A stretch of 38,276 bases of DNA from Gammaproteobacteria bacterium. Lineage in GTDB: Bacteria > Pseudomonadota > Gammaproteobacteria > GCA-001735895. This document shows, in pieces, positions 1 to 38,276 of the stretch. The stretch's first letter is position 1, and the number at the start of each line of letters is the position of its first letter. The position numbers and the translations under genes were made by a program. The stretch lies in contig JAAESG010000182.1 in assembly GCA_024229615.1 (NCBI GenBank), positions 1 through 38,276 of the forward strand. The letters run 5' to 3'. The notes below the pieces were generated by a model. The model was given only the letters and a program-made list of their open reading frames with translations, had not been told where the DNA came from and searched no databases.

Positions 1-158
1 AGGCGGCGGTAGCCGCCGAGGCATTCGCGAAAACCTTCACCGTTTGTCCGGCCTTGAAATCTATTGAGCATTTAAATTCCGGATGCGTTTCGAAAATCCA
101 TGCTTTCGGTCTAATGTAAGTGCCATTGGCATCTAGCTTTCCATCATGGCTTCGATTT
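1..158 (-). other. Open frame at left edge, no start codon seen
   Basis: On the minus strand a frame stays open from about position 158 to the window edge and encodes a peptide containing the stretch NGTYIRPKAWIFETHPEF. An in-frame stop lies just upstream and no convincing start codon follows it. It could be a decayed gene, a gene with a rare start, or chance. I do not recognise the product. It overlaps the possible long N-terminus of the HNH gene on the other strand, so both cannot be fully coding. Confidence 0.2.
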
Positions 159-241
159 CATCGGCCCTCAGGTGGAATCGAGTGGCCCAATCCGGGTATG
201 ATGAAATTTCCCGGGAACCTGGTCACCATACTAAAATCATC

Positions 242-610
242 GTGTCGTCGGAAAAATCCACTGCCAGGCTGAATCGAGTTGTTGCTGAGGCACGCTCAGC
301 GCGTGAGACGCGCGAATCAGGTTATCGCAGCAAGGCCCTAAAAATGTACCCCTGGGTATGCGCTCGATGCGCACGTGAGTTCCACCCCGAAAACCTGCGC
401 GAATTGACGGTTCATCATCGCGATCACAACCATGACAATAACCCGCCCGACGGCAGTAACTGGGAATTGCTATGCGTTTATTGCCACGACAATGAGCATG
501 CGCGTTTCGTTGACGCGAGTCATGGCGACACCATGGTGACGCAAAAACAGGATGACGCGACCCACCAGCCCTTTGCCGACCTGGCGAACATGTTGAAGCA
601 AAAAAAGTAG
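242..610 (+). CDS. yajD: YajD-type HNH nuclease family protein
   Basis: Small HNH-fold protein of the YajD type. The body contains the conserved run YPWVCARCAREF, then LRELTVHHRDHNHDNNP, then GSNWELLCVYCHDNEHAR: two CxxC pairs framing an HH motif, the usual zinc-bound beta-beta-alpha metal nuclease core. The C-terminus NPFADL-like (QPFADLANMLKQKK) also matches the family. E. coli YajD is about 115 residues. Starting at the GTG at 242 gives 122 residues and puts the N-terminus where family members begin. An ATG at 146 would add a 32-residue extension without family resemblance or a clear ribosome-binding site. The family fold is well defined, but the cellular role of YajD is not established. 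The gene converges on malate synthase G with only 17 bp between stops and no visible terminator. Confidence 0.85.
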   Translation: MSSEKSTARLNRVVAEARSARETRESGYRSKALKMYPWVCARCAREFHPENLRELTVHHRDHNHDNNPPDGSNWELLCVYCHDNEHARFVDASHGDTMVTQKQDDATHQPFADLANMLKQKK

Positions 611-627
611 CCTGATTTAAGTGATGC

Positions 628-2796
628 CTACTCCGCGAGCGTGGCCTTCAGTTCGCGCCGACGTGAGTGCAACACGGGCTCGGTGTATCCGTTGGAGATT
701 TTACGACCGCGGAAGACAAGGTCGAGAGCAGCCTGAAACGCGATATTCTGATCGAAATCCGGCGCCATGTCGTGGTATAGCGGATCCGCCGAATTTTGCC
801 GATCGACAACCCCGGCCATTTTCTCAAATACGCGTCGAACCTGTGCTTCGTCGGTAATCCCGTGATGTAACCAATTGGCAATATGCTGACTCGAGATACG
901 CAAAGTCGCGCGGTCTTCCATCAGATCGGTATCGCTGATGTCAGGTACCTTGGAACAACCGACACCCTGGTCAATCCAGCGCACCACATACCCGAGAATC
1001 CCCTGGGCATTGTTTTCGAGTTCCCTGATGAGTTCACTTTCCTTGATGTTGCGCTGCCCGAGCAGAGGAATAGTCAGAATATCATCGAGGCTTGCGCGCA
1101 AACACTGGCTCAGTTGCTGCTGACGCATGGCCACGTTGACATGATGGTAATGCATTGCATGCAAACAGGCGGCAACCGCGGATGGTACCCAGGCCGTGTT
1201 CGCGCCGGCGCGTGGATGCGCGATTTTCTGCTCCATCATTGCCGCCATATTTACGGGCGCGGCCCACATACCCTTGCCAATCTGGCCATGCCCGGGCATA
1301 CCGGCGGCAAGCCCCACGTCGACATTCCAGTCCTCGTAGGCAAGTAACCAGGTAGAGTTTTTGATTTCATCCTTGGGGATCATCGCACCAGCCTCCATGC
1401 TGGTATGTATTTCGTCTCCAGTGCGATCGAGAAATCCGGTATTGATGAAGATGACTCGCTCGCTCGCAGCGCGAATACATTCCCTCAGGTTGACCGTGGT
1501 GCGACGCTCTTCGTCCATGATACCGATTTTCAGGGTTTTGGGCTCCAGTCCGAGCGCTTGTTCAACCCGCTCAAACAGACGAACCGCGGCTTCGACTTCT
1601 TCGGGTCCGTGAATTTTCGGTTTAACGATATTGACGCTACCGCTACGGCTGTTCTTAAACGGTCCGTTGCCCAATAGATCGTGCTTCGCCGCGAGCGCGG
1701 TCACCATGGCATCGAGAAAGGTTTCCGGAATCTCTTCACCATTGCAGGTCACTGCATCGGTGTACATATGGGTGCCGACATTACGCACCAACATCAAACT
1801 GCGCCCTGGCAAAGTGAAACAGGAACCATCCGGTGCAATAAATTCCGCATCAGGACTCAGGCTGCGCTCGATGGTTTCCTTGCCCCGCTCTACTTGTGCT
1901 GTGAGATGACCCTTCATCAAACCGAACCAGTTTCGATAGACTCTGATCTTGTCTTCCGCGTCCACTGCCGAGACAGAATCTTCGCAATCCATAATCGTGG
2001 TAACTGCAGATTCGAGATTGATGTCATAGATATTGGCCAGGTCGCCCTGCCCGATGAAATAACCTTCACCAATCAACAATTCGATATGCAGGTTATTGTG
2101 ACGCAATAAAACGGCACTTGGTTGCCCGGGTTCACCACGGAAACCGGCAAAACTTTCGCGCCATCCAAGCTCGGTTTGACTGCCATCACCCATCACCACG
2201 ACGAGTTTCCCGGAGACCACCTTGTAACGTACCGCGTAGGCATGACTGCCGGTCGCCAGGGGCACCGCCTGGTCGAGGAAATCACGCGCATAGCGGATAA
2301 CCTGCTGGCCTCTGACAGGATTATATTTGGCGGTCTTTTTACAGCCCTCGACTTCGAGCACAATATCGGTACCGTAAAGCGCATCGTAAAGACTGTACCA
2401 ACGCGCATTGGCGGCATTGAGCGCATAGCGCGCGTTATCGACTGGCACCACCAATTGTGGTCCGGCTATGCGCGCAATTTCGTCGTCGACATTTTGAGTA
2501 CTGACCTGGAATGCGTCCGATTCGGGGACCAGGTACCCGATCTCCTGCAGGAAAGCCTTGTAACTATCGGTCTGTACAGCGCCTTGATTGGCTTGATGCC
2601 ACTCGTCTATCCGGGCTTGCAACTGGTCGCGCTTGTCCAGCAAGCTTCGATTCTCTTTACCAAGATCTGCGACGATATCAGCCATGGATTGCCAAAAAGC
2701 CGAAGTCTCGACACCCGTATCGACTGCTATTTCCTCGACCAGGTCGTACAACCCTCGATCCACGCTAAGGCCGCTTACATCAACGCGCTCACTCAT
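628..2796 (-). CDS. glcB: Malate synthase G
   Basis: Cytoplasmic malate synthase G condenses glyoxylate with acetyl-CoA to give malate, the second step of the glyoxylate shunt and the entry point for glyoxylate made from glycolate or other C2 compounds. At 722 residues it matches the single-chain G isoform (E. coli GlcB 723), not the shorter A isoform. Visible signatures are the magnesium/glyoxylate region around [22 protein letters not shown], the [18 protein letters not shown] segment, and [18 protein letters not shown] near the C-terminus, where Asp628 corresponds to the E. coli catalytic base Asp631. It is transcribed divergently from the quinone oxidoreductase; a 35-bp palindrome lies in the shared upstream region and a 13-bp palindrome sits just before the start. 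No glycolate oxidase or isocitrate lyase gene is in the window. Confidence 0.97.
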
Positions 2797-2813
2797 AAAT
2801 TTGATTCCGAATT

Positions 2814-2826
2814 CTTATATTATAAG
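2814..2826. promoter_or_regulatory. Short palindrome upstream of malate synthase G
   Basis: Perfect 6-bp inverted repeat CTTATA-T-TATAAG, 18-30 bp upstream of the glcB start codon. On the minus strand it contains TATAAT, so it may be a -10 element, an operator, or both. No clear -35 element was found. Confidence 0.3.
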
Positions 2827-3038
2827 GAAGCTCTGCCTAAATCCTCCTGACCTGGCAGGGCCCGAAAAGCGTAAAATTCGATTTCACGTTTCTCTTCACT
2901 ATTAAACGTCAGAAGACGCCGAATCGCCGAGTATATCTCGCTGCAGGGACAAAACTAGGGGCTGATCGACAATATTGAGAATTTGAATAGATAACTTTAA
3001 TCACAAGGTGGCGCTTATCACCGCTATGCTTATAAACA

Positions 3039-3073
3039 ATTTCATTCTGGCATATTGTATACCAGAATGAAAT
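3039..3073. promoter_or_regulatory. 35-bp palindrome, candidate GntR-type operator
   Basis: Arms of 16 bp (ATTTCATTCTGGCATA and TATACCAGAATGAAAT) around a TTG centre, with one mismatched pair. The core TGGCATA-N3-TATACCA matches the palindromes upstream of tctC (19480-19500) and sucC (21633-21649). It lies 243 bp upstream of glcB and 145 bp upstream of the quinone oxidoreductase, which are divergent, so it could serve either. The link to the FCD-GntR regulator at 15436-16131 is inference. Confidence 0.55.
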
Positions 3074-3217
3074 AACCTTAATCGAGACTTGAGGAAGCCC
3101 TGAAACCGGCGATTGAATGACGACCCGGAAGGCAACAACAGATCGATACCGATTGGATAAAGCCGGGCAATCATATATCGTAGCCGCCTTATCCAGACTG
3201 ACAAAGCAGGAAACCGA

Positions 3218-4204
3218 ATGAAAGCGATTACGCTACGTGAATTTGGCGGCCCCGAGATGATGCAATATAGCGAGGTCGAGATGCCAGTGCCCGGGGATGG
3301 GCAGATTTTAATCAAAGTTATCAATTCGTCGGTCAATCGTCCCGACGTGATCCAACGCCAGGGCAACTACCCTCCTCCCCCCGGCGATTCCGAGATCCTC
3401 GGCCTGGAAGTCGCCGGCGTGGTCGAATCCATGGGTGCCAACACCAGCCGTTTTCAAACCGGCGATCGAGTAGTGGCACTGGTCGGTGGCGGTGGTTACG
3501 CCCAATACGCTCTTGCCCTGCAGGATCACTGCATGTCAATTCCGCAATCGGTCAGCTTTGAACAGGCTGCATGCATCTGCGAAACCTATATCACTGCCTA
3601 TCTGAACCTTTTTATACTGGGCGAACTGCAGGGTAAGAAATCGGTTTTGATTCATGGCGGCGGCGGTGGCGTCGCCACAGCGGCAATCCAGCTCTGCAAA
3701 ACCCTGAGCCCTGAAACCGAGGTAATAGCGACTGCATCGAGCAACAAGCTGGATCGGGTCAGGTCACAGGGTGCGGATCACGTCATCGATTACCGTGAGC
3801 AAAATTTCGCCGATGAAATTCGCCAGATCACCGCGAAACGCGGCGTCGATATCATTCTCGATCACATTGGTGCGAAGTACCTCGAACCAAACATGAAGTC
3901 ACTTGCACTGGCGGGGACATTGATGCTAATTGGTGTCATGGGTGGCATCAAGGCTGAACTGAACCTGGCGACGATGATGGTCAAACGCCAGCGTATCATC
4001 GGCTCGGTGCTGCGTTCACGACCCATACACGAAAAAGCCGCGATCATCGATCAATTTGAATCCAGCGTCATGCCGCTATTTGCATCGGCTAAGATCGAAC
4101 CCCTGATCGACGCCCGTTTCCCATTGAAAGATGCGGCGCAGGCCCACGAACTGATGGAACGTGGTGGCCATTTCGGCAAAATTATTCTGTCAAATCAAGA
4201 CTAA
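3218..4204 (+). CDS. NAD(P)H quinone oxidoreductase, PIG3/QOR type
   Basis: Zinc-independent medium-chain dehydrogenase/reductase of 328 residues, the usual length for the quinone oxidoreductase (PIG3/TP53I3) branch. The N-terminus MKAITLREFGGPEMMQY and the segment NRPDVIQRQGNYPPPPG are typical of this group. The nucleotide-binding loop is HGGGGGVATAAIQL at about residue 145, a slightly unusual all-glycine version of the family GGxxGVG loop. The C-terminal AHELMERGGHFGKIIL is also standard. Members reduce quinones or enoyl compounds with NADPH; the substrate here cannot be read from sequence. The gene lies downstream of the 35-bp palindrome and is followed after 15 bp by a short SucC/MtkA-like remnant, suggesting that a longer operon once existed here. 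Confidence 0.85.
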   Translation: MKAITLREFGGPEMMQYSEVEMPVPGDGQILIKVINSSVNRPDVIQRQGNYPPPPGDSEILGLEVAGVVESMGANTSRFQTGDRVVALVGGGGYAQYALALQDHCMSIPQSVSFEQAACICETYITAYLNLFILGELQGKKSVLIHGGGGGVATAAIQLCKTLSPETEVIATASSNKLDRVRSQGADHVIDYREQNFADEIRQITAKRGVDIILDHIGAKYLEPNMKSLALAGTLMLIGVMGGIKAELNLATMMVKRQRIIGSVLRSRPIHEKAAIIDQFESSVMPLFASAKIEPLIDARFPLKDAAQAHELMERGGHFGKIILSNQD

Positions 4205-4219
4205 CTCTGGATCGGTGTC

Positions 4220-4270
4220 ATGTGCATACACGAATATCAGGCCAAACAAATACTCCAGAAGATGAAATGA
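4220..4270 (+). pseudogene. Remnant of a SucC/MtkA-like CoA-ligase beta subunit
   Basis: Immediately after the quinone oxidoreductase an ATG opens the peptide MCIHEYQAKQILQKMK, then a stop. This is the conserved N-terminus of ATP-grasp CoA ligase beta subunits (SucC, malate thiokinase MtkA), which begin with IHEYQAK or IHEYQGK. Nothing downstream continues the protein in any frame I could follow. It differs from the intact SucC at 20438-21604, which begins [12 protein letters not shown], so it seems to derive from a separate paralogue. I read it as the stub of a deleted gene. Confidence 0.5.
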
Positions 4271-4395
4271 CATCGCTTTGCCTAGTTCGTTGCTTATTTG
4301 GTTCGGGACGTCCGGATGAAATGGAAAATGAATTTAGAAGATATGTAGCCTGAATATTTCACCGGTCGGTCTCGACTTGTCGTAATCCATTGAAT

Positions 4396-4542
4396 ATGAA
4401 AGATTCATCGATTGTTTTTATGCCAGGTGAGACTGTGCAATTTGTAACCGCCCTGAGCCTTATCCCGGCTAGAGGTGGGCAAATTGATCGCTTCAAAACC
4501 TTTACTGAAGAAAATGGTGCGAAAATAGATGATTTCACATAA
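4396..4542 (+). other. 48-codon open frame of unknown status
   Basis: An ATG-initiated frame encodes a 48-residue peptide beginning MKDSSIVFMPGETVQF and ending GAKIDDFT. I do not recognise it and no clear ribosome-binding site precedes it. It lies in the AT-richer stretch between the SucC-like remnant and the toxin-antitoxin pair and may be another gene fragment or chance. Confidence 0.2.
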
Positions 4543-4554
4543 GTGCATGTAGTC

Positions 4555-4575
4555 CGACGCGGCAGAGCCGCGTCG
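4555..4575. repeat. Perfect GC-rich hairpin
   Basis: Arms CGACGCGGC and GCCGCGTCG pair perfectly over 9 bp around an AGA triloop. There is no T-run on either side, so it is not a standard intrinsic terminator. It is the only strongly GC-rich patch in the 500-bp gap between 4205 and 4710; otherwise that gap holds the SucC-like remnant, one small open frame and the toxin-antitoxin promoter. Confidence 0.45.
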
Positions 4576-4640
4576 CTGATGCGAGGTATTATGAATTTGA
4601 TCAAATATTTACTTTTTTGGGCTAGATATTGAAATAATAC

Positions 4641-4680
4641 TTGAATAGTCTATAAAAAGGGCCATATATAGATCTATAAT
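4641..4680 (+). promoter_or_regulatory. Putative promoter and operator of the StbDE pair
   Basis: TTGAAT at 4641-4646 and TATATA at 4665-4670 (18-bp spacing) form a plausible sigma-70 promoter; TATAAT also occurs at 4675-4680. A perfect 12-bp palindrome TATAGATCTATA (4667-4678) overlaps it, and a second AGATCT follows at 4682-4687. Antitoxins of this kind usually repress their own operon, so this is the likely autoregulatory site (inference). Confidence 0.4.
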
Positions 4681-4710
4681 CAGATCTTTGATAGAATTAT
4701 TGGAGCTATT

Positions 4711-4971
4711 ATGAGCACCGTATCAAGAATAATGGCAAGTATGTCTACCAGCATAACTGACTTTAAAGCGAACCCTAACGCTGTAATTGAACAATCAGAA
4801 GGGGAAGCTATTGCTGTTTTGAAAAGTAACGAACCATATTTTTACGCTGTTCCCCCTGAATTATACGAATCTATGTTTGAGGCAATGGAAGACCTTGCTT
4901 TGTTAATGCAGGCAAATGCTCGAATGAACGATGGAAAAGAGCCCATAGAAGTAAGTTTGGATGACCTATAG
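4711..4971 (+). CDS. stbD: Type II antitoxin, StbD/RelB (Phd/YefM-like)
   Basis: 86-residue antitoxin. The N-terminal half carries the DNA-binding and dimerisation signature of this group: MASMSTSITDFKANPNAVIE followed by GEAIAVLKSNEPYFYAVPPELYE. The C-terminal tail ending EVSLDDL is the segment expected to wrap the toxin. It matches the StbD antitoxins known from plasmid stability loci. Family members neutralise a RelE-fold toxin and repress their own promoter; a palindrome overlaps the promoter upstream. GGAG lies at a suitable distance before the ATG. The reading frame overlaps the toxin start by 11 bp, so translation is probably coupled. Codon use is visibly more AT-rich than in the surrounding metabolic genes, consistent with horizontal acquisition. 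Confidence 0.88.
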   Translation: MSTVSRIMASMSTSITDFKANPNAVIEQSEGEAIAVLKSNEPYFYAVPPELYESMFEAMEDLALLMQANARMNDGKEPIEVSLDDL

Positions 4972-5257
4972 ATTAAAATTTCATCCAGACGCACTAGACG
5001 AGTGGAACTGCCTTTCGGCTACAGATAAAAACTACTTCAAGAAGAAGTTAGAACAACGACTAGAAAATCCTCATATACCGGGATCGAGGCTTTCTGGTGG
5101 CTACAGCCTATACAAAATAAAAAGAAAACGACCTCCTCTTCGCCTAACTTACCACGCCAACGACCGGGATCTAATTGTCACTGCACTTAGCGTGGGCAAA
5201 CGGGATGGTGACGTCTATACAGAAATGATAAAACGATATGAAGAAGAAAACCCTTAG
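4961..5257 (+). CDS. stbE: Type II toxin, StbE/RelE family
   Basis: 98-residue RelE-superfamily toxin. The opening MTYRLKFHPDALDEWNCL, the segment KKKLEQRLENPHIPGSRLSGG and the strand YKIKRKRPPLRLTYHANDRDLIVTALSVGKRDGDVY follow the StbE/RelE pattern, including the basic surface and the conserved arginine (PPLRLTY) expected in the active site. RelE toxins are ribosome-dependent mRNA endonucleases. The gene overlaps the antitoxin by 11 bp. No disruption is visible and the pair looks intact. It sits at the end of an AT-rich island between two metabolic regions. Confidence 0.88.
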   Translation: MTYRLKFHPDALDEWNCLSATDKNYFKKKLEQRLENPHIPGSRLSGGYSLYKIKRKRPPLRLTYHANDRDLIVTALSVGKRDGDVYTEMIKRYEEENP

Positions 5258-5403
5258 TATCAAGTTCGAAGTGCAACAAAGCCAGTAATTGTGAAGCCGC
5301 TTTTGCTGCTGAGCGCAGCGCCAGGAGCCGGTCTACAAAATGACAGGAGTTCGGTCTCGTATAATTTCGCTGAATTTCCGATGGTGCGAAAGTCGGTTGC
5401 TTC

Positions 5404-5467
5404 GGGATCTTGCAATCATCAGGTTTTAACAAGATCCCCGCTTTCGCGGCCCCCAACGTGCGTTGGG
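5404..5467. repeat. Cluster of three hairpins between convergent genes
   Basis: Three inverted repeats lie end to end: GGGATCTTG/CAAGATCCC (5404-5412 and 5430-5438, 17-nt loop), CCGC/GCGG (5438-5449), and CCCAACG/CGTTGGG (5452-5467, 2-nt loop). They lie between the stops of stbE (plus) and fdsA (minus). No U-run follows on either strand, so factor-independent termination is uncertain. They may shield the 3' ends of both transcripts. Confidence 0.4.
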
Positions 5468-5511
5468 TTAACGTTTCGGGATGACGTCTAATGTTTGTGC
5501 GGGAATGGGAC

Positions 5512-8253
5512 TCAGGCAGCTTCGAGTTTGATCGCGCAATACTTGAACTCCGGGATCTTGCCAAAAGGATCGAGCGCCTCATTGGTCAACAGGTTTGCTG
5601 CTGCCTCGTGATAACAGAACGGAATAAACACTTCACCCTTCTTCAATGCGGAATCGGGGCGCGCGTAAGCGCGCAGTTCACCGCGGCGTGACCTGGCAAT
5701 AATTTCGGCACCGGCTTCGACACCCATCGCTTCCAGGTCGTGCAGGTTGACATAGACGACCGGCACCGGTTCGATCGCATCGAGCACTTGTGTGCGCCGG
5801 GTCATCGAGCCGGTATGCCAGTGTTCCAGCTGACGCCCGGTGATCAATATCAACGGATATTCTTCATCGGGCTGTTCATCGGCCGGAATCGACTTCGCCG
5901 CAACCAGCCTGGCCCTGCCATCGGCGGTTGGAAATTGCTCGACGAACACCACGCTCTGACCCGGATCGCTTTCATCCTTACAGGGATGAGTCACCGATGA
6001 GTTTTGTTGGAGTCGCTCCCAGGTAATACCGGCAATGCTCGGCATCGCGCTGCGCATTTCATCGTAAACCTCGGAGACGTGGGTGTAGTTCCAGTCCAGT
6101 CCCAAACCCTTTCCGATATCGCGAATAATCCACAGATCCTGGCGTGCCTCGCCGGGCAGAGGTACCGCGGCTTTACCCAGTTGCACGCGCCGATCGGTGT
6201 TCGACACAGTGCCATCTTTCTCGGCCCAGCCCGATGCCGGCAGCACCACGTCGGCGAAGGCCGTGGTTTCGGTGAGAAACATATCCTGCACTACGAGGTG
6301 GTCGAGGGCCGCCAGCGCGGCCCGCGCGTGATTCAGATTCGGGTCTGACATGGCCGGGTTTTCACCCATGATATACATGCCCTTGATGTCGCCATCGAGA
6401 ATGCTGTGCATGATTTCGATCACGGTAAGTCCTGCTTTCTTGTCAAGCTCGGTATCCCAGTATTCACTAAAGAATGCATTTGCCTGCGGGTTATCAACAC
6501 GACGGTAGTCCGGAAACATCATCGGTATCAAGCCGGCGTCGGAAGCACCCTGCACGTTGTTCTGCCCGCGCAGCGGGTGCAAACCGGTGCCGGGACGACC
6601 AATCTGCCCGGTGATCATCGACAACGCGATCAGGCAGCGCGAATTGTCGGTGCCGTGGATATGCTGCGATACGCCCATGCCCCAGAAAATCATCGATCCC
6701 TTCGAGGTCGCGAATAATCTTGCCACTTCGCGCACCCTATCGGCATCGATACCGGTGACCGGCGCCATTTTCTCGGGACTGAAGCTGGCGACATTCGCCT
6801 TCAATTCTTCAAAACCGGTAGTACGCTCGGCGATAAACTTGTCATCGGTCAAACCCTCATCGACGATCACGTGCAAAATTGAATTCAACAGCGATACATC
6901 GGTCGACGGGTTGAACTGTAGAAAGTGCGTTGCATGACGCGCGATATCGGTCTTGCGCGGATCCAGTAGAATCAGTTTCTTGCCGTCCTTGATCGCATTC
7001 TTCATGAAGGTTGCGGCGACCGGATGATTGGTGGTTGGGTTGGATCCAGTCACCAGGAAAACCTCAGCGTGTTTAACATCTTCAACCGGGTTGGAAACCG
7101 CGCCCGAGCCAATACCTTCCAATAGCGCTGCGACACTGGAAGCGTGGCAGAGACGGGTACAGTGATCGACGTTGTTGGTACCAAAACCAGTGCGCACCAG
7201 TTTCTGGAATAAGTAAGCTTCTTCATTGCTGCCCTTGGCCGAACCAAAACCGGCCAGCCCGGCACCGCCGAGTTCACGCTTGATCTGATTTAGCCCACCA
7301 CAGGCGAGATCCATCGCTTCTCCCCAGCTGGCTTCGCGGAACATCTTCGATGGATCGCTCGGATCGAAGTGTTCGTTCAAACCCTTGGACACACCCTCCT
7401 TTCGAATCAGCGGCTTCAACAAGCGCTGTGGATGGTTGACATAGTCGAATCCGTAGCGGCCTTTAACGCACAGGCGACTTAAATTGGCCGGGCCTTCTCG
7501 ACCCTCGACACGAAAAATCTTGTCGTCTTTGACGTGGTAAGTCAGCAGACAACCGACACCACAATAGGGACAGACCGAATCGACTTTACGCTCGGTTTCC
7601 ACCTGGTGCGCACCACTCGCATTAGTCAGCGCCCCGGTCGGACAGGTGGCCACACATTCGCCGCAAGCCACACAGGAGGACTCACCCATAGGATCATTGA
7701 TGTCGAATACGATTTCGACGTGATGACCGCGCCGCGCGAGGCCAATGACATCGTTAACCTGGGTTTCGCGACAGGCGCGCAGACAACGCGTACATTGGAT
7801 GCAGGCATCCATGTTCACCGTGATCGCATGGTGCGACAAATCCGCTGCGGGCTGTTGGCGGGGTATGAATCTCGGCTTGCTAACATCGAGCTTGTCCGAC
7901 CAGTAATTGAGTTCATTATCGAGCGTATAGATTTGCTCCGGCATATCGGACAGCAGCAGCTCAAGCACCAGTTTCTGTGACTTTTGCGCACGCGGGTTGT
8001 TGGACTTGACAATCATACCCGGGGTCGGACTACGGCAGCAGCTCGGCGCTAGAACGCGTTCACCGTCGATCTCGACCACGCAGGCACGACAGTTACCATC
8101 GGCACGCAGCCCGTCCGTGTAGCACAGGCGAGGGATCTCGGTACCGGTACGCTGCGCCGCCTGCAGGATAGTTTCACCCGGCAAGGCCTCAACCGATTCA
8201 CCATTCAGCGTGAATTCGATCGTTTCAAATATTGAATCGAGGTTAGCAGCCAT
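5512..8253 (-). CDS. fdsA: NAD-dependent formate dehydrogenase, alpha subunit
   Basis: 913-residue molybdopterin (Mo/W-bis-MGD) catalytic subunit of a soluble NAD-dependent formate dehydrogenase, oxidising formate to CO2. Domains in order: a [2Fe-2S] ferredoxin domain (Cys44, 55, 58, 72); a His-Cys ferredoxin-like region; two [4Fe-4S] sites (Cys151/154/157/161 and Cys194/197/200/204); a [4Fe-4S] site before the molybdopterin domain (Cys228/231/235/262); then the catalytic domain. The active-site segment CTRLCHASSVAAL places Cys369 where some homologues carry selenocysteine, so this is the cysteine form. TAATG joins it to the upstream gene: the stop and this start share one base, implying translational coupling, with GAGGAG upstream. 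No fdhD/fdsC-type chaperone or fdsD gene follows; these must lie elsewhere if needed. In context it probably removes formate made by the formyl-CoA module. Confidence 0.95.
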   Translation of the reverse strand: MAANLDSIFETIEFTLNGESVEALPGETILQAAQRTGTEIPRLCYTDGLRADGNCRACVVEIDGERVLAPSCCRSPTPGMIVKSNNPRAQKSQKLVLELLLSDMPEQIYTLDNELNYWSDKLDVSKPRFIPRQQPAADLSHHAITVNMDACIQCTRCLRACRETQVNDVIGLARRGHHVEIVFDINDPMGESSCVACGECVATCPTGALTNASGAHQVETERKVDSVCPYCGVGCLLTYHVKDDKIFRVEGREGPANLSRLCVKGRYGFDYVNHPQRLLKPLIRKEGVSKGLNEHFDPSDPSKMFREASWGEAMDLACGGLNQIKRELGGAGLAGFGSAKGSNEEAYLFQKLVRTGFGTNNVDHCTRLCHASSVAALLEGIGSGAVSNPVEDVKHAEVFLVTGSNPTTNHPVAATFMKNAIKDGKKLILLDPRKTDIARHATHFLQFNPSTDVSLLNSILHVIVDEGLTDDKFIAERTTGFEELKANVASFSPEKMAPVTGIDADRVREVARLFATSKGSMIFWGMGVSQHIHGTDNSRCLIALSMITGQIGRPGTGLHPLRGQNNVQGASDAGLIPMMFPDYRRVDNPQANAFFSEYWDTELDKKAGLTVIEIMHSILDGDIKGMYIMGENPAMSDPNLNHARAALAALDHLVVQDMFLTETTAFADVVLPASGWAEKDGTVSNTDRRVQLGKAAVPLPGEARQDLWIIRDIGKGLGLDWNYTHVSEVYDEMRSAMPSIAGITWERLQQNSSVTHPCKDESDPGQSVVFVEQFPTADGRARLVAAKSIPADEQPDEEYPLILITGRQLEHWHTGSMTRRTQVLDAIEPVPVVYVNLHDLEAMGVEAGAEIIARSRRGELRAYARPDSALKKGEVFIPFCYHEAAANLLTNEALDPFGKIPEFKYCAIKLEAA

Positions 8254-9962
8254 TATTGATTCTCCTCGATACCGAGTTCATGCGGAAAATACTTGATGAC
8301 AGAAAGGATGGGGTTCGGTGCGGCCTGTCCGAGACCACAAATCGATGCATCGATCATGACAGTCGATAAATCGATCAATAGCTCGACATCCCAATCACCG
8401 GTCTGCATGATGCTAACTGCCTTCTCACAGCCGAGCCGGCAAGGCGTGCACTGGCCGCAGGATTCATGCGCGAAAAATTTAAGTGCATTCAGCGCAGCCT
8501 GTTTCGCACTGTCCTGCTCAGACAGCACAACCACGGCCGCAGAACCGATGAAACAGCCGTACTCCTGCAACGTATCGAAATCAAGCGGGATGTCACCGAG
8601 CGAAGCCGGCAGGATTCCACCCGAGGCACCACCTGGAAAGTATCCGTAAAACTGGTGACCATCGAGCATACCGTCGCAATATTCTTCGATCAATTCCTTG
8701 ATCGTTATCCCGGCGGGTGCAAGATGTACGCCGGGTTTGTTGACGCGGCCCGAGACCGAAAAGCTGCGCACACCCTTGCGCCCATTCCGACCCTGCGAAT
8801 CAAACCATTCAGATCCTTTTTCAATGACATCACGAATCCAGAACAGGGTTTCGCAGCTGTGTTCGAGTGTCGGCAATCCGAACAGGCCGACCTGTGCGAC
8901 ATAGGGTGGGCGCAGTCGCGGCATTCCGCGCTTGCCTTCGATCGACTCGATCATCGCCGACTCTTCACCACAAATATAGGCGCCTGCGCCGCGGCGTATT
9001 TCGATGGACGGCAACTCGTACCCCGACTGGCTGACGAGATCATCGACGGCGCCACTCAAATTCCGAATCACCGATGGATACTCATCACGGATGTATATGT
9101 AACATTTATCGAGGCCCACGACCTGCGCCGCGATCAGCATGCCCTCGAGAAATCGATGCGGGTCGGAGAGCATGTAAAAACGGTCTTTGAAGGTGCCTGG
9201 CTCGCCCTCGTCGATATTGATCGCACACAGACGAGGCGCTGGCTGGTCGCGCAAAATGCGCCATTTGCGGCCGACCGGAAAGCCGGCCCCGCCGAGACCG
9301 CGTAACTGCGTACCCTCGAGGGCTTCGATAATTTCATCCCCACCGATCTCGGCGGCGAGCAAGCGCTCGTATAACTGGTAACCACCCGCCTCCCGGTAAG
9401 CTTGGTAATCGATGCTGTCCTGCGGTAATGGTTGCTCGACCTTGCCGGCGTCGACTGCCGACCTGACCGCATCCGTAGTCGCGTTATCAACCGAATACTG
9501 GCCGACCACCGCGACCGGCGCCTTGTCACAACGGCCGACACAGGGAACCCGCTGCACACGTACTCCGGTACCCAGTGATGACAGTGCCGCGATGAGTTCT
9601 TCGCTACCGGCCAACTCGCAGCTGACAGAATCGCAAACGCGCACGGTGAGTGCGGGTGGAGCGATTTCACCTTCCTTGACGACATCGAAATGGTGATAGA
9701 AAGAAGCGACTTCATAAACTTCGGTGGTCGCCAGGCACATTTCATGGGCCAGGGCTACCAGGTGTGCGGCCGACAGATGACCATGCCTGTCCTGAATCCT
9801 GTGCAGATGCTCGATCAACAGGTCGCGTTCGCGAGATGCACTACCGAGCAAGTTTTGCACTTCGAGCAACGCATTGATATCAACCACCCTTCCCTTGATC
9901 TTTCCACGGCGGCGTTGCTTTCGATTGTCGACCGCATCGGGACTGCGTTCAGGCTGTGACAT
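8253..9962 (-). CDS. fdsB: Formate dehydrogenase diaphorase subunit, FdsG-FdsB fusion
   Basis: 569-residue protein joining two parts that are separate in many Fds enzymes. Residues about 30-175 are NuoE/FdsG-like, with a thioredoxin-fold [2Fe-2S] pattern Cys110, Cys115, Cys141, Cys145. Residues about 190-569 are NuoF/FdsB-like: GLGGAGFPVGRKW and NIDEGEPGTFKDR mark the NADH/FMN site, GAGAYICGEESA follows, and SCGQCTPCRLG (Cys502, 505, 508) with Cys542 forms the [4Fe-4S] site. It passes electrons from FdsA to NAD+. It is transcribed ahead of fdsA with a one-base stop/start overlap. A strong terminator for the preceding usp-ending operon lies 30 bp upstream, so the two genes probably have their own promoter or are reached by read-through. 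Confidence 0.93.
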   Translation of the reverse strand: MSQPERSPDAVDNRKQRRRGKIKGRVVDINALLEVQNLLGSASRERDLLIEHLHRIQDRHGHLSAAHLVALAHEMCLATTEVYEVASFYHHFDVVKEGEIAPPALTVRVCDSVSCELAGSEELIAALSSLGTGVRVQRVPCVGRCDKAPVAVVGQYSVDNATTDAVRSAVDAGKVEQPLPQDSIDYQAYREAGGYQLYERLLAAEIGGDEIIEALEGTQLRGLGGAGFPVGRKWRILRDQPAPRLCAINIDEGEPGTFKDRFYMLSDPHRFLEGMLIAAQVVGLDKCYIYIRDEYPSVIRNLSGAVDDLVSQSGYELPSIEIRRGAGAYICGEESAMIESIEGKRGMPRLRPPYVAQVGLFGLPTLEHSCETLFWIRDVIEKGSEWFDSQGRNGRKGVRSFSVSGRVNKPGVHLAPAGITIKELIEEYCDGMLDGHQFYGYFPGGASGGILPASLGDIPLDFDTLQEYGCFIGSAAVVVLSEQDSAKQAALNALKFFAHESCGQCTPCRLGCEKAVSIMQTGDWDVELLIDLSTVMIDASICGLGQAAPNPILSVIKYFPHELGIEENQ

Positions 9963-9992
9963 AAAGAATCTCTAGTATTTGGGTTCCTAAAT

Positions 9993-10020
9993 AAAAAATC
10001 CCCGCTCTTGACGAGCGGGG
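9993..10020 (-). terminator. Rho-independent terminator after usp
   Basis: On the minus strand the stem CCCCGCTC / GAGCGGGG (8 bp, 5-nt loop; stem at 10000-10020) is followed by ATTTTTTA. This is a textbook intrinsic terminator placed between the universal stress gene and the formate dehydrogenase genes. Confidence 0.9.
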
Positions 10021-10077
10021 TAAAGTTTAACCCAAGGAGGAGCTAGCAAAAATAGGATAAAACGCCATCACGGTGCT

Positions 10078-10932
10078 TTAATGCGCCATCACGGTGATGA
10101 TATTGGTATCGCTCAACAGGTGGCTGGTGACGCCGCCAAACAGGCGCTGACGGGTGCGAGTGTGGGTGAAACCGCCAACCACCAGGAATTCGGCACCGAT
10201 TTCGTTGCAGGCCGCCAACATTTTTTTGCCGATACTACCGCCGCGACCGCTGAGCACCTTGTAATCGACTTTACAACCGTGCCGCTTAAGGTAATCGATG
10301 ACTTCGCCGACCCCGTCCTCGCGTTTTTTCGACACCAGCACTGTCACTTTTTTCATCTGCATCAGCCAGGGCAGGGTCATGCAGACCGCCCGACTCGCCT
10401 CTACGCTGTCGTTCCAGCCAATCGCGGCATGATCGGCGCGCCGTGCCTGCCATTCCGGCGGCACGATCAGCACCGGGCGACCCGAGTGCAGCATCAGCGA
10501 TTCATGCAGTTCGCCGACGCCGGGGCCACCAATGCGATGCTTGGTCGGGCGTGACATCGCGATCACGTCCACCAGGCGAGATTCCTGACCGAGTACGGTT
10601 TCTGCATCGCCTTCGAGCACGTGCAGCGAAGCGGTAACCGCCTTCGCCACCGACGGCTTGCGCGTAGTCTTGACGCCGCCCTGCTTGCAGAATGCGTTAA
10701 ACTGACTACGCACCGTGTCGACCGTCGAATCGACCGCCTTCCGGCTCATTCTGGCGAACTCTTCTCGGTAGTTTTTTGGTATGCCACCGAACATGTACGG
10801 CTCGTGCGCGAGTTCACGCACGTGCACGACCTTGATATGCGAATCGAAGCGTTTGGCGATAATCAACGCGGTATCAAGCACTTCGGCGCTGCGTTCGGTG
10901 CCGTCTACGGGAACCAGGATTACTTTAATCAT
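10078..10932 (-). CDS. Tandem-domain universal stress protein (UspA family)
   Basis: 284-residue protein with two Usp-like domains. The first starts IKVILVPVDGTERSAEVLDTAL, the usual first strand and ATP-pocket aspartate, and ends with SGRPVLIVPPEW near residue 155. The second begins ADHAAIGWNDSVEASRAV and ends GGFTHTRTRQRLFGGVTSHLLSDTNIITVMAH. The final segment is a degenerate form of the nucleotide-binding GxxGx9G(S/T) motif, so ATP binding is uncertain. Usp proteins are cytoplasmic and respond to stress or starvation; a direct role in C1 metabolism is not established. The gene is the last of the run before the terminator at 9993-10020 and starts 17 bp after the deleted formate-THF ligase, so it probably shares that transcript. 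Confidence 0.85.
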   Translation of the reverse strand: MIKVILVPVDGTERSAEVLDTALIIAKRFDSHIKVVHVRELAHEPYMFGGIPKNYREEFARMSRKAVDSTVDTVRSQFNAFCKQGGVKTTRKPSVAKAVTASLHVLEGDAETVLGQESRLVDVIAMSRPTKHRIGGPGVGELHESLMLHSGRPVLIVPPEWQARRADHAAIGWNDSVEASRAVCMTLPWLMQMKKVTVLVSKKREDGVGEVIDYLKRHGCKVDYKVLSGRGGSIGKKMLAACNEIGAEFLVVGGFTHTRTRQRLFGGVTSHLLSDTNIITVMAH

Positions 10933-10949
10933 TTAATTCAACCTCGCAT

Positions 10950-11267
10950 CTAGAACAAGCCCTGAATCAGGCCTGCATCATCGATATGAATCTTATCGGC
11001 GGCAGGCACTCGTGGCAAACCCGGCATGGTCATGATTTCACCACAGACGAACACCAGGAAACCGGCTCCGGCCGGCGTTGGCGTAATCGCGGTGACCAGA
11101 ATCAACTTGCCATCGGGACGCTCTTGCAGGGTATCGATATATGCCGGGTCGATCTTGGCCTTGGTCCTGCCATAAGGCATCAGGGCTTCGCCCGGAATTC
11201 CAATTTTATCCGCAATTTCACCGATTGGCTGAGCCGTCGCGGCGCGTGCAATCTCTATGTCACTCAT
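10950..11267 (-). pseudogene. fhs: Internally deleted formate-tetrahydrofolate ligase
   Basis: Formate-THF ligase makes 10-formyl-THF from formate, THF and ATP and is normally about 557 residues. This frame is only 105. Residues 1-68 match the N-terminus ([35 protein letters not shown]), ending just before the P-loop lysine (family GEGKTTT). Residues from about 68 onward match the extreme C-terminus ([19 protein letters not shown], then [18 protein letters not shown]). About 450 residues are missing, including the ATP and folate sites, so it cannot be an active ligase. The join is in frame, and both original ends would carry a similar GCCGG-containing AG-G codon run, pointing to deletion between short repeats. 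Start codon, GAGG ribosome-binding site and stop are intact, so a small protein may still be made. An assembly collapse is the main alternative. Confidence 0.8.
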
Positions 11268-11327
11268 CTGTCTATCCTCGGACCGGTGTAGTGGTCGAAA
11301 TGATTTTGCCAGGCGAACCCGCGCGGT

Positions 11328-12242
11328 TTAAGAACCCAGCTTCGCCCCTACATCGAGCCCCGCTGACGCAGCGTATTCATGAACGGGTAATTTGCCCGCA
11401 TCGGCGCGCACCTTAATGATTCGAATAGCGCCGTCGGCGGTCGCGACCACGGCACCTTCGCCATCGATCGAGATAACGTTGCCGGGTTCACCAATGCCAT
11501 CAGCTTTACGACTGTCGAAAACCTTAACCTCCTGACCGTTAAAAGTGGTCCAGGCGCCGGGTTGCGGGTTAGCACCACGAATCAGGTTGTAAACTTCGTC
11601 GCTGCTCTTGCTCCAGTCGATTTGCACATCATCCTTGCGGCACCAACCTTCGTAACTGCCATCTTGCGGATCCTGCACTTCGCGCGGCGGATTGCCGTCG
11701 CGTACCAGTTCGATAGACTCGAGCATGGCGTCTACGCCAAGCGGGTACAAACTATCGAAGTAGATGGAACCGAGCGTATCATCGGGTCCTATATCGACCT
11801 CCTTTTGCAACAGGATCGGACCGGTATCGAGACTGTTATCGGGCCAGAAAATCGACAATCCGGTCTTTTTCCTGCCCATGATGATCGGCCAGTTGATCGA
11901 GCTGGGCCCCTTGTGCCAGGGCAATAGCGACGGATGGTACTGAATTGAACCGCACTTTGGCACATTGAGTGCCTCCTCAGGCACGAATAGCAGTACATAG
12001 GCCATCACGCACAAATCTGATTCATGGCTTGCGAGTTCGTCCCAGACCTCGGGAGCCTTGTAGGATTCTGGCTGAAATACCGGTAATCCTTTCTCCAATG
12101 CGAATTCCTTGAGCGGGTCCAGCGGCCTGCCTTCCTTGTCGGGTGCGCAATAAACCGCAACCACTTCGTCAACGCCTTTATCGAGGATGGCTTCGAGAAC
12201 TGATTTGCCGTAGGCCTGCTGGCCATGAACGATTAATCTCAT
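11328..12242 (-). CDS. Formyltransferase, 10-formyl-THF hydrolase-like
   Basis: 304-residue formyltransferase-fold protein. It resembles the N-terminal hydrolase domain of 10-formyl-THF dehydrogenase (ALDH1L1) more than a housekeeping Met-tRNA formyltransferase: CGSIQYHPSLLPWHKGPSSI, then GLSIFWPDNSLDTGPILLQKE, then GSYEGWCRK and IRGANPQPGAW. His103 and Asp139 take the places of the catalytic His106 and Asp142 of that enzyme. The C-terminal third is the small beta-barrel domain of the Fmt family. Plausible reactions are hydrolysis of 10-formyl-THF to formate and THF, or transfer of a formyl group to or from folate; sequence alone does not decide. It starts 50 bp after frc and precedes the fhs remnant by 60 bp, so it belongs to the formyl-CoA operon. 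Automatic annotation would probably call it methionyl-tRNA formyltransferase; I doubt that function. Confidence 0.8.
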   Translation of the reverse strand: MRLIVHGQQAYGKSVLEAILDKGVDEVVAVYCAPDKEGRPLDPLKEFALEKGLPVFQPESYKAPEVWDELASHESDLCVMAYVLLFVPEEALNVPKCGSIQYHPSLLPWHKGPSSINWPIIMGRKKTGLSIFWPDNSLDTGPILLQKEVDIGPDDTLGSIYFDSLYPLGVDAMLESIELVRDGNPPREVQDPQDGSYEGWCRKDDVQIDWSKSSDEVYNLIRGANPQPGAWTTFNGQEVKVFDSRKADGIGEPGNVISIDGEGAVVATADGAIRIIKVRADAGKLPVHEYAASAGLDVGAKLGS

Positions 12243-12292
12243 ATATCTCTCCTGTTCTCCGGGACTGGTTGCGCTGCCTGGAGCTTTTTCGT

Positions 12293-13543
12293 TTAAACCG
12301 CGCCAGATTCTTTCAACGACGCAATTTCGTCCGCGTTGTATCCGAGAACATCACCGAGAATTTCTTCCGAATGTTCTCCCAACAAAGGCGAACGTTCGAC
12401 GACGACATCGTTATCCGACAGTTTGATCGGACAGCCCACGCTCAGGTAAGGCCCACGTTCGGGATGGTCGACTTCGACAATCGTGCCGGTTTCACGCAGC
12501 GACGGTTCTTCGGCCAGCTCTTTCATCGACAAAATAGGTCCGACCGGAATGTCGAGCGGATTACAGATTTCCATGACTTCATACTTGGTCTTAGTCATGG
12601 TCCACTCTTCGATGGCACCGAAAATTTCGTTCAGATGCGGTAAACGAGTCGGCGGGGTTGCATAGTCCGGGTTTTCCTTCCATTCCGGTTTACCGATGAC
12701 GTCGCAAATTTTTTGCCAGACAGCAGCCTGGGTTATGAAATAGGTGTAAGCGTCGGGATCTTTTTCCCAACCCTTGCATTTGAGAATACGACCCGGTTGT
12801 CCACCACCCGAATCATTTCCGGCACGCGGTGTCGCTTCACCGAACTCGATGCCTTCACCATATTGCGAGTACTCGGGAAGGGGACCGGCCTTGAGACGTT
12901 GCTGGTCGCGTAACTTGACCCGGCACAGGTTCAATACACCGTCCTGCATCGCCGCCATCACACGCTGCCCCTTACCAGTTTTGTCGCGGTGTAACAGGGC
13001 CGCACAAATACCAAAAGCCAGGTGCAGCCCGGTACCGGAATCACCGATCTGGGCGCCGGTTACAAGCGGCAATCCATCACGGAAACCGGTGGTCGAAGCC
13101 GAGCCGCCCGCACACTGCGCAACATTTTCATAAACCTTGCAGTCCTCATAAGGCCCAGGCCCGAAACCTTTTACCGAAGCCATGATCATGCGCGGATTCA
13201 ACTCCTGGATACGTTCCCAGCTAAAGCCCATGCGATCGAGCGCTCCTGGCGCGAAATTTTCGACTAGCACATCACAGGTTTTGACCAGGCGTTCCAGCAC
13301 CTCTTTACCGCTTTCATTCTTGGTGTTGAGCGTCAGCGAGCGCTTGTTGTGATTGAGCATGGTGAAGTAGAGGCTGTCAGCACCTTCCACATCGACCAGT
13401 TGCTTACGCGTCGCATCACCGACACCGGGACGTTCGACCTTGATCACGTCGGCACCCATCCATGCGAGGAGCTGGGTGCAAGTGGGGCCAGACTGGACAT
13501 GGGTAAAATCCAGAATTTTTATATGATCTAGAGCTTTAGACAT
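12293..13543 (-). CDS. frc: Formyl-CoA:oxalate CoA-transferase-like (YfdW type)
   Basis: 416-residue class III CoA-transferase, the same length as E. coli YfdW and a little shorter than Oxalobacter Frc (428). These enzymes move CoA from formyl-CoA to oxalate (or another acid) through aspartyl-CoA and anhydride intermediates. The catalytic aspartate is Asp168 in [13 protein letters not shown]. Gln17 (HVQSGP) is conserved. Residue 48 is Gln, as in YfdW, where Oxalobacter has Trp. The mobile glycine loop reads SGGGQP instead of GGGGQP. The C-terminal APLLGEH-type motif is present as [12 protein letters not shown]. The gene lies between the ThDP lyase (36-bp gap) and the formyltransferase (50-bp gap). 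The acid acceptor is not proven: oxalate is the default from homology, but a 2-hydroxy acid would fit the atypical partner lyase. Confidence 0.88.
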
Positions 13544-13579
13544 TGTTTACCTCTGTTAAACATTCAGGTTGGTGGTTAG

Positions 13580-15334
13580 TTACTTGTACATGGTTTGCGC
13601 TTTGGTGCCCGGCGCATATTCATTCGGGTCGACCCAGACATTGACGACCGCACACTTGCCGGTCTTCGCAATCGCTTCTCGCGCACGCTGCATCGCAGGC
13701 TGAATTTGGCTGGCTTCGTGTACCTCTTCACCATAGCCGCCGATCATTTGACCAAACTGCGAAAAGGGCACATCGCCGAGTTTGTTACCGACATCGCCAC
13801 GCTCCTGGCCATACTTGGCGAGTTGTCCGTAACGGATCTGGTTCATCGCCGAGTTGTTGCCGATCACCGCCAGGTATGGCGCACCGAAACGTTGCGCGGT
13901 TTCCATATCGAAAGAAGTCATACCAAACGCACCGTCACCATAGAGACAAACAACCTCTTTATTCGGATGTGCGAGCTTGGCCGCCATCGAAAAGCCGGTA
14001 CCGACTCCGAGCGAACCGAGCGCCCCCGGATCCATCCACTGGCCGGGATTGCGCGGGCGTACCGCCTGCGCGGAGATAGTCACGATATCGCCACCGTCAC
14101 CGATGTAGATGGTGTCTTCACCGAGGAACCGATTAATTTCATAGGCGAGGCGATAGGGGTGAATGGGGTTCTGATCCGTGGTAAACATCGGCATCAGTTT
14201 TTCCAGCTTGGTGGCTTCGATATCACGCAGTTCGGCCATCCACTTCTGCCGTTGCTGTTTCGCGCCATCATCGATACGACCCGATGCCGCCTGTTCTACC
14301 GCGGCCAGGATAGAGCCCGGATCGCCAACGAGCCCGAGGTTGATGTCGCGGTTCTTGCCGACCGTGGCATAGCTTTGGTCGATCTGTACCAGAGTCGCGT
14401 CTTTCGAAATACGTTTTCCGTATCCCATGCGGAAATCGAATGGCGTACCCACGATCAGGATGACATCGGCATTCTTAAAAGCATCGCTACGCGTACGATC
14501 GAAGTGGTGAAGGTCACCCTGCGGTAACATGCCACGGCTGGCACCATTCATGTAGGCGGGTATATCGAGCGAACGCACGAAACTGATTGCGGCATCCTGC
14601 CCCTGAGAAGCCCAGACCTGTTGTCCGAGCAATACCGCCGGACGCTGGGCCTTGACCAGAATATCCGCAAGCTTTTCGATATCGGCGGGATCGCCGATCG
14701 ACTTGACCGAGGCACGGTAAGAGCCCGGCTCGGGTATGACTGCAGATTCAATCGGAACTTCCCGATCCAGTATATCTCGTGGAATTTCGAGGTAAGACGG
14801 GCCATAGGCGCCATTGAAACACTCGCGTGCCGCCATCGAGACCATATCGGCAACCCGTTCGGTCGAAAACACACCCGAGGCGAATTTGGTGATCGGCGTC
14901 ATCATGTTGACGTGCGGCAAATCCTGCAGCGATCCCATCTTGTGCTGGGTCAGCGAGCTTTGTCCGCCGATGTGCAGTATCGGACTTTCCGAGCGGTAGG
15001 CAGTGGCCACACCGGTTACCGCATTGGTGCAACCGGGCCCAGCCGTAGTCACCACGCAACCGAGCTTACCGGTTTGGCGTGCATAACCATCCGCGGCATG
15101 CGCCGCGGTTTGCTCGTGGCGCACGTCGACAATGCGAATACCCTCGTCCAGGCAGCCATCGTAGATGTCGATGATATGACCACCACAAAGTGTAAAGATG
15201 GTGTCGACGCCTTCGGCCTTGAGTGCCTTCGCGACCAGGTGGCCGCCTGAAATAACCGAGCCGTCTTTGGTTTTTGCCTTCAGGGTATCCGTGGCGGTAT
15301 CCGATACCGGTGGTTTTTCAGCTACAGTAGACAT
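13580..15334 (-). CDS. ThDP-dependent lyase/decarboxylase, ILVBL/HACL-like
   Basis: 584-residue thiamine-diphosphate enzyme of the acetolactate synthase superfamily. Glu74 in DVRHEQTAAHAADGYAR is the conserved cofactor-activating glutamate; TTAGPGCTNAVTGVATA follows. The ThDP/Mg motif is GDGAFGMTSFD (466 on) ending in Asn493-Asn494. Next to a formyl-CoA transferase one expects oxalyl-CoA decarboxylase, but the N-terminal FTLCGGHI (Oxc has GVVGIPI), the RNPGQWMDPGALGSLGVGTGF segment and the FDFRMGYGKR segment resemble the ILVBL (HACL2) group instead. Likely roles are therefore cleavage of a 2-hydroxyacyl-CoA to an aldehyde plus formyl-CoA, or decarboxylation of oxalyl-CoA by a non-classical enzyme. 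Acetolactate synthesis is unlikely given the neighbours. It is followed after 36 bp by frc and preceded by an intercistronic hairpin downstream of gntR. Confidence 0.75.
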   Translation of the reverse strand: MSTVAEKPPVSDTATDTLKAKTKDGSVISGGHLVAKALKAEGVDTIFTLCGGHIIDIYDGCLDEGIRIVDVRHEQTAAHAADGYARQTGKLGCVVTTAGPGCTNAVTGVATAYRSESPILHIGGQSSLTQHKMGSLQDLPHVNMMTPITKFASGVFSTERVADMVSMAARECFNGAYGPSYLEIPRDILDREVPIESAVIPEPGSYRASVKSIGDPADIEKLADILVKAQRPAVLLGQQVWASQGQDAAISFVRSLDIPAYMNGASRGMLPQGDLHHFDRTRSDAFKNADVILIVGTPFDFRMGYGKRISKDATLVQIDQSYATVGKNRDINLGLVGDPGSILAAVEQAASGRIDDGAKQQRQKWMAELRDIEATKLEKLMPMFTTDQNPIHPYRLAYEINRFLGEDTIYIGDGGDIVTISAQAVRPRNPGQWMDPGALGSLGVGTGFSMAAKLAHPNKEVVCLYGDGAFGMTSFDMETAQRFGAPYLAVIGNNSAMNQIRYGQLAKYGQERGDVGNKLGDVPFSQFGQMIGGYGEEVHEASQIQPAMQRAREAIAKTGKCAVVNVWVDPNEYAPGTKAQTMYK

Positions 15335-15404
15335 TGCGTATTTACCTCGTCTGTTTAATCAGCCGACCAGGTATTCATGAGTCCCGGCCTTTGATGGTTT
15401 CAAC

Positions 15405-15424
15405 AAGCCAGTTAAAACTGGCTT
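15405..15424. repeat. Intercistronic hairpin between gntR and the ThDP lyase gene
   Basis: Perfect 8-bp stem AAGCCAGT/ACTGGCTT with a 4-nt TAAA loop, lying between the gntR stop and the lyase start. No U-run follows on the minus strand, so it is more likely a processing or stability element than a terminator. It could set different expression levels for transporter/regulator and enzymes. Confidence 0.45.
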
Positions 15425-15435
15425 AATTGATCAGG

Positions 15436-16131
15436 TTAATCCAGATAATCGACATAACGTTCGATATGCTTCGCCAGTTCGAGGGCGTGATCCCTGACCA
15501 GTTGCTCGGCGTGGTAGGCGTCTCGTTCCTCGATCGCCTCGATGATACGGGTGTGATCCATGACCGATTGCGCCACCCGGTCGCGGTCCTTGATGGTGCT
15601 CGCGCGAATCGCACGCATGTGAAAAAACAATTGGTCCGCCATCTGCATAATCAATTCAGAATGACCGAGTTTAATAATCGTTTGGTGAAATTCGATATTG
15701 GTGTCTGAGTACTCGTCGATATGGGTGCGCGCTTCTTCACCATCATAAGAGGTAAAATTTTTGCGCAGCTGCGCGATTTCATCATCGCTTGCGCGACTGG
15801 TTGCAAGACGTGCGGCCATGCTTTCGAGCGCCGCCCAGACATCGACGATATCGAGTATTTCTTCCTTATTCTTACGCACCACGAAAGAACCGCGGCGCGC
15901 AATATTCTCGACGATCCCTTCCTGCTCGAGGCGCGAAATCGCTTCGCGCACCGGGGTGCGGCTAACCCCCAGCTGTTCGCCGAGGGCACGCTCATCAAGC
16001 CGAATCGGATCCTTGCTGGTGTAGATATCCATGTGCCCGATCAACTCGCGCAGGGCTTCGTAGACTCGCGTCTTCAGCCCCTTGGATTGTTCGAGCGGAA
16101 CGATGCCGGTTAAGCTCATCGCATGGCCCAT
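15436..16131 (-). CDS. GntR-family transcriptional regulator, FCD type
   Basis: 231-residue regulator. Residues about 18-85 form the winged helix: LKTRVYEALRELI, then RLDERALGEQLGVSRTPVREAISRLEQEGIVENIARRGSFVV. The rest is an all-helical FCD ligand domain, with NIEFHQTI, the MDHTRIIEAI helix and a final RDHALELAKHI supplying the acidic and histidine residues that bind a metal and a carboxylate effector in this class. FCD regulators of lactate, glycolate, gluconate or oxalate-type pathways sense small carboxylates. It starts 12 bp after the tctA stop and precedes the lyase gene, so it is embedded in the module it probably controls. The start at 16131 is uncertain because no clear ribosome-binding site is seen; MSLTG at 16119 is an alternative. 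Its likely targets are the three TGGTATA-N3-TATACCA palindromes (inference). Confidence 0.92.
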   Translation of the reverse strand: MGHAMSLTGIVPLEQSKGLKTRVYEALRELIGHMDIYTSKDPIRLDERALGEQLGVSRTPVREAISRLEQEGIVENIARRGSFVVRKNKEEILDIVDVWAALESMAARLATSRASDDEIAQLRKNFTSYDGEEARTHIDEYSDTNIEFHQTIIKLGHSELIMQMADQLFFHMRAIRASTIKDRDRVAQSVMDHTRIIEAIEERDAYHAEQLVRDHALELAKHIERYVDYLD

Positions 16132-16143
16132 GATGTTGAATGG

Positions 16144-17679
16144 CTAGCCCGCATTTCTCTCGGCCTGGGGCTTGCGAACCCTGTCATAGATCATCTTGAA
16201 CACCGGCAGGAACAACAGGAGTAGCGCGACCACCATGATCGGACCAGCGTAAACTCGCTCGAAGAAAATCATGAAAGAGCCTTCGGAGATTATCAGCGAC
16301 TGGCGTAGCGCGGGCTCTGCCAACGGTCCCAACACAATTGCCAAAACCGCAGGCGCCAGTGGGTAATCGAGCTTGCGCATCAGGTAGCCGACGATACCGA
16401 ACACGATCATCAGCCAGACATCGTGCATGTCCTGGGTCGGGGCATAGCCACCGATCAGACACAGCGTAAAAATAACCGGCGCCAGAATCGTGAACGGAGT
16501 TTTCAGCACCTTGATGAAAACCGGAATAAAGGCAATGTTGATCAATAGAGTAAACAGGTTGGCGGCGTATAGCGATGCGATCAATCCCCAGACAAACTCA
16601 CTGTGATCGACGAACAGGCGCGGGCCGGGTTCCAGCCCCCAGATGACCATGCCGCCGAGTAAGATTGCGGTAGTCGGCGAGCCGGGAATGCCGAGTGTCA
16701 GCATCGGCAGCATCGAACCGGTGCTGGCCGCATTATTGGCCGCTTCCGGTGCGCAGACACCTTCAATCGCACCGTTACCGAACTTTTCCGGCTCCCGTGA
16801 TATTTGCTTGGCGATGCCATAAGCCATCAGCGAACCGGGCGTGGCGCCGGCCGCCGGCAGGATACCGACAAAGTAACCCAGTAACGAACCCATCACGGTT
16901 GATTTCCAGGTTTTGACCAGTTCGCGCAGCGCGGCAAAGGTTCGAGCAACCGATACGGTTGCTTCGGAGAGCATGCTCTTGCCACCACCGAGTGCGTGTT
17001 CTTCAACCGTCCACAGCATTTCGCCGATCCCGTAAATACCGATCGCCAGCACCAGGAAGTTAACCCCGTGCAGAAATCCGGTGATGTCCCACAGCACCAG
17101 TCGGGGTTCACCGGAGATGATATCGAAACCAACCGCACTCAATACCAGACCGATACAAATGGAAAACAGGGTTTTAAAGATATCATCGCTACCGAGGCCG
17201 ACGAAGGTCGCAAAGGCCAGCATCATCAACGCAAATTCTTCGGGCGCACCAAATACCAGCGCAACATGCGCCAGGGGTGGTGCGAAAAAAGTAAACAGCA
17301 CAACAGAAATTGAGCCGCCGACAAATGAGGCCACCGCAGCACCGATCAGGGCCTTGTCCGCGAGGCCCTGCTTTGCCAACGGACGGCCGTCGAAGGTGGT
17401 CGCAACCGCGGTCGAAGCGCCGGGAATTCCGAGCATAATCGACGAAATCGCACCACCGTACATGGCTCCATAATAAATCGCTGCCAGAAAAATAATTGCA
17501 CCGGTAGGGGGCACCAGGAAAGTCAGTGGTAACAGGATTGCCACACCGTTAACCGAACCCAGACCCGGCATCGCTCCGATAAAAAGCCCGAGTGCGCAGC
17601 CGCCAATTATCAACAGCAGATTCTGTGCTTCGAAGACAATCAGGAAACCCTGTGCCAGCTGTCCCAGAATTTCTAACAT
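16144..17679 (-). CDS. tctA: Tripartite tricarboxylate transporter, large membrane subunit
   Basis: 511-residue polytopic inner-membrane protein of the TctA/DUF112 family, the main permease subunit of TTT secondary transporters. The signature loops are GAMPGLGSVNGVAILLPLTF near residue 36 and GILPAAGATPGSLMAYGIAK near residue 270, the paired re-entrant regions typical of the family; 10-12 hydrophobic helices are evident. It works with tctB and the periplasmic binding protein tctC, both upstream with short gaps. TTT systems import carboxylates with ion coupling; the substrate is set mainly by TctC and cannot be read directly. Placement next to formyl-CoA enzymes suggests oxalate or a 2-hydroxy acid. 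The last 16 bases match the end of the MITE-like element at 36.7 kb. Confidence 0.95.
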   Translation of the reverse strand: MLEILGQLAQGFLIVFEAQNLLLIIGGCALGLFIGAMPGLGSVNGVAILLPLTFLVPPTGAIIFLAAIYYGAMYGGAISSIMLGIPGASTAVATTFDGRPLAKQGLADKALIGAAVASFVGGSISVVLFTFFAPPLAHVALVFGAPEEFALMMLAFATFVGLGSDDIFKTLFSICIGLVLSAVGFDIISGEPRLVLWDITGFLHGVNFLVLAIGIYGIGEMLWTVEEHALGGGKSMLSEATVSVARTFAALRELVKTWKSTVMGSLLGYFVGILPAAGATPGSLMAYGIAKQISREPEKFGNGAIEGVCAPEAANNAASTGSMLPMLTLGIPGSPTTAILLGGMVIWGLEPGPRLFVDHSEFVWGLIASLYAANLFTLLINIAFIPVFIKVLKTPFTILAPVIFTLCLIGGYAPTQDMHDVWLMIVFGIVGYLMRKLDYPLAPAVLAIVLGPLAEPALRQSLIISEGSFMIFFERVYAGPIMVVALLLLFLPVFKMIYDRVRKPQAERNAG

Positions 17680-17716
17680 GTTACTGCCTCTCTTCTCAGC
17701 CCGGGTTTAAAATCAA

Positions 17717-18220
17717 CTACAAAAATATCTTGTAAAGAGGTATGAAAAAGGGTTCGGTAATCCCTTTCGGCAGGATGATCTTCAGCGTGATCTCGAAGAA
17801 GTAGAAGATAACAACCGGTATCACCACGGCCAGTGTCATCGTGAGTCCCCAGGAGTGCTTACCCAGAAAGCGCAGGTAAAAGACTAAAAATAACGGCAAC
17901 GCACCATAGATTCCGATAAAGGAAAATAACGCGACGGTGATAATCAGCGAACCCGCAACCGCGGCGACATCACCGAGCACATGCGATTCGATGTAGGTTT
18001 TGGTCGAAGTTGCGATCCTACCCTTCTTGCGAAACCAGTTGAACAGAATCCCGCCACAGGAGATCAGCATGATGGTGGCGAGCCAGAATGGCCAGGAGCC
18101 GCCACCGGGTCCTTCTTCCTCGATCCAGCCGATCGGTAGTTCGGCACTTTTAACCATCAGGTAGATAGAGAAAGCCCCCATCATTATCGCCATCAACAAT
18201 TCTGCCGTTCTGACCGTCAT
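17717..18220 (-). CDS. tctB: Tripartite tricarboxylate transporter, small membrane subunit
   Basis: 167-residue protein with about four hydrophobic segments (for example LLMAIMMGAFSIYLMVKS near the start and SLIITVALFSFIGIYGALPL in the middle). This is the usual size and topology for TctB. It is the poorly conserved small membrane partner of TctA. The gene is 47 bp after tctC and 37 bp before tctA, in the standard C-B-A order, so all three are surely co-transcribed. Assignment depends on topology plus position, because the family has little sequence conservation. Confidence 0.9.
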   Translation of the reverse strand: MTVRTAELLMAIMMGAFSIYLMVKSAELPIGWIEEEGPGGGSWPFWLATIMLISCGGILFNWFRKKGRIATSTKTYIESHVLGDVAAVAGSLIITVALFSFIGIYGALPLFLVFYLRFLGKHSWGLTMTLAVVIPVVIFYFFEITLKIILPKGITEPFFIPLYKIFL

Positions 18221-18267
18221 GATGAGTTCCCCCTCTATCTACCTTTGGATTTTCAATAAAGCCCTGT

Positions 18268-19254
18268 TTACTTGATGGCACCCATTTTCTTCAGCATGAC
18301 TTCGTGAATATCGCGCTCACGCTTCCAGTAGCTCATCAACGCATCACCGGTCAGCAGATCGCCCTGCAGACTCTTCTTGGTGCGGTACTCCTGCCACTTC
18401 GCAGAATTAAACACCTTGGTGAACAGGTCGTCGTAATAGGCCGCGGCTTCTTTGCTCATGCCTGGAGCGCCAACCACGGTACGCTGCATGTAGTAGACCA
18501 TGTCAGAGCCGATCTCTTTAAAGGTGGGCGCATCCGGGAACAGCGGCAAACGATTATCGGTGAATGATGCCAGTGCCTTGGTAGTACCGGCTTCATAGAA
18601 ACCCAGCTGCTCGGAAGGATTGTTAACGGTTGAATCGGCATTCTTGCCGGCGAGTTCCTTCGCTACCTTGCCGCCACCCTTGTAGGGAACGTACTTCATT
18701 TTCAGGTCATAGGCGGTATTGAGGAAATCGGTTAACAGATTGTCTTCCGAATTCTTACCGGTGCCCGCCATGATCCATTTGCTACCCTTGGCCTTGGCCG
18801 CTTTGACGAAATCATCGACGTTGTTGATGTCTTTACGATCTGAATGAACCCACAGCAGAAAGGTATCTTCGGCCATGCGCGCAATCGGGGTAAAATTTGT
18901 GATATCAACGCCCAGCCCAGGCTGGCGCAACGGTGTGGTATAAAAGCTGTTCAGCGTGAACATGATGGTGTGGTTGTCACCCTTCTTGCCGTTCACATGG
19001 ACCAGGGCTTCTGCACCAGAACCACCAGGCTTGTTAACAGGAGTGAACGGAACCGGTGCCATTTTTTCCGAGGCAATGATACTTTGCAGTAGCCTGACCG
19101 CCTTATCCGCACCACCGCCCTTACCCGCCATGACGACGAATTCGACCGGTTTTTGCGGTTCCCACGCATGCCCGATAACCGGCATACCCGCGAGAATGGC
19201 ACTGACGCCCAGTGCGCAGAACACCTTCCTGAGTGTATTTTGTGATTTAAACAT
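18268..19254 (-). CDS. tctC: Tripartite tricarboxylate transporter, periplasmic binding protein
   Basis: 328-residue extracytoplasmic solute receptor. A signal peptide spans about residues 1-31 (KVFCALGVSAILAGMPVIGHAW). The mature start WEPQKPVEFVVMAGKGGGADKAVRLLQ matches the Bug/TctC family, which usually reads PxxIVVPxxAGGGTD; here a longer glycine run and a lysine replace the common GGxxD loop. The segments VNKPGGSGAEALVHVNGKKG and FKEIGSDMVYYMQRTVVGAPGMSKE are also family-like. The protein binds the imported carboxylate and delivers it to TctA/TctB. It is the first gene of the minus-strand run; a candidate operator lies 226 bp upstream. Confidence 0.93.
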   Translation of the reverse strand: MFKSQNTLRKVFCALGVSAILAGMPVIGHAWEPQKPVEFVVMAGKGGGADKAVRLLQSIIASEKMAPVPFTPVNKPGGSGAEALVHVNGKKGDNHTIMFTLNSFYTTPLRQPGLGVDITNFTPIARMAEDTFLLWVHSDRKDINNVDDFVKAAKAKGSKWIMAGTGKNSEDNLLTDFLNTAYDLKMKYVPYKGGGKVAKELAGKNADSTVNNPSEQLGFYEAGTTKALASFTDNRLPLFPDAPTFKEIGSDMVYYMQRTVVGAPGMSKEAAAYYDDLFTKVFNSAKWQEYRTKKSLQGDLLTGDALMSYWKRERDIHEVMLKKMGAIK

Positions 19255-19344
19255 TTATTGTGCTCCTCAATATTAAGGACCGATTGCGGTCCAGACCAAA
19301 TGCCTCCAGTTTTCGAAAAACCAGCGACACCCATTGCCAGACCC

Positions 19345-19368
19345 TTGGGTAAAAATCTGGCTACCCAA
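19345..19368. repeat. Inverted repeat upstream of tctC
   Basis: TTGGGTA and TACCCAA pair perfectly over 7 bp with a 10-nt spacer, about 90-115 bp upstream of the tctC start. It may be an operator for another regulator or a leader hairpin. The 300-bp gap 19255-19553 otherwise holds only the palindrome at 19480 and AT-rich sequence. Confidence 0.3.
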
Positions 19369-19479
19369 AATCAAAATTCCGATTTCGGGCCGATTCGTAT
19401 ATCACATATCAAGTTCATACACGAATCATTTTCCTGATTATCCAGCCCGTTATTGAACCGGGCCTTAATCTATTTTTAT

Positions 19480-19500
19480 TTTGGTATACAATATACCAAA
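19480..19500. promoter_or_regulatory. Palindromic operator upstream of the tct operon
   Basis: Perfect 9-bp arms TTTGGTATA and TATACCAAA around CAA. The core equals the sucC site and nearly equals the glcB/qor site. It lies 226 bp before tctC and 54 bp after the sucD stop. The perfect symmetry and three-base centre fit FCD-GntR operators. On the minus strand it is followed by AATAAAAATAG, so a weak terminator role for sucCD cannot be excluded. Confidence 0.65.
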
Positions 19501-19553
19501 GGTAACTTTATACCACCAAAGAGAAAGGTGTAAAGTGTTTTTTAACCCGAATG

Positions 19554-20435
19554 CTATTTTTGCAGCGCCTCCTGCATCAGTTTGCCCATATCGGACGGGT
19601 TTCGCGTTACGCCGACCCCGGCCGCTTCGAGCGCCGCGATTTTTTCATTGGCCGTGCCCTTGCCACCAGCGATAATCGCACCGGCATGGCCCATGCGTTT
19701 GCCCGGGGGTGCGGTGACCCCGGCAATAAAACCGACCACCGGCTTGGTCATATTGTCGGCTATCCACTCGGCGCAGATTTCTTCGTCGGTACCACCGATT
19801 TCACCACACATGACAACGCCATCGGTGTCGGGATCGTCGTTAAACATCTTGATCACGTCGACATGTTTGAGGCCATTCACCGGATCACCACCGATGCCGA
19901 CACAGGTCGTTTGCCCCAGGCCCAGCTTGGTCAGCTGATCGACCACCTCATAAGTCAGCGTACCGGAACGCGAAACCACGCCGATACGACCCTTCTTGTG
20001 AATGTAGCCAGGCATGATACCGATCTTGATTTCCTCGGGCGTAATCACACCGGGGCAATTCGGACCCACCAGGATGGTACTGGAACCCTCCATGCGATCA
20101 CGGCTGCGAATCATGTCCTTGACCGGAATACCTTCGGTAATACAGATGACGACTTCAATTTCGGCATCGACTGCTTCATCGATAGCCGCAGCGGCGAATG
20201 GAGGCGGCACATAGATAACCGACACATTGCATTGGGTCGCAGCTTTTGCTTCGGCAACCGAGTCATAAACCGGCACACCCTCAACGACCTGTCCGCCTTT
20301 CTTTGGGGTCACACCGGCTACATAGCAATTTCTGCCATTGGCGTACTCGATCGAGTGATGGGTGTGGAACATGCCAGTCTTGCCGGTAATCCCCTGGGTC
20401 ACTACACGTGAATCTTTATTGATCAGTATCGACAT
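19554..20435 (-). CDS. sucD: Succinyl-CoA synthetase, alpha subunit
   Basis: 293-residue alpha subunit of ADP-forming succinyl-CoA synthetase (TCA cycle; succinyl-CoA + ADP + Pi to succinate + ATP). The N-terminus [21 protein letters not shown] and [18 protein letters not shown] near the C-terminus are diagnostic. His250 in [10 protein letters not shown] is the phosphohistidine. The CoA-binding Rossmann part lies in the first 120 residues. It starts 2 bp after the sucC stop. The pair stands apart from any sucAB genes in this window and is preceded by a candidate operator, so it may be controlled with the carboxylate module. Related malate thiokinase (MtkB) is a remote alternative; the sequence looks like ordinary SucD. 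Confidence 0.95.
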
Positions 20436-20437
20436 GA

Positions 20438-21604
20438 TTATGCTCCTGCTGCTGCCGCAGCCACTTTCTCGGCTGCGTCGGCCATGGTGGTAGCGCTGAT
20501 AACTGAAATGCCGGAATCAGCCAGTATCTGGCGACCCTTTTCGACATTGGTGCCTTCGAGGCGCACCACCAGAGGTACCGACAGGTCGACCTCGCGTGCA
20601 GCGTTGACCAATCCCTCGGCGATCACGTCGCAACGCATAATGCCACCGAATATATTGACCAGAATGGCCTTCAGGTTTGAATTCTTGAGCATGATCTTGA
20701 ACGCCTCGGTGACCTGTTCGGTAGTCGCGCCACCGCCCACGTCGAGGAAGTTCGCTGGCGAGGCGCCATACAGCTTGATGATATCCATGGTTGCCATCGC
20801 CAAGCCTGCGCCGTTGACCAGGCAACCGATGGTGCCATCGAGAGATATATAGTTGAGCCCGAATTTCGAGGCTTCGATTTCATCGATATCCTCCTCATCG
20901 AGATCGCGCAGATCTTCCAATTCGGGATGACGGTACATCGCGCTTTCGTCAAAATTGATTTTCGCATCGAGCGCGATCACGCGCCCGTCTTCGGTTACGA
21001 TCAATGGGTTGATTTCAGCGAGTGAAGCGTCCTTGTCCCAGAAGGCCTGGTACAACGCCTGTATTAGTTTACCCGCCTCGCCAACCAGCACCGATGGTAT
21101 GCCGATCTTGCCTGCCAATCCCTCAGCTTCTGCGTCGCTAAGTCCGCTTTTCGGATCGACCGATACCTTGTGAATTAATTCGGGTGTTTCTTCTGCTACG
21201 GTTTCGATTTCGGTTCCGCCCTCGGAACTCGCCATGACGGTAACGCGTTGCGTCGCGCGATCCACGACCAGGCCGACGTAAAGTTCATCCTTGATCGCTG
21301 CGCCCTGTTCGACCAGCAAGCGTTTGACTTCTTTACCCTCAGGGCCGGTCTGGTGGGTTACCAGCGTCATCCCAAGAATATCATCGGCAAAGCCACGCAC
21401 TTCGTCGAGACTTGCGGCCACCTTGACGCCACCACCCTTGCCGCGTCCACCCGCGTGAATCTGTGCCTTGACGACCCATTTATCACCGCCGATTGACTCC
21501 GCGGCGGCGACCGCTTCATCGACCGAGAAACAAGCTTTTCCATCGGGTACCGCAACTCCGTATTCGCGCAGAATGTCCTTGCCCTGATACTCGTGTATTT
21601 TCAT
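20438..21604 (-). CDS. sucC: Succinyl-CoA synthetase, beta subunit
   Basis: 388-residue ATP-grasp beta subunit, the standard length. The true start is [17 protein letters not shown] at 21604; an upstream frame extending to 21715 would add 37 hydrophobic residues unrelated to the family and would run through the operator. Signatures: [16 protein letters not shown] (nucleotide binding), [50 protein letters not shown] near the C-terminus. It forms the catalytic complex with SucD, whose gene follows immediately. The candidate GntR-type operator lies 29 bp upstream of the start, in a position suited to repression. Confidence 0.95.
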
Positions 21605-21632
21605 TGTTTCGCTACTCCGCTTCAGCAAAGGG

Positions 21633-21649
21633 TGGTATATCGTATACCA
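21633..21649. promoter_or_regulatory. Palindromic operator upstream of sucC
   Basis: Perfect 7-bp arms TGGTATA and TATACCA around TCG, 29 bp before the sucC start. It has the same core and spacing as the site upstream of tctC. Its closeness to the start suggests that a bound repressor would overlap the promoter or block early elongation. Confidence 0.65.
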
Positions 21650-21743
21650 GGTTAAAAGAAAAGCAAAAAAAACGCACCACCCAGATGCGCTTCTCATCAT
21701 GTCAGGTTGGCGCAAACATTGTAAACGCCAATTCGGGATATAA

Positions 21744-22748
21744 CTAGACCGGTTGTCCGGATACCTTGATGCTCTCTTCCTGTACGGTTTTGTTGAGCAG
21801 GCTGACCAGCGCGAAAACTGTATTCATCGCCGGTGTCGGGATGCCAGTTTGTTCTCCGAGCTCGATCACAACGCCAAGCATGCCGTCGATTTCGAGCGCC
21901 TTGCCGACTTCGAGATCCTGCAGCATCGATGTCTTGTGCTTACCAACGCCTTCAGCACCCTCGATGCGTCTTTCCAGTGAAACCCGAAAGCTGGCGCCCA
22001 GTTTCTCGGCGATCTGCTGGGCTTCGGTCATCATCTGCGCCGCGAGTGCGCGGGTTTGTGGAAACTGGCAGATATCGACCAGGGTCGAATGGGTCAGCGC
22101 ACTGATCGGGTTGAAAGACAGATTGCCCCAGAGCTTGAGCCAGATTTCGGAACGAATGTCGGGCAGCACGAAGGACTTGAAACCGGCTTCGACAAAAGCG
22201 CTGCAAATCGCCTGTACTCTCTCGGATTCCGAACCATCGAGTTCACCGACCGGGTAACGGTTACCCTCGATATGGCGAATAACCCCGGGGGCGTCGATAG
22301 TTGCCGCCGGGAAGGCGATACAACCGATGATGCGGTCGGGGTCGATCGCGGCGGCAATCGCGCCATCCGGATCGACGGTACGCACGATGCTGTCCCGGTA
22401 TTCACCCTCCAGTTTCTGGAAATACCACCATGGAATGCCATTTTGCAAGGTCACAATGACACCCGTTTCTGACAACATAGCGGTCAGTTTATCGGCGATC
22501 GGCTCGATCTGGTGCGCCTTGACACCCAACAGCACGATGTCCTGATCGGTAACTTCAGCCATATCGGCGGTCGCAAAGATATCGGTAGTAACGAGTTCTT
22601 CGCCATTTTCGATGTATTTCAGGCCATTGCTCCTAATCGCATCCAGGTGCGCGCCGCGTGCAATAACTGACAATTCGTGACCCGATTGGGCCAGTTTAGT
22701 CGCCATCATGCCGCCGATCGCGCCTGCTCCAACCACGCATACTTTCAT
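21744..22748 (-). CDS. Ketopantoate reductase family protein (PanE/ApbA)
   Basis: About 334 residues with an N-terminal Rossmann motif [18 protein letters not shown] and the ketopantoate reductase C-terminal helical domain ([22 protein letters not shown], then [26 protein letters not shown]). The lysine and the SxLxDxxxGKxxEID region are those used for substrate binding in PanE. It reduces a 2-keto acid with NADPH; 2-dehydropantoate is the textbook substrate, but members beside catabolic genes may act on other 2-keto or 2-hydroxy acids. The start at 22748 gives AGG at a good distance; ATG at 22751 and GTG at 22760 are possible. It lies 139 bp from the sucC start, reads in the same direction, and is divergent from the FAH-family gene. 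Confidence 0.85.
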
Positions 22749-22908
22749 CATAAACCTCACAAACTCAGGGGGGCGTAAAAGCGGCGCATTCTACGCCAAT
22801 CATTGCCATGACGTCCACGCGACCAACCAAATTGTAGCGATTAATATTTTTGTTCGGATAGTCACACAACTTATGCACAGCTCCGAATACAACTCTGTTT
22901 TTGCGCAA

Positions 22909-22924
22909 TCAAATTTAAATTTGA
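22909..22924. promoter_or_regulatory. 16-bp perfect palindrome between divergent genes
   Basis: TCAAATTT and AAATTTGA are exact reverse complements with no spacer. They lie 55 bp before the FAH-family gene and 160 bp before the panE-like gene, so an operator role is plausible. It is flanked by GCGC on both sides, and the sequence differs from the TGGTATA sites. Confidence 0.4.
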
Positions 22925-22978
22925 GCGCTCATGTGATAGATTCCGCGCCCTCGTGACTAACTACCTGACAAAACAACT

Positions 22979-23758
22979 ATGACGAACTGGGTACGCTTCA
23001 ACTGGAAGGACAAAATACATCGGGGCACGTTGAGCGGTGATGATATCGCCGTTTGCAGCAACGATTTATTCGAACAAGCGGCGTTCACCGGGGAGACAGC
23101 CTCATTGTCCGAAGTGAAGCTGCTTGCACCCTACACACCGAATTCGATTCTGGCGCTATGGAACAATTTCCACGAACGCGCCGAGGCTGAAGGCCAGACT
23201 ATTCCAGTTACACCTCTTTATTTCATGAAACCGGTCAGCAGTATCATCGGACCCGATGAAACGATTTATCGCCCGCGCGGACATAGCGGCCGCGTCATTT
23301 TCGAGGCCGAACTGGGTATCGTCATCGGCAAACCGTGCCAGGGCATATCGGCCGAGCAGGCCGACCATCACATTTTCGGCTATACCTGTGTCAACGACGT
23401 CACCGCAATCGAATTCCTCTTCGAGGACAAGGCGTTCCAGCAATGGACGCGTAGCAAGGGCTATGACACTTTCACCCCGCTGGGCCCCTGCATCAATACA
23501 GACATCGATCCGGCAGAATTGAACATCCTCGCCATCCAGGGAGATGAAACCCGTCAGAACTACCCGGTCAGCGACATGATTTACAGCCCACAGCAAATCG
23601 TCGCGATGATCTCCGAGTACCAGACCCTGCTTCCCGGCGATCTGATCTGTTGCGGTACCTCGGTCGGCGCACGCACGATGAAACCGGGAAGCGAAATCGA
23701 GATATCGATCCCGGGGATCGGAAACCTGGCCAACCGGTTTGAAGACTTCCCCGAATAA
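22979..23758 (+). CDS. Fumarylacetoacetate hydrolase family protein
   Basis: 259-residue FAH-fold protein. The metal-binding glutamates lie in FEAELGIVIGKP and the conserved aspartate in GYTCVNDVTAIEF; KGYDTFTPLGPCI and the GDLICCGTSVGARTMKPG loop complete the active site. These match the HpcE/2-hydroxyhepta-2,4-dienedioate isomerase branch. Members cleave or decarboxylate C-C bonds in 1,3-dicarbonyl acids; the exact substrate is unknown. The start codon ATG is at 22979. It begins an operon with aceK (21-bp gap) and the small membrane protein. A link to aromatic breakdown is possible from the family, but no other aromatic genes are in view. Confidence 0.85.
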   Translation: MTNWVRFNWKDKIHRGTLSGDDIAVCSNDLFEQAAFTGETASLSEVKLLAPYTPNSILALWNNFHERAEAEGQTIPVTPLYFMKPVSSIIGPDETIYRPRGHSGRVIFEAELGIVIGKPCQGISAEQADHHIFGYTCVNDVTAIEFLFEDKAFQQWTRSKGYDTFTPLGPCINTDIDPAELNILAIQGDETRQNYPVSDMIYSPQQIVAMISEYQTLLPGDLICCGTSVGARTMKPGSEIEISIPGIGNLANRFEDFPE

Positions 23759-23779
23759 GATACGTCTGAAGGCTCTGCT

Positions 23780-25576
23780 ATGGCGTTAGCAATTGGACTG
23801 AACCAGGAGCAATTCACCTTCCGTATGGTCGGCGCCAGTCGGCGCGAAGACCGGATTCGCATCACCGCCGACTGGATCCTGATGCAATTCGACGAATTCT
23901 ACAGTGAATTTCTAAGGGTACCCTACCAGGCCAAGACAGCCTTCGAACAACAACACCACAGCACCTCGATCTGGTTAAGCCGCCATCGCCTGTCGCTGTA
24001 CAGCTCCTACATCCATCGCATGGGTGCCTATTTGCAGGCGATACAACCCAACATCTCGGTCGACGCCAGTTTCCTGAACCAGCTCGAAGAGCATTTTTGG
24101 CGCATGATCGAGCCCCGCTATGAATCCGATGTCGCTTATGCGTTCATGCATTCGATCCGGCGCATGGTGTATCGGGATGAATGGAAACCGGTCGAGTATT
24201 CAACCTTTGGCTTCGCCGAAAGTAGCGACAAGTACCCGGTGGAGCTACTCAGACAATTCCCGGTTGAGGGCCAGGTCAGCCCCGCTCTGATCGAGCAAAT
24301 TCTGAAACTGATACCGGAGTTCGCGCAGCAGTATCGCGATATTTCCGGCGATAGCGCGGCCATTACCTGGCGCATCAATCGACTCGCCGGGAGGCGCGGT
24401 GCAAACATCGAAACCCTGGAAATGATTGATGCCGGGTTCTATCGCAACCGCGGTGCCTATCTGGTCGGCAAAATCAAGTTCGACAATAACAGCTATGCAC
24501 CGCTGATTATGGCCTTGCTCAACAGTTCCGGAGGTATCTATTGCGACGCCGTCATCCTCGACCAGCATCTTGCTCACAACCTGTTCAGTTCGACGCTGGC
24601 AAATTTTCATGTCACGACCAGCTATTACCACGAACTGAGCGCCTATTTACACAGCCTGATGCCGCACAGAGCGCTGGGTCTGAACTATTCAACCATCGGC
24701 TATAATCACGTCGGCAAAGTCGCGGTCATCAATGAACTCAAGCATGAGGTCGCAACCACCGGTGGCGTGCTCGATACCGCGATTGGTGAAGCCGGCACGG
24801 TCGCAATAGGCTTCGCCGGGCCGCAATCGGCCTATAACCTGAAAGTGATTCGCAATCACCCGACCAAGGGCTACAAATGGGGTGAGTTCGAGGGCATAGA
24901 TTCGGTCAAGGAAAAATACAGCCGCGTGCACGAAATCAATCGCACCGGCAGCATGCTGGACAATATCATCTACTTCAATATCGCGCTCGAACGCAATTTG
25001 TTTGCCGAAAGCCTGCTCGAAGAGTTGCTGCAGGAGGCCAGCGAAACCGTCACCCTGCAACGCGACATGATCGTCTTCAAATACCTGATCGTACAGCCAC
25101 GCATGACGCCGTTGCCGGTGTTCCTCGAAAACGCCGCAGAGAGAGAGGTGCGCATCGTCATCGAGAGTCTGGGCGATTGCATCAAGAACAATGCAGCCGC
25201 GAATATTTTCAACAAAGACCTCGACGCACGCAATTACGGTGTGAGTCATTTTCTCAAGGTATACCTGTACGACTACGATGCGCTCGAAGTGATGGTCGAC
25301 GTCAAGATTCGCAGTAACACCGATCGCTTCGACGGTGAGGAAGATATCCCGGACTGGTATTTCGAGGATGGTGTTATCTTCCTGCCCGAAGAAATTGAGG
25401 CCGGATTGTGTATTCGCGACCGTGAGCAACGACAGATTTTTCGTGAGATGCACGGTGATTTGTTACGCACCCAGTACTGGGAAGAACTACAAACGGAGCT
25501 GAGCCAGGACCTGGTGCCGGCGATCAAGGTTTATCCCGATACCTGTAAACTGCAGCGAGCCGGACAGGGCGAATAG
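23780..25576 (+). CDS. aceK: Isocitrate dehydrogenase kinase/phosphatase
   Basis: 598-residue bifunctional enzyme (E. coli AceK is 578) that phosphorylates and dephosphorylates isocitrate dehydrogenase, steering isocitrate to the TCA cycle or the glyoxylate shunt. The N-terminal regulatory half opens RITADWILMQFDEFYSEF. The kinase half shows GFAGPQSAYNLKVIRNHPTKGYKWGEF with the ATP-contacting lysine, VHEINRTGSMLD, and a catalytic segment AANIFNKDLDARNYGVSHFLKVYLYDYDA. Both activities share this site. In enteric bacteria aceK is the last gene of aceBAK; here aceB/aceA are absent and the only malate synthase visible is glcB, 21 kb away. It lies 21 bp after the FAH-family gene. Confidence 0.95.
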   Translation: MALAIGLNQEQFTFRMVGASRREDRIRITADWILMQFDEFYSEFLRVPYQAKTAFEQQHHSTSIWLSRHRLSLYSSYIHRMGAYLQAIQPNISVDASFLNQLEEHFWRMIEPRYESDVAYAFMHSIRRMVYRDEWKPVEYSTFGFAESSDKYPVELLRQFPVEGQVSPALIEQILKLIPEFAQQYRDISGDSAAITWRINRLAGRRGANIETLEMIDAGFYRNRGAYLVGKIKFDNNSYAPLIMALLNSSGGIYCDAVILDQHLAHNLFSSTLANFHVTTSYYHELSAYLHSLMPHRALGLNYSTIGYNHVGKVAVINELKHEVATTGGVLDTAIGEAGTVAIGFAGPQSAYNLKVIRNHPTKGYKWGEFEGIDSVKEKYSRVHEINRTGSMLDNIIYFNIALERNLFAESLLEELLQEASETVTLQRDMIVFKYLIVQPRMTPLPVFLENAAEREVRIVIESLGDCIKNNAAANIFNKDLDARNYGVSHFLKVYLYDYDALEVMVDVKIRSNTDRFDGEEDIPDWYFEDGVIFLPEEIEAGLCIRDREQRQIFREMHGDLLRTQYWEELQTELSQDLVPAIKVYPDTCKLQRAGQGE

Positions 25577-25588
25577 GCGCTGAATTCT

Positions 25589-26005
25589 ATGGGCGACGAA
25601 GCAATCCATACTTTTTATTCAAGCAAACCCCGCGTTATACACATGGCGCTTAACATCGCCCTATCACCGATTTTACTATACCTGCTGGGTGCCTGGGCAT
25701 GGCCCCCAGGCCTGCCGCATTACATCGTCTTCGGGCTCACCGTTTTGATGGCGCTGCAATACACGCGCACACGCTGGCGTGCACCCCGCCTGGTGCTCGA
25801 TGAAACCGGGCTGTACTGCGGCGCTTTCTATGCTGCTGAAAACATCTACCGGGCCGAAGGTACGATACGCTCGGTGAGGCTGTGGATGCTCAAGGACGGC
25901 AAGGTCAAGGAAAAGATCATCAGCCTCGGCTGGGCCAGTCGCGATGACTGCCGTGCAATTCAGCAGTTACTGGTCGATCGCTTTCAACGCGAAATTCCGG
26001 AGTAG
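25589..26005 (+). CDS. Small membrane protein of unknown function
   Basis: 138-residue protein I do not recognise. Two hydrophobic helices occupy about residues 20-36 (LNIALSPILLYLLGAWAW) and 44-58 (HYIVFGLTVLMALQYT), separated by a short loop. The soluble C-terminal part (LVLDETGLYCGAFY, then SVRLWMLKDGKVKEKIISLGWA) looks like the beta-strand and final-helix pattern of bacterial PH-like/YcxB-type domains, but this is only a resemblance. It starts 12 bp after aceK and is probably co-transcribed. A nested inverted repeat begins 48 bp after its stop. Confidence 0.7.
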   Translation: MGDEAIHTFYSSKPRVIHMALNIALSPILLYLLGAWAWPPGLPHYIVFGLTVLMALQYTRTRWRAPRLVLDETGLYCGAFYAAENIYRAEGTIRSVRLWMLKDGKVKEKIISLGWASRDDCRAIQQLLVDRFQREIPE

Positions 26006-26052
26006 CAACTGATTAAAGCCTCAGAGTTGGCATCCGGGGGAGACAATACAAC

Positions 26053-26180
26053 GCTACCTCGGCAGCAAGCTCTCAAAAGTCGCTCCCAACCGCCGCTAGC
26101 GGCGGTTGGTCCATCCCTGGAATCGCTTGGAGCTCGGCTCCTGCCTCGCTACACTTTTGAGAGCTTGCTGTCGAGGTAGC
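26053..26180. repeat. Nested inverted repeat (128-nt cruciform-like element)
   Basis: Outer arms of 27 bp at 26053-26079 and 26154-26180 differ at one position (a G-U pair on one strand). A second, perfect 24-bp palindrome (26086-26109) stands inside: CCAACCGCCGCT and its complement AGCGGCGGTTGG. The whole element folds into a long outer stem holding a tight inner hairpin. No T-run follows, so it is not a simple terminator. It may be a REP/MITE-type element or a structured RNA. It fills most of the 318-bp gap between 26006 and 26323 together with the terminator at 26232. Confidence 0.8.
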
Positions 26181-26231
26181 TTTCATAGAATTAGTAGGCC
26201 CACTTCCTCTGGACTTAACATAGATAATCGT

Positions 26232-26268
26232 AAAAAAATCCCCGGTCAGAGGGCTAAACTGACCAGGG
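26232..26268 (-). terminator. Rho-independent terminator of the choice-of-anchor gene
   Basis: On the minus strand the stem CCCTGGTCAG / CTGACCGGGG (10 pairs, one G-U; 9-nt loop) is followed by ATTTTTTTA. It lies 56 bp after the stop of the minus-strand gene at 26324-27100. Confidence 0.85.
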
Positions 26269-26323
26269 ATGACGCCCTCCTCGGGCAATGGCGCTTACGC
26301 GCCGGGGGGAAAAGGATCGCAGC

Positions 26324-27100
26324 TCAGAGAAGTCTGTTGTTATTATTTTTATCGCTTTTATTACAGGGGGATAACGCGAGGGCTCCCCTGGCTGCGATCA
26401 CCACCTGGATGATCAGGAAAAACATGAGCAGCAAACCCATACTGCCAGCGTGGGCTGAGATATGGCCATGGTCATGGTAAGGCTCGTCCCATGCCCGATC
26501 CTCGATGAGGATATCCCTGCCGAGATAGTGGTAGTCGAGTACTTCGCTGGTCACCATGTAGGCATGATCGAGGCTATAGATTTCGACCAGCACCGCGTAG
26601 TAACCCGGCTCATAACCCTCGAGTAACTCGGTCTCGACTTCGTAGGCATCGCCTGTGTCGTCGATGTGAATCGAAAACAGATCGGTAGTGTAATATTGAC
26701 TCCAGGGTCCACCTTCACGGCTCAGGTACAACTTGGCATATACCGTCGCACTGTCATTGCTGACATCGACATCGAAATAAACATTGATCGCATGATGATA
26801 TCCATCACCGTCAAGATCCGAGACCATTGCTACATCGGCATCATAAATCTCGAAGATCTGATCGTGTCGATTCGCGATGCCGTCGAAATTCTGCGCCGCT
26901 GTGGAAGCCGCGTAATTTTCCGACTGAGTGGGATTGGGCTTGCTCAGCACTTCACGCTGCTGCAACAATTGCGACAGATCAATGTTCTGATCCAGCTTCA
27001 ACTTGCCGGCCGAGCGGCTGGACTGCGTTTCTGCAGCGACCGCGGGCAGATTGAAACCCAGCATTGCCAGCGAGATTAAAATGATTCCGAGAGTCTTCAT
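26324..27100 (-). CDS. Exported protein with C-terminal anchor (choice-of-anchor H-like)
   Basis: 258 residues. A signal peptide covers about residues 1-23 (MKTLGIILISLAMLGFNLPAVAA). The mature part carries an acidic DLDGDGYHH motif, which resembles a calcium-binding loop, and a beta-rich domain (FDVDVSNDSATVYAKLYLS, then YYTTDLFSIHID). Near the C-terminus GSMGLLLMFFLIIQVVIAARG is a hydrophobic helix followed by basic residues, preceded by a short His-rich stretch HDHGHISAH. This layout resembles proteins annotated as choice-of-anchor H, but I am not certain of the family. It starts 9 bp after the His-rich gene, so both form one transcript ended by the terminator at 26232. The function is unknown. 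Confidence 0.7.
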   Translation of the reverse strand: MKTLGIILISLAMLGFNLPAVAAETQSSRSAGKLKLDQNIDLSQLLQQREVLSKPNPTQSENYAASTAAQNFDGIANRHDQIFEIYDADVAMVSDLDGDGYHHAINVYFDVDVSNDSATVYAKLYLSREGGPWSQYYTTDLFSIHIDDTGDAYEVETELLEGYEPGYYAVLVEIYSLDHAYMVTSEVLDYHYLGRDILIEDRAWDEPYHDHGHISAHAGSMGLLLMFFLIIQVVIAARGALALSPCNKSDKNNNNRLL

Positions 27101-27109
27101 CGTCGTCTA

Positions 27110-27397
27110 CTAGTAGTTGTAGTTGTGGCGGTAGTGTTTAGGCCTGGGATTGTGGTAACCACCATGACTGTGGCTACGACGGTGGCGAGGCTTGTAGTGG
27201 TGACGACGGTGGTTGTAGTGATGATTGTAATGGCTGTGGTGGCCGTGATGTAACAACGCACCCAGTGTCAGAAACGCAATCGCCGGCCCCACAATGTTCT
27301 GGTTGTGATGCGCGTTTGCCGGCACACTCACCAGCGCCAGCATTAACAGGCTACCAGCAGTTGCGATACGAAGTTTGTTTACCCCTTGCTTAACCAT
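27110..27397 (-). CDS. Small exported histidine-rich protein
   Basis: 95 residues starting at MVKQGVNKLRIATAG, with GGAG upstream at good spacing. A signal peptide ends near ANA at residue 29. A hydrophobic segment (IVGPAIAFLTLGALL) follows, then a tail made almost wholly of His, Tyr, Arg, Asn and Gly (HHGHHSHYNHHYNHRRHH and similar). A longer upstream frame exists but would overlap the opposite-strand FAHD1-like gene and lacks sense as a start. A role in metal (nickel, zinc or copper) binding in the envelope is a guess from composition. It precedes the choice-of-anchor gene by 9 bp; the junction contains two stop codons in a row (TAG TAG). Confidence 0.7.
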   Translation of the reverse strand: MVKQGVNKLRIATAGSLLMLALVSVPANAHHNQNIVGPAIAFLTLGALLHHGHHSHYNHHYNHRRHHYKPRHRRSHSHGGYHNPRPKHYRHNYNY

Positions 27398-27508
27398 TAC
27401 TATCTCCGTTTTGATTGATAATGGCGACACTTTAGCGGGCAGAGTCTTAATCCAGGCTGAACCGCAAAGAAATCTGTTTTGTGAAATAATTACCGATACC
27501 GATATCCC

Positions 27509-28126
27509 ATGAAAACCATTCAACTCGAATCTGAAGCGATAGCGCCATCCAAAATTGTCTGCATTGGCCGAAACTACCTCGCGCACATCAAGGAGCTCGG
27601 TAACGAAACCCCGGACGAAATGGTCATATTCAACAAACCTAACTCGTCCGTTTCGACGCAACTACATGCGTCACGAGACGGAGAAACCCTGCACTACGAG
27701 GGAGAGATCTGCTTCATCGTTGGAGACGCGGGACTACGCGCAGTCGGCTTCGGACTCGACCTGACCCGGCGCAAACTGCAATCAAAACTGAAGGCCAAGG
27801 GACTACCCTGGGAACGCGCCAAAGCCTTTGATGGCGCTGCCTGCTTCAGCGATTTTGTGGTGCTCGGCGATATCGAACTTGAGAGCCTGTCATTACAACT
27901 CGAAATCAACGGCGAACTGTGTCAGGAAGGAGGCTACGAGTTGATGATGCACAAACCCGATCAAATCCTCGACGGTATCCAGCAATTCATGACACTGGAG
28001 AACGGTGACATCATCATGACCGGCACGCCACAAGGCGTCGGCCAGGTGCAAACGGGGGATCACTTTGCCGGCAGGATCAAATCGGGGAGTCGGTTGCTGG
28101 TCAGCCAGGAATGGCGCGCCGAATAA
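27509..28126 (+). CDS. FAH-family hydrolase, FAHD1/YcgM-like
   Basis: 205-residue single-domain FAH protein. The N-terminal IVCIGRNYLAHIKELGNETPDEMVIFNKPNSS and LHYEGEICFIVG (metal-binding glutamates), followed by AVGFGLDLTRRKLQSKLKAKGLPWERAKAFDGAACFSDF, match the FAHD1/YcgM branch. Characterised FAHD1 enzymes act as acylpyruvases and oxaloacetate decarboxylases; the substrate here is not proven. The C-terminal GDIIMTGTPQGVGQVQTGD is the usual oxyanion-hole region. The gene stands alone on the plus strand, ended by a bidirectional terminator that it shares with rpsT. Together with the FAH-family gene at 22979 it is the second of this superfamily in the window. Confidence 0.88.
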   Translation: MKTIQLESEAIAPSKIVCIGRNYLAHIKELGNETPDEMVIFNKPNSSVSTQLHASRDGETLHYEGEICFIVGDAGLRAVGFGLDLTRRKLQSKLKAKGLPWERAKAFDGAACFSDFVVLGDIELESLSLQLEINGELCQEGGYELMMHKPDQILDGIQQFMTLENGDIIMTGTPQGVGQVQTGDHFAGRIKSGSRLLVSQEWRAE

Positions 28127-28136
28127 CGAGCAAAAA

Positions 28137-28162
28137 AAAGGCCGGTTTCAAACCGGCCTTTT
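28137..28162. terminator. Bidirectional terminator between the FAHD1-like gene and rpsT
   Basis: Symmetric stem AAAGGCCGGTTT-C-AAACCGGCCTTT with a run of As on the left and Ts on the right, so it works for the plus-strand hydrolase and the minus-strand rpsT. Confidence 0.9.
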
Positions 28163-28183
28163 CAAACAGATAGACAGGAACGT

Positions 28184-28444
28184 TTACAGCGCCTTGATCT
28201 GAGCATTCATACGACTCTTGTGGCGCGCGGCCTTGTTTTGACTGATCAAGCCGTGAGTGGCGGAGCTGTCGAGTACTGGTACGACCTTCTTGTATGCTTC
28301 TTCAGCTGCCTTTTTATCGGCAGCGGCAATCGCGGCAACGGTTGCCTTGATATGGGTCCGCATCATCGAACGGCGGCTGGCATTGGCCTGACGACGCTGT
28401 TCTGCCTGGTTTGCACGCTTACGCGCAGATGCTGAATTTGCCAA
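28184..28444 (-). CDS. rpsT: 30S ribosomal protein S20
   Basis: 86-residue basic protein ([33 protein letters not shown]...) that binds 16S rRNA in the small subunit. Sequence and length are standard. The start codon is TTG, preceded by AGGAG at six bases; E. coli rpsT also starts with UUG, which is part of its autogenous control, so similar regulation is likely here. It is divergent from murJ. Confidence 0.97.
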
Positions 28445-28607
28445 GGTTGACTCCTGAAATCGGGCTAAAAAAACGAGGCGCGCATTATCTTCACTGTTTC
28501 CGGCGCTGTCAACCCAAAATGACTGGAAATGGCTGATACCGCAGAAGTTAAAGTGCTAGAATTCGCCGCTTTTACAGGCTTTAGAGAATACGGATCGAAC
28601 TCCATAA

Positions 28608-30158
28608 ATGAGTGCGCTGATCAAATCAACGGTTTCGGTAAGCTCGATGACATTATTGTCTCGCTTGCTGGGACTCGCTCGTGACATCGTAATCGCGCGT
28701 TTCTTTTCTGCAAGCGATGCTGCCGACGCGTTTTTTGTCGCTTTCAAGATCCCCAATTTTCTTCGCCGCCTGTTTGCCGAAGGCGCTTTCTCGCTGGCTT
28801 TCGTACCGGTACTGACCGAGTACCGCAGCAACTACAGTGCAGCGCAGACCCGCGATCTGATCGACCGGGTTGCCGGCACGCTCGGTTTTATCCTGTTGCT
28901 GCTGAGCGTTCTCGGTGTGGTCGCATCGCCACTGCTGATTGGCATTTTTGCCGCAGGATTCATCGACCAGCCGGTCAAGTTTGATCTGACCGCGGACATG
29001 CTGCGGTTGACCTTTCCCTATATCCTGTTGATATCGATGACTGCGATGTCGGGCGGCATACTCAATACCTGGAAACGTTTTGCGGTACCTGCGTTTACCC
29101 CGGTTTTGCTCAATCTGAGTCTGATCGGTTGCGCACTGTGGCTGAGTCCGCAGCTCGAAATGCCAATCACCGCGCTCGCCTGGGGCGTGTTGATCGCCGG
29201 TGTTGCACAACTCCTGTTTCAGTTGCCTTTTCTCTACCGCGAAGGACTATTGCCGCGACCAAGATGGGGTTGGCGGCATGAAGGCGTGCAAAAAATTATC
29301 AAGTTGATGATTCCCGCGCTGTTCGGCTCTTCGGTAGCGCAGATCAATCTGCTTTTCGATACCTTTATCGCCTCCTTCCTGGTCACCGGCAGCGTCTCCT
29401 GGTTGTATTACTCGGACCGCCTGCTCGAATTTCCACTCGGCGTGTTTGGCGTGGCGCTGGCAACCGTGGTATTGCCCAACCTATCCCAGGCGCATTACAA
29501 GAACGGCGACGACAGCTTCAACCAGACCATGCACTGGGCGATTCAGCTGACTCTGATCATCGCGGTGCCGGCAACCTTCGGGCTGTTTTTACTGGCGCAA
29601 CCCATCCTCTCGACATTGTTCGAATATGGCGCCTTCGAGTTCAACGACTCGATGATGGCAGCCTACAGTTTGATGGCTTATAGCCTCGGCCTCCCCGCAT
29701 TCATCATGATCAAAATCCTGGCGAATGGATTTTATGCCCGCCAGGACACCCGCACACCCGTACGTATCGGCATTCAAGCCATGTTTATCAACATGCTGTT
29801 GAACGTTGTTTTCGTCGTCTCCATGCTGCAGGCCGATTTTCTGGCACCGCATGTCGGACTCGCCCTGGCGACCACCGCCTCGGCCTATTTCAACGCATTC
29901 CGCCTGGCGCGTGAACTGCGCCGCGACGCCATCCTCGGCCCTCCGGAAAGCTTCAGCTCGCCGTTGCTTAAAATACTCTCAGCCTGCATCGCAATGAGCT
30001 TACTGATTTATTTGATGCTTCCGAACTTCGACCTGTGGGGCGACTGGCGCTGGTACCGGCGTCTTGCCGAGCTCGCCTGGATGATTCTGCCCGCGATCTT
30101 GTGCTACGGCACGATGCTTTGGATAATGGGCTTTCGCCGCCAACACTTCGCCCCCTGA
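28608..30158 (+). CDS. murJ: Lipid II flippase MurJ
   Basis: 516-residue polytopic membrane protein of the MurJ/MviN family (MATE/MOP superfamily), which flips lipid II across the inner membrane for peptidoglycan synthesis. The N-terminus LIKSTVSVSSMTLLSRLLGLARDIVIARFF, with the essential arginine of the first helices, and the segment AFKIPNFLRRLFAEGAFSLAFVPVL are diagnostic; about 14 hydrophobic helices follow. It starts the plus-strand block and is 6 bp upstream of ribF, so the two are probably co-transcribed, as in other Gammaproteobacteria. Confidence 0.96.
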   Translation: MSALIKSTVSVSSMTLLSRLLGLARDIVIARFFSASDAADAFFVAFKIPNFLRRLFAEGAFSLAFVPVLTEYRSNYSAAQTRDLIDRVAGTLGFILLLLSVLGVVASPLLIGIFAAGFIDQPVKFDLTADMLRLTFPYILLISMTAMSGGILNTWKRFAVPAFTPVLLNLSLIGCALWLSPQLEMPITALAWGVLIAGVAQLLFQLPFLYREGLLPRPRWGWRHEGVQKIIKLMIPALFGSSVAQINLLFDTFIASFLVTGSVSWLYYSDRLLEFPLGVFGVALATVVLPNLSQAHYKNGDDSFNQTMHWAIQLTLIIAVPATFGLFLLAQPILSTLFEYGAFEFNDSMMAAYSLMAYSLGLPAFIMIKILANGFYARQDTRTPVRIGIQAMFINMLLNVVFVVSMLQADFLAPHVGLALATTASAYFNAFRLARELRRDAILGPPESFSSPLLKILSACIAMSLLIYLMLPNFDLWGDWRWYRRLAELAWMILPAILCYGTMLWIMGFRRQHFAP

Positions 30159-30164
30159 TCTCTG

Positions 30165-31097
30165 ATGAAGTTAATCCGTGGACTTTGTAATATGAAGCAC
30201 CCGCTGCCCGCGAGCGCGGTGACGATCGGAAACTTCGATGGCGTCCACCGCGGGCATCAGCTCGTCATCGCCCAGTTAAAGCGCATCGCCGAATCCACAG
30301 GCTTACCCACCGTAGTGATAATTTTCGAGCCACAACCGATTGAATATTTCACCCCTGCCAGGGCACCGCGACGTCTGGCCCGGTTTCACGAAAAAATTGC
30401 CTACCTGAAAGCGCAACAGATCGACTACCTGCTTTGCCTACGTTTCGATCACGAGCTCGCCGAACAAAGTGCGGAAGACTTCATTCAGAAAATCCTGGCC
30501 GGGCAGCTGAACACAAAACGTCTGGTTATCGGCGACGACTTCCATTTCGGTAAAAATCGTGTGGGCAACTTCCGGTATCTGCAAGACAATAGCGAGCGCT
30601 TCGGTTTCATCGTCGATGAAACCGAAACCTTGATGCTCGATGGCAAACGCGTCAGCAGCACACGCATCCGCGAATGCATCCAGCAGGACGATTTCGAGAA
30701 AGCGGCCGAGCTGCTCGGCCGACCCTACTCGCTCTCCGGCAGAGTCGCGCATGGACAAAAACTCGGACGCCAACTCGGTTACCCGACAATCAATATAAAA
30801 ATGGGCGATAAAACCCTGATCGTTAAAGGAATATTTGCGGTTCGCGTGAAAGGTATAGATAATCGCGTGCTACAGGGCGTTGCCAGTATCGGTACCCGCC
30901 CCACGGTGAATGGCGTCGATACGATTCTCGAAGTATATATTCTCGATTTTGATCAGGACGTATATGGCTATAGCGTCGAGGTCGAGTTTTTGCATAAGAT
31001 TCGAAATGAAGAGAAATTTGATTCCCTGGAGGAATTGACCGTCCATATCGCGCAGGATACCGAACAGGCGAAAGCGTTTTTTGACAGAGATGAATGA
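30165..31097 (+). CDS. ribF: Bifunctional riboflavin kinase/FAD synthetase
   Basis: 310 residues in two domains. The N-terminal FMN adenylyltransferase has ASAVTIGNFDGVHRGHQ (HxGH-like nucleotidyltransferase motif) and later DGKRVSSTRIREC. The C-terminal riboflavin kinase begins GRPYSLSGRVAHGQKLGRQLGYPTINI, with the PTxN motif, and ends with the helix near VEFLHKIRNEEKF. It converts riboflavin to FMN and FAD. It is three bases upstream of ileS (TTG start), in the conserved ribF-ileS-lspA order. Confidence 0.96.
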   Translation: MKLIRGLCNMKHPLPASAVTIGNFDGVHRGHQLVIAQLKRIAESTGLPTVVIIFEPQPIEYFTPARAPRRLARFHEKIAYLKAQQIDYLLCLRFDHELAEQSAEDFIQKILAGQLNTKRLVIGDDFHFGKNRVGNFRYLQDNSERFGFIVDETETLMLDGKRVSSTRIRECIQQDDFEKAAELLGRPYSLSGRVAHGQKLGRQLGYPTINIKMGDKTLIVKGIFAVRVKGIDNRVLQGVASIGTRPTVNGVDTILEVYILDFDQDVYGYSVEVEFLHKIRNEEKFDSLEELTVHIAQDTEQAKAFFDRDE

Positions 31098-31100
31098 CAG

Positions 31101-33938
31101 TTGGCTGACTACAAATCTACATTGAATTTACCCGATACCGAGTTTCCAATGCGCGGCAATCTCGCCAATCGCGAGCCGGAACGTTTGCAGAAGTGGCAGG
31201 ATCGAGACCTCTACCAGATGATCCGCGAGGCGCGCGTCGGGCGTAAGCGCTATGTGCTGCACGATGGTCCGCCATACGCCAACGGCGACATCCACATTGG
31301 TCACGCGGTCAACAAGATTTTGAAAGACATGATCGTCAAATCACGCACCCTAAACGGTGAAGACGCGCCTTATGTTCCCGGTTGGGACTGTCACGGCCTG
31401 CCGATCGAGCATCAGGTGGAAAAGAATATCGGCAAGGTCGGCGTCAAGGTCGAGGCGGACGAATTTCGCCAGGCCTGCCGCGACTACGCGCTCAAGCAAA
31501 TCGACCAGCAACGTCTCGATTTTATTCGTCTCGGCGTGTTGGGCGACTGGTACGACCCGTACCTGACGATGAAATTCGATACCGAGGCCAATATCGTGCG
31601 CTCGGTCGGCAAGATCATCGAAAACGGTCATGTCGTCCGTGGCGACAAGCCGGTGCACTGGTGCATCGACTGTGGCTCGGCACTGGCCGAAGCCGAGGTC
31701 GATTACAAGGACAAGACATCACCAGCTATCGACGTGCGTTTCGCCGCCATCGATGAAGATGCTTTTCTGGGCACGCTCAAACTCGAGTCAGATGACAGTG
31801 GCGCAGGCCCGATATCGGTACTGATCTGGACAACAACCCCGTGGACCCTGCCCGCCAATCTTGCGGTCGCACTCAACCCGAGTGAAGAATACGTGTTGCT
31901 GCAGGTCGAAAGCGATCTCGGCAGCGAACGCCTGTTGCTGGCCGAGGATCTGGTCAAGGATACACTGGCACGCTATGGCATCGAAGATTACAAAGTCATC
32001 GCTCGCGGCAAGGGTGAAGCACTCGAACAACAGCGCCTGCAACATCCGTTTTACGCACGTGAATCGCTGCTTGTGATTGGTGACCACGTGACCCTAGAAG
32101 CTGGTACCGGCGCGGTGCACACCGCCCCCGGCCACGGCCAGGACGACTTTGTGCTGGGCAGGAAGTACGGTCTTGAGATTTACAACCCGGTGGGCGGTAA
32201 CGGTTGTTTCCTGCCGGGTACTGAAATTTTCGCGGGTGAGCATGTGTTCGCCGCCAACGATCACGTGATCGAAGTGCTGAAAGAGAACAATGCGCTAATC
32301 CATGTCGAAAAATTCCAGCACAGCTATCCGCACTGCTGGCGTCACAAGAGCCCGATCATCTTTCGCGCCACTCCGCAGTGGTTCATCAGTATGGAACAGG
32401 CCGGCTTGCGTGATCTCGCCATGGCTGAAATCAACAAGGTTCGCTGGGTACCCGGCTGGGGCCAGGCACGCATCGAAAGCATGATCGAAAACCGTCCCGA
32501 TTGGTGTATTTCGCGACAGCGCTACTGGGGTGTGCCGATTCCATTGTTTATGCACAGCGAGACCAATGAACTACACCCGCGTACCGCAGAACTGATCGAA
32601 GAAGTCGCGCAACGTATCGAAAAAGAAGGCATCCAGGCCTGGTTTTCACTCGAAGCCAGCGACTTGCTCGGGGCAGAAGCCGACGACTATACCAAGCTCA
32701 GCGATACGCTGGATGTCTGGTTTGATTCCGGCACCACGCATTTCAGCGTGCTGCAACAGGATAAGGCGCGTTTCCATTTTCCGGCTGATATGTACCTCGA
32801 AGGTTCCGATCAGCACCGCGGCTGGTTCCACTCCTCGCTACTCGCTTCCTGTGCGATGCATGGCCAGGCGCCCTACCGCCAGGTTTTGACGCACGGCTTT
32901 ACGGTCGATGCCAAGGGCATGAAAATGTCGAAATCGGTCGGCAACGTCATTGCCCCGATCAAGGTCACCAAAACACTCGGCGCCGATATATTGCGCCTTT
33001 GGGTCGCGAGCACCGATTATTCCGGTGAAATGTCGATTTCGGACGAAATCCTCAAACGCACCGCAGATTCCTATCGCCGTATCCGCAATACGCTGCGCTT
33101 CCTGCTGGCCAACACCAACGGCTTCGAACCTGGCAATGACTCGGTCGCGGCCGACGATCTGCTCGCACTCGACCAGTGGATTGTGGCTGAGACACACAAA
33201 CTTCAGGTCGAATTGCAGCAGCACTACGAAGACTATCACTTCCATATCGCGATGCAGAAAATTCATAACTTTTGCTCCGAGACTCTGGGCGGATTTTATC
33301 TCGACGTGATCAAGGACCGACAGTACACCACGCAGGCAAATTCGCTTGCACGGCGCTCCTGTCAAACCGCGATGTATCACGTCACCGAAGCGATGATCCG
33401 CTGGATCGCACCGATTTTGAGTTTTACCGCAGACGAAGTCTGGGAAAACATGCCGGGCACGCGGGCCGATCTCGGGGTCTTTACCGCCGAGTGGTACGAC
33501 GGCCTGTTCGATTACTCAAACACAGAGATCGATGCTGCGGTCTGGGATTCGCTCGAACAGGTACGCACCGAAGTGACACGTACCCTCGAAGGTTTGCGCC
33601 AGGATGGCATGATCGGCTCCAGTCTCGACGCCGACGTGACCATCCTCGCGGACCAGTCCCTGCTCGATCAATTACAGGTGATCAGCGACGAGCTGCGTTT
33701 TGTCATGATTACATCTTCAGCAATCCTGACGAAACTCGACTCCAGTCAGAGCGATGATGCGCTGACGCTACGCAGCGGTAAGCGCCTACAGGTACAGGCC
33801 ACTCCCAGCGAACATCCCAAATGTGTGCGCTGCTGGCATCACCGCGAGGAGGTAGGCAATCATGCCGACCACCCGGAGCTTTGCGGGCGCTGCATTGACA
33901 ATATCGATGGCGACGGCGAGACACGTCGCTACGCCTGA
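31101..33938 (+). CDS. ileS: Isoleucyl-tRNA synthetase
   Basis: 945-residue class I synthetase (E. coli 938). The HIGH motif is HIGH at residues 65-68 and the second signature is [10 protein letters not shown]. The editing (CP1) domain includes [12 protein letters not shown] and [15 protein letters not shown]. The C-terminal zinc finger has [12 protein letters not shown] and CGRC. The start codon is an unusual TTG at 31101: the N-terminus [21 protein letters not shown] aligns with other bacterial enzymes, so the later ATG (31149) would remove conserved residues. TTG may lower translation relative to ribF. Confidence 0.97.
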
Positions 33939-33953
33939 GATGTCCACCCAACG

Positions 33954-34445
33954 ATGAGCACAACCTCTCCCCAGCTCAGGTGGCTTCTCCTCAGCCTGGT
34001 CGTCATTATTCTCGACCAGACCACCAAGCAAATCGCCGAGGCACAGCTAACCCCGCACCAGACGGTTAACCTGTTCCCCTATTTTGATTGGTACCTGACC
34101 TACAATACCGGGGCCGCCTTCAGTTTTCTCGCCGACGCAGGTGGCTGGCAACGCTGGTTGTTTACCGGGATTGCCATCGCAGTCAGCACCCTGATCATCC
34201 AATGGGTCAGAAAACTACCGGTCGATGAAACCCAGACCGCCATATCCTTGTGCCTGATTCTCGGTGGTGCTATCGGAAACCTGATCGATCGCGTCTACCT
34301 CGGGCATGTCATCGATTACATTCAGGTCTGGCTTGGAAGTTATCCCTGGCCGGCCTTTAATATCGCCGACGCGGCGATCAGTGTCGGCGCGCTTCTGTTG
34401 ATCTTGAGCAGCTTCACCGGCATCGGCAAAACCACCACCGAATAG
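33954..34445 (+). CDS. lspA: Prolipoprotein signal peptidase (signal peptidase II)
   Basis: 163 residues with four hydrophobic segments. The catalytic aspartates are Asp121 (GHVIDYIQV) and Asp139 (FNIADAAIS); NTGAAFSFL and GGAIGNLIDRV are also conserved. It cleaves lipoprotein signal peptides in the inner membrane after lipid modification, and would process the DUF6279-type lipoprotein three genes downstream. It follows ileS with 15 bp between. Confidence 0.96.
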   Translation: MSTTSPQLRWLLLSLVVIILDQTTKQIAEAQLTPHQTVNLFPYFDWYLTYNTGAAFSFLADAGGWQRWLFTGIAIAVSTLIIQWVRKLPVDETQTAISLCLILGGAIGNLIDRVYLGHVIDYIQVWLGSYPWPAFNIADAAISVGALLLILSSFTGIGKTTTE

Positions 34446-34449
34446 CGCT

Positions 34450-34908
34450 ATGAGTATGATTGAACGGAATAGTCGCGTTACTCTTTTCTATCGTCTCGGC
34501 ACGACCGGCGACCATGTCCTGGAAGACAATTTCAATGACGAACCGATGACGGTCTCGCTCGGCCAGGGCGAAATGGCAGAGGGACTGGAACTTGCCCTGA
34601 TCGGTTTAAAGGAAGGCGACACACAGACCATCGATATCGGCCCGGATCTCGCTTTCGGATACATAGATGAAACCCTGTTTCGCTCAATTGCACGAATTGA
34701 ATTCGACCCCGATATTGAACTTGAAGCCGGTCTGATTATCGAGTTTGCGACCAAAGATGGTGACACCCTGCCCGGTACGATTCTGGACCTCAATGAAGAA
34801 GAAGTCCGCATCGACCTGAACCATCCTCTGGCCGGGCAAACGGTTCGTTACAGTGTCGAGATCGTCGCCGTCGATAACGAGCCCACCGTGCCCGAGACCC
34901 TGCACTAA
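34450..34908 (+). CDS. fkpB: FKBP-type peptidyl-prolyl isomerase, SlpA-like
   Basis: 152-residue SlyD/SlpA-type [13 protein letters not shown], then [46 protein letters not shown], an inserted IF chaperone domain, and the closing strand [12 protein letters not shown]. It assists folding in the cytoplasm. It occupies its usual place between lspA (4 bp upstream) and ispH, with which it shares a TAATG overlap. Confidence 0.93.
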
Positions 34909-35837
34909 TGGAGGTTCTGCTCTCCAATCCACGGGGGTTCTGTGCTGGGGTCGATCGTGCCATCGAAATCGTCGAGCGCGCGATTCAGCTTTTCGGTGTG
35001 CCGATCTACGTCCGTCACGAAGTCGTTCACAACCGCCATGTGGTCGACGACCTCAAGCAAAAAGGCGCGGTGTTTGTCGATGAACTCGACCAGGTTCCCG
35101 ATGACAGCTACGTGATTTTCAGCGCCCATGGCGTGTCCCTGGCCGTGAGGCGCGAGGCCGAGCGCCGTCAGCTCAAGGTTTTCGACGCGACCTGCCCGCT
35201 GGTCACCAAGGTTCACATGGAAGTCAGTCGCTATAGCCAGAAAGGCATCGAAACCATTCTCATCGGTCACCGTGGACACCCCGAGGTCGAAGGCACCATG
35301 GGTCAATACAATCGCTCCAGCGGAGGCGATATTTACCTCGTCGAATCGGTCACGGACGTGCAACAACTCGAGGTGCGTAATCCCGCCGAATTACGTTTCG
35401 TCACCCAGACAACCCTGTCCAAGGACGATACCGCCATTGTCATCGACAGCCTGCGCAAAACCTTCCCGGCAATACGAGGTCCGAAGAAAGAGGATATTTG
35501 CTACGCCACGCAGAATCGTCAGGATGCGGTTAAGCAACTTGCCGAGTGTTGCGATCTGATCCTGGTGGTCGGTTCCAGAAATAGCTCAAATTCGAATCGC
35601 CTGCGTGAAATAGCCGAAACCAAGCATATTGAGGGTTACCTGATCGACAGCGAGGACGACATCAAAACCGAATGGCTCGAAAACAAAACCCGCATCGGCG
35701 TCAGCGCGGGCGCATCGGCACCCGAACTGCTGGTGCAGAATGTCATCGCTTTTCTACAACGCAACGGCGCCGGCAATGCTTCGTCCCTCGGCTTCACTGA
35801 GGATGTGATTTTTCCGTTGCCAAAACCGCTCAGATAA
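34908..35837 (+). CDS. ispH: 4-hydroxy-3-methylbut-2-enyl diphosphate reductase
   Basis: 309-residue last enzyme of the MEP isoprenoid pathway, making IPP and DMAPP. The three iron-sulfur cysteines are Cys12 ([10 protein letters not shown]), Cys96 ([12 protein letters not shown]) and Cys198 ([11 protein letters not shown]). His41, His74, His124 and Glu126 are in the expected substrate positions. The 1-nt TAATG overlap with fkpB implies coupled translation. Confidence 0.97.
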
Positions 35838-35858
35838 ACCTTTTTTCCGAGCAGTTCG

Positions 35859-36706
35859 ATGAAACGGATCTACCAGTTCTGCTTCGCAACAGGTGTCGCG
35901 GCGTTACTGGCAAGTTGCAGCATGATCGATTTTGCCTACGACAACGCCCCCGCTTACGTCGCCGGGGAATTCGACGAAGCCTTCGATCTAAACGACTCGC
36001 AACGCGATCAGCTTGATTCAAGACTCAAAGATTTTTTTGCCTGGCATCGCAAGGAAGAACTGACACGCTACCAACAAATACTGCAGCGGGCCGCATTGTC
36101 GGCCGCCGATGGCATCGAGTCGGCAGAATTTCTCGCCTTCTATCAAGGGGCTCACCAGGGTTGGCGGCGCGCGCTGGAGAAATTCATCGACGGCCTGGGT
36201 GACCTTGCGATCACGCTGAGTCCCGCGCAAATTGAACACTACCAGGGTTACTATCTCGACGACTCCGGGGAGCAAGAAGACTACCTCGATAAGACCCCGC
36301 AGCAACGTGAAATTTACCGCGTAGAACGCAGTCTTGCTCGCCTGCAAAAATGGTTTGGCCAATTCGACGCCATCCAGCGGGAGAAAATCGCTGCCCGGCT
36401 GGCACAGTTGCCGGATATTTATCAACATTGGTATCGATACCGGCAAGCCCGACAACGCGCCTTGATCGAAGCTCTGGGCGAGACCAGGGAGCCACAGCAG
36501 ATGACACAACGACTCAAAACCGTCTTGCTGGACACCTCGAGCGAATATGCGCGCGCTTTCGAGTCTCATCGCAGGCCTACTGGCAAGCCTATGCCGAGGC
36601 CGTGGAAGACATCAGTGCCTGGCTCACCCGCGCACAAATTCGAAAGGCCGTGGGCAAATTGCAGGGCTACGCCCGCGCGGCCGAGCGCATCTCCACGCAA
36701 GACTAG
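35859..36706 (+). pseudogene. DUF6279-type lipoprotein gene with frameshift
   Basis: A lipoprotein signal peptide with lipobox LASC (Cys at residue 20) opens the frame. A helical, Gln/Arg-rich body follows, as in proteins annotated DUF6279. The frame runs well to SSEYARAFESHR at 36572. Beyond this the sensible continuation (AYWQAYAEAVEDISAWLTRAQIRK...AERISTQD) is in the next frame and ends at the TAG at 36704-36706. One missing base in a GCC at about 36572 (CATCGCAGG, expected CATCGCCAGG) explains it: either a real mutation or a sequencing error. Repaired, the protein would have 282 residues. The unrepaired frame runs on to 36911 through the MITE-like element. The stop codon overlaps the left end of that element. 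Function unknown. Confidence 0.7.
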
Positions 36707-36923
36707 CCCGCATTTCTCACCACCCTTCTACTGCGACGACGCTATGCCGCACCCTGCCTGCATTTGGGGCGGTCAGAGCGCTCGATATAGTGTCAACTAT
36801 GCCTGTCGACCCTCCGAGCATTGGTTGCCGGTAACTGCAAGCAATGTTCGCAGTGGTCGCAAAATGCAGGCAGGGCACGACCTCTCGCCGTCTCGCAACG
36901 AGTGGTGGTGAAAAATGCGGGCT
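36705..36923. mobile_element. MITE-like element with terminal and subterminal inverted repeats
   Basis: 219 bp. The 20-bp terminal repeats AGCCCGCATTTCTCACCACC (left) and GGTGGTGAAAAATGCGGGCT (right) match at 19 of 20 positions as reverse complements. Inside, CCCTGCCTGCATTT (36752-36765) and AAATGCAGGCAGGG (36862-36875) form a perfect 14-bp repeat, and further partial pairings lie between. There is no coding capacity. The layout suits a miniature inverted-repeat element or the two joined ends of an insertion sequence after internal deletion. No clear target duplication is visible. The family is not identified; IS1380-type ends come to mind but I cannot confirm. Confidence 0.75.
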
Positions 36924-37488
36924 GGTTGATCCATGGACGGCAGGTGTCGGTCTATACATCGCTCTGAAGCGAGATCGGCAGCTTAATAATTCTTAGCGGC
37001 CGTTCCGGGCACCGGAACTGGATCTGCTAAGCAGTCTCTGACCGCACAAGTCGGTCGCTCATAAAACTGGGATTAGCGGCAAAAAACCGAGTCATTTCAA
37101 ACACCCATATTTCAGCTTTAACAGATTGCCGTCCGAAATATGACCGTGGTGATTGTGGCTATATATGAGGTATATGACCGGCTGATCCGTGATCTTGCGA
37201 ATTCTGGAGCGCAGCAGATTCGCAGTCTTGGGGATTATTGGGGCAGTCAGGACCACCCTCTCGTTGGTAACGATAAAATATTGCGGTAAACCTACCAGCG
37301 AAAAACATAAAACCCATCGTTGATATGTTGGACACTGGCGCCAAATGTTCCCCACACACGGGTTTAGTAACCGATATTTCAGATGCGGAATGGATCACAC
37401 TCGAAAACAACAGGCTGGTGACGACGGCAATTTATCAAAATCAGGCGTTTCACAGTTTTATCCCCCGGCAGATAAAAATGTTATTGCA
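36924..37488. other. 565-bp gap with hairpins, no gene recognised
   Basis: After the MITE-like element no frame looks like a gene. Inverted repeats are GTTCCGG-GCA-CCGGAAC at 37002-37018 and GACCG/CGGTC at 37040-37056. An open frame at 37325 on the plus strand runs into the antisense of the GcvT-fold gene and has no recognisable domain. Confidence 0.5.
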
Positions 37489-38276
37489 TCAGCATTTTAT
37501 TCTTTCCATTGCGGGATCGAATAGCGGGCGCAACGAAGCTTCGGCACGAAAGCGAGCATTGGCGATTTCGATCTCCCAGGTGTCGGTTTCAACATGGTTA
37601 CTGGTCACAATTTCATCGGATTCGACAAATCCCAGCCCCACCGCGGCGCCCAGGGTGAATCCGTAAGCGCCGGCGCGAATATATCCAACCGCTGCACCAT
37701 TGCGAAAGATGACTTCTCCGTGATGCAACAATGGCTCGGGATCGTGCAACTTGAACTGCAGTAGTCGGCGCTTTAATCCGCCCTCCGCTCTTTGCGCCGA
37801 GAGTGCATCGCGACCGACGAAGTCGCTCTGTTTATCCAGTTTCACCGCAAATCCAAGGCCAGCTTCGAGAGGCGTGTCGATATTGTCGATGTCGTGGCCG
37901 TAGTCGCGATAACCTTTTTCCAGGCGCAGGCTACTCAAGGTCTGCAACCCGGCGTGAACCAGACCGTGCGCCTCGCCTGCGTCGACGATACGGTCATAAG
38001 TTTGTAATGCATGTTCGGTGGGAATATACAGTTCCCAGCCGAGTTCACCTACGTAGGTGACTCGCACTGCGATTACGCGGGCGTAGTCGATGTCGATTTC
38101 TTTCAGGCTCAGATATGGGAAGTTATCGTTGGACATGTCAGCAGAAGTCAGGTCTTCCATCAAGGCACGAGATTTCGGGCCGTGCAGGTTCAACTGAGCA
38201 TAACTCGAGGTCACGTCGGTCGTAGAAACTTGCTCGCCGGGAGCAATATGACGTTGCATCCAGGTCTCGACGTGGC
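37489..38276 (-). CDS. GcvT-fold protein, C-terminal part (DMGDH/SARDH-like), partial
   Basis: The frame is open through the right edge; at least 262 residues are present. It ends ERIKC at 37489. Signatures: DVTSSYAQLNLHGPKSRALMEDLT, VRVTYVGELGWELYIPTEHALQTYD, LSSLRLEKGYRDYGHDIDNIDTPLEAGLGFAVKLDK and GGLKRRLLQFKLHD, the aminomethyltransferase (GcvT) domain as fused behind a FAD oxidoreductase in sarcosine and dimethylglycine dehydrogenases. The codons just before the edge (HVETW before MQRHIAPGE) continue the frame, so the N-terminal oxidoreductase domain would lie outside. The domain binds folate and takes up the C1 unit released by demethylation. A stand-alone GcvT relative is less likely. 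Confidence 0.85.
   Translation of the reverse strand, partial: HVETWMQRHIAPGEQVSTTDVTSSYAQLNLHGPKSRALMEDLTSADMSNDNFPYLSLKEIDIDYARVIAVRVTYVGELGWELYIPTEHALQTYDRIVDAGEAHGLVHAGLQTLSSLRLEKGYRDYGHDIDNIDTPLEAGLGFAVKLDKQSDFVGRDALSAQRAEGGLKRRLLQFKLHDPEPLLHHGEVIFRNGAAVGYIRAGAYGFTLGAAVGLGFVESDEIVTSNHVETDTWEIEIANARFRAEASLRPLFDPAMERIKC

What the first reader, a model, noticed from the sequence alone, without database searches (positions are those of the whole stretch)
26053..26180. Nested inverted repeat: 27-bp outer stem around a 24-bp palindrome
The outer arms match at 26 of 27 bases and the single change keeps a G-U pair on one strand, hinting at selection on RNA structure. A GC-rich perfect palindrome sits in the loop. 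It lies between a plus-strand gene end and a minus-strand terminator, and has no T-run.
Basis: seen in the sequence. Interest (0 to 1): 0.5.

Follow-up and report, generated by a model that had tools for sequence, protein, structure and literature searches.

The report
Dispersed RNA repeat with CsrA-like hairpins
The hairpin is one copy of a many-copy structured element, absent from the RNA family library searched, whose small loops look like those bound by the bacterial regulator CsrA; related elements lie near gene ends in many Gammaproteobacteria.

Summary
The nested inverted repeat is real (arms 26053-26079/26154-26180, 26 of 27 paired; perfect palindrome 26086-26109) and is not single-copy. 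It belongs to "family A", a ~137-nt structured repeat: 11 of 31 genomes of the genus hold matches of 100 bits or more, some in tens. Outer-stem sequence differs between copies but stays paired (96.2% of cells in 27 copies; 32 of 49 pairs changed on both sides; 0 of 500 shuffles). Orthologous copies compensate in place. Remaining mismatches are mostly G-U on one strand, the window MINUS strand (70 against 18). There the small hairpins read C-[A(N)GGAX]-G; 61 of 102 copies fold with two such loops, usually 26 nt apart. That matches the published high-affinity Csr/Rsm site. Sister families C and D often lie beside other A copies, not the window's. C passes Rfam's cut-off for TwoAYGGAY, already proposed to bind CsrA; a D-like model hits 60 of 274 class genomes. 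Most A copies lie between convergent genes, close after a stop codon. Best reading: a dispersed RNA module for a CsrA-type dimer. CsrA binding, transcription and mode of spread are inferred or unknown.

The parts
26050..26183 (-). whole family-A element; the strand with A(N)GGA loops (inferred RNA strand) is the window minus strand
   Evidence: arms; R1 match 26049-26185 at 145.4 bits (this copy is in the model's alignment); strand
26154..26180 (-). P1 outer stem, 5' arm in the RNA sense
   Evidence: covarying helix 1
26053..26079 (-). P1 outer stem, 3' arm in the RNA sense
   Evidence: covarying helix 1
26131..26150 (-). HP3: GGA-loop hairpin by homology; in this copy GGC-AGGA-GCC (26136-26145), a short variant that RNAfold pairs differently
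   Evidence: helices 4 and 5
26110..26121 (-). HP2: GGA-loop hairpin, sense TCCAGGGATGGA, loop AGGGAT closed by C-G
   Evidence: helix 3
26086..26109 (-). HP1: the 24-bp palindrome; sense loop CTAG here, CTTG the commonest in the family (49 loops GCTTGC)
   Evidence: helix 2
26231..26287 (-). neighbouring T-run hairpin that looks like the intrinsic terminator of the minus ORF 26324-27100 (not part of the element)
   Evidence: sub-threshold Rfam alignments that end in the T-run; the simple scan did not list it

Best explanation
Family A is a dispersed, largely vertically kept RNA element read from the window minus strand. A long outer stem (P1), of copy-specific but complementary sequence, clamps a junction that presents two short hairpins with A(N)GGAX loops on C-G closing pairs, most often 26 nt apart, plus a third hairpin with a CUUG-type loop. 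This is the geometry expected of a binding module for one CsrA/RsmA homodimer, so the most likely action is Csr binding by read-through 3'-UTR or intergenic transcripts, either titrating CsrA or acting on the transcript that carries the module. Shown: copies, architecture, covariation, strand bias, loop motif and spacing, position near gene ends, relation to TwoAYGGAY. Inferred: transcription, CsrA binding, and whether it works as a decoy or in cis. Unknown: how copies spread.
For: Copies with one architecture. Covariation: 27 copies, 96.2% of cells paired, 32 of 49 pairs changed on both sides, 0 of 500 shuffles, slid structures 32-47%. 96 distinct copies, 2582 P1 pairs, 124 not Watson-Crick; G-U on the GGA strand 70 against 18; D 25:0 (11 of the 25 at one position) and C 12:0 over two stems; 38 D-like copies outside the genus 40:8; the bias has the same direction whichever way the nearest gene points, 24:11 and 15:2. 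Orthologs: 22 of 35 possible comparisons, 143 changed pairs, 98 compensated doubles. Loops in A: ATGGAT 86, AGGGAT 23, CAGGACG 15; spacing 26 nt in 56 of 61; GGA loops on the opposite strand in 21 of 102 copies. The closing C-G pair of both hairpins is kept in 27 of 27; 26 of 26 and 24 of 26 in the D-like alignment. Published high-affinity site: ANGGAX hexaloop directly on a stem, N missing in some RsmZ loops, C-G closing pair in RsmZ (passages of PMC4005645). Sister family C passes Rfam TwoAYGGAY, 54.2 bits against 43, and TwoAYGGAY was proposed to bind CsrA (passages of PMC4333381). CsrA matches in 27 of 31 genus genomes, 26 over the cut-off.
Against: No expression data; no sigma-70-like promoter in 25900-26500. 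The GGA strand is antisense to the nearest gene 3' end in 55 of 68 A copies within 80 nt, so transcription must come from the farther gene or an unseen promoter, and in the window a terminator-like hairpin lies in between. In single-sequence folds 61 of 102 A copies show two GGA loops, 25 one and 16 none; of 21 D copies only 4 show two. The window copy has an atypical HP3 and a C-A mismatch in P1. The penultimate stem pair is not the U-A described for RsmZ in most A copies. A reaches RF01731 only below threshold (36-37 bits for two A copies), and the window copy not at E 10. 11 of the 13 genus genomes without an R1 match have CsrA, so A is not needed for Csr function.
Confidence: 0.55

Rival explanations
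1. A structural 3'-end element without CsrA: the strong stem stops exonucleases or blocks convergent read-through and antisense transcription, as proposed for REP/BIME sequences (recalled), and the GGA loops serve another binder or stability.
For: 49 of 82 placed A copies lie between convergent genes (background 114 of 665 junctions), 2 between divergent ones (background 104 of 665); median about 34 nt to the stop of a gene pointing at the element on the other strand.
Against: Does not explain conserved A(N)GGA loops with a kept C-G closing pair, the common 26-nt spacing, or similar loops in three different architectures. No T-run follows P1 (window copy).
Confidence: 0.25
2. A DNA-level mobile hairpin (MITE- or REP-like), moved by a transposase that recognises the folded single strand; paired arms are kept by hairpin repair or by transposition.
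For: Dispersed, none to tens of copies within one genus, presence/absence at the window locus, copies that look chimeric and one collapse between inverted copies (by eye).
Against: Arm correction at DNA level predicts no G-U/A-C asymmetry, yet it is 70:18, 25:0, 12:0, 40:8. 48 of 101 distinct copies fall in orthologous groups and compensate in place. Y1 transposases are not enriched where A is richest: 0-2 per genome in G002, G007, G009, G019, G020, G030, as in some genomes without A (G001, G021 none), while others without A have 8-9. No clean empty site found; target duplications were not tested. Other transposase families were not searched.
Confidence: 0.15
3. An integron attC-like recombination site.
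For: Imperfect palindrome with conserved folded core and variable outer sequence.
Against: Neither GTTRRRY nor RYYYAAC occurs on the plus strand of 26040-26195, which also excludes each motif on the other strand because the two are reverse complements. Copies listed are scattered over many contigs.
Confidence: 0.02
4. Chance palindrome.
For: None.
Against: 0 of 200 shuffles, other copies, covariation.
Confidence: 0.01

Closest known systems
TwoAYGGAY RNA (Rfam RF01731)
   Same: Two hairpins with A-Y-GGA-Y loops inside a poorly conserved outer stem; the neighbouring family C passes its cut-off; proposed to bind CsrA (PMC4333381, passages).
   Different: Family A has a third, CUUG-type hairpin and another core; two A copies reach 36-37 bits (cut-off 43), the window copy nothing. 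Many-copy dispersal and a place at gene ends are not mentioned in the passages seen.
CsrB/CsrC/RsmX/Y/Z sponge RNAs
   Same: Several A(N)GGA hairpin loops on one strand.
   Different: Those are one or a few discrete sRNA genes with promoter and terminator (recalled); here one dual-site module per copy, tens of copies, no promoter seen (window copy only).
REP/BIME and other bacterial interspersed palindromes
   Same: Dispersed, palindromic, at gene 3' ends, mostly between convergent genes.
   Different: Outer stem sequence is free but covarying; multi-hairpin core; no enrichment of Y1 transposases.
Integron attC sites
   Same: Folded strand, variable outer part.
   Different: No R'/R'' core motifs.

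Membership tests
TwoAYGGAY (RF01731) | covariance-model score at or above 43 bits | tested here: not met
   No match for the window at gathering nor in 25900-26350 up to E 10; two other A copies 36-37 bits; sister family C met it, 54.2 bits
TwoAYGGAY (RF01731) | two hairpins with AYGGAY-type loops | tested here: inconclusive
   61 of 102 A copies fold with two GGA loops; N is mostly T but also G or absent, so looser than Y; the window copy has AGGGAT and a short AGGA that RNAfold does not form
Csr/Rsm high-affinity sites | ANGGAX hexaloop (or N missing) on a stem with C-G closing pair | tested here: met
   family level: against PMC4005645 passages; window copy: met for HP2, not clearly for HP3
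Csr/Rsm high-affinity sites | binds CsrA/RsmA protein | not testable with these tools
   needs a binding assay
CsrB/RsmZ-type sRNA gene | own promoter and terminator | tested here: not met
   no sigma-70-like promoter in 25900-26500 and no T-run after P1 in the window copy; consensus scan only
REP / RAYT system | association with a Y1 (TnpA-REP) transposase | tested here: not met
   PF01797 counts are 0-2 in the A-rich genomes and higher in several without A
Integron attC | GTTRRRY / RYYYAAC core sites | tested here: not met

The most novel reading that the evidence does not exclude
Gammaproteobacteria carry a large, unrecognised superfamily of dispersed RNA modules (A, C/TwoAYGGAY, D and relatives), each built to hold one CsrA-type dimer, scattered at gene ends in up to tens of copies per genome. 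They would form a distributed Csr sponge or a 3'-UTR Csr regulon, in one lineage paired with a divergent second CsrA that lost R6 but kept R44.
Probability: 0.3. Interest if true: 0.85.

Novelty: new variant of a known kind. Interest (0 to 1): 0.62.

Why it matters
CsrA is thought to be controlled mainly by a few sponge RNAs (recalled). Tens of dual-site modules per genome at gene ends would change its RNA budget and make TwoAYGGAY, listed in 2010 and still called a family of unknown function in 2014, testable. The elements are also a striking natural case of stem sequence drifting widely while pairing is kept, at the same locus in related species.

Tried and rejected
Rfam gathering scan of the window: no hit. 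Rfam search of 25900-26350 up to E 10: only the neighbouring terminator-like hairpin. Single-copy reading: rejected. Plasmids: no match for one D core or for the window's A core. Family A outside the genus: R1 hit 12 of 274 class genomes including the own one; the other 11 peak at 69 bits and the best locus of each, read, looks D-like. A clean empty site: none among held loci; L128 (G020) lacks one of two A copies that L077 holds, but flanks do not align up to the edge. At the window locus five genomes keep the convergent gene pair, without an A copy in the sequence printed (L168 G019, only in part; L169 G020; L170 G002; L171 G006; L181 G030), with other palindromes in several of the gaps by eye; G026 (L176) has an A copy after the same gene with a different outer stem. 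Link to a second CsrA: the GCTNHQS-type paralog is in G002, G007, G009, G020 and G030, and looks degenerate in G019 and G025, all A-rich genomes; but these may be one clade, and G000, G017, G022 and G026 have A without it (G022 has no CsrA match and is 66% complete); not counted as proof. Literature: eight answered searches; their listings (one search showed 12 of 40, 5 of 7) held no paper that I recognised as describing these repeats. PMC2267715, on stem-loop sequence families of bacterial genomes, was seen in the listing only and could overlap. Papers opened, all by passages: PMC4333381, PMC2864571, PMC11701678 (one table line), PMC4066749, PMC4005645.

Caveats on counts; 18 of 31 genomes match R1 at E 0.001, but 7 of them (G003, G004, G008, G015, G016, G023, G028) only weakly (at most about 74 bits), and the three that I read (G003, G016, G023) look D-like or unclear; match numbers per genome also include some matches to both strands of one element, so they are upper bounds. 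For G020 I fetched 31 distinct places. A1 holds 27 of the 30 copies delimited; L004 (insert), L025 (cut by contig end) and L014 (near-copy of L012) were left out. In one search, 14 of 110 distinct copies were dropped (arms not found or under 75% paired). In one search, 16 of 102 were at locus edges and 4 overlapped a called ORF. In one search, 61 copies entered the orientation split, and 22 of 35 possible ortholog comparisons were used (the rest lacked usable arms); comparisons share copies and are not independent. Gene calls are from my own simple ORF caller. Class-wide searches score at most 11 and 13 candidates per genome. R2's outer stem is poorly aligned.

Full report
WHAT IS THERE. The reported structure is present: 26 of 27 outer pairs and a perfect 24-bp palindrome, with fold z-scores of -10.3 and -9.2. 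It is one of two long inverted repeats that my scan lists in the window. Two further small hairpins lie between palindrome and right arm.

A REPEAT FAMILY. The own genome holds further copies (C457, C217 and, shorter, C104; one search adds C301 at 86.6 bits). A DNA search hit 11 of 57 relatives, all in the genus. A covariance model from 27 copies (R1) hits 18 of 31 genomes of the genus at E 0.001; 11 of these have matches of 100 bits or more, the other 7 only weaker, partly D-like ones; match numbers reach 53 (some matches are both strands of one element). In a sample of 274 class genomes family A proper was not seen outside the genus (stricter filters). Named records with the core are 61 stretches of uncultured Gammaproteobacteria MAGs, one titled Pseudomonadales. 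A 152-155-nt variant carries an extra small hairpin, and a ~15-nt module (CCGATGCGTCGGACC or its complement) recurs in copies of families A, C and D.

COVARIATION. On 27 copies 96.2% of cells pair, against 83.2% in shuffles and at most 46.5% in slid structures; 32 of 49 pairs have changes on both sides, 0 of 500 shuffles. In 96 distinct copies, of positions 6-27 of the outer stem 20 use all four Watson-Crick pairs and 2 use three; positions 1-5 hardly vary. 48 of 101 distinct copies fall into 21 groups that are orthologous by both flanks. 22 of 35 possible comparisons gave 98 compensated doubles, 18 singles that leave G-U on the GGA strand, 14 other singles and 13 imperfect doubles. So stems drift in place while pairing is mostly kept.

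STRAND. Remaining mismatches are mostly A-C on the model (window plus) strand, that is G-U on the minus strand, 70 to 18, with 36 others. Families C and D show 12:0 and 25:0 G-U on the strand that carries their GGA loops; 11 of D's 25 are at one position. 38 D-like elements outside the genus give 40:8. Splitting 61 A copies by direction of the nearest gene keeps the direction of the bias (24:11; 15:2), against a transcription-linked mutation bias. This favours selection on a single-stranded nucleic acid of that strand, most simply RNA; folded single-stranded DNA is not excluded.

LOOPS. On that strand the hairpins read C-[ATGGAT]-G, C-[AGGGAT]-G or C-[AGGAC]-G. In single-sequence folds 61 of 102 A copies show two GGA loops (spacing 26 nt in 56), 25 one, 16 none; all 15 C copies show two (28 nt in 12); of 21 D copies 4 show two and 15 one, although the second D hairpin is conserved in the alignment. 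The C-G closing pairs of both A hairpins are kept in 27 of 27. Duss et al. 2014 define the high-affinity Csr/Rsm site as an ANGGAX hexaloop directly on a stem, with N missing in some RsmZ loops and a C-G closing pair; their penultimate pair, mostly U-A, is not typical here (PMC4005645, passages). Kulkarni et al. name A(N)GGA as the consensus (PMC4066749, passages). The window copy has AGGGAT in HP2 and a short AGGA loop in HP3; RNAfold pairs its HP3 region differently.

RELATIVES. In 21 loci that I chose and printed, 7 A copies have a C and 8 a D element within 340 nt downstream on the model strand, one has a second A, 5 have none, the window copy among them (not a random sample). C's inner part is Rfam TwoAYGGAY (L154, 54.2 bits, cut-off 43); 12 of 31 genus genomes hold matches over the cut-off. 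TwoAYGGAY was listed in 2010 as probably an RNA and probably not cis-regulatory (PMC2864571, passages) and proposed to bind CsrA in 2014 (PMC4333381, passages). D had no Rfam match at gathering in the loci and stays below the TwoAYGGAY cut-off (up to 42.2 bits). A D-like model (R2) hits 60 of 274 class genomes in 53 of 221 genera, many at the limit of 13 scored candidates, some weakly, and 20 of 31 genus genomes.

PLACE. Of 82 placed A copies 49 lie between convergent genes (background 114 of 665 junctions) and 2 between divergent ones (background 104). Where the nearest gene 3' end is within 80 nt, the GGA strand is antisense to that gene in 55 of 68 A, 9 of 9 C and 18 of 19 D copies; outside the genus 26 of 34 D-like copies with a called gene end lie within 80 nt, 16 of the 26 antisense. 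In the window the plus genes are aceK (23780-25576, Pfam) and then an ORF without Pfam match (25589-26005). Transcription of the GGA strand would come from the farther convergent gene or an unknown promoter.

HOW IT LIKELY WORKS. Shown: a conserved RNA-like architecture under selection for pairing on one strand, with Csr-type loops that are often paired. Inferred: that CsrA or its divergent paralog binds them. That paralog (62 aa, Pfam CsrA 47.1 bits, R6 replaced, R44 kept; the role of R6 and most of that of R44 are recalled, R44 contacts also) is found in A-rich genomes, possibly by shared descent only. Whether the module titrates CsrA or acts on its own transcript is open. Its mode of spread is unknown; Y1 transposases do not track it.

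Noticed in passing
window 36705-36923: A second long inverted repeat, ~220 bp with AGCCCGCATTTCTCACCACC arms: a MITE-like repeat with 77 BLAST pieces in the own genome (full or partial copies, some places counted on both strands); a related hairpin sits inside an A copy (L004, by eye).
   Followed up: partly
L202:6833-7018 (-), also L203, L204, L206, L208: A divergent second CsrA (MLVLGCTNHQS...) in A-rich genomes, and a tandem two-domain CsrA-like ORF in L209 and L212.
   Followed up: partly
L168, L169, L170, L171 after the gene orthologous to 25589-26005: The same intergenic gap holds other palindromic repeats (GTCATTCC...GGAATCC type, like Neisseria dRS3 as recalled) where family A is absent (by eye).
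   Followed up: no
L122:6148-6384: Two A copies overlap in inverted orientation and make 75-nt arms; L078/L165 looks like a collapse between two inverted A copies.
   Followed up: partly
L101:1899-2080 (+): 6S RNA gene (Rfam 85.8 bits) on a record that also holds A and D copies about 4 kb away.
   Followed up: no
L245 and L246 (IMG/VR contigs): Two viral-collection contigs hold the D-type core pattern.
   Followed up: no
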